From contig NZ_WBIR01000005.1 in the NCBI RefSeq assembly GCF_009749395.1, positions 124,001 to 188,000 of the forward strand: 64,000 bases of DNA. Reading direction: 5' to 3'. The stretch's first letter is position 1; each line of letters begins with the position of its first letter. A program made the position numbers and the translations under genes. The notes under the pieces were generated by a model, which made no database searches, was not told the DNA's origin, and was given only the letters and a program-made list of their open reading frames with translations. Source of the stretch: Agromyces salentinus (lineage in GTDB: Bacteria > Actinomycetota > Actinomycetes > Actinomycetales > Microbacteriaceae). Of this stretch, positions 1 through 64,000 are shown in pieces.

Positions 1-63
1 GTCGGCGCCCTGGCCGGCCTCGCGATCTTCACGGTCGCCTCCGGCCTGCAAGCGCTGTTCTGA
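1..63 (+). CDS. C-terminal fragment of a membrane protein
   Basis: Twenty sense codons enter from the left edge and end at TGA 61-63. Nearly every third position is G or C, as in the other genes here, so the frame is believable. The residues are hydrophobic and small (VGALAGLAIFTVASGLQALF), like a last transmembrane helix with almost no tail. The family cannot be assigned from this piece; small channels and many transporters end this way. It lies 45 bp upstream of pgm on the same strand. Confidence 0.55.
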   Translation, partial: VGALAGLAIFTVASGLQALF

Positions 64-108
64 GCATCACCCGGTGACGCGGGCACCGCCCGCTGACAGA
101 CTGGAGGC

Positions 109-1734
<1,626 letters not shown>

Positions 1735-1753
1735 CGCGGTTCGCACCGACGGG

Positions 1754-1788
1754 GAACGCCCGGCCGAGCAGAGCTCGACCGGGCGTTC
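1754..1788. terminator. Bidirectional hairpin terminator after pgm
   Basis: A perfect 10-bp stem (GAACGCCCGG at 1754-1763 with CCGGGCGTTC at 1779-1788) closes a 15-nt loop between the converging ends of pgm and the amidase-like gene. No U-tract follows, as is usual for high-G+C actinobacteria. Confidence 0.75.
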
Positions 1789-1810
1789 TGCGCCTGCGCG
1801 CGGCATCCGA

Positions 1811-3481
1811 TCAGTGGATCGAGAAGTACGTGACCGAGCCGCCGCCGGACGCCAGGGCCACGTCGACATCCCAGAAGTCGATGTCCTTGGTGTGGCCGCC
1901 GACCCAGACCTTCGTGCCGGCGTCGGTGTGCTCGACGCGAGTGACGACGGCCGTGTGGTCACGGTCGCCCGAGGAGTCCCAGTCGAACTGGGCGATGTCG
2001 CCCACCTTGACCTGGGCGCGCTGCGAGTCGTCGAGGGCGGTCGCGCGAGCGGGCTGGCCCAGGAGGTAGTCGCGCAGCGCGGTCGAGCTCGACCAGCTCG
2101 AGGACATCGTGCCGGTGCCGCCGTCGTAGAACCAGCCGGCGTCCATCGCCCAGCCGCGGGCGATGAGCGACTGGCTGGCGAAGTTCGCGCAGTCGACGCC
2201 GCCGAACACCGGGTACTGGGCCGAGTTGTAGCTGCTCCAGTAGGTGAGCACGTACTGCAGCTGCGCGTCGATGCCGGGGTCGCTGGTGTACGTGAGCACG
2301 AGCGGCTCGGCCGGCTTCTCACCGGCGGCGAGCTCCTGCTGCACCTCGGTCGCGTCGGCCGACGAGATCAGCGAGGCGACCGTGGTCGCGGCCGTCGAGG
2401 CGGGCGCCTCCGTCGTGACGACCTCGACCGGCTCGCCGTCGGCATCGGCCATCGTCACGTCGACGGCAGCACCGGCAGAGCCCTCGGCGACGGCCGGCAC
2501 CTGGAAGGTGATCTTCGCGTCGTCGGCGGCGACGATCGTCGCCGGGGTGGACCCCACGGTCACGGAGGCGACCTCGTCCAGCGAGCGGCCCTGCACGGTG
2601 ACCTGCGTCCCGCCGGTGAAGGGCGCGGCCTCGGTGGAGAGCCCGCTCGTGATCGCCGGGCGTGCCTCCGCCTCGGGGGCGGGCGTGATCGAGTCGAGGG
2701 CGGCGGCGTCGATCGAGTCGGCGTCGGCGGTCGAGGTCGCCTGGGCGGTCGAGTTCGCGTTCGCGGAGTCGCCACGGGCCAGCGAGTCGGATGCATCGGC
2801 GTCGGCGGCCGGGAGGATCGCGCCGAACGCACTGAGCCCGATGAACGCCACGGCCGATCCGAGCGCGGCCGTCCGCCGCACCGAGGCGCCCGCGCCGCCC
2901 TTGCCCGCGCCGGTCCGGCCGGCAGCCGCGGTGGGCGCACCCGCGACCGCGCGCCGGTTGCGGATCCGCTCCGCGCGGTGGCGCGGCGCGGACGCCGCAC
3001 CGCGATCGGTCGCGGCCGTCGAGGCGGTGGTCGCGGCGGTGGTCGCAGCATCCGAGCCGCGGCCCGAGCGGTCGCCGCGCTCCTCGGGACGGTCCAGTTC
3101 GTCTGGACGGTCGAGGTCGTCGGGGTGGTCGAGCTCATCCAGGTGGTCGAGTTCCTCCGGCAGGTCGAACCCGCCGCGCGGGTCGACCGTGACGACCTCG
3201 GTCGCACCCTCGATCACGTCCGCGCCGTCGGCCGGCACGACGGTCACCTCGAGCGTCGACTCCGCGGCCGTCGGCTCCGTCACGGATCCGGCCGCAGTCG
3301 CGGCATCCGGCGCGTCGGCGGTCGTCGCGAAGCCCTCGGCGGTGGGCACGACGGAACCGCCGGAGGGCTTGGAACGGGCGCGGCGTCGACGCTTCGACGG
3401 CTCGTGCTGGTCGTCGGGTTCGATCGAGGGGGCCTGGAAGGTGGCGCGGCGGAGGACGGGGAGATCGGAGGGAGTGAGCAA
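1811..3481 (-). CDS. Membrane-anchored amidase-domain (CHAP/NlpC-like) protein
   Basis: A 556-residue envelope protein. Residues 1-200 are charged and disordered, including a degenerate acidic repeat LDHLDELDHPDDLD (111-124). One hydrophobic segment (about 204-224) followed by an Ala/Asp stretch looks like a signal anchor preceded by a long cytoplasmic tail. Residues about 290-370 resemble an IPT/TIG immunoglobulin-like domain. The C-terminal 147 residues (410-556) match the putative amidase domain Amidase_6: a papain-like Cys431 in FGGVDCANF and His509 in DRDHTAVV. The family is thought to act on cell-wall amide bonds, but substrate is unknown. The gene converges on pgm. The long N-terminus could be overpredicted; no good internal RBS was obvious. 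Confidence 0.75.
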   Translation of the reverse strand: MLTPSDLPVLRRATFQAPSIEPDDQHEPSKRRRRARSKPSGGSVVPTAEGFATTADAPDAATAAGSVTEPTAAESTLEVTVVPADGADVIEGATEVVTVDPRGGFDLPEELDHLDELDHPDDLDRPDELDRPEERGDRSGRGSDAATTAATTASTAATDRGAASAPRHRAERIRNRRAVAGAPTAAAGRTGAGKGGAGASVRRTAALGSAVAFIGLSAFGAILPAADADASDSLARGDSANANSTAQATSTADADSIDAAALDSITPAPEAEARPAITSGLSTEAAPFTGGTQVTVQGRSLDEVASVTVGSTPATIVAADDAKITFQVPAVAEGSAGAAVDVTMADADGEPVEVVTTEAPASTAATTVASLISSADATEVQQELAAGEKPAEPLVLTYTSDPGIDAQLQYVLTYWSSYNSAQYPVFGGVDCANFASQSLIARGWAMDAGWFYDGGTGTMSSSWSSSTALRDYLLGQPARATALDDSQRAQVKVGDIAQFDWDSSGDRDHTAVVTRVEHTDAGTKVWVGGHTKDIDFWDVDVALASGGGSVTYFSIH

Positions 3482-3579
3482 ACCGTGGAGTTTCGTGTCG
3501 GCAGAAAGGGGGACCCCCAGCCCAACACGTCAGTTTGTGAGGATCCCTCTTGAACGCTGGGAGACGTATGGGAGCGCGT

Positions 3580-5019
3580 TCACGCCGCCTGCGCCCGTCG
3601 CTGCGCCATGATCCGGAGGCCGACGACCGCGAGCGGCACCAGCACGAGCAGTGCCACCACATTCACGCCCGCGAACCCGAACGCGCCGAGGACGAGCCCC
3701 GAGAGCGCGGCCGACAGCGCCGCGGCGAGGTTCATCGCGGCATCCGTCGCGCCCTGCAACGGCACGCGGATGCGGGCCTCGACCGACGTCGTCACGAGCG
3801 TGGAACCGCCGATCATGCCGGCCGACCAGCCGAGCCCGAGCAGCCCGAGCGCGAGCGGCACGAGGAGCAGGTCGTCGCCAGGCGCGAGGATCCCGATGAC
3901 CGCGGCGACGACGAGGATCGCCGAGCCCATGAGGATGACGCGCACGGACCCGATGCGATCGACGAGCCAGCCCATGAGCGGGCTCGCGCCATACATGCCG
4001 AGGATGTGGAGGCTGATCACGAGCCCGACGAGGTTCAGCGAGAGGCCGTGGGCGACCATGTGCACGGGCGTCATGACCATCACGCCCACCATCACGGTGT
4101 GCGAGCAGACGATCGCGAGGATCGCGAACAGCGCGCGCGGCTCGCGCACGGCGATGCGCATCGCCATCAGCGAACCCACGGATGCCGCGGGCGCGGCGCC
4201 CGTCGCATCCACGATGTCGACCCCCTCGTCGGGCCTCCGGCCACCGGGGCCGTCGCCCTGGAGCGCCTCGTCCGGCGCGGCCCCCGCGGCCGCATCCACG
4301 GTCGCATCGTCGGTCGCGGCGCGTTCGGTCGTGGCCGCCCCTTCGATCGGCGCCACGGCGGGATCGGTCGCGAGCACGCCGGCCGGCGGCATCCGGAGCA
4401 GCGTCGCCACCAGGATCGTCGAGATCGCGAACGCGCAGGCCGAGAAGATGAACGGGCCGACGAGGTACGGCAGGCCGAGGGCGACGCCGACCCGATCGCC
4501 CGACTCCGAGAGCAGCGGACCGGCGACGGAGCCGATGGTCGTCGCCCAGAGCACGAGCGACATGGAGCGCGCCTCGAAGCCGGGGGCGGCGACCTCGGTC
4601 GCGGCGAACCGCGCCTGCAGGCCGGCCGCCGAACCCGCGCCGAACGCCGCGAGGCCGAGGAACACCAGCGGAGCCGCACCGGTCGTGGCCGCGGCGATCA
4701 CGAGCAGCGCGCCGACCACCGCGAGGCCGTAGCCGACGGCGAGCGAGACGTGCCGACCCGAGCGCACGGCGAGCTTCGCGAGCGGGATCGCCACGATCGC
4801 CGCCCCCAGCACGCTCGAGGACTGCGCGAGGCCGCCCATGGCGACCACGCCCGTCAGGTCGGCGACGAGGATCGCCGCGAGCGCCATTCCCGAGGCCACG
4901 CCGATGCCCGCGAGCAGCTGGTTCACGATGAGCACCGTCAGCGCGACGCCCCGGCGCGGCTCGCGGCGACGCGCGGCGCTCGCGCGCGACATCCGCTCGG
5001 CCATCGCCCCGTCGCTCAT
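3580..5019 (-). CDS. Major facilitator superfamily transporter
   Basis: A 479-residue inner-membrane carrier with about twelve hydrophobic helices in two halves. The halves are joined by an unusually long Ala/Asp/Glu-rich loop (about residues 215-275), in place of the short loop typical of MFS drug efflux proteins. The N-terminal half keeps a recognisable loop-2 region rich in Arg and Gly. The gene follows the VanY-like gene after 27 bp on the same strand, so they may be co-transcribed. The substrate cannot be read from the sequence; multidrug or sugar efflux are equally possible. Confidence 0.8.
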   Translation of the reverse strand: MSDGAMAERMSRASAARRREPRRGVALTVLIVNQLLAGIGVASGMALAAILVADLTGVVAMGGLAQSSSVLGAAIVAIPLAKLAVRSGRHVSLAVGYGLAVVGALLVIAAATTGAAPLVFLGLAAFGAGSAAGLQARFAATEVAAPGFEARSMSLVLWATTIGSVAGPLLSESGDRVGVALGLPYLVGPFIFSACAFAISTILVATLLRMPPAGVLATDPAVAPIEGAATTERAATDDATVDAAAGAAPDEALQGDGPGGRRPDEGVDIVDATGAAPAASVGSLMAMRIAVREPRALFAILAIVCSHTVMVGVMVMTPVHMVAHGLSLNLVGLVISLHILGMYGASPLMGWLVDRIGSVRVILMGSAILVVAAVIGILAPGDDLLLVPLALGLLGLGWSAGMIGGSTLVTTSVEARIRVPLQGATDAAMNLAAALSAALSGLVLGAFGFAGVNVVALLVLVPLAVVGLRIMAQRRAQAA

Positions 5020-5046
5020 CGGCCGCCCACCATCACCCGGCGCCGG

Positions 5047-5868
5047 TCACCGCGTGCTGAGCGGAACGCTCGGCAGCCCGAAGAACTCCTCGAGCGTCGT
5101 GAACCCGGTGTCGTGCATCTCGGTCGCGAGCTCGACGCCGACGTACCGGAAGTGCCAGGCCTCGTGGGGGTAGCCGGTCACGTCGACCTTGTCGGCCGGA
5201 TAGCGCAGCAGGTAGCCGAACCGGTAGGCGTTCGCCCGCAGCCACTCCCCCTCGGGGCTCGTCTCGAGGCATTCGAAGGTGCAGCCGTTCTCGGCGCCGA
5301 TGTCGATCGCGAGCCCCGTCTGGTGCTCGCTGGCACCGGGGGGCGCGGTCGTGGGATCGTCGCCGGCGCCGTAGAGGTCGACCTGCGTGGAGTAGCTGCG
5401 GTAGGCGCTGTTCGAGGCGAGGTACAGGCCCGCCTCGTCGGCGGCGGCCTGGAACATCGCGGCGGCGGCGTCGGAGGCCTCCTGCCGCATCATCGGCTCC
5501 CAGGTGTGGGGCACCGGCACGTCGACGAGCTCGGGCTCGTAGTCCTGGGGGTTCAGCGGTCGCAGCTTGTTGACGACGACCCAGATGCTCGCCGGGTCGT
5601 CGATCGAGAGCGCGGCCTTGTCGAAGGTGTCGACCGCGGCCGGTGCGGCGGGCGCCTCGGGCTCGGGCCGGGGCGCCTGCGTCGCGCCATCGACGCCGGT
5701 CACGGAGGACCCGTCGGCTCCGGAGGACCCGGCGGACGCGTCGGCCCCGGTGACCGCCCCGATCACGACGGCCGCGATGGCGACGAGCACGAGGCTCAGC
5801 CCGCCGGCGAGCTGCAGGCGACGGCGCTGGACGCCCTCGGAGAGCGGTTCGCGGTCGACGTCAGGCAC
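5047..5868 (-). CDS. D-alanyl-D-alanine carboxypeptidase, VanY family
   Basis: A 273-residue peptidoglycan carboxypeptidase predicted to trim the terminal D-Ala from stem peptides outside the membrane. A single N-terminal transmembrane helix (about 19-40) is followed by a Pro/Ala-rich spacer. The C-terminal domain has the zinc motifs of the M15B family: SEHQTGLAID (His and Asp ligands), AWHFRYVG (His ligand and the catalytic region), plus SAYRSYSTQ before them. The start is GTG at 5868. On the coding strand TAGACT lies 6 bases before it and no Shine-Dalgarno is present, so the message is probably leaderless. The gene is divergent from the beta-glucoside operon. Confidence 0.88.
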   Translation of the reverse strand: MPDVDREPLSEGVQRRRLQLAGGLSLVLVAIAAVVIGAVTGADASAGSSGADGSSVTGVDGATQAPRPEPEAPAAPAAVDTFDKAALSIDDPASIWVVVNKLRPLNPQDYEPELVDVPVPHTWEPMMRQEASDAAAAMFQAAADEAGLYLASNSAYRSYSTQVDLYGAGDDPTTAPPGASEHQTGLAIDIGAENGCTFECLETSPEGEWLRANAYRFGYLLRYPADKVDVTGYPHEAWHFRYVGVELATEMHDTGFTTLEEFFGLPSVPLSTR

Positions 5869-5948
5869 CGTCCGAGTCTACGCGGCGGCATCCGGACCGA
5901 TCCTGAGCGCGCCCGCCTCGTCACGGTTCGGTAACGACACGCCCGCGT

Positions 5949-6040
5949 GAGAGCGCTCTCTTGACAGCGCATGTTTCGGGTGCGTAAAGTCTCCGACGAA
6001 ACGTGAGAGCGCTCTCACGCGAATGTCTGAGAGCGCTCTC
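5949..6040 (+). promoter_or_regulatory. Promoter with three identical LacI/CebR-like operators
   Basis: The palindrome GAGAGCGCTCTC occurs three times, at 5949-5960, 6005-6016 and 6029-6040. The first abuts a -35 TTGACA (5961-5966), followed after 18 bp by a -10 TAAAGT (5985-5990); the other two lie just downstream of the start point. Streptomyces CebR binds the very similar TGGGAGCGCTCCCA. The arrangement would block both RNA polymerase entry and clearance. The LacI protein at 10987-12006 is the natural candidate repressor, relieved by cellobiose or a related oligosaccharide. Confidence 0.88.
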
Positions 6041-6078
6041 TCCGCCACATTCCGTCCCACGCACACAAAGGAGTGACC

Positions 6079-7401
6079 GTGAAGCTTTCACGACGCACCA
6101 GGGTTGCCGCAGCCGTCGCAGGCGCCGCATCCATCGCTCTCCTCGCAACCGCCTGTTCCACCGGCGGCGGCGAAGAAGGCAGCAGCGACGAGCCCATCAC
6201 GCTGACCGTCACCACGTTCGGCACGCAGGGCCTCGACGACCTCTACGCGCAGTACGAGGCCGACAACCCTAACATCACCATCAAGGCGACGAACATCGAC
6301 ACCGGTGGAAACGCCCTCACCGACTGGCAGACCAAGCAGGCCGCCGGCGCCGGGCTCCCCGACGTCCAGGCCGTCGAGGAAGGCTGGCTCAGCAAGGTCA
6401 TGCAGGTGAGCGACTCGTTCACCGACCTGAGCGAGTACGGCGCCGAGGACACGGCCGACCAGTGGGTCGACTGGAAGGTCAAGCAGGCCACCGACGCCGA
6501 CGGCCGCATCATCGGCTACGGCACCGACATCGGCCCGGAGGGCCTGTGCTTCAACGGCGCGCTCTTCGAGGCCGCCGGCCTCCCGAGCGACCGTGAGGGC
6601 GTCGCGGCGCTCTTCGGCGGCGAGGACGCCACCTGGGAGAAGTTCTTCGAGGTCGGCAAGGAGTACACCGACAAGACCGGCAAGGCGTTCTACGACCAGT
6701 CCGGCTTCGTCTGGAACTCCATGGTCAACCAGCTTCCCGAGGGCTACTACACCGCCGACGGCGAGCTGAACGTCGAGGGCAACAAGGAGCTCGAGGCCCG
6801 CTGGGCGCTCCTCGCCGAGGGTGCGGCCAACGGCCTCTCGTCGGCACAGACGCAGTGGGACTGGGGTGGAGGCAAGGCCTTCACCGACGGCTCCTTCGCG
6901 ACCTTCGTCTGCCCGGGCTGGATGCTCGGCGTGGTCAAGGGCCAGGTCGAGGCCGGCGGCGGCGACGCCAGCACCGGCTGGGACTTCGCCGACGTCTTCC
7001 CCGGCGGCGCAGCCAACTGGGGCGGCGCGTTCCTGACCGTTCCCACCACCTCGAAGCACCCGGCGGAGGCCGCCGACCTGGCAGCCTTCCTCACCAACGC
7101 GCAGTCGCAGGTCGCCTCCTTCCAGGCGGCGGGCGCCTTCCCGAGCAACATCGAGGCGCAGAGCGACGCCGGCGTGACCGGCGAGAGCGACCTCACGGCG
7201 TTCTTCAACGACGCTCCCATCGGTGAGATCCTCGCCGCCCGCGCCGAAGGCGTCGTGGCCCAGTACAAGGGCCCGGACGACTCGGTCATCCAGGAGCAGG
7301 TCTTCGGCCCCTCGGTGCAGGAGCTCGACTCCGGCAAGGCCGACGGCCCGACCGCATGGCAGCACGCGATCGACCTGCTGAACGAACTGGTCTCCGAGTA
7401 A
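6079..7401 (+). CDS. ABC transporter sugar-binding lipoprotein (CebE-like)
   Basis: A 440-residue extracellular solute-binding protein of the family-1 type. The start is taken as GTG 6079, because AAAGGAG (6067-6073) sits 5 bases before it and overlaps the alternative GTG at 6073. The signal peptide MKLSRRTRVAAAV ends in a lipobox (LLATAC), giving a lipid-anchored mature protein starting CSTGGGEEG. It should capture a beta-glucoside or cello-oligosaccharide for the two permeases encoded next; the ATPase is not here and is probably the shared MsiK-type ATPase used by such systems in actinobacteria. The operator array just upstream implies LacI-type repression. Confidence 0.9.
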   Translation: MKLSRRTRVAAAVAGAASIALLATACSTGGGEEGSSDEPITLTVTTFGTQGLDDLYAQYEADNPNITIKATNIDTGGNALTDWQTKQAAGAGLPDVQAVEEGWLSKVMQVSDSFTDLSEYGAEDTADQWVDWKVKQATDADGRIIGYGTDIGPEGLCFNGALFEAAGLPSDREGVAALFGGEDATWEKFFEVGKEYTDKTGKAFYDQSGFVWNSMVNQLPEGYYTADGELNVEGNKELEARWALLAEGAANGLSSAQTQWDWGGGKAFTDGSFATFVCPGWMLGVVKGQVEAGGGDASTGWDFADVFPGGAANWGGAFLTVPTTSKHPAEAADLAAFLTNAQSQVASFQAAGAFPSNIEAQSDAGVTGESDLTAFFNDAPIGEILAARAEGVVAQYKGPDDSVIQEQVFGPSVQELDSGKADGPTAWQHAIDLLNELVSE

Positions 7402-7419
7402 GTCTCCTCGGACCTCACG

Positions 7420-7453
7420 ACCGGGCCCGGCGGATCCATCCGTCGGGCCCGGT
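7420..7453 (+). terminator. Intercistronic hairpin after the binding-protein gene
   Basis: ACCGGGCCCG (7420-7429) pairs with CGGGCCCGGT (7444-7453), and CGGAT pairs with ATCCG inside it. In ABC operons such hairpins commonly stabilise the binding-protein message and attenuate downstream genes, which gives excess binding protein over permease. Confidence 0.65.
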
Positions 7454-7486
7454 CCCCGAAACACCCGCATCCAGACAGGCGAGAAG

Positions 7487-8650
7487 ATGACCTCGACACT
7501 CACCCCTTCGGCCGAGACGCCGACGCCGACGCCCAGGCCGGCCCCGGCGAAGCAGCGCCCCGAGTTCCGCCGCAAGCTGTCCCGCTTCGACGTGAAGTAC
7601 TCCCCCTACTTCTACGTGGCACCCTTCTTCGTGCTGTTCGGGCTCGTCGGCCTCTTCCCCCTCGTCTACACGTTCGTCGTCTCCCTGAACGACTGGAACC
7701 TGCTGACCGGCCCCGGCGAATGGGTCGGCCTCGAGAACTTCACGACGGAACTGTCGAGTCCTCTCTTCTGGAACTCCCTGTTCAACACCTTCAGCATCTT
7801 CCTGCTGTCGGCCGTGCCCCAGCTCATCGCGGCCGTCATCATCGCCGCCGTGCTCGACCAGAACCTCCGCGCGAAGACGTTCTGGCGGCTCTCGGTGATC
7901 CTGCCCTACATCGTCACGCCCGTCGCCGTGACCCTCATCTTCAGCAACATCTTCGGCGAGAAGTACGGTCTCGTGAACAACATGCTCGACGTGATCGGGC
8001 TCGACCCGGTCATGTGGAAGACCGAGACCCTCCCCTCCCACATCGCCATCGCGACCATGGTCAACTGGCGCTGGACCGGCTACAACGCCCTCATCCTCCT
8101 GGCCGCCATGCAGGCCGTGCCGAGGGACGTGCACGAGTCCGCCGCGCTCGACGGCGCCGGCGCCGCCCGCCGCTTCTTCTCGATCACCATCCCGAGCATC
8201 CGGCCCACGCTGATCTTCGTCATCATCACCGCCACCATCGGCGGACTCCAGATCTTCACCGAGCCGAAGCTGTTCAACGCCACGAGCTCGATCCCCGGCG
8301 GCCCGCAGCGCCAGTACCAGACGACCGTGCTCTACCTCTGGGACCTCGCGTTCAACCGGCAGGAATTCGGCCGGGCCTCGGCCGTGGCCTGGATCCTCTT
8401 CCTCATCATCGTCGCGTTCGGCCTCCTGAACTTCTGGCTCTCGCGCCGCATCGCATCCAGCGAGGCCCGTTCCATCAAGAAGCGCAGCTCCAAGCGGCTC
8501 GCCCGCTATCGCACGCAGCGCGAGGCCGAGATCGACACCCTCGTCGCCGTCCCCGGCGCCTTCGCACCCGGAGAGACCCCGATCCCGCTCGAACGCGACG
8601 ACGACCCGGACGATCGCCCGGGCACGACCGACAAGGAGGGCGCACGATGA
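7487..8650 (+). CDS. ABC sugar transporter permease, MalF/CebF-like
   Basis: A 387-residue inner-membrane subunit of a carbohydrate ABC importer. Residues 1-45 are Pro/Thr-rich and cytoplasmic, then six or so transmembrane helices follow. The EAA-type loop that contacts the ATPase is visible as VHESAALDGAGAARRFFSITIP. The C-terminal 60 residues form a charged cytoplasmic tail. It pairs with the permease encoded 4 bp upstream of its own stop (ATGA overlap at 8647-8650). The start is the ATG at 7487, with a purine-rich GGCGAGAAG before it. Confidence 0.9.
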   Translation: MTSTLTPSAETPTPTPRPAPAKQRPEFRRKLSRFDVKYSPYFYVAPFFVLFGLVGLFPLVYTFVVSLNDWNLLTGPGEWVGLENFTTELSSPLFWNSLFNTFSIFLLSAVPQLIAAVIIAAVLDQNLRAKTFWRLSVILPYIVTPVAVTLIFSNIFGEKYGLVNNMLDVIGLDPVMWKTETLPSHIAIATMVNWRWTGYNALILLAAMQAVPRDVHESAALDGAGAARRFFSITIPSIRPTLIFVIITATIGGLQIFTEPKLFNATSSIPGGPQRQYQTTVLYLWDLAFNRQEFGRASAVAWILFLIIVAFGLLNFWLSRRIASSEARSIKKRSSKRLARYRTQREAEIDTLVAVPGAFAPGETPIPLERDDDPDDRPGTTDKEGAR

Positions 8651-9522
8651 GCGCCGCGACCGAGAACCGCATCGACCGGAAGCTCCGGTACGGGCGCGGC
8701 ATGGGCATCGAGCGTCGCCCCGGCTGGCTCGCCTACACCCTGATCGGCGTCATCTTCGTCGGCGGCGCCTATCCCCTGTGGTGGTCGTTCATCATCGGGT
8801 CCTCCGACAAGTCGGTCCTGGCCGACACCTGGCCGCCCCTGCTGCCCGGCGGACAGTTCTGGATCAACGTCGGCGAGGTGTTCGACACCATCCCGTTCTG
8901 GCTCGCGCTCGGCAACAGCATCATCGTCTCGAGCGTCATCACGATCTCCGTGATCCTGTTCTCGACGCTCGCGGGCTACGCGTTCGCGAAGCTGAAGTTC
9001 CGTGGCCGCGAGGGCCTCATGGTGTTCGTCATCGCCACGCTCGCGGTGCCGACGCAGCTCGGCATCATCCCCCTCTTCATGCTCATGAAGGACTTCGGCT
9101 GGACCGGTACGCTCGGCGCGGTCATCATCCCGACCCTCGTCACGGCCTTCGGCGTGTTCTTCATGCGGCAGTACCTCGTCGACGTCATCCCCGACGAGCT
9201 CATCGAGGCCGCCCGCATGGACGGCGCGAGCATGATCAGCACGTTCTGGCACGTGGGCGTCCCCGCCGCGCGGCCGGCGATGGCCATCCTCGGCCTGTTC
9301 ACCTTCATGACGGCGTGGACCGACTACCTCTGGCCGCTGCTCGTCGTGCCGCAGAACCCGACGCTCCAGGTGGCCCTCAGCCAGCTGCAGTCGGCGCGCT
9401 ACGTCGACTACTCGGTGGTCCTCGCGGGCGCCGTGCTCGCAACGCTTCCGCTGCTCGTGCTCTTCGTGCTGGCAGGCAAGCAACTCGTTTCCGGAATCAT
9501 GGCAGGAGCAGTGAAGGGTTGA
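8647..9522 (+). CDS. ABC sugar transporter permease, MalG/CebG-like
   Basis: A 291-residue second permease with about six transmembrane helices. The EAA loop appears as ELIEAARMDGASMISTFWHV and fits the family well. The start ATG overlaps the stop of the preceding permease by 4 bp, which suggests translational coupling and a 1:1 heterodimer. The next gene, the beta-glucosidase, starts 2 bp after its stop, so transport and hydrolysis are made from one message. Confidence 0.92.
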   Translation: MSAATENRIDRKLRYGRGMGIERRPGWLAYTLIGVIFVGGAYPLWWSFIIGSSDKSVLADTWPPLLPGGQFWINVGEVFDTIPFWLALGNSIIVSSVITISVILFSTLAGYAFAKLKFRGREGLMVFVIATLAVPTQLGIIPLFMLMKDFGWTGTLGAVIIPTLVTAFGVFFMRQYLVDVIPDELIEAARMDGASMISTFWHVGVPAARPAMAILGLFTFMTAWTDYLWPLLVVPQNPTLQVALSQLQSARYVDYSVVLAGAVLATLPLLVLFVLAGKQLVSGIMAGAVKG

Positions 9523-9524
9523 AC

Positions 9525-10961
9525 GTGAACACCTTCCCCAAGGACTTCATCTGGGGCTCGGCGACCGCCGCAGCCCAGATCGAGGGCGCGGCGCACGAGG
9601 GCGGCAAGGAGGACTCGATCTGGGACGCGTACGCACGCCTCCCCCAGGCGGTCGCCGGCGGCGACTCCCCCGAGCGCGGCGTGGACCACTACCACCGCAT
9701 GCCCGAGGATGTCGCGCTCATGAAGCGGCTCGGACTCGACTCCTACCGGTTCTCGACCTCCTGGGCGCGCGTCGTCCCCGGCGGCCGGTCCGTCAACCAG
9801 GAGGGCCTCGACTTCTACTCGCGCCTCGTCGACGAGCTGCTCGGCGCAGGGGTGCTGCCCTGGCTGACGCTCTACCACTGGGACCTCCCGCAGGCACTCC
9901 AGGAGCGCGGCGGCTGGACCAACCGCGACACCGCGTACCGGTTCGCCGACTACGCCGAGGCCGTCTACGGCGCGCTCGGCGATCGGGTCTCGCACTGGAC
10001 CACCTTCAACGAGCCGCTCTGCTCCTCGCTCATCGGCTACGTCGGCGGCGAGCACGCGCCCGGCCTCACCGACCCGGCCGCAGGCCTGGCCGCCGTGCAC
10101 CACCAGCACCTCGCGCACGGCCTCGCCGTGCAGCGGCTCCGAGGGCTCGCGGATGCCGCGGGGCGCGACATCCAGGCGGGCATCACGCTCAACCTCACCA
10201 ATGCCGTGCCGAACGACCCGACGGACCCCGTCGACCTGGAGGCGGCGCGCCGCATCGACGCCCTCTGGAACCGGATGTTCCTGGAGCCCATGCTCCTCGG
10301 CGCCTATCCGGCCGACCTCCTCGAGGACGTGCGCGACTACGGCCTCGCGGCGCGCATCCAGGACGGCGACCTCGAGGTCATCGCCCAGCCGATCGACTTC
10401 CTCGGCGTGAACCACTACCACGACGACAACGTGTCGGGGCATCCGCTGCCCGCCGACGCGGTGCCCGGCCTGCGGCCGACGCCGAAGCCCGGCCGCTCGC
10501 CGTTCCCCGGCAGCGAGTTCGTGACGATGCCGACGCGCGGGCTCCCCCGCACGGCGATGGACTGGGAGGTGCACCCGCAGGGACTGCACACGCTGCTCGT
10601 GCGCCTCGGCGCCGAGTACCCGAACCTGCCCCCGCTCTACGTGACCGAGAACGGCGCCGCCTACGACGGCGACGTCGTCACCGCCGAGGGCGCCGTGCAC
10701 GACCCCGAGCGCACGGCGTACATCCTCGCCCACATCGAGGCGGTCGGCCGTGCCATCGAGGACGGCGCCGACGTCCGCGGCTACTTCGTGTGGTCACTGC
10801 TCGACAACTTCGAGTGGGCATGGGGCTACGAGAAGCGCTTCGGCATCGTGCACGTCGACTACGACACGATGGTGCGCACGCCCAAGGACAGCGCCCTCGC
10901 GTTCGCGAAGCACATCGAGGACACGAAGCTCGCGGCATCCGCTGCGGCTATCGTGGGGTGA
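9525..10961 (+). CDS. GH1 beta-glucosidase
   Basis: A 478-residue cytoplasmic family-1 glycoside hydrolase, full length for the family. It starts MNTFPKDFIWGSATAAAQIE, the canonical GH1 N-terminus, with GTG 9525. The acid/base Glu163 is in TFNEPL and the nucleophile Glu375 is in YVTENGAAYDG; the aglycone signature SLLDNFEWAWGYEKRFGI is also present. No signal peptide is seen, so it acts on sugars already imported by the transporter encoded before it, splitting cellobiose or other beta-glucosides to glucose. It is the fourth gene of the operon and precedes the LacI regulator by 25 bp, the same order as cebEFG-bglC in Streptomyces except for the regulator position. Confidence 0.95.
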   Translation: MNTFPKDFIWGSATAAAQIEGAAHEGGKEDSIWDAYARLPQAVAGGDSPERGVDHYHRMPEDVALMKRLGLDSYRFSTSWARVVPGGRSVNQEGLDFYSRLVDELLGAGVLPWLTLYHWDLPQALQERGGWTNRDTAYRFADYAEAVYGALGDRVSHWTTFNEPLCSSLIGYVGGEHAPGLTDPAAGLAAVHHQHLAHGLAVQRLRGLADAAGRDIQAGITLNLTNAVPNDPTDPVDLEAARRIDALWNRMFLEPMLLGAYPADLLEDVRDYGLAARIQDGDLEVIAQPIDFLGVNHYHDDNVSGHPLPADAVPGLRPTPKPGRSPFPGSEFVTMPTRGLPRTAMDWEVHPQGLHTLLVRLGAEYPNLPPLYVTENGAAYDGDVVTAEGAVHDPERTAYILAHIEAVGRAIEDGADVRGYFVWSLLDNFEWAWGYEKRFGIVHVDYDTMVRTPKDSALAFAKHIEDTKLAASAAAIVG

Positions 10962-10986
10962 GTCGATCGCAGGGAGGGGGCACGCG

Positions 10987-12006
10987 ATGAGCACCGGCGG
11001 AGTCACCGGCCACGCGCCGACCCTCGAGATGGTCGCGGCCCGCGCCGGCGTCTCGAGGGCGACCGTGTCACGCGTCGTCAACGGCTCGCCGAAGGTGAGC
11101 CCCGACGTCGCCGAGGTCGTCCGCGAGGCCATCGCGGCCCTCAACTACGTGCCCAACCGCGCTGCCCGCTCGCTCGCGAGCCGGCGCACCCAGGCGATCG
11201 CCCTCGTCGTGCCCGAGTCGACGTCGCGCGTGTTCAACGACCCGTTCTTCGCGACGCTCGTGCAGGGCGTCGGCCTCGCCCTCGCGCCGACCGAGTACAC
11301 CCTGTCGATGCTCATCGAGTCCGAGACGGGCAGTGAGAAGACGCGGCGTTACCTGCTCGGCGGCAATGTCGACGGCGCGCTCGTGGCCTCCCACCACACG
11401 GGCGACCACTCGTACGCGCACGTGAGCCAGTCGCTCCCGGTGGTGTTCGGCGGCCGCCCCCTCGACCCGACCGAGAGCGTCACCCACACGGTCGACGTCG
11501 ACAACGCGCACGGCGCCGAGATCGCGACCCAGCACCTCATCGATCGCGGGCGGCAGCGCATCGCGACGATCGCCGGCCCGCAGGACATGCCTCCCGGCGT
11601 CGACCGCAAGCGCGGCTGGGCGACGGCGCTCGAGCGCGCCGGCCTGCCGGACGACGCCGTCGAGTACGGCGACTTCAGCCCGGCATCGGGCGCGATCGCC
11701 ATGCGCCGCCTGCTCGAGCGCCATCCCGACCTCGACGCCGTGTTCGCGGCGAACGACCAGATGGCGATCGGCGCCTACTCGGCCATCGCCGACGCCGGAC
11801 GCAGCATCCCCGGCGACGTGGCGATCGTCGGCTTCGACGACGACCGCTACGCGTCGACCGCGATGCCGCCGCTCACGACCGTGCACCAGCCCTCGCTCGA
11901 GATGGGCGCCGAGATGGCGCGCACGCTCGTGCGCATCATCGAGGGCGACGAGGTCGCGTCGACGACCCTCCTGCCCACGAGCCTCGTGATCCGCCAGTCG
12001 ACCTGA
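10987..12006 (+). CDS. LacI-family repressor, probable regulator of the beta-glucoside operon
   Basis: A 339-residue LacI/GalR regulator. The N-terminal helix-turn-helix reads TLEMVAARAGVSRATVSRVVNG with the hinge helix NRAARSLASRRT after it; residues 60-339 form the periplasmic-binding-protein-like effector domain. A strong GGGAGGGGG lies just upstream of the ATG at 10987. As the last gene of the operon it would be autoregulated through the three GAGAGCGCTCTC sites at 5949-6040. This is a CebR/BglR-type assignment by context and operator similarity; the effector is inferred. Confidence 0.9.
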   Translation: MSTGGVTGHAPTLEMVAARAGVSRATVSRVVNGSPKVSPDVAEVVREAIAALNYVPNRAARSLASRRTQAIALVVPESTSRVFNDPFFATLVQGVGLALAPTEYTLSMLIESETGSEKTRRYLLGGNVDGALVASHHTGDHSYAHVSQSLPVVFGGRPLDPTESVTHTVDVDNAHGAEIATQHLIDRGRQRIATIAGPQDMPPGVDRKRGWATALERAGLPDDAVEYGDFSPASGAIAMRRLLERHPDLDAVFAANDQMAIGAYSAIADAGRSIPGDVAIVGFDDDRYASTAMPPLTTVHQPSLEMGAEMARTLVRIIEGDEVASTTLLPTSLVIRQST

Positions 12007-12055
12007 TCGAGCGGATGCCGCGGCGCGACGCCCGTGGAGGCCCTCGGCGCCCCGG

Positions 12056-13039
12056 CTACTCGACGGCCTCGACTCGCTCGACGGCCTCGGCCGGCTCGAC
12101 GGCTCCGGTGGTGACGGCTTCGGTGGCGATGGCTTCGGCCGCGCCGTCCGCGCCCTCCTGGAACGCCACCCCCTCGATGTTCGCGAACCTGGCCCGCATC
12201 ACGCCGATCGCCTCGGGGTTCTCGTCGACGAGCACGAAGCGCCGCCCGAGCGTCGCCGCGACGGCGCCCGTCGTGCCGGAGCCCGCGAAGAAGTCGAGCA
12301 CCCAGTCGCCCTCCCGCGTCGACGCCTGCACGATGCGGCGGAGGATGCCCTCGGGCTTCTGCGTCGGATACCCCGTCTTCTCGCGCCCCGTCGGGGAGAC
12401 GATCGTGTGCCACCAGACATCCGTCGGGAGCTTGCCGAGCTCGGCCTTCTCGGGCGTGACCAGGCCGGGCGCCATGTAGGGCTCGCGGTCGACGGCCGTC
12501 GAGTCGAACCAGTACGTCGAGGGGTTCTTCACGTAGACGAGGATCGTGTCGTGCTTGGTCGGCCACTTCCGCTTCGCCTTGGCCCCGTAGTCGTAGGCCC
12601 AGATGAGCTCGTTCAGGAAGCACTCCCGGCCGAACAGCGCGTCGAGCAGCACCTTCGCGTAGTGAGCCTCGCGGTAGTCGAGGTGCAGGTAGAGCGTGCC
12701 GTCGTCGGCGAGCAGCCGCCAGGCCTCGACGAGGCGCGGCTCGAGGAAGCCCCAGTAGTCGTCGAAGCGGTCGTCGTAGCGGAGCAGGTCGCCGCGGATC
12801 CGCTCGTAGCGCCGGCCCGCGAACCCGGTGATGGTCCCGGCGCCACCTCCGAACCCGGGCACGAGCTCGCCGTCATCCGTCGCCTCGACGCGGACGTGCC
12901 TGGTCGACTGCCGCTTCTGCGCGCGGCCCGTGTTGAACGGCGGGTCGAGGTAGACGAGCGTGAACGCTCCGTCGGGGAGGGTGGGCAGCACCGCGAGGTT
13001 GTCCGCGTGGATGATGCGGTCGGGCTCGTCGGGGGTCAC
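12056..13039 (-). CDS. Solitary beta-class DNA methyltransferase (N6-adenine or N4-cytosine)
   Basis: A 327-residue site-specific DNA methyltransferase. The catalytic motif IV (LDPPFNTG) precedes the AdoMet motif I (FFAGSGTTGAVAA) near residue 265, the order of beta-class amino-methyltransferases. No restriction endonuclease or specificity subunit lies nearby, so it is an orphan, possibly with an epigenetic role. The start is placed at GTG 13039 because an upstream ATG at 13123 would run 53 bp into the preceding gene; CAGACT sits 7 bases before the GTG, fitting a leaderless start. The C-terminus ends in a Val/Glu-rich tail (AVEPAEAVERVEAVE). The target sequence cannot be deduced here. Confidence 0.87.
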   Translation of the reverse strand: MTPDEPDRIIHADNLAVLPTLPDGAFTLVYLDPPFNTGRAQKRQSTRHVRVEATDDGELVPGFGGGAGTITGFAGRRYERIRGDLLRYDDRFDDYWGFLEPRLVEAWRLLADDGTLYLHLDYREAHYAKVLLDALFGRECFLNELIWAYDYGAKAKRKWPTKHDTILVYVKNPSTYWFDSTAVDREPYMAPGLVTPEKAELGKLPTDVWWHTIVSPTGREKTGYPTQKPEGILRRIVQASTREGDWVLDFFAGSGTTGAVAATLGRRFVLVDENPEAIGVMRARFANIEGVAFQEGADGAAEAIATEAVTTGAVEPAEAVERVEAVE

Positions 13040-13070
13040 GCGCTCCAGTCTGGCAGGGCGCGGGCTCGGG

Positions 13071-13391
13071 TCAGCGCTCGACGTCGAGGCGGATGCGGCC
13101 CTTGAACCGGTCGGGGTCGTCATCGTCGGCGTCGGCCGCGGCGTACGCGATGCCCTTGTCGCCGTCGCCGGGGACGGGGGCGGGCACGGGCAGGCGCGCC
13201 TGGCGGTCCTGCTCGACCTGCGCCTCGTACTTTCGCGGCGCGAAGACCTCGTCGCCGATCATCATGACGCCGCCGGAGCCCGATCCGCCGCGCTTCGTCT
13301 TGTCGGAGAGGTCGACCCACCCCCGCTTGATCGCGAGGGTCAGCACGGCCACGGCGAGCACGCCGATGCCGAGCCACATCCACCAGTCCAT
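13071..13391 (-). CDS. Small single-pass membrane protein, unknown function
   Basis: A 106-residue protein with one N-terminal transmembrane helix (MDWWMWLGIGVLAVAVLTLAIK) and a charged cytoplasmic tail containing GDEVFAPRKYEAQ and an Asp-rich run before the basic end. The tail resembles a small actinobacterial DUF family (possibly DUF6191), but I am not certain. The coding strand shows TAGAAT six bases before the ATG and no Shine-Dalgarno, a strong leaderless signature. It may be co-transcribed with the methyltransferase gene that follows after 31 bp. Confidence 0.7.
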   Translation of the reverse strand: MDWWMWLGIGVLAVAVLTLAIKRGWVDLSDKTKRGGSGSGGVMMIGDEVFAPRKYEAQVEQDRQARLPVPAPVPGDGDKGIAYAAADADDDDPDRFKGRIRLDVER

Positions 13392-13456
13392 CCGGCGATT
13401 CTACCCGGCCTGGTGAGCCATCCTCACACGCGGCCCGGGCGCCCCTGGCGCGCGGA

Positions 13457-14506
13457 CTACGGCACGCGCTGCAGCCACTCCTCGGTCGCGAACTTCGACT
13501 CGACGAGCGCCTCGGCCTCGGCGAGCTCGTCGGGCGACACGGTTCCGGGCGTCGCGCCGTACAGCGAGACGAAGGTCTGGATGAGCGCCTCGATGATCGC
13601 GGCCCGGCTGAGCCCGGTCTGCGATCGCAGGGGGTCCACGCGCTTGGCGGCCGACGCGATGCCCTTGTCGCTGATCTTCTCGCGCCCGATGCGCAGCACC
13701 TCGAGCATCTTCTCGTTGTCGAGGTCGTACGCCATGGTGACGTGGTGCAGCACGGCACCCGAGCCGAGCCGCTTCTGCGCGGCGCCGCCGATCTTGCCGA
13801 GCGGGCTCGCGATGTCGTTCAGGGGCTGGTAGGTGGCCTCGATGCCGATCGCGCGGAGCCCCTGCAGCACCCAGTCGTCGAGGAACGCGTAGGAGTCGGC
13901 GAAGCTCATGCCCTGCACGAGCTCGGCGGGCACGTAGAGCGAGTACGTGACGACGTTGCCCTTCTCCATCATCATCGCCCCGCCGCCCGAGATGCGGCGC
14001 ACGACGTCGAAGCCGTTGCGCTCGGCACCCTCGGGGTCGACCTCGTTCCTCACGGACTGGAAGCTGCCGATGACGACGGCCGACTCGTCCCACTCCCAGA
14101 ACCGGAGGGTCGGCTTGCGACGACCGTCGCCGACGCGGGTCGCGAGCACCTCGTCGAGGGCGAGGTGCAGTCGCGGCGACACGGCGGGGTCGTGCACGAC
14201 CTCCCACTCGTAGTTCGCCCAGCTCGTGGCATCCGTCAGCGCACGTCGCACCGCGACCGCGATCGCCTCCGGCGAGAAGCCGAGCAGCACCGCGTCGGGA
14301 CGGAGCGCGGCCGAGATCGCCCCGGCGATGGTCTTGGCATCGGATGCCGCGGCGAGGCCGTCGAGGGCGCCGTCGATGTCGCCGAGAGCCTCGTCGGGTT
14401 CGAGGAAGAAGTCGCCCGCGACGCGGGGCGAGCGGATGACGCCGTCGACGACGTCGAAGTCGACGACCACGAGCTTTCCGCCTGGGACCTTGTACTCACC
14501 GTGCAT
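13457..14506 (-). CDS. Lipoate-protein ligase family protein
   Basis: A 349-residue enzyme of the biotin/lipoate ligase fold, expected to attach lipoate to E2 or GcvH lysines using ATP. The catalytic domain (about 115-349) has the signature RRISGGGAMMMEKGNVVTYSL, close to the RRxSGGGAV motif, and LGSGAVLHHVTM with the lipoyl-AMP region. Unusually, the accessory domain that follows the catalytic domain in E. coli LplA comes first here (HGEYKVPGGKLVVVDFDV..., residues 1-90). The start ATG 14506 has TAGGCT seven bases before it and no ribosome-binding site, so the message may be leaderless. It is divergent from the phosphatase gene. Confidence 0.85.
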   Translation of the reverse strand: MHGEYKVPGGKLVVVDFDVVDGVIRSPRVAGDFFLEPDEALGDIDGALDGLAAASDAKTIAGAISAALRPDAVLLGFSPEAIAVAVRRALTDATSWANYEWEVVHDPAVSPRLHLALDEVLATRVGDGRRKPTLRFWEWDESAVVIGSFQSVRNEVDPEGAERNGFDVVRRISGGGAMMMEKGNVVTYSLYVPAELVQGMSFADSYAFLDDWVLQGLRAIGIEATYQPLNDIASPLGKIGGAAQKRLGSGAVLHHVTMAYDLDNEKMLEVLRIGREKISDKGIASAAKRVDPLRSQTGLSRAAIIEALIQTFVSLYGATPGTVSPDELAEAEALVESKFATEEWLQRVP

Positions 14507-14564
14507 GAGGGACAGCCTACGGATGTCTCGGGCCGATGGGCCCGCGAATGCGTACGCTGGCGGG

Positions 14565-15209
14565 ATGACGACGTTCTTCCTGGCCCGGCACGGCGAGACG
14601 GTGTGGCACGCGGAGCACCGCTACGCGGGGAACTCGGACGTCGCACTCACGCGGCACGGCCTCGGACAGGCGGCGGCGCTCGGCGCGTGGGCCGTCGACT
14701 CGCAGCTCGACGCGATCGTGGCCTCCCCGTTGAGCCGGGCGCAGCGCTCCGCCGCCCCCGCGGCCGAGACCACCGGGCTGGCCGTGCGCTCCGAGCCGCG
14801 GCTCGTGGAGATCGACTTCGGCGAGGCGGAGGGCCTGACGCCCGACGAGCTCACCGAGCGGTTCCCCGAGGAGTGGACGGCGTTCACCAGGGCGCCGGCG
14901 TCCAATCCGTTCCCCGGCGGCGAGACCGGCCGGGCCGGCATCGCCCGCGCCATCCCGGTGTTCGACGAGCTCGTCGAGGAGTTCCCCGACGGGCGGGTGC
15001 TGATCGTGGCGCACGCGACGCTCATCCGACTGCTGTTCTGCGAGCTCGCGGGCATGGATCCCGACGGCTACCGCGACCTGCTGCCGGTGCTCGGCAACTG
15101 CCACGTGACGACGATCGTCTACCCGTGGGCGACGGAGTCGGGCGCGGCCCACCATCCGCGCATCCGGCTGCTCGGTTACGACGTGCCGCCCTGGCACGCG
15201 AAGATGTAG
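14565..15209 (+). CDS. Histidine phosphatase family protein (phosphoglycerate-mutase-like)
   Basis: A 214-residue cytoplasmic phosphatase. The RHGET motif (residues 8-12) carries the phospho-accepting His, and the second His is in VAHATLIR (about 150). SPLSRAQRSA and the acidic EIDFGEAEG segment are typical of the family that includes broad-range phosphatases and phosphoglycerate mutases; the substrate is not known. TACGCT lies six bases before the ATG with no Shine-Dalgarno, so translation is probably from a leaderless transcript. It ends 3 bp from the convergent hydrolase gene. Confidence 0.9.
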   Translation: MTTFFLARHGETVWHAEHRYAGNSDVALTRHGLGQAAALGAWAVDSQLDAIVASPLSRAQRSAAPAAETTGLAVRSEPRLVEIDFGEAEGLTPDELTERFPEEWTAFTRAPASNPFPGGETGRAGIARAIPVFDELVEEFPDGRVLIVAHATLIRLLFCELAGMDPDGYRDLLPVLGNCHVTTIVYPWATESGAAHHPRIRLLGYDVPPWHAKM

Positions 15210-15212
15210 CGA

Positions 15213-16061
15213 TCAGTCGACCGCGAACCGCTCGTCCAGCCAGGCGACGAGGTCGCCGCGCACGTCTTCGCGGTTGGTCTCGTTGAACACCTCGTGCCTC
15301 GCATCGTCGTACACGATGAGGCTCACGTCGACGAGCCCCGAACGCCGGGCGTAGGCCTTCGCGAGCTTCACGGCGCTCCGCTCGCCGCCGAGGGTGTCGT
15401 CGGAGCCGACCATGATGAGCAGCGGCAGCTCGGCGGGCAGGCGCCTGGCCGGCAGCCCGAGCAGGCGCGCGGCGTCGACGGTGCCGAAGAGCTTCCGCAG
15501 TGGCACCTCGGTCGTGTACGGGTCGGCCATGAAGGCCGGGGCGACCTCGGGGTGCCGGCTGAGCCATTCGACGGGCGTGGGCCCGAGGTGCTTGTGCCTG
15601 GCGTTCAGGTCGCCGCCGTTCATGTCGAACAGGGTGCGATAGGCGGTGCCCGTGAGCACCACCGCGTCGTACTCGTCTGGATGCCGGTTGAGGATGATCT
15701 GCGCCATGAGCGAGCCCCATGAGTGCCCCAGCAGCACGAGCGGCAGCTCGTCACCCTCGGTCTCGCGGATGACGCCGGTGAACCGGTGCACGTCCTCGAT
15801 CGTGGCGCGGAGGCCGCCGGGGCCCAGCCGACCCATGCGATCGAGGTCGCCGCCGTGCTGCTCGAACCCGGTCTGCCCGTGGCCGCGATGGTCATCGGCC
15901 CACACCGAGTAGCCCGCCGCGTTCAGCGCCTCGACGAGCTCGCCGTAGCGCCCGACGTGCTCCCCCACGCCGTGCACGAGCTGCACCACCGCCGTCGGCT
16001 CGGGGACCCGCCACGTCCGGTAGTGGATGTGGACCCCGTGCGCATCGGTGAACGTCGGCAT
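15213..16061 (-). CDS. Alpha/beta hydrolase, lysophospholipase/monoacylglycerol lipase type
   Basis: A 282-residue cytoplasmic serine hydrolase of the S33/lysophospholipase group. The N-terminal oxyanion region is VQLVHGVGEHVGRY, the nucleophile elbow is LGHSWGS (Ser near residue 110), and the C-terminal acid and base lie in VGSDDTLGG and YDDARHEVFNE. The whole catalytic triad is therefore present. The start MPTFTDAHGVHIHYR at 16061 matches the family; CACAAT sits six bases before it, suggesting a leaderless message. An in-frame extension to 16253 is rejected. Natural substrate unknown. Confidence 0.87.
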   Translation of the reverse strand: MPTFTDAHGVHIHYRTWRVPEPTAVVQLVHGVGEHVGRYGELVEALNAAGYSVWADDHRGHGQTGFEQHGGDLDRMGRLGPGGLRATIEDVHRFTGVIRETEGDELPLVLLGHSWGSLMAQIILNRHPDEYDAVVLTGTAYRTLFDMNGGDLNARHKHLGPTPVEWLSRHPEVAPAFMADPYTTEVPLRKLFGTVDAARLLGLPARRLPAELPLLIMVGSDDTLGGERSAVKLAKAYARRSGLVDVSLIVYDDARHEVFNETNREDVRGDLVAWLDERFAVD

Positions 16062-16278
16062 GCGGCCATTGTGGCAGCCGCCCCGAGCCGTGCACACCCC
16101 ATCGGCCCGGTCGGTCTCGCGCGTGTTCGGCCGCGCGCCGAACACCGCGACCGCCCCGCGCGGATTCGTCACCCGATCCCGCGGAAACACTTGACCGCGA
16201 TGAAAGCAAGCTGATTCTATATGAACGTTTCGTGAGTCTTCAATCATTATCAATCAGCGATGTGAAAGTGAGTCACCG

Positions 16279-19200
16279 ATGATCCACGCCCGGGAACACC
16301 GCAGACGCCGCACGGCGAATGCACTCGCCGTCGGTCTGGCCGCCGCCGTCGCGGCCGTGAGCGTCGGCCTCGCTCCGACCCTGGCGCCGGATGCCGCGAC
16401 GGCCGCCCCGGCCGAGACGGCCCTCGCGGCCGCGACGACGCCCATCCAGCCCAAGCCCGTGACCCCGGAGGTCCCGGTCGACGCCGCAGGCAGCGGCATC
16501 GGCGCCATCACCGGCGTCGAGCAGGACGGCGCGAGCGTCACGCTGACCGCCGAGTCGGGCGCGATGCGCGTCACCTTCCTCGACGCGGGCACGTTCCGCT
16601 TCGAAGCCGACCCGAGCGGCGAGTTCACCGACCCGGCCAACACGCCGCAGGGCGACCCCGCCCGCACGGCGGACATCGTCGTCGGCACAGCGGACTTCGA
16701 CGGCGCCGAGATCGCCGTCGCCGACGCCGACCCGATCACCATCGCCACGGGTGACGTGACGATCTCCATCGACCGGGCGACGACGCGCTCGAGCGCGACG
16801 CGCGCCGACGGCACCGTGCTCTGGGCCGAGTCGGCCCCCATCACCTTCGGCGGCTCCTCCGCCACCCAGCACCTCGCCCCGGTCGACGGCGAGCAGTTCA
16901 TCGGCGGCGGCATGCAGAACGGCCGCTCGGTGCACACCGGAGCGACGATCAACATCGCCCGCAACTTCGACTGGGACGACGACGGCTACCCCAACGCGGT
17001 GCCGTACTACATGTCCTCCACCGGCTACGGCGTTCTCCGCAACACCTTCGCCCGCGGGAGCTACGACTTCGCGGCCGGGACCACGACCCACGAGGAGCGG
17101 CGCTTCGACGCGTACTACTTCGCCGGCGACTACAAGCAGTCCCTCGAGTCGTACACCAGGCTCACGGGCCGGCCGATGATGCCGCCCGTCTACGCGCTCG
17201 AGTACGGCGACGCCGACTGCTACAACCGCGCGAACCCGACCTACTCGGGCAGCCGGGTCGAGTCCAAGCTCCACACGCCGCAGGCCCTCGACTTCGCGAA
17301 GGACTTCGTCGAGAACGACATGCCCGGCGGCTGGATGCTCGTGAACGACGGCTACGGCTGCGAGTACGAGGCGCTGCCCGAGACCGTCGACGTCATCGAG
17401 GCCGAGACGGGCCTGAAGGTCGGCCTCTGGACGCAGCGCTCGCTCACGAACCAGGAGTACGAGGTCGGCGAGGCCGGCGTCCGTCTGCGCAAGCTCGACG
17501 TCGCCTGGGTCGGCCAGGGCTACCGCCAGGCCCTGACCGGCTGCGAGGCGGCCCACGGCGGCATCGAGCAGTACTCGGACGCCCGCGGCACCTCCCTCAT
17601 GGTCGAGGGCTGGGCCGGGTCCCAGCGCTGCGGCATGCAGTGGACGGGCGACCACAGCGGCGACCTCGACGCGGTGCGCTGGCAGGTCTCCGCGCTCACG
17701 GGCGCCGGCAACTCCGGCCTCGCCTTCTCCACCGGCGATGTCGACGGCATCTTCGGCGGCTCGAGCGAGAGCTACGTCCGCGACCTGCAATGGAAGGCGT
17801 TCGCTCCCGCGCTCTACTCGATGAGCGGCTGGGCCCAGACCGACAAGCGGCCGTGGCTGTACGGCGAGGAGGCCACGGAGATCAACCGCGACTACCTCCA
17901 GCTCCGCCAGCGCCTGATGCCGTACATCTACACGCTGGCCGAGGAGTCGCACCGCACGGGCGTGCCGATGATGCGGTCCATCGCGCTCGAGTACCCGGGC
18001 GACCCCGGCGCGTACAGCGCCGAGGCGAACACCGAGTTCCTGCTCGGCGAGGACTACCTCGTCGCGCCGGTCTTCACCGACTCGGACGTGCGCAACGGCA
18101 TCTACCTGCCGGCGGGCGACCAGTGGGTCGACTACTGGACGGGCACGGTCCACCAGGGCGGAAAGGTCGTGAACGGCCACCCGGCTCCGCTCGACCGGCT
18201 GCCGATCTTCGTGCGCGCCGGAGCGGTCGTGCCGCAGGGCATCACCGCCCGCAACGCCTCGCTCGTCCCCGAGGACTCGCCCATCACGCTGACGACGTAC
18301 CCGCAGGGCGACAGCGCGTTCACGCTCTACGAGGACGACAAGACGACCAGGGCCCACACTGGCGGGGAGTCCAGCCACCAGGCCTTCGAGGTGCGCGCTC
18401 CCGGCGCCGCCGAGGAGGGCGACGTCACGATCGACCTCGGGTCGCGCGAGGGCGAGTACGACGGCAAGGCCGCGGAACGCGGCTACCGCCTCGAGGTGCA
18501 CACGGGCTCCGAGCCGGCCACGGTCGAGCTGGACGGCGACGCGCTCGAGCAGGTCGACGACATCGACGCGCTCGAGGGCCGCACGGGCTGGGCGTACGAC
18601 GGCGACCGCACCGGCGGCGTCGTGGTGGTCTCGACCGGGCGGCTGGCATCGGATGCCTCGGCGCAGGTCGTGCTCACCGGCACGAGCGCCGTCGGCGGTC
18701 GGGACCAGGACGCCTCCGCGGCATCCGTCGACGTCGCCCTCGACGCCCAGGTCTTCCAGGGCGAGCAGACGACGGCCACGGCCACCTTCACGAACACCGG
18801 CTCGGCCGCGAAGGACGGCGTGGTGCTCACGCCGGCGCTGCCCGAGGGCTGGACCATCGTGTCCGCGACCGGCGACCGCGCCGAGCGCGTGGAGCCCGGC
18901 GGGTCGATCACGGCCGAGTTCGTGCTCGAGGTGACCGCCGAGTCCGGGGCCGACCTGCAGACCGTGGCGGTGGCCGCCGCGTACACCTCTGCCTCGGGGC
19001 AGCAGGTCGAGGTCACGGGCGCGAACCAGATGTACGTCGCCTACGGCTCGCTGCAGGGCGCGTTCAACGCGGTCTCCATCACCGACCTCGAGACCGCGAC
19101 CGCCGGCAACTTCGACGGCGGCGGCGCCTCCTTCTCGAAGGCGGCCCTCGAACAGGCGGGCGTCACCCCCGGCGGCGCCGTGACCGTGGGCACCGGGGAC

Positions 19201-20388
19201 TCGGCCATCGAGTACACGTGGCCGACGCCGGTCGGCGAGCCGAACTCGGTCACGCCCGCGGGCCAGCTGATCCGGCTGAACGGGCAGGGCACGCACCTGG
19301 CCGTCCTCGGCTCGGCCGCGACGGGCGCGGGCGTCTCGCCCGAGCTCACGCTCACCTACACCGACGGCACCGTGGCGAAGGAACGGGTGTACTTCCCGAA
19401 CTGGCTGCTGCAGGCCTCGGGGCTGCAGGGGGCGACCGTGGCGATCACGTCGATGGGACGCAACAGCGCGACCAACCCCGACGTGTACGAGTACCCGACC
19501 GGCAAGTACCAGGTGTACTCGAACCTGCTTCGCCTGAACCCGGGCAAGGAGCTCGCCTCGGTGCAGCTGCCGAACGAGAGTCGGGTGAAGTTCTTCGACT
19601 GGCAGGTCGTCGAGCAGCCGATGCCCGAGACGCCGACCGGCGAGGCCTGGGTCTCCGACCTCGACTGGATCAGCGCGACCAACGGCTGGGGCGTCATCGG
19701 CAAGGACGTCGCGAACAAGGACTCGGCGAGCTCGCCGGACCTGCCCCTGAAGGTCAACTACACCGACCCGGACACCGGCGAGTCCCCGGTGTACGAGAAG
19801 GGGCTCGGCGTGCACGCGCAGTCCAAGATCACCTACTACGTGGGTGGGAAGTGCTCGGCGTTCACGGCGCAGGTGGGGCTCGAGTCCGGCTTCAGCGGCA
19901 ACGTCATCTTCAAGGTCGACGCCGACGGCGCCAACCGCTACCAGTCCCGCACCTTCACCCCCGGCTTCGCGCCGGAGTCGGTGGACGTCGACCTCGAGGG
20001 CGTGCAGTACGTCGACCTCATCGTCGAGGCGCCGGGCAGCATCAACGGCGCCCATGGCATCTGGGGCGACGCGAAGTTCAGCTGCGATGACGCCGGGCCG
20101 ACCGGGCCGGAGGTGACGGCGACCGTCGGCACCAAGTGCCTCGGGTCGAAGGCCTACGTGACCGTGAAGGCGACGAACGAGGACGGCGCGCCGGTCTCGG
20201 TGAAGCTCACCTCGCCGTACGGCGAGAAGTCCTTCGCGTCGGTCGACGCCGGCAAGAACGCGACGCACTCCTTCACGACGCGCGAGAAGTCGGTGCCCGC
20301 CGGCTCGGTCACGATCGAGGCGACGCGGACGTCCGACGGCGGGGTCAGCTCCCAGGTCGTGGCGTACGACGCCCGCGACTGCGGCTGA
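16279..20388 (+). CDS. Secreted multidomain GH31 glycosidase with NPCBM modules
   Basis: A 1369-residue exported enzyme. A signal peptide (about 1-45, ending ATAAPA) leads to a GH31 N-terminal beta domain and (beta/alpha)8 barrel (about 60-680). Asp407 in KLDVAW is the expected nucleophile and Asp458 in WTGDHSGD the acid/base. The barrel sequence (GDADCYNRANPTYSG, GNSGLAFSTGDVDGIFGG) recalls GH31 members active on N-acetylgalactosaminides more than classical alpha-glucosidases, so specificity is open. Next come a NEW3/NPCBM-associated domain (about 800-905), an all-beta module (910-1050), an NPCBM galactose-binding-like domain (about 1120-1270) and a short C-terminal beta module. There is no sorting motif. 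A weak promoter (TTGACC 16191-16196, TTCTAT 16215-16220) lies upstream. Confidence 0.9.
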   Translation: MIHAREHRRRRTANALAVGLAAAVAAVSVGLAPTLAPDAATAAPAETALAAATTPIQPKPVTPEVPVDAAGSGIGAITGVEQDGASVTLTAESGAMRVTFLDAGTFRFEADPSGEFTDPANTPQGDPARTADIVVGTADFDGAEIAVADADPITIATGDVTISIDRATTRSSATRADGTVLWAESAPITFGGSSATQHLAPVDGEQFIGGGMQNGRSVHTGATINIARNFDWDDDGYPNAVPYYMSSTGYGVLRNTFARGSYDFAAGTTTHEERRFDAYYFAGDYKQSLESYTRLTGRPMMPPVYALEYGDADCYNRANPTYSGSRVESKLHTPQALDFAKDFVENDMPGGWMLVNDGYGCEYEALPETVDVIEAETGLKVGLWTQRSLTNQEYEVGEAGVRLRKLDVAWVGQGYRQALTGCEAAHGGIEQYSDARGTSLMVEGWAGSQRCGMQWTGDHSGDLDAVRWQVSALTGAGNSGLAFSTGDVDGIFGGSSESYVRDLQWKAFAPALYSMSGWAQTDKRPWLYGEEATEINRDYLQLRQRLMPYIYTLAEESHRTGVPMMRSIALEYPGDPGAYSAEANTEFLLGEDYLVAPVFTDSDVRNGIYLPAGDQWVDYWTGTVHQGGKVVNGHPAPLDRLPIFVRAGAVVPQGITARNASLVPEDSPITLTTYPQGDSAFTLYEDDKTTRAHTGGESSHQAFEVRAPGAAEEGDVTIDLGSREGEYDGKAAERGYRLEVHTGSEPATVELDGDALEQVDDIDALEGRTGWAYDGDRTGGVVVVSTGRLASDASAQVVLTGTSAVGGRDQDASAASVDVALDAQVFQGEQTTATATFTNTGSAAKDGVVLTPALPEGWTIVSATGDRAERVEPGGSITAEFVLEVTAESGADLQTVAVAAAYTSASGQQVEVTGANQMYVAYGSLQGAFNAVSITDLETATAGNFDGGGASFSKAALEQAGVTPGGAVTVGTGDSAIEYTWPTPVGEPNSVTPAGQLIRLNGQGTHLAVLGSAATGAGVSPELTLTYTDGTVAKERVYFPNWLLQASGLQGATVAITSMGRNSATNPDVYEYPTGKYQVYSNLLRLNPGKELASVQLPNESRVKFFDWQVVEQPMPETPTGEAWVSDLDWISATNGWGVIGKDVANKDSASSPDLPLKVNYTDPDTGESPVYEKGLGVHAQSKITYYVGGKCSAFTAQVGLESGFSGNVIFKVDADGANRYQSRTFTPGFAPESVDVDLEGVQYVDLIVEAPGSINGAHGIWGDAKFSCDDAGPTGPEVTATVGTKCLGSKAYVTVKATNEDGAPVSVKLTSPYGEKSFASVDAGKNATHSFTTREKSVPAGSVTIEATRTSDGGVSSQVVAYDARDCG

Positions 20389-20420
20389 TCGTTCCGAGGA
20401 CGGCCGGCTGGCCGGACGGA

Positions 20421-20450
20421 TGCCCCGGGTCGCTTCTGCGGCCCGGGGCA
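20421..20450. terminator. Bidirectional hairpin terminator
   Basis: TGCCCCGGG (20421-20429) pairs with CCCGGGGCA (20442-20450), and CGC pairs with GCG inside, leaving a TTCT loop. The stem of about 13 bp separates the convergent GH31 and transglutaminase genes. Confidence 0.8.
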
Positions 20451-20533
20451 TCGCCCTGCTCGCGGCATCCGCTCGGCCGGGCTCGGCGGCGACATCCGCT
20501 CGGCCGTGGCCTCCGTCCGGGGAGGACCGCCGC

Positions 20534-21379
20534 TCAGGCGACGCGGGTGATCTCCACCGAGACGAACAGCTCGGATGCCCCGGGCCCGGCGTACACGCCG
20601 CGCAGTGGCGGCACGTCGCTGTAGTCGCGCCCGCGGCCGACGAGCACGTGCCGGTCGCCGATCTCGACGAGGTTCGTCGGGTCGTAGCCGCGCCACTCCC
20701 CCGCGAACCACTCGACCCAGGCATGCGACTCGCCCACGACGGTCTCGTCGACGGATGCCTCGGGGTCGGGGTGCAGGTAGCCCGAGACGTACCGCGCCGG
20801 GATGCCCGCCGAGCGCAACGCGCCCAGTGCGACGTGCGCGATGTCCTGGCAGACGCCCTTGCGCTCGGTCCACGCCTCGGCGGCCGTCGAGTGCACGCCC
20901 GTGACGCCGCGCATGTACTCCATCGAGGAGCCGACCGCCCGGCAGATCTCGAGCGCCGTCTCGCCGACGCCGCCGCCCTCGGCCCTGATCTCCGCGGCGA
21001 GCGCGCGAACCTCCTCGGGCGGCTCCGTGGCTCGCGACCGGCCGCTCGCCTCGACGAGCCCGACCGTGGAGGTCGCCGTCGTGGCCAGCTGGTCCCAGGC
21101 GAGCTCGGTCCGCGGCAGCGGCCGCGGGTGCACCTCGACGAGGCTCGTCGCCGTGACCGAGAGCTCGCGGTGGGGGGTGAGCACCTCGAACGTCGAGACC
21201 CGCGTGCCCCAGTAGTCGAGGTAGGAGTGCTGGCTCGCGCCCGGCCGGATGTCGAGGCCGGCCTGCATGACGAACTGGTGCCCGTCGGAGTGCGGCAGCA
21301 TGCGCGCCTCGTTGTACGACGCCGTCGCCGGCTCGGCGTAGGTGAAGCCCGTGCGGTGCACGATCCTGATGCGGCTCAT
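20534..21379 (-). CDS. Transglutaminase-like cysteine peptidase, ATP-grasp/alpha-E cluster
   Basis: A 281-residue protein with an N-terminal Bact_transglu_N beta domain (MSRIRIVHRTGFTYAEPATASYNEARM) and a papain-like transglutaminase core. The catalytic triad is visible as Cys in RKGVCQDIAH, His in GESHAWVEWF and Asp in GYDPTN. Such proteins are usually predicted proteases or amidases; the natural substrate is unknown. The start overlaps the stop of the alpha-E gene by 4 bp (ATGA at 21376-21379), so it is the last gene of a coupled three-gene operon. That partnership with an ATP-grasp ligase suggests a make-and-break system for a peptide or amide bond. Confidence 0.9.
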   Translation of the reverse strand: MSRIRIVHRTGFTYAEPATASYNEARMLPHSDGHQFVMQAGLDIRPGASQHSYLDYWGTRVSTFEVLTPHRELSVTATSLVEVHPRPLPRTELAWDQLATTATSTVGLVEASGRSRATEPPEEVRALAAEIRAEGGGVGETALEICRAVGSSMEYMRGVTGVHSTAAEAWTERKGVCQDIAHVALGALRSAGIPARYVSGYLHPDPEASVDETVVGESHAWVEWFAGEWRGYDPTNLVEIGDRHVLVGRGRDYSDVPPLRGVYAGPGASELFVSVEITRVA

Positions 21380-22305
21380 GAGACCTCTCCGATCCAGACG
21401 GGCACGACGCTCGTCGGGAAGTACCTCGCCCTGATCGCCTCGCTCGCCGACGAGGTCACCGCCTGCAGGTGCTCCATGTTGCCCGTCAGGTCGACGAGGA
21501 TCTCGGAGATCGGGCGGTACTCGAGCTCGGAGCGGATCTGCCCGAGGAGCCGGCGCGCCTGGTCGGTGACGCCCACGCGTCCCGCGCGCGGGTCGATCTC
21601 CCGCAGGGACTCCTCGGCCCGGATGACGCTCGAGATGATCGAGCGCGGGAACAGGCGGTCGAGCAGGAGGAACTCCGCCGCCGACTCGCTCGAGGGCACG
21701 CCGCGGTAGCTCCGCAGGTAGGGCTCGTAGCCGCCGCAGCTGCGAAGGATGGTCGTCCAGCTGGGTCCGCTCGCCTCGGTGAGCGACCGGGTGGCGAGCA
21801 GGCGCGCGGTCATGTCCGCCCGCTCGATCGCCCGGCCCAGCGCGAAGAAGTGCCAGGCCTCGTCGCGGCTGGTCGCGGAGTCGACGACCCCGATCGCGAG
21901 CGCCGACCGGTCGCGGACCCACCGGAAGAACTCGTGGGTCTTGTCGCCGGCGACGCGTCGCGGCATCCGGGCGTTCGTGTGGTTCAGGGCCTCCCAGAGC
22001 TCGGTCGAGACGATCTCCCGGGCGCGGCGGGCGTTCTCGCGAGCGGCGGCGACGGAGTGCGCGATGGACGCCGGATGCTTCGGGTCGACGGCCAGCAGGG
22101 CGATGACGTCCGCCCGTCCGAGCGGTTCCTCGGGGTGCGCCTCGCTGCCCATGACGGAGAGCAGGGCGCGGCACGCGGTGTCCTCGTCGATCCACGGGTC
22201 CTCGAGGAGCAGTTGCAGGTGCACGTCGAGGATGCGCGCGGTGCCGTCGCTGCGCTCGATGTAGCGGCCGATCCAGAACAGCGACTCGGCGATGCGGCTC
22301 AGCAT
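21376..22305 (-). CDS. Alpha-E domain protein (DUF403)
   Basis: A 309-residue all-helical protein beginning MLSRIAESLFWIGRYIERSDGTARILD, the diagnostic N-terminus of the Alpha-E family. WHFFALGRAIERADMTARLL is a second family signature in the middle. Its biochemical role is unestablished; it nearly always sits beside circularly permuted ATP-grasp and transglutaminase genes, as here, and may be an adaptor or substrate carrier for them. It overlaps the upstream ATP-grasp gene by 7 bp and the downstream transglutaminase gene by 4 bp. Confidence 0.92.
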   Translation of the reverse strand: MLSRIAESLFWIGRYIERSDGTARILDVHLQLLLEDPWIDEDTACRALLSVMGSEAHPEEPLGRADVIALLAVDPKHPASIAHSVAAARENARRAREIVSTELWEALNHTNARMPRRVAGDKTHEFFRWVRDRSALAIGVVDSATSRDEAWHFFALGRAIERADMTARLLATRSLTEASGPSWTTILRSCGGYEPYLRSYRGVPSSESAAEFLLLDRLFPRSIISSVIRAEESLREIDPRAGRVGVTDQARRLLGQIRSELEYRPISEILVDLTGNMEHLQAVTSSASEAIRARYFPTSVVPVWIGEVS

Positions 22306-24071
22306 GGTGCACTCCTCTCGACGGCCTGCTGTTGCTGTTGCTGCTGCTGCTGGCGGATCGGGGCGTCCTCGTCCTGCGGCGACGAGGTGACCGGGGACGA
22401 GCGGTGCAGCGGTTCGGCCGATGCGGATGCCGCGGCGGGAGCGGACCCGGATGCCGCAGCGCCGGCCGAGGCGCCGCCGTGAAGCCCGGTCGCCGGAGCC
22501 GTGTTCGGCGAGGCCTGGTCGGCGACGAGCGCCCCGACGTTGCGGCTCGTCGCCGCGGCGGCGGCCGCCAACCGCAGGCCGGCGGTGTCCGTCAGCGCCG
22601 TGGCGGACTCGAGCACCCACGTGTCCTTCGACCCGCCGCCCTGGCTGGAGTTCACGACCAGCCGCCCCTCGGGCAGCGCGACGCGGGTGAGGCCGCCGGG
22701 GAGCACCCACACCTCCGAGCCGTCGTTGACCGCGAACGGCCGCAGGTCGGCGTGACGCGGCCGCAGGCCGTCCTCCACGAGGGTCGGGATGGTCGAGAGC
22801 TGCACCACGGGCTGCGCGATCCAGCCGCGGGGGTCGGCGAGCAGCCGCATCCGCAGTTCGTCCAGCTCGGCCTTCGAGGCATCCGGACCGATGACGAGGC
22901 CCTTGCCGCCCGAACCGTCGACGGGTTTGACGACGAGCTCGTCGAGCCGGTCGAGCACCTCGGCGAGCGCGTCGGGCTCCTCGAGGCGCCAGGTGTCGAC
23001 GTTCGGGAGGATCGGCTCCTCGCCGAGGTAGTAGCGGATGAGCTCGGGCACGTACGTGTAGACGAGCTTGTCGTCGGCCACGCCGTTGCCGACCGCGTTC
23101 GCGATGGTGACGTGGCCGAGCCGCGCCGCGAGCATGAGGCCGGGGGCGCCGAGCACCGAGTCGGGCCGGAACTGCTGCGGGTCCAGGAACTCGTCGTCGA
23201 CCCGGCGGTAGATGACGTCGACGCGGGTCGGGCCGGCGGTCGTGTGCATCCACACGCGCCCGCCGGAGCAGAACAGGTCGCGGCCCTCGACGAGCTCGAC
23301 GCCCATGAGCCGGGCGAGCAGCGTGTGCTCGAAATAGGCGGAGTTATGCACGCCCGGCGTCAGCACCACGACCGTCGGATCCTCGGTGCCCTCCGGTGCG
23401 CTCGCACGGAGCGCCTGCAGGAGCCGGTTCGGGTACTCGCCCACGGGTCGCACGCGCATCGAGGTGAAGAGCTCGGGCAGCGTCTGCGCCATCACCCGAC
23501 GGTTCGAGATGACGTAGCTGACGCCGCTCGGCACGCGCACGTTGTCCTCGAGCACGCGCCAGTCGCCCTGCTCGTCGCGGATCAGGTCGATGCCGGCGAC
23601 GTGGATGCGCACGCCGTTCGCGCTCACGATGCCGGCCGCCTGGCGGTGGTAGTGCGTCGACGAGCTGATGAGCGCCGCCGGGATCACGCCGTCGCGGACG
23701 GCGAGCTGCGGGCCGTAGACGTCGGCGAGGAACCGCTCGAGCGCCCGAACCCGCTGGGCGACGCCCGCCTCGGCACGGCCCCAGTCGGATGCCGCGATCA
23801 CCCGCGGAACCGCGTCGAGGGGGAACGGCCGCTCCTCCCCGGCGAAGTCGAAGGTGACGCCCTGCGCGAGGTAGGAGCTCGCGAGCGCCTCCGTTCGACC
23901 GCGGAGCTCGTCCTGCGACATCCGCGACAGGGCCGGGTAGAGCTCGCGATACGGCTCGCGGACCTCGGCCGTGCCGTCGGGGAACATCTCGTCCCATGGG
24001 CGCCCCGCGCGGCGCCGCCGACGCGCCGCGTTCGTGCCGCCCGTGGCGTATCCGTCGAAGAGGGTTGCCAT
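22299..24071 (-). CDS. Circularly permuted type-2 ATP-grasp protein with poly-Gln tail
   Basis: A 590-residue protein of the DUF404/DUF407 ATP-grasp type. The N-terminal half contains WDEMFPDG and SSSTHYHRQAAGI; the nucleotide-binding half has VVKPVDGSGGKGLVIGP (glycine-rich loop) and NVRVPSGVSYVISNRRVM, typical of the family. Such enzymes are predicted carboxylate-amine ligases making an unknown peptide-like product. The last roughly 110 residues are low-complexity Ala/Ser/Pro followed by nine Gln (codons complementary to 22326-22352) and AVERSAPC. That tail is outside the conserved domain and is odd. It is the first gene of the operon and is divergent from the MarR gene. Confidence 0.9.
   Translation of the reverse strand: MATLFDGYATGGTNAARRRRRAGRPWDEMFPDGTAEVREPYRELYPALSRMSQDELRGRTEALASSYLAQGVTFDFAGEERPFPLDAVPRVIAASDWGRAEAGVAQRVRALERFLADVYGPQLAVRDGVIPAALISSSTHYHRQAAGIVSANGVRIHVAGIDLIRDEQGDWRVLEDNVRVPSGVSYVISNRRVMAQTLPELFTSMRVRPVGEYPNRLLQALRASAPEGTEDPTVVVLTPGVHNSAYFEHTLLARLMGVELVEGRDLFCSGGRVWMHTTAGPTRVDVIYRRVDDEFLDPQQFRPDSVLGAPGLMLAARLGHVTIANAVGNGVADDKLVYTYVPELIRYYLGEEPILPNVDTWRLEEPDALAEVLDRLDELVVKPVDGSGGKGLVIGPDASKAELDELRMRLLADPRGWIAQPVVQLSTIPTLVEDGLRPRHADLRPFAVNDGSEVWVLPGGLTRVALPEGRLVVNSSQGGGSKDTWVLESATALTDTAGLRLAAAAAATSRNVGALVADQASPNTAPATGLHGGASAGAAASGSAPAAASASAEPLHRSSPVTSSPQDEDAPIRQQQQQQQQQAVERSAPC
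22326..22352 (-). repeat. CAG/CAA trinucleotide run encoding nine Gln
   Basis: Nine consecutive triplets (CAG or CAA on the coding strand) in the ATP-grasp gene. Such a run is prone to slippage and could vary in length between strains; mixed CAA codons suggest it is not very recent. Confidence 0.9.
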
Positions 24072-24146
24072 GACGAGAGAATTCCACTCCGCGGTTTCCG
24101 GGCTGTTTCCATCGTGCGTCGTGCCCGAGCGGATGCCTCCGGCAAT

Positions 24147-24180
24147 ATGCTTAGCATCACTAATGAGCTAGGCTAAGCAT
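24147..24180. promoter_or_regulatory. Dyad operator upstream of the MarR gene
   Basis: Perfect 9-bp arms ATGCTTAGC (24147-24155) and GCTAAGCAT (24172-24180) flank a 16-bp centre. The right arm overlaps a possible -10 TAGGCT (24169-24174), eight bases before the MarR start, so a bound regulator would block transcription. Autoregulation by the MarR protein is the simplest reading. Confidence 0.7.
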
Positions 24181-24182
24181 TC

Positions 24183-24605
24183 GTGACCACCATCTCCGAA
24201 CAGGCCTCCCAGGTGCGGTTGGCGACCGTGCGGCTGGCCCGTCGCATCCGGGCGCAGAAGTCCGACGACCGCGTGACCGACGGCCAGATGACCGTGCTCA
24301 TGCACCTCGCCAAGCACGGGTCGATGACCCTCTCCGAGCTCGCCGAGGCCGAGCGCATCAGCGCCCCCTCGATGAACCGCACGGTCGACTGCCTCGAGGT
24401 CGACGGCCACATCACCCGCACCCCCGACGAGGCCGACCGCCGCAAGACGAACATCACCCTCACCGCCTCCGGCGAGGGCGTCGTGAGCGCCACCGTCGGC
24501 GTGCGCAACGCCTGGCTCACCGAGCGCATGACCGACCTGACCGCCGCCGAGCGCGCGACCCTCGTGGCCGCCGCCGAGATCATGGGGAGGCTCGCCACCG
24601 CGTGA
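24183..24605 (+). CDS. MarR-family transcriptional regulator
   Basis: A 140-residue winged-helix regulator. The recognition region is MTLSELAEAERISAPSMNRTVDCLEVDGHI, followed by the wing RTPDEADRRKTNITLTASG, all standard for MarR. The GTG start at 24183 is preceded by TAGGCT eight bases upstream and no Shine-Dalgarno. The downstream MFS exporter starts 4 bp before its stop, so this is a regulator-pump pair, in which a small toxic ligand would release the MarR protein from the dyad at 24147-24180. Confidence 0.92.
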   Translation: MTTISEQASQVRLATVRLARRIRAQKSDDRVTDGQMTVLMHLAKHGSMTLSELAEAERISAPSMNRTVDCLEVDGHITRTPDEADRRKTNITLTASGEGVVSATVGVRNAWLTERMTDLTAAERATLVAAAEIMGRLATA

Positions 24606-26146
24606 GTGCGATGTTCCGGTCCCTCTCGGGATTCAACTACCGCGTCTGGTTCATCGGCGCCCTCGTCTCGAACGTGGGCGGATGGATGCAGGCCACGACC
24701 CAGGACTGGGTCGTGCTCACCGAGCTCACCGACAACAACGCCGCCGCCGTCGGTGCGACCATGGCGCTGCAGTTCGGCCCGCAGCTCCTGCTCGTGCCGA
24801 TCACCGGCGCGGTGATCGACCGATTCGACCGGCGCAAGGTGCTCATCGTCACCCAGTCGGTGCTCATGCTGCTCGCCGTCGGCCTCGGCCTGCTCCTGCT
24901 CGGCGGCCACGCGCAGCTCTGGCACGTCTACGGCTTCGCCCTCGCGCTCGGCATCACGAGCGCGTTCGACGCACCGGCCCGCCAGACCTTCGTCTCCGAC
25001 CTCGTGAGCGGGCCGAACGCCTCGAACGCGGTGGCGCTGAACGCGGCCTCCTTCAACGCGGCCCGCCTCATCGGCCCCGCGGTCGCGGGCGGGCTCATCG
25101 TGCTCGTGGGGTCGGGCTGGGTCTTCATGATCAACGCCCTGACCTTCATCGCCATGATCGGCGCCCTGCTCGTGATGCGCCGGCGCGAGCTCATCGTGCA
25201 TCCCCGCGCCGTGCGCGACGGCAACCCGCTCGTCCAGGGGTTCCGCTACGTCGGCGGCCGCTCCGACCTCGTCGTGGTGCTGGTCATCGTGTTCCTCGTC
25301 GGCGCCTTCTGCATGAACTTCCCGATCTTCTCCTCGACCATGGCGGTCATGTTCGGCAAGGGCGCGGGCGAGTACGGCATCCTCTCCTCCATCCTCGCGA
25401 TCGGCTCGCTCACGGCCGCACTGCTCGCCGCCCGGCGCGAGCGGGCGCGACTCCGCGTCGTCTTCGCCAGCGCCGGCGCTCTCGGCGCCGCCTCGCTCAT
25501 CGCCGCGTTCATGCCCACCTACGAGACCTTCGCCGCCTCGACCGTGCTCATCGGCTTCGCGACCGTGACGCTGCTCACGACCGCCAACGGGTACGTGCAG
25601 ACCACCACGGATCCCGCGGTGCGCGGGCGCGTCATGGCGCTCTACGTGGCGATCCTCATGGGCGGCACGCTCATCGGCGCCCCCACCGTCGGCTGGGTCG
25701 CGGATGCCGCGGGCCCGCGCTGGGCGCTCGGCGTCGCGGCCGTCGCCGCATTCGTCGCGCTCGGCGTCGGCGTCGGCTGGCTCATGGTCGCCCGCGGGCT
25801 CCGCGTCGCGCGCATGCCGCAGCGGCGCTGGCGGTTCGGGCTCGCCTGGGCCGCATCCGCGGAGGCGATCGCCGACGGCGGCGGGGTTCCGGCACCCGCG
25901 ACGGGCTCGCTCGCGACGGTCTCCGGCCGCAACGATCCCGCGGACTTCTCCGACGAGGTCGCGATGACCTCGCCGATCCGGCTGCCGAAGCTCCCCGGGC
26001 ACCGAGCGGATGCCGCGGGGCGGGCGGGCGGGCATCCGTCTCCGGATGTCGCCGCGCCGCGCACCTCTCGCCCGTCGACGACGCATCCATCCGTCGATCC
26101 TCGCCCCACCGCCGACCGCGAAGGGCGGATATCGACGGATCGGTGA
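24602..26146 (+). CDS. MFS exporter, EntS/MFS_3 type
   Basis: A 514-residue membrane carrier. It begins MFRSLSGFNYRVWFIGALVSNVGGWMQATTQDWVV, the hallmark of the enterobactin-exporter-like MFS_3 family, and has motif A as DRFDRRKVLIVTQ. About twelve helices run to residue 405; the last 105 residues are a disordered Pro/Ala/Asp tail. The GTG start overlaps the MarR stop. A conserved 54-bp dyad element (26089-26142) forms the last codons, which raises the chance that the tail is partly derived from inserted DNA. Substrate unknown; drug or siderophore efflux is plausible. Confidence 0.88.
   Translation: MSAMFRSLSGFNYRVWFIGALVSNVGGWMQATTQDWVVLTELTDNNAAAVGATMALQFGPQLLLVPITGAVIDRFDRRKVLIVTQSVLMLLAVGLGLLLLGGHAQLWHVYGFALALGITSAFDAPARQTFVSDLVSGPNASNAVALNAASFNAARLIGPAVAGGLIVLVGSGWVFMINALTFIAMIGALLVMRRRELIVHPRAVRDGNPLVQGFRYVGGRSDLVVVLVIVFLVGAFCMNFPIFSSTMAVMFGKGAGEYGILSSILAIGSLTAALLAARRERARLRVVFASAGALGAASLIAAFMPTYETFAASTVLIGFATVTLLTTANGYVQTTTDPAVRGRVMALYVAILMGGTLIGAPTVGWVADAAGPRWALGVAAVAAFVALGVGVGWLMVARGLRVARMPQRRWRFGLAWAASAEAIADGGGVPAPATGSLATVSGRNDPADFSDEVAMTSPIRLPKLPGHRADAAGRAGGHPSPDVAAPRTSRPSTTHPSVDPRPTADREGRISTDR
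26089..26142. repeat. 54-bp dyad element, copy 1
   Basis: ATCCGTCGATC and TCGCCC, then 16 variable bases, then GGGCGG, 3 bases and TCGACGGATCG. The outer 9-bp arms and the inner CGCCC/GGGCG arms pair, with a 3-by-3 internal loop. The same architecture and spacing recur at 44567-44620. It lies in the last codons of the MFS gene, just before a convergent gene. Confidence 0.75.
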
Positions 26147-26194
26147 CTCCCACGATCGCGCACCGGCGGGGGCGTCAGCGCGCGGCGGGAGGGC

Positions 26195-27214
26195 TCAGGC
26201 GCGAGTCGAGGCGCGCACCACGAGTTCGGGCTGGAAGACGACGTGCTCGTGCACGTGGTCGTCGGCGCCCGACGCCGCGGCCGCCGCCTCCTTCAGCAGC
26301 AGGTCGACCGCGGTGTAGCCGATGAGGGTCGCCGGCTGGCGGATCGAGCTGAGCGGCACCACGGCCGCCGCCGCGAAGTCGATGTCGTCGTAGCCGATGA
26401 GGGCGATCTCGTCGGGAACCCGCACGCCGCCCTGCATCGTCAGGGCCTGCAGCACGCCCATCGCGAGCAGGTCGTTGGCGGCGAAGATCGCATCCGGGCG
26501 ATCGAATGCCTCGCGTTCGCGCAACGACTCCCCGGCTGCCCGCCCCTCGAGCACGGTGAGCGACTCGGTGGAGACCACCTCGAGCGCGGCATCCGCCACC
26601 TTGGCGACCGCCCGACGAGCGCCCTCCAGGCGGTCGGCGACCTGCTGCAGCCCCTCGGGTCCGCCGACGAAGGCGATGCGGCGACGCCCGGACTCGAGCA
26701 GGTGCGAGACCGCGAGCTCGCCCCCGACCACGTCGTCGACGGCGACCGACGAGAACGCGCGGTCGGGCGACTCCCGGTCGACGAGCACGACCGGCGTGCC
26801 GCGCTCGCGGAGCCGCGCGAGGCGGGGCATGTCGTCGGTCAGCGGCGAGATGAGCACGCCGTGCACGCGCTGCTCCTCGAAGAGGTCGAGGTAGGCGCCC
26901 TCGCGCGTCGTGTTCTCGTCGCTGTTGCCGAGCAGCACGGTCATGTGCTCCTCGGCGGCGCGATCCTCCGCGCCGCGGGCGACATCCGTGAAGAAGGGGT
27001 TGCGCACGTCGAGCACGACGAGGCCGATGCTGCGGCTGCGGCCGGCGCGGAGCTGGCGGGCGGCGTCGTTGCGCACGAAGCCGAGCCGCTCGATTGCGGC
27101 CTGGACCCGCTCGACGGTGGCCGGCGAGACGATCTCGGGCCGGTTCAGCACGTTCGAGACGGTACCGACCGAGACGGATGCCGCGAGCGCGACATCCTTC
27201 ACACTGACAGCCAC
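26195..27214 (-). CDS. LacI-family transcriptional regulator
   Basis: A 339-residue LacI/GalR repressor. The HTH is [22 protein letters not shown] and the hinge segment NDAARQLRAGRSRS; the rest is the sugar-binding effector domain. The GTG start at 27214 has GGAGGGA seven bases ahead. The protein is closely similar along its length to the rhamnose-linked regulator at 36726-37775 (for example [27 protein letters not shown]), so the two are paralogues. The gene is divergent from the symporter gene, but no LacI-type palindrome stands out between them, and its target operon is not evident in this window. Confidence 0.9.
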   Translation of the reverse strand: MAVSVKDVALAASVSVGTVSNVLNRPEIVSPATVERVQAAIERLGFVRNDAARQLRAGRSRSIGLVVLDVRNPFFTDVARGAEDRAAEEHMTVLLGNSDENTTREGAYLDLFEEQRVHGVLISPLTDDMPRLARLRERGTPVVLVDRESPDRAFSSVAVDDVVGGELAVSHLLESGRRRIAFVGGPEGLQQVADRLEGARRAVAKVADAALEVVSTESLTVLEGRAAGESLREREAFDRPDAIFAANDLLAMGVLQALTMQGGVRVPDEIALIGYDDIDFAAAAVVPLSSIRQPATLIGYTAVDLLLKEAAAAASGADDHVHEHVVFQPELVVRASTRA

Positions 27215-27395
27215 CGGGCGTCCCTCCGTTCGACGGCGCCGCTGCGACGGCGCCTCCGGACATGATGTCAGGAATCCATCGGAATGCGCCGGAAGCGATC
27301 GCCGGGAGGCCGCATGCGGGGTCGCGGGCCCTCGGTGAGTTCACAAGACCGATACATCCTCGAAAACCGGAGGGGTACCCGGGCCCGAGAGGATC

Positions 27396-27419
27396 GGTTT
27401 CTATCACCCGATAGAAACC
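27396..27419. promoter_or_regulatory. TetR-type operator before the symporter gene
   Basis: Ten-bp arms GGTTTCTATC and GATAGAAACC flank ACCC. The core TTTCTRTC-N4-GAYAGAAA is shared with the palindrome at 36643-36664 before the guanidine/urea operon. It resembles the classic tet operator half-site CTATC. It ends 21 bp before the symporter start, so it probably overlaps the promoter or 5' leader. Confidence 0.75.
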
Positions 27420-27440
27420 TTCATCCCCTTTGGAGCCCCC

Positions 27441-28964
27441 ATGATCATCCTCGGAGTGGGCATCACCGTCCTCGCCGTCCTCGGCGTCGGCATCATCGTC
27501 GCGAAGAAGGTCGACGGCGACAGCGAGAACTTCCTCGTGGCCGGACGACGACTCGGCGTGCCACTCGTCGCGGTCTCGCTGACCGCGGCCGCCGTCGACG
27601 CGAACGCCACCGTCGGCAACACCGACCTCACCGCCGACTTCGGGTTCTGGTCGGGAGCCTCGCTCGCGCTCGGCCTCGCGATCTGCCTCCTGCTGGCCGG
27701 CCTGTTCCTCGCCCGGCCGCTGAACGCGATGCGGCTCTACACACTCGGCGACTACTTCCGCGTCCGGTACGGGCGGCGCACCGAGGTGACGGCGAGCATC
27801 ATCATGTCGTTCGCGTTCACCATCCTCCTCGCGGGCAACCTCGTCGCCTGCGGCTTCCTCATGGAGCGGTTCGCGAACATCCCCTATGCGTGGGGCATCG
27901 TGCTCGTCGCCGTGCTCGTCGTCGCGTACACCATCGCCGGCGGACTCTTCTCCGACGCCTACACCGCCGCGATCCAGACGACGATCACCATCGTCGCCGC
28001 CCTGGCGCTGCTCGGCTGGACCGCCCTCTCGTTCGGCATCGTCATCCCAGAGGGGCGAGGCCCGTTCGACCTCGGACAGCTCACCGACCCGGCCCAGGGG
28101 GCCGCGATCAACTGGGCGACCCTCGTCGCACTCGGCATCGGCGACCTCGTGGCCATCGACTTCATGCAGCGCATCTTCGGGGCGCGTTCGCCCGAGGTGG
28201 CGCGACGGTCGTGCTTCACGGCGGCCGCGCTCACCGCCGGCATCGGCACGATCTTCGCCCTCGTCGCCCTCACGGCCTCGGCGGTGCTCGGGCTCACCGC
28301 CGCCGACGGCCCCGTGCTGTACCAACTCCTCGACGGCTGGGCGCCCCCGCTGATCTCGATCCTCGTGCTCTCGGGCATCGTCGCGGCATCCTTCTCGACC
28401 GCGTCGGGTGCGATCCTCGCGACCTCGGCCGTCATCGTCCGCAACATCTTCAAGCTGCGCCGCACGACCATCCAGGGTGCACGGGACCCGCTGCTGACCT
28501 GGACCCGCCTCGCGATGATCCCCATCGTCGTCATCGGCGGGTTCGTCGCGATCAACGTCAGCCAGACCGGCGTGCTGCTGACCCTCGCGTTCGACCTCAT
28601 GCTGGCCTGCCTCGCCGCGCCCTTCATCGCGGGCGTCTTCTGGCGGCGCCCGGGCCGGGTCGCGACCCTCGTGTCGGCGGCGCTCGGCCTCGTCGTTCGC
28701 CTGACGCTGCTCGTGCTGCAGCCGACGATCTACGGCGTGCCGAACGACATCCTCTACATCCCGAACGACCTCGTGACCGCCGACCTCGACGGCTGGGTGA
28801 CGCTCATCGCCTTCGGCGTCAGCCTCGCCGCGTTCTTCCTCCTCAGCTGGCTGAGCCCGCGGACCGAGGATGAGCTCGCCGACGAGCTCGAGGCGATCGA
28901 ATCGCTGCGCGCCGAGCAGGCCGAGGCGCCGCGCGGGCGGGACGAGGTCCCCGTGCCGGCCTGA
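27441..28964 (+). CDS. Sodium:solute symporter (SSS family), likely urea/guanidine-linked
   Basis: A 507-residue transporter with about thirteen transmembrane helices. VAVSLTAAAVDANATVGNTDLTADFGFWSGA and the following helix fit the SSS family, whose members import urea, proline, sugars or vitamins with sodium; the plant and fungal urea transporter DUR3 belongs here. The C-terminal 40 residues form a Glu/Ala-rich tail. A TTTGGAG lies six bases before the ATG. The operator 21 bp upstream matches the one controlling the carboxylase operon, so I infer that the substrate is guanidine, urea or a precursor. A hairpin terminator follows at 29030-29061. Confidence 0.85.
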   Translation: MIILGVGITVLAVLGVGIIVAKKVDGDSENFLVAGRRLGVPLVAVSLTAAAVDANATVGNTDLTADFGFWSGASLALGLAICLLLAGLFLARPLNAMRLYTLGDYFRVRYGRRTEVTASIIMSFAFTILLAGNLVACGFLMERFANIPYAWGIVLVAVLVVAYTIAGGLFSDAYTAAIQTTITIVAALALLGWTALSFGIVIPEGRGPFDLGQLTDPAQGAAINWATLVALGIGDLVAIDFMQRIFGARSPEVARRSCFTAAALTAGIGTIFALVALTASAVLGLTAADGPVLYQLLDGWAPPLISILVLSGIVAASFSTASGAILATSAVIVRNIFKLRRTTIQGARDPLLTWTRLAMIPIVVIGGFVAINVSQTGVLLTLAFDLMLACLAAPFIAGVFWRRPGRVATLVSAALGLVVRLTLLVLQPTIYGVPNDILYIPNDLVTADLDGWVTLIAFGVSLAAFFLLSWLSPRTEDELADELEAIESLRAEQAEAPRGRDEVPVPA

Positions 28965-28981
28965 GCCGGAATCGCAGGGCG

Positions 28982-29027
28982 GCCGCAGGCCGCAGCCGCA
29001 GGCCGCAGCCGCAGGCCGCAGCCGCAG
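28982..29027. repeat. 13-bp tandem repeat GCCGCAGGCCGCA
   Basis: Three and a half copies of a 13-bp unit (GCCGCAG alternating with GCCGCA) in the convergent intergenic gap directly before the terminator hairpin. No open frame or protein signal is seen; simple slippage is the likely origin. Confidence 0.85.
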
Positions 29028-29029
29028 GG

Positions 29030-29061
29030 GCGGGCCCGGACGAGCATGCGTCCGGGCCCGC
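29030..29061. terminator. Bidirectional hairpin terminator
   Basis: GCGGGCCCGGACG (29030-29042) pairs perfectly with CGTCCGGGCCCGC (29049-29061) around AGCATG, between the convergent symporter and TetR genes. Confidence 0.85.
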
Positions 29062-29069
29062 CGTCGTGC

Positions 29070-29693
29070 TCACGCGCGGGCGAGCACCCTCGCGACATCC
29101 GCCTCGGTCGCACGCGCCACCCGAAGGCACGCCTCGCCGATGCGCTCGGGCAGGGAGTCCGGCACCTCGCCGTCACGCCGCAGCGGGATCACGAGCTCGA
29201 CGAGCTGCATGCAGCAGGCTCCCGCGAAGGCCGGTTCCTGGGCCGGGTCGATGCGATGCGCGAGCGCGCCGTACACGGCGGCGAGCTCGGCGCGTGCACG
29301 GCGGAACGGCGCGAACGCCTCCGCCGCGACCTCGGGGGCGAGGTACATCGTGCCGATGTTGTGCGGCTCGTCGAGGAGCGTGGTGACGTCGGCACGGGCG
29401 AGGTCGTAGAGCGCGGCGACCGGGTCGGCGGCGTCGAGGCAGTCGGCCGCACGCTCGAGGGTCGGGGCCACCGACGGCTCCAGGAGCGCGAGCAGGATGT
29501 CCTCCTTGCCCGCGAAGTGGTAGTACATGCTCGCCTGCCGCATGCCCGCGCGCTCGGCGATGCGTCGTGTGCTCGTGCCGGCGTAGCCGAGCTCGGCGAA
29601 CAGCGATGCGGCGGCGTCGAGGATCTCGGTGCGGGGGTCGACCTCGGGCCGGCCTGGGGTGATCCGCGGCCGCCCGACGGTCGATGATGCCAT
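29070..29693 (-). CDS. TetR/AcrR regulator of the guanidine/urea genes
   Basis: A 207-residue TetR-family repressor. The HTH is TRRIAERAGMRQASMYYHFAGKEDILLALLE after a basic, Pro-rich N-terminal arm. The C-terminal ligand domain contains CCMQLVELV. It is the last gene of the nitrogen operon, 4 bp after the allophanate hydrolase stop, and faces the symporter gene. The pair of matching palindromes at 27396-27419 and 36643-36664 flanks exactly the two transcription units it sits in and beside, so it is the best candidate for their repressor. The inducer is inferred to be a pathway substrate or intermediate. Confidence 0.9.
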   Translation of the reverse strand: MASSTVGRPRITPGRPEVDPRTEILDAAASLFAELGYAGTSTRRIAERAGMRQASMYYHFAGKEDILLALLEPSVAPTLERAADCLDAADPVAALYDLARADVTTLLDEPHNIGTMYLAPEVAAEAFAPFRRARAELAAVYGALAHRIDPAQEPAFAGACCMQLVELVIPLRRDGEVPDSLPERIGEACLRVARATEADVARVLARA

Positions 29694-29697
29694 GCCC

Positions 29698-31371
29698 CTA
29701 TTGTGCCTGCAGCTCCAGGTAGCGACACCATCCGCCGAACCGCGTGATGTCGGCAGCGCCGTCGACGGCGACGTGCTCGGCGTGGAAGCCCGCGACCGAC
29801 GACCCGTCCTCGAGCCGCACCCGTCCGATGGTCATCGGCTGCGGAAGCCCCGCGACGAACGCCCCGAACCCGGAGGCCGGGAGGGTCCAGACCTCTCCGT
29901 CGATCGCCTCGCCGCCCTGACCGACCCGGCGGAGGCCCGGCTTCGGCGGCACCGTGTCGAGCGCGTGGAGGCGGTACTCGGGCGCCGTGTGCACGCGGGC
30001 CTTCAGCCTTCCGCCCGCGGCGACGAGCTGGTGGTTGAGCGGCTGGCCCTCCAGGTGCGCCCCGACGACGAGCAGGTCGAGCGGCGCATCCGCGATCAGG
30101 CGGGCGAGCTCGGCGAGCCGGCGGTCGCTTCCGGCGGGGCCGGTCAGCATCACGCCGTACGGCACGCCGTCGACGGCGCCCGCGGGCACCGCGAGCGAGG
30201 CGTAGTCGAGCAGGTTCGCGAAGTTCGTGAACCGCCCCATCCGGGCGTTGGCGCCCACCGGGTCCGCCGCGACCTCGGTGAGCGTCGGATGCCACGTGGT
30301 GGTCGGGGTGAGCAGGGCCGCGGTACCCGCGAGCCGCGCGGCGCCCTCGAGCCCGAGCCGGGCGAGCCGCTCGCGGTCGCGGAACACGTCGACCGCACTG
30401 CTCGCGTCGCCGCCCAGGACGATCTTCGCCACCGTCGGGTCGAGGTCGGAGCCCACGAGCTCCGGATGCTCGCGGATGAAGTCGCCGACCGCGGCGGTGC
30501 GCTCCGCGACGAAGGAGCCGCCGTACAGCAGGGCGGCCGCCTCGAGCAGCGGGGCGATGTCGACCTCCACGATCTCGACGCCGGAGCGGGCGAGTCGATC
30601 GACGACGCCGGCGAACTCCTCGGCCCAGCCGTCGGCGAGCCCCTCGAGGTGCTCGGGCGTCGGGATCGCGATGCGCGGCGACGCCTCGACCCCCGGCAGG
30701 ACGGGACGCGGGCGGGCGAGCGGGTCGACCCCGTCGGGTCCCTCCATGAGCTCGGCGGCACGTCGCGCGAGGCGGAGGTCCCGCCCGAAGACGGTCACGA
30801 CGTCGATCGACCGGCAGGCGGGCACGACCCCGGTCGCCGGGATCAGGCCGACGCTCGGCTTCACGCCGTAGATGCCGTTCAGGGCCGCGGGCACGCGACC
30901 GGATCCCGCGGTGTCGGTGCCGAGCGCGAGGTCCACGAAGCCGAGGGCGACCGCGACTGCCGATCCCGAGCTCGAGCCCCCCGAGATGCGATCGGGGCGC
31001 CACGCGTTGCGCACCGCGCCGAACGGGCTGCGGGTGCCGACGAGTCCGGTCGCGAACTGGTCGAGGTTGGTCTTGCCGACCACGACGGCGCCCGCCTCCC
31101 GCAGCCGGGCGACGGCCGTGGCATCCGCTTCGGGGTCGTAGGCGTACGCCGCGCTGCCGGCGGTCGTGGGCAGGCCCGCGACGTCGATGTTGTCCTTCAC
31201 CGCCACGAGCACGCCCGCGAGCGCCAGCGGTTCGCCGGCGGCACGACGCGCGTCGACGAGCTCGGCCTCCTCCGCGACATCCGCCTCGGGCCGGAGGGTG
31301 ATCCAGACCTCGGGCCGGTCCGCGGCGGCAATGCGACGGTACGCCTCGCGCACCCGCCCTGCGGCGCTCAC
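29698..31371 (-). CDS. atzF: Allophanate hydrolase
   Basis: A 557-residue amidase-signature enzyme that hydrolyses allophanate to ammonia and carbon dioxide. The catalytic Lys59 lies in VAVKDNIDVAGLPTTAG, the cis-Ser in SGGSSSGSAVAV, and the nucleophile Ser157 in DTAGSGRVPAALNGIYG. The C-terminal 120 residues (from about DLLVVGAHLEGQPLNHQL) are the extra domain of AtzF/DUR1-type allophanate hydrolases and separate it from other amidases. The GTG start overlaps the carboxylase stop (GTGA at 31368-31371), so the two are translationally coupled. It completes a carboxylase-deiminase-hydrolase route that yields ammonia. Confidence 0.93.
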   Translation of the reverse strand: MSAAGRVREAYRRIAAADRPEVWITLRPEADVAEEAELVDARRAAGEPLALAGVLVAVKDNIDVAGLPTTAGSAAYAYDPEADATAVARLREAGAVVVGKTNLDQFATGLVGTRSPFGAVRNAWRPDRISGGSSSGSAVAVALGFVDLALGTDTAGSGRVPAALNGIYGVKPSVGLIPATGVVPACRSIDVVTVFGRDLRLARRAAELMEGPDGVDPLARPRPVLPGVEASPRIAIPTPEHLEGLADGWAEEFAGVVDRLARSGVEIVEVDIAPLLEAAALLYGGSFVAERTAAVGDFIREHPELVGSDLDPTVAKIVLGGDASSAVDVFRDRERLARLGLEGAARLAGTAALLTPTTTWHPTLTEVAADPVGANARMGRFTNFANLLDYASLAVPAGAVDGVPYGVMLTGPAGSDRRLAELARLIADAPLDLLVVGAHLEGQPLNHQLVAAGGRLKARVHTAPEYRLHALDTVPPKPGLRRVGQGGEAIDGEVWTLPASGFGAFVAGLPQPMTIGRVRLEDGSSVAGFHAEHVAVDGAADITRFGGWCRYLELQAQ

Positions 31372-34300
31372 GAGCCCGCCCCGACCGCGGCGGCGAACTC
31401 GGTGGGCGGCGATACCGGCGAGGGCGGGGCGCCGGGTCGCACGGCGGCGAGCACCTGGCCCGCGGCGACCTGGTCCCCCGGCTTCACGTAGACCTCGACG
31501 ACGACCCCCGAGGTCGGCGCGAGCACCTCGTTCTCCATCTTCATCGCCTCGAGCACGAGCAGCCGGTCGTCGGCCTCCGCCGAGGCGCCCGCCTCCACGT
31601 CGACCCGCCAGACGCTCGCCGCGAAGGGCGCCGTCACCGGCATGCAGCCCTCGGGCACGGGCGTCTCGGCCGCGACGGCGACCGGCTCGTCGTAGACGCG
31701 ATCGAACTCGCCGGCCTGCCGCCAGCGCTCCTTCTCCTCGTCGAACGCGCGACGCTGCGTCGACTGGAACCGGGCGATCGATTCCTGCTCCCGCGCCAGG
31801 AACGCCTCGTACTCGGCGAGCGAGAAGCTGCCCTCCTCGGTGCGGAACGACCCGCGGCCCGCGTCGACCTCCGCGCGCAGCTCGAGCAGCTCCTCGGCCG
31901 ACACGGGATACCACCTGATGCGGTCGAACGGGCGCAGCGCCCACGGGTTCTCCTCGATCAGGCCGCCACGTCGGAACGTGTTCCAGATCTGCACCGTGCG
32001 ACCGACGAACTGGTATCCGCCGGGGCCCTCCATGCCGTAGATGCACATGTAGGCGCCGCCGATGCCGACCGAGTTCTCGGCCGTCCACGTGCGGGCGGGG
32101 TTGTACTTCGTGGTCACGAGCCGGTGACGCGGGTCGACGGGCGTCGCGACCGGGGCGCCGAGGTAGACGTCGCCGAGGCCGAGCACGAGGTAGTCCGCGT
32201 CGAAGACGATGCGCTGGACCTCCTCGACGCTGTCGAGCCCGTTCACGCGGCGGATGAACTCGATGTTCCACGGCGTCCACGGGGCGTCGTCGCGGACGCT
32301 CGACATGTACCGCTCGATCGCGACCCTGGTCGCGGGGTCGTCCCACGAGAGGGGCAGGTGCACGATGCGCGACGGCACCACGAGCTCGCTCGTGGCGGGC
32401 AGCGCGGCCTCGATCCGCTGGAGCTCGTCGAGCAGGGTCGACGCGCGCAGCACCTGCGGGTCGGTCTGCACCTGGAGCGAGCGGATGCCGGCGGTGATGT
32501 CGCGCACCCCCGGGATGGCCCGGGCGACGACGGCCTCCTCGAGGGCGTGGACGCGCATGCGCAGGCCCAGGTCGAGCACGTTCTCGCCGTACTCGACGAG
32601 GATGTTCGCGACGCCGTCGCGGCGGTACGTGACGGACGGCGCCAGCACGACGTCATCGACGACGACGGGCTCTCGGCGTGCGAGCACGCCGTCGTCGCCG
32701 TCACCAGCGGCCCGGCCGTGCTCGAGGTCGGGCTGGAACCGGTGGGCCTCGTCGTCGCGCACCGGCGCGAACCGCACGGTGTCGCCCGGGCGCAGTTGCC
32801 CGACCTTCCAGAACTCGCCGCTCGCGACGACCGCGGGGCAGACGAACCCGCCGAGGCTCGGCCCGTCGGGACCGAGGATGATCGGGGTGTCGCCCGTGAA
32901 GTCGAGCGCGCCGATCGCATAGGCGGTGTCGTGGATGTTGGAGGGGTGCAGGCCGGCCTCGCCGCCGTCCTCCCGGGCCCAGGCCGGCTTCGGGCCGCGC
33001 AGGCGCACGCCGGTGCGGGCCGACTGCACGTCGACCTCGTAGACGGCGAGGTACAGCTCGTCGATGTCGGCGCGCGTGAAGTACTCGGGAGCGGCGTGCG
33101 GGCCCTCGGTCACGCCGATGACCCACTCGTGCGTCAGCCGCGGGCGGCGGGCCTCGGGCGTCTCGCCGCCGACCGCCGCCCCGCCGCCGACCGCCGCCCA
33201 GCCGCCGACCGCCGCCTCGCCGGGCACTGCCGTCCGCGACGCGGCGCCGGGACGGAGGACGTCCCCCGCGACGAGGGCGCGCCCGCCGTGCCCGCCGAAC
33301 CCGCCGAGCGTGAAGGTCGATGCGCTGCCGAGGTACTCGGGGACGTCGAGTCCGCCCCGCACCGCGAGGTAGGCGCGCATGCCGACGGTGGTCGCGCCGA
33401 TCGCGAGCACGCCCCCGGCCGGGACGGCGATCGGGGCCCACTGGTCGACGGGCGATCCGTCGAGGGTGACGGCGGCCTCCGCGCCGGTGACGGAGACGAG
33501 CGTCGCATCCGAGAAGCGCAGGCGAGGGCCGGACATCGTGATCTCGAGCGCCGGCGCCTCCGCCGGGTTGCCGACGGCGAGGTTCGCCTCCCGGAACGAG
33601 ACGGCGTCCATCGGGCCCGACGGCGGCACGCCGACCTTCCAGTGGCCGATGCGGCCGGGCAGGTCCTGGACCGTGGTCATGAGCCCCGGTGCCAGCACGT
33701 CGATGCGGGCATCCGGGTCCTGGGGGTCGCCCAGGGTGCCGGTGTCATGGCGGACCGCGCGCACCGTCGGGTCGTCGCAGAGCGCGCGGAGCATGCCGAG
33801 CCCGGTCACGATGCCGTCGACGCGGGTCGCCGCGAGCGCCTCGCCGAGCCGGTCGAGCGCGGCGTCGCGGTCGTCGGCGTGCGCGATCACCTTCGCGAGC
33901 ATCGGGTCGTAGTCGGGCGTGACGCGAAGGCCCGTCTCGATCCACGAGTCGACGCGGATCCCCTCGCCCTCGGGGAACTCGGCCCGGGTCACGAGTCCCG
34001 GCGAGGGTGCGAAGCCGCGCGCGGGATCCTCCGCGTAGACGCGCGCCTCGAGCGCGTGGCCCACCGGCACCTGCTCCTCGAAGAGGCCGTCCTCCAGCGA
34101 GGCCGCCCCGTCGCGCGCGAGGCGCAGCATGAGGGCGACGAGGTCGATGCCGAAGACCGCCTCGGTCACGGGGTGCTCGACCTGCAGGCGCGTGTTCATC
34201 TCGAGGAACGAGACCTCGCCGCGCTCGGCGTCATAGATGAACTCCACCGTGCCCGCCGAACGGTAGCCGACGGTCGCGGCGAGCCGCCGGGCGGAGTCGT

Positions 34301-35066
34301 GCAGCTCTCGGCGCACGGCATCGCTGAGCCCAGGGGCGGGCGCCTCCTCGATGACCTTCTGGTTGCGGCGCTGGAGCGAGCAGTCGCGGTCGCCGAACAC
34401 CGCGACCCGGCCCTCGCCGTCGCCGAAGACCTGCACCTCGACATGCCGGGCCCGGGTCACGAGCCGCTCGAGGAAGACGCCGCCCGAGCCGAAGCTGCGC
34501 GCCGCCATGGACGCGACGGCGACATAGCCCTCGCGCACGTCGTCGACGGTGCGGCAGACGCGCATGCCGATGCCGCCGCCGCCGCTCGTCGCCTTGAGCA
34601 TGACGGGCAGGCCGATGCGCTGCGCCTCGGCGATGGCCTCCTCCGCGGAGCCGAGCAGGCCCGTGCCGGGCAGCAGGGGCACCTCGGCCGCCTCCGCCCG
34701 CTCCCGAGCTGTGTGCTTGAGGCCGAACGTCTCGATCTGCTCGGGCGTCGGGCCGATCCAGGTGAGCCCCGCGGCCTCGACCGCTCGGGCCGCCTCCACG
34801 TTCTCGGAGAGGAAGCCGTAGCCCGGGTGGATCGCTCCTGCGCCGGTCGCGATGGCCGCTTCGACGATGGCCTCGATGCGGAGGTATGACTCGGCGGCCG
34901 GGGCCGGCCCGAGCCGCACGGCGACGTCCGCCTCGCGGACATGGGGCGCCGCACGGTCGGCGTCGGAGTAGACCGCGACCGTGCGCAGTCCCAGCTCCTT
35001 CGCCGAGCGGATGATGCGGCGGGCGATCTCGCCGCGGTTGGCGACGAGGACGGTGTCGAAGGTCAT
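31368..35066 (-). CDS. Biotin-dependent urea/guanidine carboxylase
   Basis: A 1232-residue single-chain carboxylase. Biotin carboxylase domain: TVLVANRGEIARRIIRSAKELG at the start, ATP-loop SGGGGIGM (161-168), EMNTRLQVEHPVTE. Then AHS2/KipA-like (from about 470) and AHS1/KipI-like (about 790-1030) carboxyltransferase domains, and the biotinyl domain with EAMKM, biotin-Lys1176. A low-complexity stretch of AAVGG repeats (about 610-635, encoded near 33160-33235) interrupts the AHS2 domain. Enzymes in clusters with the two associated proteins found here have been shown to prefer guanidine over urea, so guanidine carboxylase is the more likely activity; a discriminating active-site residue needs alignment. 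ATG 35066 overlaps the preceding stop. Confidence 0.92.
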   Translation of the reverse strand: MTFDTVLVANRGEIARRIIRSAKELGLRTVAVYSDADRAAPHVREADVAVRLGPAPAAESYLRIEAIVEAAIATGAGAIHPGYGFLSENVEAARAVEAAGLTWIGPTPEQIETFGLKHTARERAEAAEVPLLPGTGLLGSAEEAIAEAQRIGLPVMLKATSGGGGIGMRVCRTVDDVREGYVAVASMAARSFGSGGVFLERLVTRARHVEVQVFGDGEGRVAVFGDRDCSLQRRNQKVIEEAPAPGLSDAVRRELHDSARRLAATVGYRSAGTVEFIYDAERGEVSFLEMNTRLQVEHPVTEAVFGIDLVALMLRLARDGAASLEDGLFEEQVPVGHALEARVYAEDPARGFAPSPGLVTRAEFPEGEGIRVDSWIETGLRVTPDYDPMLAKVIAHADDRDAALDRLGEALAATRVDGIVTGLGMLRALCDDPTVRAVRHDTGTLGDPQDPDARIDVLAPGLMTTVQDLPGRIGHWKVGVPPSGPMDAVSFREANLAVGNPAEAPALEITMSGPRLRFSDATLVSVTGAEAAVTLDGSPVDQWAPIAVPAGGVLAIGATTVGMRAYLAVRGGLDVPEYLGSASTFTLGGFGGHGGRALVAGDVLRPGAASRTAVPGEAAVGGWAAVGGGAAVGGETPEARRPRLTHEWVIGVTEGPHAAPEYFTRADIDELYLAVYEVDVQSARTGVRLRGPKPAWAREDGGEAGLHPSNIHDTAYAIGALDFTGDTPIILGPDGPSLGGFVCPAVVASGEFWKVGQLRPGDTVRFAPVRDDEAHRFQPDLEHGRAAGDGDDGVLARREPVVVDDVVLAPSVTYRRDGVANILVEYGENVLDLGLRMRVHALEEAVVARAIPGVRDITAGIRSLQVQTDPQVLRASTLLDELQRIEAALPATSELVVPSRIVHLPLSWDDPATRVAIERYMSSVRDDAPWTPWNIEFIRRVNGLDSVEEVQRIVFDADYLVLGLGDVYLGAPVATPVDPRHRLVTTKYNPARTWTAENSVGIGGAYMCIYGMEGPGGYQFVGRTVQIWNTFRRGGLIEENPWALRPFDRIRWYPVSAEELLELRAEVDAGRGSFRTEEGSFSLAEYEAFLAREQESIARFQSTQRRAFDEEKERWRQAGEFDRVYDEPVAVAAETPVPEGCMPVTAPFAASVWRVDVEAGASAEADDRLLVLEAMKMENEVLAPTSGVVVEVYVKPGDQVAAGQVLAAVRPGAPPSPVSPPTEFAAAVGAGS

Positions 35067-35764
35067 CGTGCGGCTCGTTCCGGACGGGTGACGATCGCGC
35101 GGAGCGGCGTCACGTTGAAGTCGTTGCAGGGGTTGTTCATCTGGGGGCAGTTGGAGATCACGACGATCACGTCGCGCTCCGCCCGGCACGCGACCCGGCG
35201 CCCGGGCGCGCTCATCCCGTCGACGATGCCGAGCGCGCCGTCGGCCTCGACCGGCACGTTCATGAACCAGTTGAGGTTCGAGACGAGGTCGCGGGCGGTG
35301 AGCCCCCATCGCTCGCCCTCGTGGAGGAAGTTCTCGCGGCAGGCGTGCTGGTACGCGGTGTGATGCCCGTAGCGGAGCGTGTTCGACTCCTTGCTGCACG
35401 CGCCGCCGATGGTGTCCTGGCGGTCGATCTCGTTGCCGACGACCGTCATCAGCGGCTCCCCGAGGTTCGAGCGCAGCACGGTGCCGGTCGACACGTACGC
35501 GTTGCCCTGCCAGGCGAGGGTGTCGGGTGCGCTGTAGCGCTCCGAGGTGTCCTCCGCGGCGAAGATCAGGCAGTCGCCCGATTGGTTGCCGCCGACGTCG
35601 ACGAGCGTGAACACGTCGCCGGCGCGCACGATCGCCGACCAGGAGGCGCGGGGTGCGATGTCGTCGTCGAGGATGATCCGGCCGGCGACGAACGGCTCGG
35701 ACCGGTCGAGCACGGAGCCCGCCGCGAAGATCGGCCGCGGCGGGACGGTGGTGGTGAAGGCCAT
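35063..35764 (-). CDS. Urea-amidolyase-associated protein 2 / carboxyguanidine deiminase subunit
   Basis: A 233-residue DUF1989 protein of the UAAP2 type. Conserved Cys and His residues, likely metal or catalytic ligands, are seen in GGNQSGDCLIF, GACSKESNTLRYGHH, HACRENF and SNCPQMNNPCNDFN. In related clusters UAAP1 and UAAP2 form a heteromeric deiminase that turns carboxyguanidine into allophanate and ammonia. It is encoded between its partner (12 bp upstream) and the carboxylase (4-bp overlap). Confidence 0.9.
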   Translation of the reverse strand: MAFTTTVPPRPIFAAGSVLDRSEPFVAGRIILDDDIAPRASWSAIVRAGDVFTLVDVGGNQSGDCLIFAAEDTSERYSAPDTLAWQGNAYVSTGTVLRSNLGEPLMTVVGNEIDRQDTIGGACSKESNTLRYGHHTAYQHACRENFLHEGERWGLTARDLVSNLNWFMNVPVEADGALGIVDGMSAPGRRVACRAERDVIVVISNCPQMNNPCNDFNVTPLRAIVTRPERAAR

Positions 35765-35776
35765 GACGGATTCCTC

Positions 35777-36628
35777 TCAGAGCCCGGCGAGCTCGGCGTA
35801 CGCGATGGTGTTGAGGTAGGCCCGCTCGCGTTCAGGGCTCGCCGCGAAGCGCGGGTCGTCGCTGTCCGTCGCGCGGCTCCGCCACGCGTGGACGCGCAGT
35901 GGGCCGGCGACGTAGTCGGTGCGGGGATCCAGCGGATGCGGCGCGTTCGCGATGAGCACGATGAGCGGCAGTTCGGCGACCAGGTCGACGTGGGTTCCCG
36001 CGCCGGCGGAGCCGATCCAGTCGAGCGTCCCGTCCGCGGCGACCCGCACGCCCTTGAAGAAGGAGGCCGCCGGCGGGATGTCCCGTCGCGTGAGCCCGTG
36101 CTTGGCCGCGGCCATGCGGAGGAGCGCGTGGCCCGACGGCGTCGGGCCCTCGGGCGTCGCGTCGCCGAACCGGCGGACGTTCCATGCATCGCCGGAGGCG
36201 CCGCAGAGCGCGTCATGCCGGCCCGACGTGTCCTCCACGATGGTCGCGAGCACGCGTCCGTCGCCGGAGAGCAGCGGATGCCCCGCGCCGAGGTAGGCCT
36301 GCCACGGGATCTTCTGCGTGTCGGCCACGTTCAGGCGCTCGGCGGTGTTCAGCGAGCTGAGCACGACGACGCTCGCCGAGGCGTCGCCGTCGAGGTCCTC
36401 GAGGCGGATGCGCGTGCCGCGGGCGACGCGCAGGTGGGTGTAGCCCCCAGGGGCGACCGTCTCCGACCAGAGCAGCGCGGCCGGGTCGACGCCGACCGGG
36501 GGCGTCGGGGTCGAGGCGGCCGGCAGGTCGGGCATCCAGGGCGAGCGGGTGCCGCGGGCGCGGGCGTCGGAGCGCGCGGCGCCGACGCTGTCCAGCGTCG
36601 CCATCCGTGCCGTGCTGTCGATGGTCAT
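35777..36628 (-). CDS. Urea-amidolyase-associated protein 1 / carboxyguanidine deiminase subunit
   Basis: A 283-residue DUF1989-family protein, first gene of the operon. The start is set at ATG 36628 because GGAGG lies seven bases ahead of it; a longer frame to 36763 would run across the operator and into the neighbouring gene. The core includes SGRHDALCGASGDAWN and PPAASFFKGVRVAADG, and ends PHPLDPRTDYVAGPLRVHAWRS. It lacks the NCPQMNNPCN cluster of its partner, as expected for the other half of a heterodimer. The N-terminal 75 residues are Ala/Arg/Asp-rich and weakly conserved. The TetR-like operator is 15 bp upstream. Confidence 0.88.
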   Translation of the reverse strand: MTIDSTARMATLDSVGAARSDARARGTRSPWMPDLPAASTPTPPVGVDPAALLWSETVAPGGYTHLRVARGTRIRLEDLDGDASASVVVLSSLNTAERLNVADTQKIPWQAYLGAGHPLLSGDGRVLATIVEDTSGRHDALCGASGDAWNVRRFGDATPEGPTPSGHALLRMAAAKHGLTRRDIPPAASFFKGVRVAADGTLDWIGSAGAGTHVDLVAELPLIVLIANAPHPLDPRTDYVAGPLRVHAWRSRATDSDDPRFAASPERERAYLNTIAYAELAGL

Positions 36629-36642
36629 CGGCCGACCTCCGT

Positions 36643-36664
36643 ATTTCTGTCGTTTGACAGAAAT
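36643..36664. promoter_or_regulatory. TetR-type operator before the guanidine/urea operon
   Basis: ATTTCTGTC and GACAGAAAT arms flank GTTT. The core TTTCTRTC-N4-GAYAGAAA with a 4-bp centre matches the site at 27396-27419. It lies directly upstream of the Shine-Dalgarno of the first gene, so repressor binding would sit on or just below the transcription start. Confidence 0.75.
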
Positions 36665-36689
36665 CAGACCAGCGGCGCGTTTCGCCGGT

Positions 36690-36705
36690 GTTTCCGGAAC
36701 GAAAC
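36690..36705. promoter_or_regulatory. Possible GlnR nitrogen-control box
   Basis: GTTTC, six bases, GAAAC reads the same on both strands and differs by one base from the actinobacterial GlnR pattern GTnAC-N6-GAAAC. It lies 62 bp above the first gene of a nitrogen-scavenging operon, which makes nitrogen control plausible. A single imperfect match is weak evidence. Confidence 0.25.
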
Positions 36706-36725
36706 AACCGCGCGCGAGTTCGGCG

Positions 36726-37775
36726 TCAGCGGCCGTGCCGCCCCGGATTCGCCGCCGCGACACCAGTCGGCGCGGTCGAGCGGCGGACGACGAGCTCCGG
36801 CAGGAACACGGTCTGCCGAGGGATGAGGTCGGGGTCCGCGGTCTCCTCGAGGAGGATCCGCAGCGCCGTCCGACCGATCATGCGGCTGGGCTGGCGCATC
36901 GAGGAGAGCGGCACGGCGGCGGCCGCCGCGAAGGGGATGTCGTCGAACCCGATGATCGCGATCTCGTCGGGCACGAGCATCCGTCCCTCGACGATGAGCG
37001 CCTGGAGCAGGCCGAGCGCGACGAGGTCGTTCGCCGCGACGAGGGCGTCGGGTCGTTCGCCGCGCGGGCGGGCCAGGATGCGGGCGCCGGCGGCGACCCC
37101 GGCGGCCACCGTGGTCGCCTCGGTCGCGACGACCTCGACCTCGACCGGCGCGACGGCGTTCTCGGCGGCGACGCGGGCGCCGGCCAGGCGGTCGCGCACC
37201 TGCTGGATCTCGAACGGCCCGCCCACGAAGGCGATGCGGCGCCGGCCGGAGTCGATGAGGTGCTCGACGGCCATGCGCCCGCCGGCGACGCTGTCGACCG
37301 AGACCGAGCTGAACCGGCCGTCGCCGCTGAAGCGGTCGACGAGCACGGCTGGGATGCCGCGCGCCCGCAGGCGCTCGAGGCGGGAGTGGATGTCGCCGTA
37401 GGGCGAGATGAGCACTCCCCGCACCTGCTGCTCCTCGAAGAGGTCCAGGTACATCCGCTCACGGGCGACATCCTCGTCGGTGTTGCCGTAGAGGATCGCG
37501 AGGTTGTGGCTGCTGGCCTCGTCCTCGGCACCGCGCACGACGTCGGTGAAGAACGGGTTCTGCCCGTCGAGCACGACGAACCCGACGGTGGTGCTCACGC
37601 CTGCGCGCAGCTTGCGGGCGGCGTCGTTGCGCACATACCCGAGTTCCTCGATGGCGCGGTTGACCCGCTCGACCGAGTCGGGCGAGACCTCGCCGGGACG
37701 ATTGAGCACGTTGGACACCGTGCCCACCGACACGCCGGCATGCTCGGCGACGTCGCGGATGCGCACCCCAGCCAT
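36726..37775 (-). CDS. LacI-family repressor of the L-rhamnose regulon
   Basis: A 349-residue LacI/GalR regulator with [25 protein letters not shown], hinge [14 protein letters not shown] and a sugar-binding effector domain. ATG 37775 is preceded by GAGGGAG. The gene is divergent from the rhamnose ABC operon; palindromes with a central CG in the intergenic gap (37833-37844, 37867-37880) and a near copy before the catabolic operon (42811-42822) are the expected LacI-type sites. In many proteobacteria rhamnose genes are under AraC- or DeoR-type control, so a LacI-type regulator is a distinct solution. The inducer is inferred to be rhamnose or an early intermediate. Confidence 0.9.
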
Positions 37776-37821
37776 TGCAGCTCCCTCGCCGATGTCGTGT
37801 CCGGTCGTGTACCCGGCGGAC

Positions 37822-37880
37822 TTGACCGCCGATGAAACGTTCCATACAGTAGCCCCTGAATCGTACATGAATCGATTCAT
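37822..37880 (+). promoter_or_regulatory. Promoter and twin LacI operators of the rhamnose transport operon
   Basis: TTGACC (37822-37827) and TACAGT (37845-37850) with a 17-bp spacer form a good promoter. TGAAACGTTCCA (37833-37844) fills the spacer and abuts the -10, and ATGAATCGATTCAT (37867-37880) lies downstream of the start point, so occupancy of both would shut the promoter. Confidence 0.85.
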
Positions 37881-37908
37881 CCAGATTCACCTCGATGAGG
37901 AGGCCATC

Positions 37909-39435
37909 GTGCAGACGGACCCGCCGCAGACGCCGGCGCCGCCCATGCTTGAGCTCTCGAGGGTCGTCAAGTCCTTCGGTCCGGTGGTCGCCCTCCGGTC
38001 GGGGAGCCTGCGACTCCAGTCCGGCTCGATCCACGCGCTCGTGGGCGAGAACGGCGCGGGCAAGTCGACGCTCGTGAAGATCGTCGCCGGGCTCTACCGC
38101 CGCGACGCGGGCGAGTTCCGCCTCCGCGGCGAGGAGGTCGACTTCACCTCGACGGCCCAGTCCAAGGCCGCCGGCATCGCCGTGATCTACCAGGAGCCCA
38201 CGCTCTTCCCCGACCTCACGGTGACCGAGAACATCTTCATGGGCCGCCAGCCCGTGAACCGCTTCGGCCGGATCGATCGCAAGGCCATGCGCCGCGAGGC
38301 GGAGGAGCTCTTCCAGCGCCTCGGCGTGCGCATCGACCCCGACCGGCCCGCCGAGGGCCTGTCGATCGCCGACCAGCAGGTCATCGAGATCGCGAAGGCC
38401 GTCTCGCTCGACGCCCGCGTGCTCATCATGGACGAGCCGACCGCCGCGCTCTCGGGCGTCGAGGTCGACCGGCTCTTCGCCGTCGCCCGCAGCCTCCGCG
38501 ACGAGGGCCGGGCCCTCCTGTTCATCTCGCACCGCTTCGACGAGATCTTCGCCCTCTGCGACACCGTGACCGTCATGCGCGACGGCGCCTACGTCGCGAC
38601 CACGCCCATCGCCGAGACGACCGTCGACGAGATGGTGCGCCAGATGGTCGGCCGCGACGTGACCGAGCTCTTCCCGAAGACCCCGGCCGAGATCGGCGAG
38701 CCGCTCCTCGAGGTCGAGGGCCTCACCCGCGCCGGCGTCTTCCACGACATCTCCTTCTCGGTGCGCGCCGGCGAGATCGTCGGCCTCGCCGGGCTCGTCG
38801 GCGCCGGCCGCAGCGAGGTCGCCCGCGCCGTGTTCGGCGTCGACCCCTACGAGTCCGGCTCGGTGCGCATCGGCGGCAAGGGCCTCCCGAAGCGCCGCCC
38901 CGACGCCGCGATCCGCGAGGGCCTCGCGCTCGTGCCCGAGGACCGCCGCAAGCAGGGACTCGTGCTCGAGTCATCCGTCTCCCGGAACGTCTCGCTCGTC
39001 ATCCGCGGGCAGCTGGCCAAGGCCGGCATCATCACGAACGGCTTCGAGAACCGGGCGGCGAAGGTCTGGGCCAGCCGCCTCGAGGTCAAGACGAACGCGC
39101 TCAGCACGATCGCCGGCACGCTCTCGGGCGGCAACCAGCAGAAGGTCGTGCTCGGCAAGTGGCTCGCGACCGAGCCGACCGTGCTCATCATCGACGAGCC
39201 CACGCGCGGCATCGACGTCGGCACGAAGGCCGAGGTCCACCGCCTCCTCTCGGAGCTCGCGGGCCGCGGCATGGGCATCCTCATGATCTCGTCCGAACTG
39301 CCCGAGGTGCTCGGCATGGCCGACCGCGTGCTCGTGATGCGCGAGGGGCGCATCACCGCCGAGATCGACCGAGCGGATGCCACCAGCGAGAACGTCATGT
39401 TCGCCGCAACCCACGCGACCGGAGCCCACTCGTGA
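37909..39435 (+). CDS. L-rhamnose ABC transporter, ATP-binding protein
   Basis: A 508-residue duplicated ATPase of the RbsA/RhaT class. The first half has Walker [10 protein letters not shown], signature and Walker [13 protein letters not shown]; the second has [33 protein letters not shown] and [12 protein letters not shown]. The GTG start at 37909 is chosen because GAGGAGG (37897-37903) sits five bases before it. It opens a four-gene transport operon. Sugar specificity is inferred from the downstream mutarotase, isomerase, aldolase and kinase genes. Confidence 0.92.
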
Positions 39436-40472
39436 CCTCTTCCGCCCCCGCACCCGCACCGGTCATCGAGAAGACCGCCGTCACGAAGCGCCTGCAGGCC
39501 GTCGGGGCCGCCCGCGAGTTCGGCATCCTGCTCGCCCTGGTCATCGTGGTGGTCGCGGCCACCGTCGCGAACCCGAACTTCCTCTTCAGCGCCGACGGAT
39601 GGCGCGACCTGCTGCTCACCCCGTCGATCCTCGTGCTCGTCGCGATCGGCCAGGCGATCGTGCTCATCACGCGCAACGTCGACCTCTCGGTGGGCTCCAT
39701 CCTCGGGCTCTCGGCGTACCTCACGGGGCGCCTGTTCATCGACATCCCCGGCATCCCGATCCTCGCCGTGTTCGTCGCGGCCGTCGTGTTCGGCGGTCTC
39801 CTCGGCCTTGTGAACGGCGCGCTCGTCGCCTTCGCGAAGGTGCCGGCGATGGTCATCACGCTCGGCACCCTCTACGCCTACCGCGGCATCAACGTGCTCT
39901 GGACCGGCAGCGACCGCGTGAACGCGTCGGACCTGCCGAAGGACTTCCTCGCCCTCGGCACCGGCCAGATCCTCTGGATCCCGATCCTCACCGTCATCGC
40001 GCTCGTGGTGCTCGTGATCGTCGGCTGGATCATGAAGAACACCCGCGGCGGGCGGGAGTTCTACGCCATCGGCTCCGACCCGTCGGCCGCGGAGCTCTAC
40101 GGCCTGCGCGTCACGCGTCGCCTCCTCATCGCCTTCGTGTCCTCGGGCGCCCTCGCGGGCCTCGCCGGCGTGCTCTACACGGCGCGCTACGGAACCGTGA
40201 ACTCGCAGGCCGGCTCCGGCTGGGAGCTCGACGCGGTCGGCGCCGCGGTCATCGGCGGCGTCGCGATCACGGGCGGCGTCGGGTCCGTCTGGGGCGCGGC
40301 GATCGGCGCTGTACTGCTCCTGACCATCAACCGGGCGCTGCCGATCCTCGGCATCCCCGACTTCTGGCAGCGCGCCGTGGTCGGCGTGCTCATCATCGGC
40401 GCGATCGTGCTCGACCGCGTGCTGGCCGTGCGCCAGAAACGCAAGCTCATCGCAGCCCGGGAGGACGACTGA
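39432..40472 (+). CDS. L-rhamnose ABC transporter, permease 1
   Basis: A 346-residue BPD_transp_2 permease with eight to ten transmembrane helices. [22 protein letters not shown] and the pattern [18 protein letters not shown] are typical of the ribose-type sugar permeases. The GTG start overlaps the ATPase stop by 4 bp. It is paired with the related permease that follows with a 1-bp overlap. Confidence 0.92.
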
Positions 40473-41524
40473 TGACCACCGCGACCGCCACCGCCCCGGT
40501 GCGCACCTACCGCGACTACGACCGCCCGCTCTGGCAGCGGCTGCTGCTCACGCGCGAGATGGCCATCATCGCCCTGCTCGTCATCGTCGCCATCGTCGCC
40601 ACGGCGACGGTGCGCGGCTTCGGCCAGCCGATCACGTTCACGTACCTGATCCTCGACGTCACGCCCATCCTGCTCATCGCACTGCCGATGACCCTCATCA
40701 TGATCACGGGCGAGATCGACCTCTCGGTCGCGAGCATCGTCGGCCTCTCGAGCGTGCTCACCGGCGTGCTCACCCAGGCGGGCGTGCCCTTCGAGGCGGC
40801 GATCGTCGTGGCGCTCGTCGCCGGCGCGATCGCCGGCGCGGTGAACGGCTTCCTCGTGACGGTCGTCGGGCTGCCGTCGCTCGCCGTGACCATCGGCACG
40901 CTCGCGCTGTACCGCGGGCTCGCCGTCGGCCTGCTCGGCACCACGGCGGTGACCGACTTCCCCGACTTCTGGACCGACCTCGCGAAGATGAAGCTCGGCG
41001 GCTCGAACGTGCCCGCTGTGCTGCTCCTGTTCCTCGCACTGCTCGTCGTGTTCGTCGTGCTCTTGCACTTCACGCCGTTCGGCCGCGGCATCTACGCGAT
41101 CGGCCTGTCGAAGTCGGCGGCCCACTTCTCGGGCGTGCACGTCGAGCGCACGAAGTTCCTGCTGTTCGTGATGTCGGGCACGATCGCGGCGCTGGCGGGC
41201 ATCTACTACACGCTGCGCTTCGGCAGCGCCCGCGGCGACAACGCGACGGGCCTCGAGCTGCAGGTCATCGCCGCGGTCGTGCTCGGCGGCGTCTCCGTGT
41301 TCGGCGGTCGCGGCGCGATCCACGGCGTCATCGCCGGCGTGCTCCTGATCGGCATCCTCGCGAGCGCCCTGCGACTGGCCAACGTCACCTCCGACGTCAT
41401 CAACATCATCACCGGCGTGCTGCTCGTGGCGTCCGTGGTGTCCAACAGCTTCCTGGCTTGGCTGCGCACACGACGCAGGGCACCAGGGGGAACCGCGCGC
41501 GCGAGGGCTTCCGCAGCAGGGTGA
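40472..41524 (+). CDS. L-rhamnose ABC transporter, permease 2
   Basis: A 350-residue second BPD_transp_2 permease. MITGEIDLSVASIVGLSSVLTG and VVLGGVSVFGGRGAIHGV parallel the motifs of the first permease, so the two arose by duplication and probably form a heterodimer. The start uses TGATG overlap with the preceding stop. After a 63-bp gap with a small hairpin (41541-41562) comes the binding protein. Confidence 0.92.
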   Translation: MTTATATAPVRTYRDYDRPLWQRLLLTREMAIIALLVIVAIVATATVRGFGQPITFTYLILDVTPILLIALPMTLIMITGEIDLSVASIVGLSSVLTGVLTQAGVPFEAAIVVALVAGAIAGAVNGFLVTVVGLPSLAVTIGTLALYRGLAVGLLGTTAVTDFPDFWTDLAKMKLGGSNVPAVLLLFLALLVVFVVLLHFTPFGRGIYAIGLSKSAAHFSGVHVERTKFLLFVMSGTIAALAGIYYTLRFGSARGDNATGLELQVIAAVVLGGVSVFGGRGAIHGVIAGVLLIGILASALRLANVTSDVINIITGVLLVASVVSNSFLAWLRTRRRAPGGTARARASAAG

Positions 41525-41540
41525 CCGCCCGCGCACGCGT

Positions 41541-41562
41541 GTCGATGCGATCACCCATCGAC
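41541..41562 (+). promoter_or_regulatory. Small hairpin before the binding-protein gene
   Basis: GTCGATG (41541-41547) can pair with CATCGAC (41556-41562). It may help to set a separate, higher level of expression or stability for the binding-protein part of the message. Confidence 0.35.
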
Positions 41563-41587
41563 TGATCCGATGAAGGGAAGAACAACG

Positions 41588-42622
41588 ATGTTTCACAAGA
41601 AGTCCCGCGCCGCGGCCATGGCCGCGCTCGCGGTGAGCGTCGCGCTCATCGCCACCGGCTGCGCAGCCGGCGATTCCGGTTCGGGCGGCGGCGAGGGCGG
41701 CGACAGCGGCAACCTCGCCATCACCTTCCTCCCGAAGAACCTCGGCAACCCGTACTTTGACACCTCGTCGAGCGGCGCGAAGGAGGCCATCGAGGAGTTC
41801 GACGGCACGTTCGCCGAGGTCGGACCCGCCGAGGCGACGCCCGACGCCCAGGTCAGCTACATCAACACCCTCACGCAGCAGGGCGTGGGTGCGATCGCCG
41901 TCTCTGCGAACGACCCCGAGGCCATCTGCGACGCACTGAACGAGGCCCGCGACGCCGGCGTCAAGGTCGTCACGTTCGACTCCGACACGAACCCCGACTG
42001 CCGCGACCTGTTCATCAACCAGGCCGACGCCGAGGGCATCGCGAAGGTGCAGGTCGACCTCATCGCCGAGCAGATCGGCGGCGCGGGCGAGATCGCCATC
42101 CTCTCGGCATCCGCCAACGCCACGAACCAGAACGCCTGGATCGAGATGATGGAGGAGTACCTCGCGAGCGACTACCCCGACATCACGCTCGTCGAGACGG
42201 TCTACGGCGACGACGACGACCAGACCTCGTTCGACAAGACCGCTGCGCTGCTGCAGACCCACCCCGACCTGAAGGGCATCATCTCGCCCACGACGGTCGG
42301 CATCGCGGCGGCCGCTCGCTACCTCTCGACCTCGGACTACAAGGGCAAGGTCGCGCTGACGGGCCTCGGCACGCCGAACCAGATGCGCGAGTACGTCGAG
42401 GACGAGACGGTCACGGCGTTCGCGCTGTGGAACCCGGCCGACCTCGGCTACCTCGCGGCCTTCGCCTCGAAGGCGCTCATCGAGGGCGACATCACCGGTG
42501 AAGAGGGCGACTCCTTCGACGCGGGCAAGCTCGGCGAGTACGAGGTCGGCGCCGACGGCGTCGTTCTCCTCGGCGACCCGTTCGTGTTCGACGCGGAGAA
42601 CATCGGCGACTTCGTCTTCTAG
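41588..42622 (+). CDS. L-rhamnose-binding lipoprotein
   Basis: A 344-residue periplasmic-binding-protein family-4 (RbsB/RhaS type) lipoprotein. ATG 41588 is preferred over ATG 41570 because AAGGGAAG lies seven bases ahead of it. The signal peptide MFHKKSRAAAMAALAVSVAL ends in lipobox IATGC; the mature protein starts with a Gly/Ser linker, then LAITFLPKNLGNPYFDTSSSGAKEA, typical of rhamnose-binding members. It delivers sugar to the two permeases encoded before it. A hairpin terminator follows. Confidence 0.92.
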   Translation: MFHKKSRAAAMAALAVSVALIATGCAAGDSGSGGGEGGDSGNLAITFLPKNLGNPYFDTSSSGAKEAIEEFDGTFAEVGPAEATPDAQVSYINTLTQQGVGAIAVSANDPEAICDALNEARDAGVKVVTFDSDTNPDCRDLFINQADAEGIAKVQVDLIAEQIGGAGEIAILSASANATNQNAWIEMMEEYLASDYPDITLVETVYGDDDDQTSFDKTAALLQTHPDLKGIISPTTVGIAAAARYLSTSDYKGKVALTGLGTPNQMREYVEDETVTAFALWNPADLGYLAAFASKALIEGDITGEEGDSFDAGKLGEYEVGADGVVLLGDPFVFDAENIGDFVF

Positions 42623-42636
42623 GTCGGATGCCGCAA

Positions 42637-42675
42637 CGGGGCCCGGTATCGGCAGATGATGCCGCCCGGGCCCCG
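42637..42675 (+). terminator. Terminator of the rhamnose transport operon
   Basis: CGGGGCCCGG (42637-42646) pairs with CCGGGCCCCG (42666-42675); CGGCA and TGCCG inside can extend the structure. Confidence 0.75.
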
Positions 42676-42762
42676 GTCCTTCCGGCCGGCGGCCGTCCCA
42701 GCGCGCGCCGTTCCCACCCCGCCCTTCCGCTCGCCCCGGCGCGCGCATAGGGTGGAGCGGAA

Positions 42763-42778
42763 GGGAAAGCGTATTCCC
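42763..42778. promoter_or_regulatory. Second palindrome before the rhamnose catabolic promoter
   Basis: GGGAAAGCGTATTCCC has 5-bp arms and a central CG, ending one base before the -35. It could be a second, weaker LacI-family site or a catabolite-control site; its arms differ from the rhamnose operator. Confidence 0.35.
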
Positions 42779-42779
42779 G

Positions 42780-42822
42780 TTGCGCGGTCCCGAAGTCTGA
42801 GGTACAGTATTGAAACGATTCA
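42780..42822 (+). promoter_or_regulatory. Promoter and LacI operator of the rhamnose catabolic operon
   Basis: TTGCGC (42780-42785), 17 bp, TACAGT (42803-42808), then TGAAACGATTCA (42811-42822). The operator is a hybrid of the two sites before the transport operon, and the -10 is identical to theirs, so the same LacI repressor most likely controls both. Confidence 0.82.
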
Positions 42823-42892
42823 CGCGGGACGTGGATCACCTTGCAGAACCGACCGAGACGATCGGCACCACCCAGAGAGGACGGGGAGCTCG

Positions 42893-43390
42893 ATGACGAG
42901 CCGCACCGACGCAGCCACCGAACGCGTCTGCTTCCAACTGCAGGTCGACCCCGCCCGGCTCGACGAGTACCGCGCCCGGCACGCCGCCGTGTGGCCCGAC
43001 ATGCTGCACGCCATCGAGGCGTCCGGCCGCCGCAACTACTCGCTGTTCCTCCGCGAGGACGGCCTGCTCATCGGGTACTACGAGACCGACGACGACGCGG
43101 CATCCCAGCTCGCACTCGAAGCCGACCCCCGCACCGCCGCGTGGGAGGCCGAGATGGCGGAGTTCTTCATCGCCCTCGACGGCGCGCGCCCCGACCAGGG
43201 CGCCCCGCGCCTCGCCCAGGTGTTCAACCTCGAGGCCCAGCTCGCAGCCCTCGACGAGGCGGCCGCGCCGGCTCCGGCGCCCCCGGCCTCGCCCGACGCC
43301 CGACCCACCGACCACGCGGCATCCGCCGCCCAGCACGACCGGCACGCGGCATCCGCCCCCGCCCAGACCGAAGAAAGCAGCCACTCGTGA
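42893..43390 (+). CDS. rhaM: L-rhamnose mutarotase
   Basis: A 165-residue enzyme that interconverts alpha- and beta-L-rhamnose. The RhaM fold spans about residues 10-115: VCFQLQVDPARLDEYRARH, VWPDMLHAIEASGRRNYSLFL and LIGYYET match the family. The last 50 residues are an Ala/Pro/His-rich extension not found in typical 104-residue RhaM proteins. GGGGAG lies upstream of ATG 42893. First gene of the catabolic operon; its stop overlaps the isomerase start by 4 bp. Confidence 0.92.
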   Translation: MTSRTDAATERVCFQLQVDPARLDEYRARHAAVWPDMLHAIEASGRRNYSLFLREDGLLIGYYETDDDAASQLALEADPRTAAWEAEMAEFFIALDGARPDQGAPRLAQVFNLEAQLAALDEAAAPAPAPPASPDARPTDHAASAAQHDRHAASAPAQTEESSHS

Positions 43391-44553
43391 GCACCTTCTC
43401 CGCCGACCAGCTCGCCCAGCTCGAGCAGCAGGCCATCGAACTCCCCAGCTGGGCGTTCGGCAACTCGGGCACCCGCTTCAAGGTGTTCGCCACGCCGGGC
43501 ACGCCCCGCGACCCTTACGAGAAGATCGCGGATGCCGCGCAGGTGCAGAAGTTCACCGCGCTCGCGCCGACGGTCGCGCTGCACATCCCGTGGGACAAGG
43601 TCGACTCCTACGACGACCTCCGCGCCCACGCGGAGGGCCTCGGCGTGCAGCTGGGCACGATCAACTCGAACACCTTCCAGGACGACGACTACAAGTTCGG
43701 CGCCCTCACCCACGAGGATGCCGCCGTGCGCCGCAAGGCGATCGACCACCACCTCGAATGCATCGACATCATGCACGCGACCGGTTCGCGCGACCTCAAG
43801 ATCTGGCTCGCCGAGGGCTCGAACTACCCCGGCCAGGCCGACCTGCGCGGCCGCCAGGACCGCCTGCAGGAGTCGCTCCAGGAGATCTACGCGCGCCTCG
43901 GGGACGAGCAGCGCCTCGTGCTCGAGTACAAGTTCTTCGAGCCGGCGTTCTACCACACCGACGTTCCCGACTGGGGCACGAGCTACGCCCAGGTCGCGGC
44001 CCTCGGCGACAAGGCCATGGTCTGCCTCGACACCGGCCACCACGCGCCGGGTACGAACATCGAATTCATCGTCATGCAGCTGCTGCGCCTCGGCAAGCTC
44101 GGCTCGTTCGACTTCAACTCGCGCTTCTACGCCGACGACGACCTCATCGTGGGCGCCGCCGACCCGTTCCAGCTGTTCCGCATCCTCTACGAGGTCATCC
44201 GCGGCGGCGGCCTCAACAACCCCGACGTGGCGTTCATGCTCGACCAGTGCCACAACGTCGAGGACAAGGTGCCCGGCCAGATCCGCTCCGTGCTGAACGT
44301 GCAGGAGATGACGGCCCGCGCCCTCGTCGTCGACGGCGAGGCGCTCTCCTCCGCCCAGCGCAGCGGCGACGTGCTCGAGGCGAACCGCATCTTCATGGAC
44401 GCGTTCTACACCGACGTGCGCCCGGCCCTCGCGGAATGGCGCGAGTCGCGCGGCCTGCCCGCCGACCCGATGGCGGCGTTCGCGGCATCCGGTTACCTGC
44501 AGCAGATCGCGGCCGACCGCGTCGGCGGCGTGCAGGCCGGCTGGGGCGCCTGA
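43387..44553 (+). CDS. rhaI: L-rhamnose isomerase
   Basis: A 388-residue sugar isomerase of the RhaI type (related to the Pseudomonas stutzeri enzyme), converting L-rhamnose to L-rhamnulose with divalent metal. Conserved segments include LEYKFFEPAFYHTDVPDWG (metal Glu and His), VCLDTGHHAPGTNIEFIV and LGSFDFNSRFYADDD. No signal peptide. Start is GTG 43387, overlapping the mutarotase stop. This is not the E. coli RhaA family, in keeping with the actinobacterial pathway that uses a bifunctional aldolase/dehydrogenase downstream. Confidence 0.93.
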   Translation: MSTFSADQLAQLEQQAIELPSWAFGNSGTRFKVFATPGTPRDPYEKIADAAQVQKFTALAPTVALHIPWDKVDSYDDLRAHAEGLGVQLGTINSNTFQDDDYKFGALTHEDAAVRRKAIDHHLECIDIMHATGSRDLKIWLAEGSNYPGQADLRGRQDRLQESLQEIYARLGDEQRLVLEYKFFEPAFYHTDVPDWGTSYAQVAALGDKAMVCLDTGHHAPGTNIEFIVMQLLRLGKLGSFDFNSRFYADDDLIVGAADPFQLFRILYEVIRGGGLNNPDVAFMLDQCHNVEDKVPGQIRSVLNVQEMTARALVVDGEALSSAQRSGDVLEANRIFMDAFYTDVRPALAEWRESRGLPADPMAAFAASGYLQQIAADRVGGVQAGWGA

Positions 44554-44566
44554 TCCGATGCTCGTG

Positions 44567-44620
44567 ATCCGTCGATCTTCGCCCTTCCCCGGCCCGGGTG
44601 GGGCGGCGTTCGACGGATCG
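44567..44620. repeat. 54-bp dyad element, copy 2
   Basis: Same layout as 26089-26142: ATCCGTCGATC, TCGCCC, a different 16-nt loop, GGGCGG, 3 bases, TCGACGGATCG. It lies in the rhaI-hydrolase intergenic gap. Arms are conserved while loops differ, which argues for selection on, or spread of, a hairpin. Confidence 0.75.
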
Positions 44621-44661
44621 ATCCCGACCAGACGATCCGAGAAGACGAGAGGAGCGAGCGG

Positions 44662-45687
44662 ATGTCACAGCTGACGGCGTACGGCGCAGCCGACGGGCTC
44701 GTGCGGGTGTACCCGGCCGCGCGCGACGGCGACGCCGCGCGCGACGACGACGACACATCGGCGCCAGCGCCCGCGGACGCCCTCACGCGCACGCCCGCCC
44801 TCGTCTGGGCGCACGGCGGCGGCTTCGTCGCCGGCGACCTCGACATGCCCGAGGCCGACTGGGTCGCCCGCTCGCTCGCCGCCCGCGGCGTCGCGGTGAT
44901 CTCGATCGACTATCGCCTCGTCGCGGCCGATGGCTCCGGACAGTACCCTGCGGCATCCGACGACGTGCTCGCCGCCTGGCGGTGGACCCTCGAGCACGCG
45001 GGCGAACTCGGCATCGACCCGGCCCGCACGGTGCTCGGCGGCGCCAGCGCGGGCGGCAACCTCGTCGCGGGCGCGATGCTCCGGCTGCTCGCGGACGCCG
45101 ACACCACAGGCCCCGTCGGCGGCGCTGGACCCGGTGAGACGGTGGGGGCCGCTCCCACCGAGGTCGCGCCGCCGACGGACTTCCCGTCGACCTCGCTCGC
45201 CGGCACGATCCTCCCCGCCGGCCTCGTCCTCGCGTATCCGACGCTCCTGGCCGTGCAACCGGCGCCAGATGCCGCGCTGCGGGCCCTGCTCGACGCGGAT
45301 CCCGAGGCCGACGTGTTCCCACCGGCGCGCGTGCTCGCCATGTACGAGGACTACCTCGGCGGCACGATCGGGGCGCCGCCGCTCGCGGCCGTGCCCGGAC
45401 TCGCGACGCCGGACGACCTCACGGGGCATCCGCCCGTGCTCATGGTCAACGGCGAGGCCGACGAGCTCCGCGTCTCGGGCGAGGTCTACGCCGCGGCCCT
45501 GACGGCCGCCGGCGTCGACCTCGAACTCACGACCGAGCCCGGCACGGGGCACGGACACCTGAACCGACCGGGCGAGCCCGCGGCATCCGCGACGATCGAG
45601 CGCGTCGTGCGCTGGCTCGATGGGCTCGCCGCCCGGCCCGCCACCCACCAGACCACCCTCCGCACCACCGAAGGAATCCGCTCATGA
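44662..45687 (+). CDS. Alpha/beta hydrolase, HSL-like, in the rhamnose operon
   Basis: A 341-residue esterase-type hydrolase. The hormone-sensitive-lipase oxyanion motif HGGGF, the nucleophile elbow GGASAGG and the catalytic Asp/His region (NGEADELRVSG, TGHGHLNRPG) are all seen. A Gly/Ala/Pro-rich insert (about residues 152-172) sits in the cap region. AGGAG is upstream of ATG 44662, and its stop overlaps the aldolase start. In the operon it may remove acyl groups from acetylated rhamnose or rhamnosides, but that is inference from position only. Confidence 0.85.
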   Translation: MSQLTAYGAADGLVRVYPAARDGDAARDDDDTSAPAPADALTRTPALVWAHGGGFVAGDLDMPEADWVARSLAARGVAVISIDYRLVAADGSGQYPAASDDVLAAWRWTLEHAGELGIDPARTVLGGASAGGNLVAGAMLRLLADADTTGPVGGAGPGETVGAAPTEVAPPTDFPSTSLAGTILPAGLVLAYPTLLAVQPAPDAALRALLDADPEADVFPPARVLAMYEDYLGGTIGAPPLAAVPGLATPDDLTGHPPVLMVNGEADELRVSGEVYAAALTAAGVDLELTTEPGTGHGHLNRPGEPAASATIERVVRWLDGLAARPATHQTTLRTTEGIRS

Positions 45688-47720
45688 CGAACCAGGCAGC
45701 AGCCGACCTCATCGCCCGGTCGAACCGCCTCGGCGCCGACCCGAAGAACACGAACTACGCCGGCGGCAACACGTCGGCCAAGGGCACCGAGACCGACCCG
45801 GTCACGGGCGAGCCCGTCGAGCTCATGTGGGTCAAGGGCTCGGGCGGCGACCTCGGCACGCTCACCGAGCAGGGCCTCGCGGTGCTGCGCCTCGACCGGC
45901 TGCGCGCGCTCGTGGACGTGTACCCCGGCCTCGAGCGCGAGGACGAGATGGTCGCGGCGTTCGACTACACGCTGCACGGCAAGGGCGGCGCGGCCCCGTC
46001 GATCGACACGGCCATGCACGGCCTCGTCGACGCCGCGCACGTCGACCACCTGCACCCCGACTCGGGCATCGCGATCGCGACCGCGGCCGACGGCGAGGAG
46101 CTGACGGCGAAGATCTTCGGCGACGAGGTCGTGTGGGTGCCGTGGCGCCGCCCCGGCTTCCAGCTCGGCCTCGACATCGCGGCGATCAAGGCGGCGAACC
46201 CCGCCGCGATCGGCTGCATCCTCGGCGGGCACGGCATCACCGCCTGGGGCGACACGTCGGAGGAGACCGAGGCGAACTCGCTCCGGATCATCGACACCGC
46301 CGCCGCGTACATCGCCGAGCACGGCGCCGCCGAGCCGTTCGGCCCCGTCGTCGAGGGCTTCGAGCCCCTCGAGCCGGGCGAGCGCCGCGCGAAGGCCGCC
46401 GCCCTCGCCGCGACGGTTCGCGGCCTCGCGAGCCACGACAAGCCCATGGTCGGCCACTTCACCGATGCCCCCGAGGTGCTCGACTTCCTCTCGCGCGAGA
46501 AGCTCGCCCCGCTCGCGGCGCTCGGCACGAGCTGCCCCGACCACTTCCTCCGCACGAAGGTCAAGCCGATGGTGCTCGACCTGCCCGCCGCGGCGAGCAT
46601 CGAGGACTCGGTCGCCCGCCTCCAGGAGCTGCACGAGGCCTACCGGGCCGACTACCAGGCGTACTACGACGCGCACGCGACGTCCGAGAGCCCCGCGATC
46701 CGCGGTGCCGACCCGCTCATCGTGCTCATTCCGGGCGTCGGCATGTTCAGCTACGGCGCGAACAAGCAGACCGCGCGCGTGGCGGGCGAGTTCTACGTCA
46801 ACGCGATCAACGTCATGCGCGGCGCCGAGGCGCTCTCGACCTACTCCCCCATCAGCGACGCCGAGAAGTTCGCGATCGAGTACTGGGCGCTCGAGGAGGC
46901 CAAGCTCCAGCGGATGCCGAAGCCGAAGCCGCACGCCGGCCGCATCGCGCTCGTCACGGGCGCGGCATCCGGCATCGGCAAGGCCATCGCGACCCGGCTC
47001 GCGGCCGAGGGCGCGTGCGTCGTCATCGCCGACCTCGACCTCGAGAAGGCACAGGCCGCGGCAGCCGAGCTCGGCACGACGGATGTCGCGATCGGCGTGC
47101 AGGCGAACGTGACGGATGCCTCGGCGATCCAGCGCGCGATCGACGACGCCGTGCTCGCCTTCGGCGGCCTCGACCTCGTCGTGAACAACGCCGGCCTCTC
47201 GCTCTCGAAGCCGCTGCTCGAGACCACCGAGGCCGACTGGGACCTCCAGCACGACGTCATGGCCAAGGGCTCGTTCCTCGTGTCGAAGGCCGCGGCGCGC
47301 GTGCTCATCGACCAGGGCCTCGGCGGCGACATCATCTACATCTCCTCGAAGAACTCGGTGTTCGCCGGCCCGAACAACATCGCCTACTCGGCGACGAAGG
47401 CCGACCAGGCCCACCAGGTGCGACTGCTCGCCGTGGAGCTCGGCGAGTACGGCATCAAGGTCAACGGGATCAACCCCGACGGCGTCGTGCGCGGCTCGGG
47501 CATCTTCGCGAGCGGCTGGGGCGCGAACCGCGCCAAGACGTACGGCATCGAGGAGGAGGACCTCGGCAAGTTCTACGCCCAGCGCACGATCCTCAAGCGC
47601 GAGGTGCTCCCCGAGCACGTCGCGAACGCGGTCATCGTGCTGACCGGTCCCGAGCTCAGCCACACGACCGGGCTGCACATCCCCGTCGACGCGGGCGTCG
47701 CCGCAGCCTTCCTGCGATGA
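45684..47720 (+). CDS. Bifunctional rhamnulose-1-phosphate aldolase / L-lactaldehyde dehydrogenase
   Basis: A 678-residue fusion. The N-terminal class II aldolase domain (about 1-400) carries the metal ligands in VDHLHPDSGIA and a distal GGHGITAWGD; the C-terminal short-chain dehydrogenase domain (about 420-678) has TGAASGIGKAIA for nucleotide binding and the YSATK catalytic Tyr/Lys pair. The pair splits rhamnulose 1-phosphate to dihydroxyacetone phosphate and L-lactaldehyde and oxidises the latter. GAAGGA precedes ATG 45684, which overlaps the hydrolase stop. The fusion is known in other bacteria (RhaE/RhaW type), so length is normal. Confidence 0.92.
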   Translation: MTNQAAADLIARSNRLGADPKNTNYAGGNTSAKGTETDPVTGEPVELMWVKGSGGDLGTLTEQGLAVLRLDRLRALVDVYPGLEREDEMVAAFDYTLHGKGGAAPSIDTAMHGLVDAAHVDHLHPDSGIAIATAADGEELTAKIFGDEVVWVPWRRPGFQLGLDIAAIKAANPAAIGCILGGHGITAWGDTSEETEANSLRIIDTAAAYIAEHGAAEPFGPVVEGFEPLEPGERRAKAAALAATVRGLASHDKPMVGHFTDAPEVLDFLSREKLAPLAALGTSCPDHFLRTKVKPMVLDLPAAASIEDSVARLQELHEAYRADYQAYYDAHATSESPAIRGADPLIVLIPGVGMFSYGANKQTARVAGEFYVNAINVMRGAEALSTYSPISDAEKFAIEYWALEEAKLQRMPKPKPHAGRIALVTGAASGIGKAIATRLAAEGACVVIADLDLEKAQAAAAELGTTDVAIGVQANVTDASAIQRAIDDAVLAFGGLDLVVNNAGLSLSKPLLETTEADWDLQHDVMAKGSFLVSKAAARVLIDQGLGGDIIYISSKNSVFAGPNNIAYSATKADQAHQVRLLAVELGEYGIKVNGINPDGVVRGSGIFASGWGANRAKTYGIEEEDLGKFYAQRTILKREVLPEHVANAVIVLTGPELSHTTGLHIPVDAGVAAAFLR

Positions 47721-47737
47721 GGACGGCGGGCGTCGTC

Positions 47738-47812
47738 GGTCGAGTGGCGACGAAGGAGCGTATCGAGACCATGCGTCGGGTCTCGATACGGCGCCGGGGC
47801 GCCTACTCGACC
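47738..47812. repeat. REP-like nested palindrome
   Basis: Inner arms GTATCGAGACC (47760-47770) and GGTCTCGATAC (47779-47789), outer arms GGTCGAGT (47738-47745) and ACTCGACC (47805-47812). This resembles the REP palindromes scattered between genes in many Microbacteriaceae. It sits between the aldolase and kinase genes, and its last bases are just before the kinase Shine-Dalgarno. Confidence 0.82.
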
Positions 47813-47826
47813 GCCGGAGGCCGACG

Positions 47827-49263
47827 ATGAGCGGCGGCACGGTCGCGGCCGTCGACCTCGGCGCGACGAGCGGGCGCGTCATCCTCGGCCACGTCGACCA
47901 GGCCGCGGGCCGGCTCGACCTCGAGCACGTCGCCCGGTTCCAGAACGGACCGGTCCGCCTCGCGTCGGGGCTGCATTGGGACTTCACCGGCCTCTACCGC
48001 GACCTGACGCGCGGGCTCGCCGACGCCTTCCAGCGCGAACCCGCCGTCGCCTCGATCGGCGTCGACTCATGGGCCGTCGACTACGGCTTGCTGCGGGGCG
48101 ACCGGCTCCTGGGGCAGCCGTTCCACTACCGTGACGACCGCAACGCGGCCGCGGTCGACGGGGTGCACGCGATCGTGCCCTTCGCCGAGCTCTACCGGCG
48201 CAACGGCCTCCAGTTCCTGCCGTTCAACACCGTGTACCAGTTGGCCGCCGAGCGCGACGAGCCGACCGGCTGCCTCGCCCTCGCCGACTCGCTCCTGCTC
48301 GTGCCCGACCTCATCGGGTTCGAGCTCACTGGTCGCCGCGTCGCCGAGCGCACGAACGCCTCGACCACCGGGCTCGTCGGCGTCGGCACGGGCGAGTGGG
48401 ACGACGAGCTCATCGAGCAGCTCGGCCTCCCGGCCTCCGTCTTCGCCCCGATCGTCGCGCCCGGGGACTCCCTCGGGCCCCTGCGTCCCGCGGTCGCGGC
48501 CGAGCTCGGGGCCCCGGCCGGCATCGAGGTCGTCGCGGTCGGCTCGCACGACACGGCCTCGGCGGTCGTCGCCGTCCCGATGCGGGCCGAGTCCGCCGCG
48601 TATATCTCCTGCGGCACCTGGGGCCTCGTGGGCGTCGAGCTCGAGCAGCCGGTCACGACGGATGCCGCGCGCGAGGCCAACTTCACGAACGAGGGCGGTG
48701 TCGACGGCCGGGTGCGGTTCCTGCACAACGTCATGGGCCTCTGGCTGCTGTCGGAGTCGGTGCGGTGGTGGGAACGCGACGGCGAGGCGATCGACCTCCC
48801 CGAGCTGCTCGCGGCCGCGGCATCCGTCACCGCGACCGTCGCCGTGTTCGACGCCGACGACCCGCGGTTCATGTCACCGGGCGACCTGCCGGGCCGGATC
48901 GCCGAGTGGTGCGCCGAGCACGGCGTGCCCGCGCCGCAGAGCCGCGCGGAGTTCGCCCGCTCGATCATCGAGTCGCTCGCCGAGGCGTTCGCGGGAACGG
49001 TGCGGCAGGCATCGGTGCTCTCGGGGGTCGACGTCGAGACGATCCACGTGGTCGGCGGCGGCGCGCTGAACGCGCTGCTCTGCCAGCGCACGGCCGACCG
49101 CTCGGGCCTGCCCGTGCTCGCCGGCCCCATCGAGGCCACCGCGATCGGCAACGTGCTCGTGCAGGCGCGGACGCAGGGGTTCGCGAGCGGACCGCTCGAG
49201 GACCTCCGCGATCTCGTCGCGGCCGCGTTCGAGCCACGACGCTTCGAGCCGCGCGCCCGCTGA
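47827..49263 (+). CDS. rhaB: Rhamnulokinase
   Basis: A 478-residue FGGY-family sugar kinase that phosphorylates L-rhamnulose at C1. VAAVDLGATSGRVILG is the N-terminal phosphate loop; SIGVDSWAVDYGLL, FHYRDDRN and the C-terminal IHVVGGGALNALLCQRTADRSGLPV complete the FGGY pattern. CGGAGG is six bases before ATG 47827. The REP-like hairpin upstream may lower its expression relative to the aldolase. It ends the rhamnose operon and converges on a membrane-protein gene. Confidence 0.95.
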   Translation: MSGGTVAAVDLGATSGRVILGHVDQAAGRLDLEHVARFQNGPVRLASGLHWDFTGLYRDLTRGLADAFQREPAVASIGVDSWAVDYGLLRGDRLLGQPFHYRDDRNAAAVDGVHAIVPFAELYRRNGLQFLPFNTVYQLAAERDEPTGCLALADSLLLVPDLIGFELTGRRVAERTNASTTGLVGVGTGEWDDELIEQLGLPASVFAPIVAPGDSLGPLRPAVAAELGAPAGIEVVAVGSHDTASAVVAVPMRAESAAYISCGTWGLVGVELEQPVTTDAAREANFTNEGGVDGRVRFLHNVMGLWLLSESVRWWERDGEAIDLPELLAAAASVTATVAVFDADDPRFMSPGDLPGRIAEWCAEHGVPAPQSRAEFARSIIESLAEAFAGTVRQASVLSGVDVETIHVVGGGALNALLCQRTADRSGLPVLAGPIEATAIGNVLVQARTQGFASGPLEDLRDLVAAAFEPRRFEPRAR

Positions 49264-49288
49264 GGCCGCGCCGGCGCGTCGTGACCGG

Positions 49289-49861
49289 TCAGTGGCCGTG
49301 GGCCGCGAGCTGGATCAGCACCACGCTGAGCCCGACCGCCATGAGCGCCGCGAGGGCCACGAGCTGCTTCCACCAGGGCGCACCGGTGCGTCGCACGCCG
49401 AGGTACGCGATCACGCCGAGCGTCACCACGTACACGATCGAGACGATGCGCAACGCCGTCTCGACGTCGACGAGTCCGACCACCGCGAGCACGAGCACGA
49501 CCACCGGCACGCCGGCCGAGGCGAGCGCCGAGGCCGCGATGCGGAGCATGACCCGCACCTCGTGCCCGTCGGGGAACCTCGAGTGCACCGAGAGGAACGA
49601 GATGACGTCGGCGGCCAGGCCGGCGGCGGTGATCGCGAGGATGCCCACCACGAGCTCGATGGCGACACGACCCGCGGCGAGGTGCTCGACGTTCGTGAGC
49701 TGCACGAGCACGATGGCGAGCCCGGTGAACGTGGCGTACACACGCTCCTTGAGGGCTTCGGCCCGCACGTTCTCGGGCCGCACCCGATGGTCGTCGTGCG
49801 CGACGCCGCCGGCCGCGCCGTTCGTGCCGTCGGCGTCGGACCTGCCCCCAGCGTCATCCAT
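49289..49861 (-). CDS. Small integral membrane protein, unknown function
   Basis: A 190-residue protein with a charged N-terminus of about 45 residues and about four or five transmembrane helices (for example VVVLVLAVVGLVDVETALRIVSIVYVVTLGVIAYLG). The last residues are HGH. No family is recognised. The start ATG 49861 has TACCGT seven bases ahead and no Shine-Dalgarno, again a leaderless pattern. It lies 32 bp after the PPOX-fold gene's stop on the same strand. Confidence 0.7.
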   Translation of the reverse strand: MDDAGGRSDADGTNGAAGGVAHDDHRVRPENVRAEALKERVYATFTGLAIVLVQLTNVEHLAAGRVAIELVVGILAITAAGLAADVISFLSVHSRFPDGHEVRVMLRIAASALASAGVPVVVLVLAVVGLVDVETALRIVSIVYVVTLGVIAYLGVRRTGAPWWKQLVALAALMAVGLSVVLIQLAAHGH

Positions 49862-49893
49862 GAGCGTTACGGTAGCAGCCGTCGGGCCGAGCC

Positions 49894-50388
49894 TCAGACC
49901 GTGACGGATGCCGCGCGCACGCGCCCCTGCGCCTGCTCGGTGTCGCGCATGGCCGTGAGCGAGACGCCGACCCCGTAGGTCACGAAGTCGCTCGTGGGGC
50001 GCACGCTCACCCCGACGATGTTGCCGTGCTCGCCGCCGTCGGTGATCTCGAGCCCGTGCAGCAGCGCGTCGCGCACGTGCTCGGGCATTTCGGCGAGCGG
50101 GACGATCCGGGCGTCGCCCGAGAAGGTCACGGTCGCGGCCGGGATCTTGACCCAGGGCACGAAGGGGATGCGCTTGGCGATCGGCACGGTGACGCCCACC
50201 GAGCCGTTCGCCGCGAGGTGCCGCGTCTTCCACGCCCGGTCGTGCGTGGTGAACCAGATGAGGCCGTCGTGCACGGCGTGCATGACCCCGGCGGTGCGCG
50301 CCTCGCCGCGCGGGGTCACCATGCCGATGACCATGAAGTTCTCGGCGGCGAGGGTCTTCCAGACGGCCTCGCTCGTGATGTCGACCAT
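49894..50388 (-). CDS. Pyridoxamine 5'-phosphate oxidase-fold (FMN-binding) protein
   Basis: A 164-residue split-barrel flavin protein: VWKTLAAENFMVIGMVTPRGEARTAGVMHAVHDGLIWFTTHDRAWKTRHLAANG is a typical PPOX-fold start. Likely FMN- or F420-dependent, with unknown substrate. The promoter (TTGACA 50456-50461, TATCGT 50432-50437 on this strand) is covered by two TetR-type palindromes, so it is probably repressed by the divergent TetR protein and induced by a small molecule it may detoxify. Confidence 0.87.
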   Translation of the reverse strand: MVDITSEAVWKTLAAENFMVIGMVTPRGEARTAGVMHAVHDGLIWFTTHDRAWKTRHLAANGSVGVTVPIAKRIPFVPWVKIPAATVTFSGDARIVPLAEMPEHVRDALLHGLEITDGGEHGNIVGVSVRPTSDFVTYGVGVSLTAMRDTEQAQGRVRAASVTV

Positions 50389-50410
50389 GTCGAGCCCCTT
50401 CCTGTGATGA

Positions 50411-50463
50411 GTGCTTTACAATGTAAAGCACACGATACGAGCGCGTGCTTTACATTGTCAAGC
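50411..50463. promoter_or_regulatory. Twin TetR operators over a divergent promoter
   Basis: GTGCTTTACA, A, TGTAAAGCAC (50411-50431, perfect) and GTGCTTTACATTGTCAAGC (50445-50463, one mismatch) are 33 bp apart centre to centre. They bracket the minus-strand promoter TTGACA-18-TATCGT that drives the PPOX-fold gene and presumably also act on the TetR gene. Confidence 0.85.
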
Positions 50464-50527
50464 CCCGCGTTCGACCTTCCGGCCGCACTTGCTCGCCGGG
50501 CCCGCGCGAACCACGATGGGAGGCACC

Positions 50528-51136
50528 ATGACCGAGACCGTCCCCACCGGAGCGCCCGGGCGCGCAGCGCTCCTGCGCGCCATGGAGGAACTCGCGCGCG
50601 AGCAGGGTGTCAACGGCGTCGGCCTCCGCGAGGTCGCTCGGCGTGCCGGACTCTCGCATGCGGCCCCGACCCACTTCTTCGGCAGCCGGGAGGGGATGAT
50701 CCGTGCCCTCGCGCTCGAGGGCCTCGCCCTCCTCGACGACGAGCTCTGCACGGCGCAGGAGCGCGCGGCCCGCCTGCCGGGGCGCGAGCGACTCGTCGCC
50801 GACTCGCTCGAGTTCGTCGCGTTCGCGCAGCGGAACCCGGCCCACTACGACGCCATGTTCCGCACCCCGAGCATCGCCAACGGTGACGACGTGCTCGATC
50901 GTGCTCGGCTCGCGGCCCTCGGCGGCCTGCGAGCCCTGGTCGTCGACGTGCACGCCGCCGGCGACATCACGGGCGACATCGAGACGACCTTCCTCCAGCT
51001 CTGCGCCATGAGCCACGGCATCGCCTCGCTCGCCGTCGATGGCCTGCTGCACGGCTTCGACGAGCTCGCCCCCGGCGATTCGGGCATGGACATCGCCGAG
51101 CGCATCATCCGCGCGCAGGTCGCGCAGCTCCCGTGA
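50528..51136 (+). CDS. TetR/AcrR transcriptional regulator
   Basis: A 202-residue regulator with HTH LREVARRAGLSHAAPTHFFGSREGMIRALA and a C-terminal TetR_C-like domain containing CAMSHGIASLAVDGLL. GGGAGG (50518-50523) precedes ATG 50528, so a longer reading is unlikely. It is divergent from the PPOX-fold gene with two matching palindromes between them, indicating autoregulation and control of that neighbour. Confidence 0.9.
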   Translation: MTETVPTGAPGRAALLRAMEELAREQGVNGVGLREVARRAGLSHAAPTHFFGSREGMIRALALEGLALLDDELCTAQERAARLPGRERLVADSLEFVAFAQRNPAHYDAMFRTPSIANGDDVLDRARLAALGGLRALVVDVHAAGDITGDIETTFLQLCAMSHGIASLAVDGLLHGFDELAPGDSGMDIAERIIRAQVAQLP

Positions 51137-51182
51137 CGCCCCGGCTCCCCTGACTCCGCCCGCCCTCTGAGAGGATCGGAGC

Positions 51183-52106
51183 ATGACCGATCGACTCCTC
51201 GTGTCCCTGCCAGGCGCCACCCTCCGCGACGCCGTGGGACCCCTGCCCGACGGAGTCGACGTCGTGCTGTGGGATCTCACGGGCCCCGCACCGGCCGAGC
51301 ACCTCGACCTCGTCGTCCCGCCGTACATGGACGCCTCGGCGAAGCTCGGCGCGCTCGAGGGCGTCAGCACGCGCCTCGTGCAGTCGCAGTCCATCGGCTA
51401 CGACGACGTCGCGGCGGCCCTGCCGCCCGGGCACGTCTACGCGAACGCGGCATCCGTGCACGAGACCTCGACCGCCGAGCTCACGCTGGCCCTCGTGCTC
51501 GCCGCGCAGCGCGGCATCCCCGACTTCGTGCGCGCGGCCGGCGAAGGGCGCTGGGCGCCGGCCAGGCATGCGAGCCTCGCCGACCGCCGCGTGCTCATCG
51601 TCGGCTACGGCGGAGTCGGCCGGGCCATCGAGGAGCGCCTGCTGCCGTTCGAGGTCGCCGTCACGCGCGTCGCCAGCCGCGCGCGCGACGATGAGCGCGG
51701 TCGCATCCACGGCATCGACGAACTCTCCGACCTGCTGCCCGACGCCGAGATCGTGATCGTCGGCGTGCCGCTGACGGATGCCACGACCGGCCTCGTCGAC
51801 GAGGCCTTCCTCTCGGCGCTGCCCGACGGGGCGCTCGTGGTGAACATCGCCCGCGGCCGCGTCGCCGACACCGACGCGATCCTCGACCACGCCACGCGCG
51901 GGCGGCTCCGCTTCGCGCTCGACGTGACCGAACCAGAGCCGCTCCCCGACGGGCATCCGCTCTTCGCGCTCCCGAACGTGCTCGTCTCACCGCACGTCGG
52001 CGGCGCGTCGACGGCGATGATGCCTCGCATGGCCCGCCTCGTCCGCGATCAGGTCGAGCGGATGCTGCGCGGCGACGAGCCCCGCAACGTCGTGCTGCGC
52101 AGCTGA
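51183..52106 (+). CDS. D-isomer-specific 2-hydroxyacid dehydrogenase family protein
   Basis: A 307-residue NAD(P)-dependent oxidoreductase. The nucleotide fold shows LIVGYGGVGRAIEERLLPF (about 140-158); the catalytic Arg is in NIARGRVADT, Glu in DVTEPEPLPDGHPLF and His in VSPHVGGASTAMMPR. All three catalytic residues are therefore present. The specific acid (glyoxylate, hydroxypyruvate, phosphoglycerate or other) cannot be told. GGAG lies close to the ATG. Confidence 0.9.
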   Translation: MTDRLLVSLPGATLRDAVGPLPDGVDVVLWDLTGPAPAEHLDLVVPPYMDASAKLGALEGVSTRLVQSQSIGYDDVAAALPPGHVYANAASVHETSTAELTLALVLAAQRGIPDFVRAAGEGRWAPARHASLADRRVLIVGYGGVGRAIEERLLPFEVAVTRVASRARDDERGRIHGIDELSDLLPDAEIVIVGVPLTDATTGLVDEAFLSALPDGALVVNIARGRVADTDAILDHATRGRLRFALDVTEPEPLPDGHPLFALPNVLVSPHVGGASTAMMPRMARLVRDQVERMLRGDEPRNVVLRS

Positions 52107-52183
52107 TCCGAGTCGGCGCCCCGCCGACCGCCCGCGCACGACCCCTGCACCGACCCAGCCCCGCCCTCACCGGAAGGATCCCC

Positions 52184-53152
52184 ATGCCGATCTTCGACCA
52201 CGCCTTCGACTGGACCAGACGAGCCGTCGACCGGGGGCCGCTGCCCTCGGCGGTGCTCGGCATCGCCACGGCCGACGGCACGGTCGCGCTCGACGCGTTC
52301 GGCGCGGCATCCGTCGACGACCACTACCCGCTGTTCTCGGTGACGAAGCCGATCGTCGGCCTGGCGGCCCTGCACCAGATCGAGCAGGGCCGGCTCACGC
52401 CCGACACCCCGCTGAGCGCCGCGCTGCCCGAGTTCGGCGCCGGGCGCGACGACGTCGTGCGCCTGCGTCACCTCGTCAGCCACACCTCGGGCATCGCCGA
52501 ACCGCCCCTGGATGCCCAGGGCCTGCGCGCGCTGCTCCTGCAGCCCGGACGCGACTTCGCGGCCGGTACCGCCAGCCGGTACTCGACCCTCGCGTACGAG
52601 GGCGTCGCCGCGCTCATCGAGCATGCATCGGGAGCGCCGTGGGAGCGATCGGTGACCGCCGTCGGAGAACGCGTCGGCGCCACGGGCTTCACGTTCGACG
52701 CGGAGGCGAGCCGGCATGCGCCGATCGAAGCCGCCGAGCAGGGCGTCGACTATGCGCAGTTCGCCGCCCTGCGGCATCCAGGAGCCGGACTGCTCGCACG
52801 CGCCGAGGACCTGCTCGCCGTCGGCAGCGCCCTGCTCCGCGACGACGGGTCGCTCGTCTCGCACGCGGCGAACGAGGCGATGCTGCGGCCGCTCACATCA
52901 GGCCTGCCGAAGCTCGAGCCGTACCCGGCGTCCCGCGGCCAGGACTGGGCCTTCACGTGGAACGTGCGCCACTCGGCGCCCGGCCTGCTCGCCAAGGACA
53001 CGTACGGCCACGGCGGCTGGGCCGGCACGGAGTTCTGGATCACGCCGTCGCTCGGCGTCTGCTTCGTGCTGCTGACCAACGTCGGCGGCGGCTTCGGGCG
53101 CTACGGCGTGGATGCCGACCAGCTGCACAACGCGGTGGCCGCCGGGGCCTGA
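52184..53152 (+). CDS. Serine hydrolase, class C beta-lactamase fold
   Basis: A 322-residue protein of the beta-lactamase/esterase EstB family. Catalytic Ser-x-x-Lys is in FSVTKPIVG, the Tyr motif in RYSTLAYEG, and the third motif in YGHGGWAGTEF. There is no signal peptide, so it probably acts as an intracellular esterase or peptidase, not as a resistance enzyme. GGAAGGAT precedes ATG 52184. It is followed by a 17-bp tandem repeat. Confidence 0.87.
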   Translation: MPIFDHAFDWTRRAVDRGPLPSAVLGIATADGTVALDAFGAASVDDHYPLFSVTKPIVGLAALHQIEQGRLTPDTPLSAALPEFGAGRDDVVRLRHLVSHTSGIAEPPLDAQGLRALLLQPGRDFAAGTASRYSTLAYEGVAALIEHASGAPWERSVTAVGERVGATGFTFDAEASRHAPIEAAEQGVDYAQFAALRHPGAGLLARAEDLLAVGSALLRDDGSLVSHAANEAMLRPLTSGLPKLEPYPASRGQDWAFTWNVRHSAPGLLAKDTYGHGGWAGTEFWITPSLGVCFVLLTNVGGGFGRYGVDADQLHNAVAAGA

Positions 53153-53168
53153 CCACATCGGGGGCGCG

Positions 53169-53246
53169 CTCAGCGGGGTCGCCGGCTCAGCGGGGTCGCC
53201 GGCTCAGCGAGGTCGCCGGCTCAGCGAGGTCGCCGGCTCAGCGGGT
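53169..53246. repeat. 17-bp tandem repeat, 4.6 copies
   Basis: Unit CTCAGCGGGGTCGCCGG (two copies), then CTCAGCGAGGTCGCCGG (two copies) and a partial unit. The final partial copy supplies the stop codon region of the convergent serine hydrolase gene ending at 53238, so the repeat could alter that C-terminus if it expands. Confidence 0.92.
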
Positions 53247-54833
53247 CCAGGTGCCGAGGCCGTTGGTGTCGAAGAACTGCAGCCGCATCGTCTCGGCGCC
53301 GCCGCCCCCGATCGCGAACGTGGCGGAGGACTTCGACCCCCACGGTGCGTTCTCGCCGGTCGGCACGAAGGCGAACTCGTCGCCGTCCCAGGGCTCCAGT
53401 GCGAGCTCGTACCCGCCGTCTGGGCCGAGCCTCGCCACGAGCGCGTCGCCCTGCACCTCGACGACGGCATCGCCGTAGTACGGGTTCATCCACGTGCCCG
53501 CATACGCGTCGAGGGGCCCGGGCGCCGCGGCATCCGACGGCTGCTCCTCGCCCGAGAGGTCGCCGGCCGGCTCGTAGTAGTGCGCGAACGCCTGCCCGTA
53601 GTCGCTCAGCCAGTCGCGGTGCACCTCGCCGAACTGCACCCGGTCGAGGAACGTGCTGACGATCGCCTCCGGCACCCCGATCGGGCCGCCGTTGGTGAGC
53701 GCGACGACGCCGAGGCCGAGGCTCGGCACGATCTGGAAGTTCGTGGCGGCGCCCAGGCAGAATGCGCCGGAGTGGGATGCGGTCGTATGCCCCGTCGGGT
53801 CGGTGCCCGTGTTGAACCCGTATCCGTAGAAGCCCGCGCGCAGATCGGGTGCGCCCGCAGGGCTCGAGACGATCTCCGGCGAGAGCGCCGGCAGCAGCTC
53901 CGCGGGGGTCACGAGCTCCTCGCCCGAGAAGGTGCCCTCGCCGAGCAGCAACGACATCCACTTCGCGAGGTCCAGGACGTTCGAGCTGACTCCGCCCGCC
54001 GGGGTCTGGGCGTCGGCGTCGCGCTCGTAGAGCGGCTGGAACCGGCCGTCCTCGAGCGCGTGCAGGGTCGCCCGGTTCTCCTCGTCGAGGAAGTCCTCGG
54101 AGCGCGAGCTCGTCGAGTCCATGCCGAGCGGCTCGTAGAGGGCCTGCTCCGACAGCTCCTCCCACTCGGTGCCGACCGCGTTCGCGACCGCTTCGGCGCC
54201 CGCGGTGAGCCCGAAGTTCGCGTAGTGGTAGGTCGTGCGGAACGGATCGAGCGGAAGCTGGTCGAGGTGGTCGAGCACGTAGTCGCGGTCGTATCCGATG
54301 TCCTCGAGGGAGTCGCCGGCGGCCATCGGAAGCCCAGACCGGTGCGAGAAGAGATCGCCGACCGTCACGTGCTCGGCGACCCACGGGTCGGCGAGCCCGA
54401 AGCCCGGAAGGTGCTGCGCTGCGGGCGTGTCCCACGTGAGCTCGTCGCCCAGCTGCGACGCGACGACCGTCGCCGCGATCGGCTTGGACATGGACGCGAT
54501 CTGGAACACCGTCGACTCGTCGACGGCGCCCTCCTCCCCGACCTCCCGCACGCCGAAGCCCTCGGCGTACAGCAGTTCCTCGCCGCGGACGACGGCGACG
54601 GCCGCGCCGGGCACCCCCGACTCCTCGAGGATCGCCTCGATGTCCCCCGTCAGGGACTCGAGCGCGCCGTCGAGCCCGCCCTCAGCGCCCTCGACCGCGT
54701 CGCCGGGCGGTGGCCCGTCGGCCGAGACGCGTGGCGCGTACGGTTCCGGTTCGGGCGCACATGCGGCGAGCGCGACGGCGATGGCGGCGATCGAGACGGC
54801 AGCGGCGAGCGAGCGCGCACGGCGACGAGACAT
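53238..54833 (-). CDS. Beta-lactamase-fold serine hydrolase lipoprotein
   Basis: A 531-residue exported enzyme. The signal peptide MSRRRARSLAAAVSIAAIAV ends in lipobox ALAAC; a Pro/Glu-rich linker follows. The class C-type core has IASMSKPIAATV (Ser-x-x-Lys), TYHYANFGLT (Tyr-x-Asn) and SHSGAFCLG. The C-terminal 120 residues (from about 405) form a beta-rich extra domain as in D-aminopeptidase and penicillin-binding-like esterases. GGGAGGG lies six bases before ATG 54833. It is likely a surface peptidase or esterase; resistance is not implied. Its stop falls in the 17-bp tandem repeat. Confidence 0.88.
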   Translation of the reverse strand: MSRRRARSLAAAVSIAAIAVALAACAPEPEPYAPRVSADGPPPGDAVEGAEGGLDGALESLTGDIEAILEESGVPGAAVAVVRGEELLYAEGFGVREVGEEGAVDESTVFQIASMSKPIAATVVASQLGDELTWDTPAAQHLPGFGLADPWVAEHVTVGDLFSHRSGLPMAAGDSLEDIGYDRDYVLDHLDQLPLDPFRTTYHYANFGLTAGAEAVANAVGTEWEELSEQALYEPLGMDSTSSRSEDFLDEENRATLHALEDGRFQPLYERDADAQTPAGGVSSNVLDLAKWMSLLLGEGTFSGEELVTPAELLPALSPEIVSSPAGAPDLRAGFYGYGFNTGTDPTGHTTASHSGAFCLGAATNFQIVPSLGLGVVALTNGGPIGVPEAIVSTFLDRVQFGEVHRDWLSDYGQAFAHYYEPAGDLSGEEQPSDAAAPGPLDAYAGTWMNPYYGDAVVEVQGDALVARLGPDGGYELALEPWDGDEFAFVPTGENAPWGSKSSATFAIGGGGAETMRLQFFDTNGLGTWTR

Positions 54834-54923
54834 GTGAACCCTCCCCCATGGAGACACTCCCGCGAGCGTATCGGCATCGGCGGTCGTGCGTCTGCCCCCG
54901 TTCGGGGCGGCCCTCAGCGATCC

Positions 54924-55043
54924 CCTGCCCCTTGCCCCTTGCCTCCTTGCCTCCTGCCACCTGCCTCCCGCCTCCTGCCTCCCGCCACCCGCCTCCCGCC
55001 TCCTGCCACCCGCCACCTGCCTCCCGCCACCCGCCTCCTGCTC
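54924..55043. repeat. 7-bp minisatellite, 17 units
   Basis: Seventeen units of YYTGCCN/CYGCCWC type (one is 8 bp), all pyrimidine-rich on the plus strand. The complementary strand has clustered GG and GGG runs separated by one to four bases, which could fold as a G-quadruplex. It occupies the leader region upstream of the lipoprotein hydrolase (about 90-210 bp before its start). Confidence 0.9.
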
Positions 55044-55059
55044 GACCCGACGCTGCGGC

Positions 55060-55110
55060 GCGGACGCGAATGGTCGCCATTCCGTGGCGGACGCGACCAT
55101 TCGCGTCCGC
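55060..55110. terminator. Large perfect hairpin, probable IclR terminator
   Basis: Eighteen-base arms GCGGACGCGAATGGTCGC (55060-55077) and its exact complement (55093-55110) around a 15-nt loop. It lies 31 bp past the IclR gene stop, between it and the minisatellite. Its length and perfection exceed an ordinary terminator, so a REP-like origin is possible. Confidence 0.75.
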
Positions 55111-55140
55111 AGGGCCGCAAGGCGCGTGCGGGCGAGGCGC

Positions 55141-55917
55141 TCAGCCGGCCAGGCGCGCCGACACCTGCCAGGCACCGCGGCGCACCGCACGCTCGAGTTG
55201 CATCGACCGGGCCGCGAAGTCCTTCGCCTGCACGGAGACCGAGACGGCCCCGACCGTGCGGCCCGCCGACGAGCGCACGGGAGCGGCGATGCACGCGAGC
55301 TTCGGCAGGTACTCCTCGATCTCGACGGCGACCTGCTGCGCGCGGATCTCGTCGAGCTGCTCGTTCAGCGCCGCGGCATCCGTGATGCTCGATGCCGTGA
55401 GCCGGGCCGGCGCGTGCCGTTCGAGGAAGCGGGCGACCGCGGCGTCGTCGCGCGAGGCCAGCATGAGCTTGCCGAACGCCGTCGTGTGCGATGCCTCGGA
55501 GAACCCGACGTGCAGTTGGCCGATGCGCGGATGCGCCGCGGAGTCCTCGATGTGCGCCACGGCGATGTCGTCGCCGCGGAACACGGTCAGGTACGCGGGC
55601 GCCCCGACGGCGTCGTGCATCGCCCGAAGGACCTGGCGCACCGGGTCGGTCGCGACGAGCTGGACCTGCAGCGCCCGCCCGAGCTGGTCGACCGTGCGCC
55701 CGAGGATGTAGCGGTGCTCGCCCGACTGCCGGGCGAGGTAGTCCTGGCGGTGCAGCGTCGCGAGCAGCCGGTAGGTGGTCGACTGCCCGAGCCCGAGGCG
55801 CTGGGCGATCTCGGCAGCGGTCAGGCCGGTCGGCGTCGTACCGACGAGCTCGAGGATGCGCAGCGCGCGCTCGGCCGACTGGATGCCCGCGCCGCCGTGG
55901 CGCTCCCCTGCGCTCAT
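55141..55917 (-). CDS. IclR-family transcriptional regulator
   Basis: A 258-residue regulator: N-terminal winged HTH QSAERALRILELVGTTPTGLTAAEIAQRLGLGQSTTYRLLATL, then the IclR effector domain with HTTAFGKLMLAS and AAPVRSSAGRTVGAVSVSVQ. ATG 55917 has TAGCAT seven bases ahead and no Shine-Dalgarno, so it is probably leaderless. The palindrome 55992-56008 between it and the divergent PfpI gene is a likely binding site. Effector unknown. Confidence 0.92.
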   Translation of the reverse strand: MSAGERHGGAGIQSAERALRILELVGTTPTGLTAAEIAQRLGLGQSTTYRLLATLHRQDYLARQSGEHRYILGRTVDQLGRALQVQLVATDPVRQVLRAMHDAVGAPAYLTVFRGDDIAVAHIEDSAAHPRIGQLHVGFSEASHTTAFGKLMLASRDDAAVARFLERHAPARLTASSITDAAALNEQLDEIRAQQVAVEIEEYLPKLACIAAPVRSSAGRTVGAVSVSVQAKDFAARSMQLERAVRRGAWQVSARLAG

Positions 55918-55991
55918 GCCCCCGATGCTACGCCCGGCATCCGGCGCACGACACGGGCCGGCGACGGCGAGCGCGACGGATCCGGCGCCGT

Positions 55992-56008
55992 TTCGCACAT
56001 AGTGCGAA
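55992..56008. promoter_or_regulatory. IclR-type palindromic operator
   Basis: TTCGCAC, ATA, GTGCGAA is a perfect 17-bp palindrome with the size and low-G+C centre typical of IclR-family sites. It lies between the divergent IclR and PfpI genes. Confidence 0.7.
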
Positions 56009-56147
56009 CCACGGGTGACACCGGATGCCGCGGCGGCGCAGAGTCGACCCGTCGCCGCCGACCGCGGCGACCGCCCGGGTCGCCGACCCCGCGGCATCCG
56101 ATCAGCCGGCCCATGTACAGCGCCGTGCAACCCCGGAGGTACCCCTC

Positions 56148-56738
56148 ATGACCAAGATCCTCATCATCACCGGCGACGCCGCCGAGACCCTCGAGGTGCT
56201 CTACCCGTACGAGCGGCTGAAGGAGGAGGGCTTCGAGGTGCACATCGGCGCGCCCGAGGTTCGCAAGCTGCAGTTCGTCGTGCACGACTTCGTCGACGGG
56301 TTCGACACCTACACCGAGAAGCTCGGCCACACCTGGCCCGCGGATGTCGCGCTCGCCGACGTCGACCCCGCCGACTACGCCGCGATCGTCATCCCGGGCG
56401 GCCGCGCACCCGAGTACCTGCGCAACAACGAGGACGCGAAGCGCATCGTCCGACACTTCTTCGAGGCGGATGCCCCGGTCGCGGCGACCTGCCACGGACC
56501 GCTGCTGCTCGCGGCGGCCGGCGTGCTCGCCGGGCGCACGTCGTCGATCTACCCCGAGCTGGCGATCGACCTCGAGGTCGTGGGCGCCGTGTTCGAGAAC
56601 GGCGGCGGCGTGGTCGACGGCAATCTCGTCACCTCGCGGGCATGGCCCGACAACGGCACCTGGATGAAGGCGTTCCTGGGCGTGCTCGCGGCAGCGGGCG
56701 TGCAGGGCGGGAGCGAGCTGGCCGCGGCATCCGCCTGA
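56148..56738 (+). CDS. DJ-1/PfpI family protein
   Basis: A 196-residue cytoplasmic protein. The nucleophile Cys is in PVAATCHGPLLLAAAG, with Glu in the N-terminal strand region and the partner acidic residue typical of the family. Members act as glyoxalase III, protein deglycase, protease or hydratase; the activity cannot be fixed from sequence. GGAGG lies eight bases before ATG 56148. Divergent from the IclR gene through a shared palindrome, so expression is probably IclR-controlled. Confidence 0.9.
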   Translation: MTKILIITGDAAETLEVLYPYERLKEEGFEVHIGAPEVRKLQFVVHDFVDGFDTYTEKLGHTWPADVALADVDPADYAAIVIPGGRAPEYLRNNEDAKRIVRHFFEADAPVAATCHGPLLLAAAGVLAGRTSSIYPELAIDLEVVGAVFENGGGVVDGNLVTSRAWPDNGTWMKAFLGVLAAAGVQGGSELAAASA

Positions 56739-56787
56739 CGTCCGACCGCCTCAAGCCGGATGGCCCCACGCCCGACGCCCGTGGGCG

Positions 56788-57381
56788 TCAGCGGCCTCGC
56801 CGGCGACGCTCGTCGGATCCGGGCCCGTAGATGATGATGCCCGCGACCGGCACGAGGAGGAACCACGCCCACGACCATGCCCATCCGCCGGCGAACCCGG
56901 TGATCAGGAAGAGCGCGAACGCCGTGATCGGCACGAGCGCCATGATCGTGGCGCCGACCGTTCCGCCGAGCGCACCGCCGGTGCCGTCCCCTCGTCGCGG
57001 CCGTCCGGTGCGGCCGACCGGCGGTGCGGGCGGCACGGTGGGCGTGGGTGCCGGCGCGGGCGGCGTCGTCGGGGTGGATGCCGGCGCGAACGGCGGGGTC
57101 GAGCTCGCGGGCGGCGGGGTCGAGCTCGCGCCGTACCCGGCCGGCCCGGACGCGCGGCCCGCGCCGCCCGGCGCCGTCGGCGGTGCCGCCGGGAGGTCCG
57201 TGAAGAGCGGCGCGAGGTCGCCCCGGGTGACGGCCGCCCGCGCGGCGGTGGCGCGCTCGGCGTACTCGTCGCCCGTGAGCCGACCGGCCGCGAAGGCCTC
57301 CGCGAGGTCGGCGACGGCGGCCTCCCGCTCGGCGTCGCTCAGGCGGAGCTCGGGACGGTCGGGGTGCGCATGGTCGGTCAT
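56788..57381 (-). CDS. DUF1707 domain membrane protein
   Basis: A 197-residue protein: an N-terminal DUF1707 domain (RPELRLSDAEREAAVADLAEAFAAGRLTGDEYAERATAARAAVTRGDLAPLFTDLP), a long Pro/Ala/Thr linker, and two C-terminal transmembrane helices ending in GPGSDERRRRGR. DUF1707 is common in actinobacteria and of unknown function. CACACT sits seven bases before ATG 57381, so the message may be leaderless. It converges on the PfpI gene and is divergent from the NYN gene. Confidence 0.87.
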   Translation of the reverse strand: MTDHAHPDRPELRLSDAEREAAVADLAEAFAAGRLTGDEYAERATAARAAVTRGDLAPLFTDLPAAPPTAPGGAGRASGPAGYGASSTPPPASSTPPFAPASTPTTPPAPAPTPTVPPAPPVGRTGRPRRGDGTGGALGGTVGATIMALVPITAFALFLITGFAGGWAWSWAWFLLVPVAGIIIYGPGSDERRRRGR

Positions 57382-57499
57382 ACGCCCCAGTGTGGCCGAG
57401 GCCCGCGTCGCGGGCCAGTACCGCTGGTGGCCGACCCTTCCGGGGCCTGCACAGGTCGCGGGCGTAGCATCAAAGGCACACCCTCGATGGAAGGCATCC

Positions 57500-58636
57500 A
57501 TGCCCCTCACGGCAGAACCCCGCGTGGCCCTGTACTTCGACTTCGACAACATCGTCATCTCGCGGTACGACCAGCTGCACGGCGACAGCCAGTACCGGCG
57601 CGACACGTCGCGGCGGAAGACCGTCACGCCCGGCTCCGAGACCGCCGAGCGCCTCACGCAGGCCACGGTCGACGTCGACGCCGTCCTCGACTTCGCGGCG
57701 ACGTTCGGCACCATCGCGATCGCCCGGGCCTACGCCGACTGGTCGACCCCGGTCAACGCGAGCTACCGCGGGCAGCTCATCGATCGAGCCGTCGACCTCG
57801 TGCAGCTGTTCCCGCTCTCGGCGACCAAGAACGGCGCGGACATCCGCCTGGCGGTCGACGCGATCGAGGACATGTTCCGCATCGACGACCTCACCCACAT
57901 CGTCATCGTCGCCGGCGACTCCGATTACGTCGCGCTCGCGCAGAAGGCCAAGCGGCTCGGCCGCTACGTCGTCGGCATCGGCGTCGCGGGCGGCACCAGC
58001 CGCGCGCTCACGGCCGCCTGCGACGAGTACGCCGACTACGACGCGCTGCTCTCGACCGACGACTCTGTCGCCGATGAAGCGGATGCCGCGGCGACGCCGG
58101 AGCCCACCGCACCGGCCCGCTCGGGGTCCGGCCGCCGCGGGTCGCGCAAGGCCGCGCCCGCCAAGGAGACCGACGAGGCGCCCGCCGAAGCGGAGGCGGC
58201 AGACGCCGGCGACACCGACACCACCGCCGCGGCGCCGGCGACCACGGGCCGCACGAACCGCCGCGCGAGGTCCGGAGGCACCGCCGCGAAGGCGGCTGCC
58301 GCGGCATCCGCCTTCGAAGACGAGGTCCCCGAGCCGGTGGCGAGCGGCCCCCGCGGCATCCCGACGGTCTCGTTCATGTCGCCCGAGGCGGCGGCGCCGA
58401 CCCGCAACCCGGGCCGACTGCTCGTGAAGGCGCTCGAGCTCCTGCACTCCAAGAACGACGACGAGTGGCAGCCGTCGGGCGCCGTGAAGAACCAGATGCT
58501 GCGCATGGACCCGTCCTTCCAGGAGCGCCGGCTGGGCTTCGCCTCCTTCACCGACTTCGTGAAGTCGCGCGGCGGCGTCGTCGAGCTCGAGGAGGGCGAC
58601 TCGAACCGCATCCGCCTCCGTCCCGAGAAGGACTGA
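57500..58636 (+). CDS. NYN-domain putative ribonuclease with LOTUS domain
   Basis: A 378-residue protein. The NYN (PIN-like) nuclease domain spans about 1-190: ALYFDFDNIVISRYDQ (acidic metal ligands), ADIRLAVDAIEDMF and IVIVAGDSDYVALAQKAKRLGRYVVGIG. A disordered Ala/Glu/Arg linker (about 195-290) leads to an OST-HTH/LOTUS-like domain (about 300-378: RLLVKALELLHSKNDDEWQPSGAVKNQMLRMDPSFQERRLGFASFTDFV). The LabA-like architecture suggests RNA cleavage guided by an RNA-binding domain. GGAAGG precedes ATG 57500. Confidence 0.9.
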   Translation: MPLTAEPRVALYFDFDNIVISRYDQLHGDSQYRRDTSRRKTVTPGSETAERLTQATVDVDAVLDFAATFGTIAIARAYADWSTPVNASYRGQLIDRAVDLVQLFPLSATKNGADIRLAVDAIEDMFRIDDLTHIVIVAGDSDYVALAQKAKRLGRYVVGIGVAGGTSRALTAACDEYADYDALLSTDDSVADEADAAATPEPTAPARSGSGRRGSRKAAPAKETDEAPAEAEAADAGDTDTTAAAPATTGRTNRRARSGGTAAKAAAAASAFEDEVPEPVASGPRGIPTVSFMSPEAAAPTRNPGRLLVKALELLHSKNDDEWQPSGAVKNQMLRMDPSFQERRLGFASFTDFVKSRGGVVELEEGDSNRIRLRPEKD

Positions 58637-58798
58637 CCGGGCACTTCCCCAGCACGACCCACCCACCCCCGTCAAGTCCCTAGGAACGACGGCCCGGGCA
58701 CTTGCATGCTGGTCGCCCGGCGGGAATCACCCCGTCGGGCCGACGTGCGGATGCCCCGCGCGGGCGGGAGCTTCGAGCCGGGCGGGGGCGTTCCGACG

Positions 58799-60559
58799 AT
58801 GGCCATCTCCACTGCAGCGTCCACCGTGGAACGCATCGAGGACGAGCGCCGGGCGGCTCGCCGTCGCGGCCTGGTCGTGCAGTTCCTGTCGACCACCGAT
58901 CACAAGCGGGTGGGCTACCTCTACCTCGTGACGTCGTTCGCGTACTTCTGCTTCGGCGGGGTGCTCGCGCTCGTCGTGCGGGCCGAGCTCTGGCAGCCGG
59001 GCCTGGAGGTCGTGCAGACCGCCGAGCAGTACAACCAGATGTTCACGATGCACGGCACGATCATGATGCTGCTGTTCGCGACGCCGCTCTTCGCCGGGTT
59101 CGCGAACGCGATCATGCCGTTGCAGATCGGCACGCCGGACGTCGCGTTCCCGCGCCTGAACGCGTTCTCGTACTGGCTCTTCCTGTTCGGGTCGCTGATC
59201 GCGGTCGGCGGGTTCGTCTCGCCGCAGGGGGCCGCCTCGTTCGGGTGGACGGCCTACACGCCGCTGTCGACGACGACCTTCTCCCCGGGCGTGGGCGGCA
59301 CGCTCTGGGTGCTCGGCCTCGCGCTGACCGGGTTCTCCACGATCCTCGGCGCCGTGAACTTCATCACGACGATCATGACGATGCGCGCACCCGGCATGAC
59401 GATGTTCCGGATGCCGATCTTCACGTGGAACATCCTCGTGACCTCGATCCTCGTGCTCATCGCCTTCCCGATCCTCGCCGCCGCGCTCTTCGGCCTCGCC
59501 GCCGACCGTCTCTTCGGCGCGCACGTCTTCGACCCCGAGAACGGCGGGGTCCTCCTCTGGCAGCACCTGTTCTGGTTCTTCGGGCACCCCGAGGTGTACG
59601 TCATCGCGCTGCCGTTCTTCGGCATCGTCTCGGAGGTCTTCCCGGTCTTCAGCCGGAAGCCGATCTTCGGCTACAAGACGCTGATCTACGCGACCATCGC
59701 GATCGCCGCCTACTCGGTCGCGGTCTGGGCGCACCACATGTTCACCACCGGCGGCGTGCTGCTGCCGTTCTTCTCGATCATGACCGTCCTCATCGCGGTG
59801 CCCACCGGCGTGAAGATCTTCAACTGGGTGGGCACGATGTGGCGCGGGTCGATCACGTTCGAGACGCCCATCGTCTGGGCCATCGGCTTCCTCGTGACGT
59901 TCGTGTTCGGCGGGCTGACGGGCGTCATCCTCGCGTCGCCGCCGCTGGACTTCCACGTGCACGACACCTACTTCGTCGTCGCGCACTTCCACTACGTCGT
60001 ATTCGGCACGGTCGTGTTCGCGATGTTCTCCGGCTTCTACTTCTGGTGGCCGAAGTGGACGGGTCGCATGCTCGACGAGCACCTCGGCAAGTGGCACTTC
60101 TGGATGCTCTTCATCGGCTTCCACATGACGTTCCTGATCCACCACTGGCTCGGGGTCGTCGGCATGCCCCGCCGCTACGCCAACTACCTGCCCGGGGACG
60201 GGTTCGGCTGGATGCACCAGCTCTCGACGATGGGCTCGGCCCTGCTCGCGGCATCCATGATCCCGTTCTTCCTCAACGTGTTCGTGAGCCGGCGGCACCC
60301 CAAGGTCACGGTGAACGATCCCTGGGGCTACGCCCGTTCGCTCGAGTGGGCGACGAGCTGCCCGCCGCCGCGGCACAACTTCACCTCGATCCCGCGCATC
60401 CGCTCGGAGTCGCCGGCGTTCGACCTGAACCACCCCGAGGCGGGCATCCCCGTCGGCATCGGCACCAAGCGGCTGCGCGACGCGCCCGATGCGCCCACGG
60501 TCGAGGCGACGGATGACACGATCCGCTCGCGCGCGGGCGACGAGGGCCGCTCGAGCTGA
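58799..60559 (+). CDS. ctaD: Cytochrome c oxidase subunit I
   Basis: A 586-residue heme-copper oxidase catalytic subunit with about twelve helices. Heme and copper ligands are in [26 protein letters not shown] (His-Tyr crosslink), [10 protein letters not shown] and [15 protein letters not shown]. It is the aa3 type by the glycine- and tyrosine-containing helix VI motif. The other subunits (ctaC, ctaE, ctaF) are not adjacent, unlike the usual actinobacterial layout, so this may be a second, isolated copy. The start is set at ATG 58799; an ATG at 58706 gives a 31-residue extension without family support, and the Shine-Dalgarno (GGCGGGGG) is weak. Confidence 0.92.
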
Positions 60560-60619
60560 GGTCGACGCCGCCGGGCCGCCGCCGTCGTGCCGCGGTTGTG
60601 CTGCGGTCGCGCCGCCGCC

Positions 60620-60657
60620 TGTGGTCAGACCACACATGCTACTGTGGTCTGACCACA
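60620..60657. promoter_or_regulatory. Tandem LldR/FadR-type operators
   Basis: TGTGGTCAGACCACA (60620-60634) and TGTGGTCTGACCACA (60643-60657), centres 23 bp apart. Both contain the TnGTnnnACnA core bound by LldR of corynebacteria. They lie 17 bp before the regulator gene start and cover a possible -10 TACTGT (60640-60645). Confidence 0.87.
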
Positions 60658-60674
60658 GCGCGGAAGGAGCCGAC

Positions 60675-61502
60675 GTGACCGACGACGCCGAGAGCCCCCG
60701 CGCCTGGCGCGCCGTGCTCGAGCACATCGAGCGGCGCCTCCTCGACGGCGACCTCCTCCCCGGCGACCGGCTCCCCGGCGAGCGCGCCCTGGCCGTCGAC
60801 CTCGGCGTCGGCCGCTCGAGCGTCCGCGAGGCGCTGCGCGTGCTCGAGGTCATGGGCCTCATCCGCACGGCGTCGGGCTCGGGACCCACCGCGGGCGCGA
60901 TCATCGTGGCCACCCCCGGCGGCGCGATGAGCGCGCTCATGCGCCTCCAGGTCGCCGCGCACGGCTTCCCGGTCGCCGACATCGTGCGCACCCGCCTCAT
61001 CCTCGAGTCGGCCGTCGCCGGCGAGCTGGCCGAATCAGCCGCGCCCGCGTCCGCGACCTCGCCCGACCTCACCGCGGCCGAACGACTGCTCGACGCCATG
61101 GACTCCCCAGACCTCGCCGCCGCCGAGTTCCTCGCGCTCGACGCCGCGTTCCACCTCGCCCTGGCCGAGGCCTCGGGCAACCAGGTGGTCACCGCGACGA
61201 TGGCCGGACTGCGCAGCGGCATCGAGGGCTATGCGCTCGACGGCCTGGCGCGCATCGACGACTGGCACGCGACATCCGCTCGCCTGCGCCGTGAGCACCG
61301 CGGCGTCGTCGACGCGATCAGGGCAGCGGATGCCGCAGCCGCCCGCACCCGCATCCACGACCACATCTCGGGGTACTACGCCGAGACCTCCGAGCCCGAC
61401 GCCCGCACGGCGGCGGCTGCACCGCACGTCGCGGCCGCGGACGCGACGAGCCCCGAACCCGACCCGACCCCCGCGCCGGCCCCCGCGCCGGCCCCGGTCT
61501 GA
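60675..61502 (+). CDS. FadR/GntR-family regulator, LldR-like
   Basis: A 275-residue regulator with a GntR winged HTH ([37 protein letters not shown]) and a helical FCD effector domain. The C-terminal 40 residues are a Pro/Ala-rich tail. AAGGAG precedes GTG 60675. The two operators upstream and the L-lactate dehydrogenase gene 49 bp downstream make it a probable L-lactate-responsive repressor of its own operon. Confidence 0.9.
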
Positions 61503-61551
61503 CCCGCCGTCGGCGACCCCGAACCGAACCCCCAGAGAGCGAGCACCGAAG

Positions 61552-62952
61552 ATGGTCCAGCGACAGTTCCCGAAGCCCAAGGAGCTCGCCGAGCTCATGA
61601 AGTTCAAGGTGCCGACGGCGAACCCCACCGACCGGCGCCTCGAGAAGGCGCTCACGATCGCCGACCTGCGGGCGATCGCGCAGCGCCGCACGCCGAAGGC
61701 CCCGTTCGACTACACCGAGGGCGCGGCCGAGGGCGAGCTGTCGCTGGCTCGCGCGCGCCAGGCGTTCCAGGACGTCGAGTTCCACCCGTCGATCCTCCGC
61801 AGCGTGCCCGTCGTCGACACGACGCGCGAGGTGCTCGGGGGCACGAGCTCCCTGCCCTTCGCCATCGCGCCGACCGGCTTCACGCGCATGATGCAGACCG
61901 AGGGCGAGATCGCGGGCGCCGGCGCGGCCGGCGCGGCCGGCATCCCCTTCACGCTGTCGACGCTCGGCACCACGTCGATCGAGGACGTGAAGGCGGCGAA
62001 CCCGAATGGCCGCAACTGGTTCCAGCTCTACGTCATGCGCGATCGCGAGATCTCCTACGGCCTCGTGCGTCGCGCCGCCGCGGCCGGCTTCGACACGCTG
62101 TTCTTCACGGTCGACACCCCGGTCGCCGGCGCACGCCACCGCGACAAGCGCAACGGCTTCTCGATCCCGCCGCAGCTGACCCCCGGCACGGTGCTGAACG
62201 CCCTGCCGCGCCCGGCCTGGTGGATCAACTTCCTCACCACGCCGAAGCTCGAGTTCGCGTCGCTGTCCTCGACGGGCGGCACCGTCGGCGAACTGCTCGA
62301 CAACGCCATGGACCCGACGATCTCGTTCGACGACCTCGACATCATCCGCGGCATGTGGCCGGGCAAGATCGTCGTCAAGGGCGTGCAGACCGTCGAGGAC
62401 GCCCGGCTCCTCGCCGACCGCGGCGTCGACGGCGTCGTGCTCTCCAACCACGGCGGGCGCCAACTCGACCGGGCGCCGATCCCCTTCCACCTGCTCCCCC
62501 ACGTCGTGCGCGAGGTCGGCACCGACATGGAGGTGCACATCGACACCGGCATCATGAACGGCGCCGACATCGTGGCATCCGTCGCCCTCGGCGCCAGGCT
62601 CACGATGATCGGACGCGCGTACCTCTACGGCCTCATGGCCGGCGGGCGTCGCGGCGTCGACAAGACCATTTCGATCCTCCGGACCGAGGTCGAGCGCACG
62701 ATGAAGCTGCTCGAGGTCGCCACGCTCGACGAGCTCGGCCCGCAGCACGTCACGCAGCTCACGCGCCTCATGCCCATCGCGCGGCCGGTGGCGGATGCCG
62801 CGGAGCAGGCGCTCGCGGCGAAGCCGAAGGCCGTGCGGTCCCCGCGTCCGTCTGCGACGAAGTCGGCGGCCGCGGCGGCCGGCACGTCGTCGCCGGCGGC
62901 CAAGGCCGCACCGCGGAAGCCCGCCGCGAAGAAGGCCGCCGTCACCGGCTGA
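61552..62952 (+). CDS. lldD: L-lactate dehydrogenase (FMN, quinone-dependent)
   Basis: A 466-residue FMN enzyme oxidising L-lactate to pyruvate at the membrane. The alpha-hydroxyacid oxidase core (about 30-410) has [47 protein letters not shown] (catalytic His) and [18 protein letters not shown]. Unusually, about 45 C-terminal residues form a Lys/Ala/Pro-rich tail ([20 protein letters not shown]...PAAKKAAV) resembling histone-H1-like tails. No permease gene is adjacent. Expression is presumably induced by lactate through the regulator encoded upstream. A strong terminator follows. Confidence 0.92.
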
Positions 62953-62960
62953 GCCCGCTC

Positions 62961-63006
62961 GACGACCGTGCCCGGCGCCTCTCGAAGGCGGCCGGGCACG
63001 GTCGTC
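62961..63006 (+). terminator. Strong hairpin terminator after lldD
   Basis: GACGACCGTGCCCGG (62961-62975) pairs perfectly with CCGGGCACGGTCGTC (62992-63006); CGCCT and AGGCG extend the stem inside. It separates lldD from the convergent small gene. Confidence 0.9.
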
Positions 63007-63022
63007 TGCCCGGAGCCGGCGA

Positions 63023-63370
63023 TCAGTCGCCGTCGATCAACTCGAGCAGCTTCTTCGCCGCGTCGCGGACGTCGTCGTGGTCGTACTGCCCGGCGCGACT
63101 CTCGAGCGAGATCACGCCGCAGCGGTGCACCTTGCGGAAGTCGCCGTACGGGAACGAGTACGCCTCCTTGGTCTCCTCGTTCGCGTCATCGTCGATGCCG
63201 AGGTGCCAGTGCCGGTACTCGGTCCAGCCGTGCTCCTCGATGAACGCGTTCTCCTCGTCGGCGCTCGGCGCGTGCTCGCTCCAGTCGTCGCGCTCGTCGC
63301 GCTCGACCTTGCCGTCGCGCACGAGCGAACGCGCGTTCCGCAGGGCGGTCTCGTTCAGCCTGATGGCCAT
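63023..63370 (-). CDS. Small acidic protein, unknown function
   Basis: A 115-residue soluble protein starting MAIRLNETALRNARSLVRDGKVERDERDDWSEH; it continues with EEHGWTEYRHWHLGIDDD and ends in an acidic helix. AAGGAGGA precedes ATG 63370, a very strong Shine-Dalgarno that sets this start over the longer reading to 63541. It is probably an uncharacterised conserved actinobacterial protein; I do not recognise a domain. It ends 17 bp from the lldD terminator. Confidence 0.75.
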   Translation of the reverse strand: MAIRLNETALRNARSLVRDGKVERDERDDWSEHAPSADEENAFIEEHGWTEYRHWHLGIDDDANEETKEAYSFPYGDFRKVHRCGVISLESRAGQYDHDDVRDAAKKLLELIDGD

Positions 63371-63486
63371 GCGTGCTCCTCCTTCGTCGCGGATCTCTCG
63401 ATGTCGCCGGATGGCTGCCGTGCGCCGGCGCTGCCCGCTCGGATGCCGCGGCACGACGGGCGCCCCAGCCGATGGCGCCACGCGGG

Positions 63487-63924
63487 TCACTTGGGAGGGG
63501 CGGCGCCCAGCTTCCACTGCTTCGCGGCGGAGTCCGCCCACTTCTGGACCCGCTTGGCGGCGTCGCGGCGGTGCTTGGTCGCGAGGACGAGCGCGGTCTG
63601 GTGGCGCTTCGCCGTGGCATCCGCCCGCTTGCGATCGTCGGCATCACCGGATGCCGCGGCCCTCGTCGTCGCGCCGACCAGCCGCCGCGTCGAGCGGTGC
63701 GCCAGGCGCCGCGCCTCGTGCGGGCGGCTCTTGCGCAGCTCGCGCGCGAGACGCAGGTCGGCCTGTGCATCGGCGGTCAGCGCCGCGAACCGCTCGCGGC
63801 CCTTGCGGGTGAGGCCCTCCCCGACCTTGCGCGCCTGCTTCGCAGCGCGCTTCGCCTCGCGCACGGCGCGCCTCGCCTCCGCGCGGGCCTCCTTGCGCAG
63901 CTTCTCGGACTTCGTCCGCGACAT
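63487..63924 (-). CDS. Basic Ala/Arg/Lys-rich helical protein
   Basis: A 145-residue highly basic protein (MSRTKSEKLRKEARAEARRAVREAKRAAKQARKVGEG...) with probable continuous helices and many Arg and Lys. It may bind nucleic acid or be a helical structural protein; no family is recognised. GGAAGGGG precedes ATG 63924. A 14-bp triple repeat lies just upstream. Confidence 0.7.
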   Translation of the reverse strand: MSRTKSEKLRKEARAEARRAVREAKRAAKQARKVGEGLTRKGRERFAALTADAQADLRLARELRKSRPHEARRLAHRSTRRLVGATTRAAASGDADDRKRADATAKRHQTALVLATKHRRDAAKRVQKWADSAAKQWKLGAAPPK

Positions 63925-63934
63925 CCGGTACCCC

Positions 63935-63976
63935 TTCCGTCTGTCCAGTTCCGTCTGTCCAGTTCCGTCTGTCCAG
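63935..63976. repeat. 14-bp direct repeat, three copies
   Basis: Three exact copies of TTCCGTCTGTCCAG directly upstream of the basic-protein gene. On the coding strand each reads CTGGACAGACGGAA; the first copy overlaps the Shine-Dalgarno area, so copy number could affect expression. Confidence 0.85.
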
Positions 63977-64000
63977 CCAGTCTGGCATCGGGTCGTGCCG

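Follow-up and report, generated by a model that had tools for sequence, protein, structure and literature searches.

Palindromes and organisation of the gene cluster

The locus raises the question of whether two similar palindromes, one in front of a symporter gene and the other in front of an operon with an annotated urea carboxylase, place both under a single regulator, and what that regulator would respond to. In the window, here meaning the whole analysed stretch of 64,000 nucleotides from Agromyces salentinus, the following features were identified:

27398..27417, no strand assigned: predicted AmtR box 1, TTTCTATC-ACCC-GATAGAAA, ending 23 bp before the symporter ATG (27441)
27441..28964, plus strand: SSS-family symporter, proposed guanidine importer (PF00474, 87.4 bits; orthologues in related operon loci)
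29070..29693, minus strand: AmtR-like TetR repressor, last operon gene (TetR_N; best PDB relative 5e57, E 3.7e-35)
29698..31371, minus strand: allophanate hydrolase (TIGR02713, 656.4 bits, cut-off 511.05; AH_C PF21986)
31368..35066, minus strand: biotin-dependent carboxylase, annotated urea carboxylase (TIGR02712, 1744.1 bits, cut-off 1303.85; guanidine-carboxylase residues)
35063..35764, minus strand: UAAP2-type DUF1989 protein, carboxyguanidine deiminase subunit (TIGR03424, 303.1 bits, cut-off 284.7)
35777..36628, minus strand: UAAP1-type DUF1989 protein, carboxyguanidine deiminase subunit, first operon gene (TIGR03425, 278.1 bits, cut-off 205.95)
36644..36663, no strand assigned: predicted AmtR box 2, TTTCTGTC-GTTT-GACAGAAA, 15 bp before the ATG (36628, minus strand) of the first operon gene

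The coordinates confirm that the TetR gene stands at the end of the operon, and the GTG start of the allophanate hydrolase, as read from the sequence, overlaps the carboxylase stop. Of the guanidine pathway, both carboxyguanidine deiminase subunits and the allophanate hydrolase score over the cut-offs of their models. Two RbsR-like LacI genes, 61% identical to one another, flank the cluster, one on each side, and adjoin sugar-type genes. A stem-loop of different sequence, seen in a terminator scan, ends beside box 2.

Both palindromes, TTTCTATCACCCGATAGAAA (27398-27417) and TTTCTGTCGTTTGACAGAAA (36644-36663), match TTTCTRTCNNNNGAYAGAAA without a mismatch and fit TTTCTRTC-N4-GAYAGAAA exactly. 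When up to 3 mismatches were allowed they were the only matches in the window (shuffle mean 0.04), and none of 100 shuffles of the window contained two or more. The same search of the organism's own genome (4,229,103 bases) again returned only these two and no match for the reversed control pattern, the query being the 20-mer with its TTT/AAA flanks, at no more than 3 mismatches, so that the core may occur elsewhere with other flanks. The inner 14-bp core, with 1 mismatch allowed, was found twice against a shuffle mean of 4.33; since the core alone is not rare, weight is placed on the full 20 bp together with conservation. The pair in front of symporter and operon is thereby confirmed as exact over 20 bp and unique in the genome at this stringency, while the "same 4-bp centre" of the original prediction holds for its length but not for its letters (ACCC and GTTT).

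The TetR protein as a member of the AmtR branch

The regulator carries a TetR-family N-terminal DNA-binding domain (PF00440, 63.8 bits, gathering 24), and a whole-protein comparison with 147 PDB sequences revealed M. smegmatis and C. glutamicum AmtR as its closest solved relatives. The six best matches (5e57, 5dy1, 5dy0, 5dxz, 5mqq and 6gy3; E 3.7e-35 to 9.9e-27) are AmtR or AmtR-labelled, and the seventh reaches only 2.1e-11; three of the six entries are labelled only as TetR family, and these we take to be C. glutamicum AmtR. The gene is the single AmtR-like one in its genome at E 1e-20. Six residues reported from mutagenesis as important for DNA binding by C. glutamicum AmtR (T42, Q53, S55, Y57, Y58 and H59; PMC2723105) are all identical in the window protein. 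In the presumed ligand domain D102, N112, Y117, E121, Y141 and E166 are near-invariant, and D102, E121 and Y141 are retained in M. smegmatis AmtR while altered in the PII-dependent AmtR of C. glutamicum.

Both palindromes fit the published AmtR consensus TAtCTGTCa-n2-cGACAGATAT, as quoted in PMC8864220, and the core of box 2 equals its CTGTC-N4-GACAG. The comparison makes the palindromes very probable docking sites of the AmtR encoded in the same cluster, and with it the original choice of the TetR protein as the probable binder, to which AmtR kinship, consensus fit and the recurrence of the core at related loci all point.

Conservation in related genomes

Among 398 genomes of the family, 19 of 24 near-exact sites, including all 6 with zero mismatches, have an AmtR-like gene no more than 10 kb away on their contig; the remaining 5 lie away from any such gene and count against the assignment. 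When family operon loci were picked by AmtR homology alone, the core box was present in 35 of 39, the core giving 49 sites and the reversed control 1. Against the reading, the exact core is missing at L079, L082, L085 and L092, three of which have a site with 1-2 mismatches. Named operon loci selected through a CgdA-like protein gave a similar picture (core in 73 of 80; 95 sites versus 0 for the control). The palindrome, which according to the original prediction should recur beside homologues, does so, as its core, at most loci of both sets; the fetched comparison loci did not include M. smegmatis.

At the level of the class (384 genomes), UAAP1 exceeds its cut-off in 26 of 32 site-bearing genomes versus 15 of 352 others (p 2.8e-24), whereas in four site loci (L133, L135, L148 and L162) neither AmtR nor the operon was seen, which counts against the reading. 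About 24 operon loci led by a permease, in which the site seemed to be missing at up to 2 mismatches of the full pattern, were first counted against AmtR as well, but the core scan showed that in most of them this core stands ahead of the permease between different flanks, frequently TACCTGTC-N4-GACAGGTA. The small regulon foreseen from the two sites is supported by these comparisons.

The symporter and its association with the operon

Orthologues of the symporter recur beside the operon, and a box stands in front in 10 of 15 cases; in L056 the 20 bp of box 1 are repeated letter for letter ahead of the orthologue. Of the 5 matches lacking a box, which weigh against the reading, two match at 46-49% and lie at a distance from the operon. 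In 156 operon loci the SSS symporter and the amino-acid-type APC permease never occur together, which argues that the symporter takes the place of the permease usual in this operon. The transporter's link to the pathway is supported by synteny, by the boxes in common and by its mutual exclusion with the APC permease, and we propose the symporter as a guanidine importer.

Proposed regulon and alternative explanations

The cluster is very probably a two-promoter regulon for the import and assimilation of guanidine, with its own AmtR-type TetR protein as the repressor. AmtR dimers would occupy one 20-bp box ahead of the symporter gene and one ahead of the operon, which runs in the order CgdA/B-type deiminase, guanidine carboxylase, allophanate hydrolase and amtR. 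Each box stands just upstream of the ribosome-binding site; bound AmtR would block transcription and, amtR being the last operon gene, would also limit its own production. When a signal frees AmtR, the symporter would import guanidine and the enzymes would convert it, by way of carboxyguanidine and then allophanate, into ammonia and CO2.

Inverted repeats are common near genes and the relaxed core turns up readily in shuffled sequence, but that the palindromes are chance repeats, RNA hairpins or terminators with no protein partner is hardly credible, as the exact pair is unique in 4.23 Mb and its position ahead of transporter and operon is conserved in other genera; terminators were rejected because the terminator scan returned neither palindrome. 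Binding by another regulator, for which the LacI-type genes on both sides of the cluster offer candidates, is very improbable, considering that the box matches the AmtR consensus (PMC8864220) and accompanies both AmtR and the operon in different families, that sugar-type genes adjoin the LacI genes and that the genome has a single AmtR-like gene at E 1e-20. A regulon for urea, made up of urea carboxylase, allophanate hydrolase and a urea importer, would agree with the family models, which name the enzyme urea carboxylase, and with the AmtR literature, which labels the operon as urea degradation. This is improbable too, since the carboxylase has Asp at the positions corresponding to K. lactis 1330 and 1584, and Asp instead of Asn at the separating position marks guanidine as opposed to urea carboxylases (PMC11410670). 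The guanidine-type Asp is found in 149 of 153 distinct related loci, proteins of the CgdA/B type exceed their cut-offs, and a urease is encoded elsewhere in the genome. Urea as the main substrate was rejected on the Asp signature and the urease; the "guanidine/urea operon" of the original prediction keeps its first half, and the cluster appears to serve guanidine uptake and breakdown. Control of the operon by a guanidine riboswitch was likewise rejected, as no Rfam family reached its gathering score in the window. Beside transporter genes elsewhere in the genome there is one guanidine-III riboswitch, as well as one guanidine-I match below threshold.

The weightiest alternative leaves boxes and repression as they are and dispenses with a small-molecule inducer, AmtR being a constant repressor overridden by nitrogen status. 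In M. smegmatis GlnR is reported to activate the operon, nitrogen control is kept without AmtR and lost without GlnR, and neither urea nor several amino acids, at 0.5-5 mM, alter AmtR binding (PMC4222082); a cis antisense RNA is reported to affect amtR (PMC4617892). However, the effectors that PMC4222082 names for this test do not include guanidine, carboxyguanidine or allophanate, the family amtR genes lie within a purely catabolic cluster, PII is missing from 33 of 34 genomes examined, and the presumed ligand domain keeps its near-invariant residues. We regard a constant repressor as possible but doubtful.

The releasing signal

PII was rejected as the AmtR-releasing partner in this genome, where PF00543 has 0 matches while 13 of 14 control genomes were positive; among the other AmtR-bearing relatives 32 of 33 are without PII and 1 has it. 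We think that the signal would be guanidine or an intermediate of the pathway and not PII. A search of the open-licence PMC literature found no report of guanidine as an AmtR effector, the matches for AmtR together with guanidine concerning insects, and for AmtR, of which purified protein and crystal structures exist, no small-molecule ligand was found in the literature examined.

That AmtR senses guanidine, or derives from a repressor that did, is suggested by the guanidine operon as its conserved target across many actinobacteria, by the absence of PII from nearly all AmtR-bearing family genomes examined and by the three near-invariant acidic and aromatic residues (D102, E121, Y141) kept in M. 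smegmatis and changed in C. glutamicum; we put this forward tentatively, at somewhat less than even chances. If true, AmtR would be a protein sensor of guanidine beside guanidine riboswitches in one genome, export being served by RNA and assimilation by protein. A guanidine reading of the AmtR operon would also assign an SSS symporter to guanidine uptake and recast the puzzling negative effector result in M. smegmatis as an easily tested question.

Comparison with known systems

TetR-type control of such operons, which the original prediction took to be unknown, is already in print for this operon type and so is not new (PMC4222082; PMC8864220, citing Chen 2013). The AmtR control scheme is known, and guanidine is a candidate for what AmtR senses.

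M. smegmatis provides the precedent for AmtR repression and box binding (PMC4222082). Its urea carboxylase regulon shares with the window an AmtR-type TetR protein, a box before the transporter, autoregulation, two unknown frames (urf1 and urf2) together with carboxylase and amidase, and a very small size. An amino acid permease leads that operon and amtR lies elsewhere, whereas in the window an SSS symporter is served by a promoter of its own, amtR closes the operon and the enzyme, described there as a urea carboxylase, is read as a guanidine carboxylase. Streptomyces avermitilis AmtRsav resembles the window in its consensus box TAtCTGTCa-n2-cGACAGATAT (Chen 2013, cited in PMC8864220) and in adjoining the carboxylase genes, but has a permease and not a symporter, a different gene order and a divergent amtR (PMC4222082).

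AmtR of C. glutamicum belongs by sequence to the same TetR branch and shares the six DNA-contact residues (PMC2723105), and its box CTAT-N6-ATAG is of the CTATC-N4-GATAG type of box 1 (PMC2723105, PMC8864220). As a global regulator of nitrogen it governs about 35 genes and is freed by PII (GlnK), as described in the same two sources, whereas the window's genome has no PII and, at the searched stringency (20-mer, up to 3 mismatches), two boxes only. The riboswitch-controlled pathway has the same enzymes, guanidine carboxylase, carboxyguanidine deiminase and allophanate hydrolase; the window differs in its predicted AmtR boxes in place of a riboswitch and in an importer of the SSS and not the ABC/APC type (PMC12186494, PMC11410670).

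Gene layout and palindromes

The original prediction of two matching palindromes, one before the SSS-type symporter and one before the operon, held up, as both are present and exact over 20 bp.

Features of the cluster in the window
27398-27417, site 1 palindrome, exact 20-bp match to TTTCTRTC-N4-GAYAGAAA, end 23 bp 5' of symporter ATG
27441-28964, plus, SSS-type symporter
29070-29693, minus, TetR gene, last in operon, TetR_N domain
29698-31371, minus, allophanate hydrolase, model match above curated cut-off
31368-35066, minus, biotin carboxylase, model match above curated cut-off
35063-35764, minus, UAAP2-type protein, model match above curated cut-off
35777-36628, minus, UAAP1-type protein, first operon gene, model match above curated cut-off
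36644-36663, site 2 palindrome, exact 20-bp match to TTTCTRTC-N4-GAYAGAAA, end 15 bp 5' of operon ATG

With up to three mismatches, no third match to this motif was found in the window (shuffle mean 0.04) and no further one in the whole genome (4,229,103 bases). The symporter and operon transcription units are convergent, and a perfect 13-bp tandem repeat (3.6 copies, 28982-29028) lies between the symporter and TetR genes; an 18-bp repeat is found within the carboxylase gene (33164-33222).

RbsR-like LacI genes, 61% identical to each other, stand on both sides (26195-27214 and 36726-37880), as though the cluster had been inserted between two copies of a duplicated sugar regulator; the genes to the right, read by eye, are ABC-transporter-like sugar genes. 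Since neither the site nor an AmtR-like gene was found in any of nine other genomes of the genus, while the nearest relative (L056, 73–91% identity gene by gene) belongs to another genus, horizontal gain or repeated loss is the likely history of the cluster.

Identity of the regulator

A search of the TetR protein against solved structures gave M. smegmatis AmtR as best match (5e57, E 3.7e-35) and five more chains with E values up to 9.9e-27; the next unrelated structure follows at E 2.1e-11. Of the five, two are named AmtR, and the other three, which carry just the label TetR family, are presumably C. glutamicum AmtR. All six residues flagged by mutagenesis in C. glutamicum AmtR (T42, Q53, S55, Y57, Y58 and H59; PMC2723105) are identical in the window protein. 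Site 2 has exactly the CTGTC-N4-GACAG core of the AmtR consensus TAtCTGTCa-n2-cGACAGATAT, which PMC8864220, citing Chen 2013, gives for actinobacteria that have GlnR as well as AmtR. Site 1 shares the CTAT-N6-ATAG form of the C. glutamicum AmtR box. The M. smegmatis AmtR motif is reportedly CTGTC-N4-GACAG (Petridis 2016).

Conservation of box, AmtR and operon

The family was represented by 398 genomes: 17 of them have near-exact sites (at most one mismatch), at 24 places in all, and 41 have an AmtR-like gene (E <=1e-20). Nineteen of these places by tally, among them all six with zero mismatches, have an AmtR-like gene within 10 kb on the same contig, the other five (in G259, G262, G024, G208 and G287) lying away from any such gene. 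When relatives were scanned for the palindrome beside homologues, as the original prediction had proposed, its core recurred: of 47 family stretches fetched and mapped, 39 had been selected by AmtR homology and contain the operon as well, and the inner core CTRTC-N4-GAYAG is present without mismatch in 35 of these (49 sites, compared with one for the reversed control), three of the remaining four (L079, L082, L085, L092) having a site with one or two mismatches. The core was likewise present in 73 of 80 stretches (95 sites against none for the control), with an AmtR-like gene in 61, in a sample picked by CgdA-like protein (best 80 of 114 relatives; Mycolicibacterium, Gordonia, Rhodococcus, Williamsia, Tsukamurella and a few other genera, M. 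smegmatis not included).

Counting all fetched loci with AmtR and UAAP1, the core occurs in 63 of 70 (98 sites against one for the reversed control), many class-level loci among these having been chosen because of the site; among those class-level loci picked by UAAP1 it occurs in 8 of 11. Of 384 class-level genomes, 32 have a near-exact site, 41 have UAAP1 above cut-off and 26 have both (Fisher p 2.8e-24). Six genomes have a site but no UAAP1. In two of them (L140, L142) the site adjoins an AmtR-like gene, as expected for autoregulation; in the other four (L133, L135, L148, L162) the near-exact palindrome of the AmtR type is in a fetched stretch that holds neither AmtR nor the guanidine operon, L162 having one perfect palindrome and a second copy with two mismatches 41 bp away. 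The family locus L057 (6694-16788) carries two AmtR-like genes and several boxes within 20 kb, possibly a split into two sub-specificities.

Guanidine or urea

Guanidine carboxylases are recognised in PMC11410670 by Asp at the equivalents of positions 1330 (Asn in the K. lactis urea amidolyase) and 1584, and the same Asp/Asn rule is given in a review (PMC12186494). The window carboxylase has Asp aligned to Asn1330 and keeps Asp1584. At the 1330-equivalent, 73 of the 77 carboxylases from fetched loci have Asp, as do 80 of 80 from the CgdA-picked sample (best 80 of 114), which makes 149 of 153 with duplicates counted once; the four exceptions (L179-L182) have Met and belong to divergent operons without an AmtR-like gene in the stretch. 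These sequences point to guanidine, not urea, as the operon substrate; the genome encodes a urease, so a second urea route would be redundant.

The transporter

Most relatives have an amino-acid-type permease (PF13520) in place of the symporter: 156 operon loci, four being the same stretch seen twice, hold 128 permeases and 15 SSS matches, 13 have neither and none has both. Of the 128 permeases 122 have a box no more than 250 bp upstream, and of the 15 symporters 10 do. One class-level genus has two near-exact sites in ten genomes (spaced by 8.4 to 12.0 kb, except for one genome with 2.4 kb), one before UAAP1 and the other before the permease, a layout like that in the window although the transporter differs. 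The exchange of the two transporters, the boxes in front of them and this shared layout are solid grounds for assigning the symporter to the pathway, as originally proposed.

Riboswitches in the same genome

An Rfam scan of the window found no family. Elsewhere in the genome, which was scanned for guanidine-I and guanidine-III, a guanidine-III riboswitch (51.2 bits, threshold 36; G000:C5:96071-96137, fetched as L173 6072-6138, minus) is situated 14 nt 5' of an SMR-type exporter gene (SugE model 86.4 bits, under the cut-off of 126), so that one genome has export under RNA control and assimilation under predicted AmtR boxes. A full-length, sub-threshold guanidine-I match (53.4 vs 63 bits, Rfam; G000:C17:28159-28266, fetched as L264 1501-1608, minus), 39 nt 5' of an EamA-type transporter gene, may represent a riboswitch that is divergent or of altered specificity.

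Releasing signal and comparison with known AmtR systems

AmtR of C. glutamicum is released by a PII protein (PMC4617892). No PII match was found in the A. salentinus genome by a search positive in 13 of 14 control genomes, and PII was found in 1 of 33 other AmtR-bearing relatives (33 of 40 searched); the family as a whole may lack PII, the relatives searched all being AmtR-bearing. In 137 distinct AmtR-like segments D102 (137/137), N112 (134/137), Y117 (136/137), E121 (133/137), Y141 (130/130) and E166 (116/117) are almost fully conserved. M. smegmatis AmtR keeps all six; in C. glutamicum AmtR residue 102 is E, 121 is I and 141 is F. Judged from these alignments, a candidate small-molecule site, relaxed where PII took over, would fit, but a single changed sequence is slender evidence for it. 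For M. smegmatis, PMC4222082 describes urea and several amino acids as without effect on AmtR binding, its account of effectors containing no mention of guanidine, and nitrogen control as still working without AmtR. A literature search (open-licence PMC papers) found no link between AmtR and guanidine.

The original prediction knew of no such TetR-type control for these operons, but the scheme has been published: PMC4222082 reports, for ten actinobacteria, AmtR along with two unknown frames, a carboxylase, an amidase and a permease, as well as derepression on loss of amtR, AmtR binding to upstream DNA and a very small, autoregulated regulon. As far as our searches go, what is new is the symporter variant with its own predicted box, the reading of the AmtR operon as a guanidine operon and its persistence without PII, and whether there is a protein sensor of guanidine can now be tested directly.
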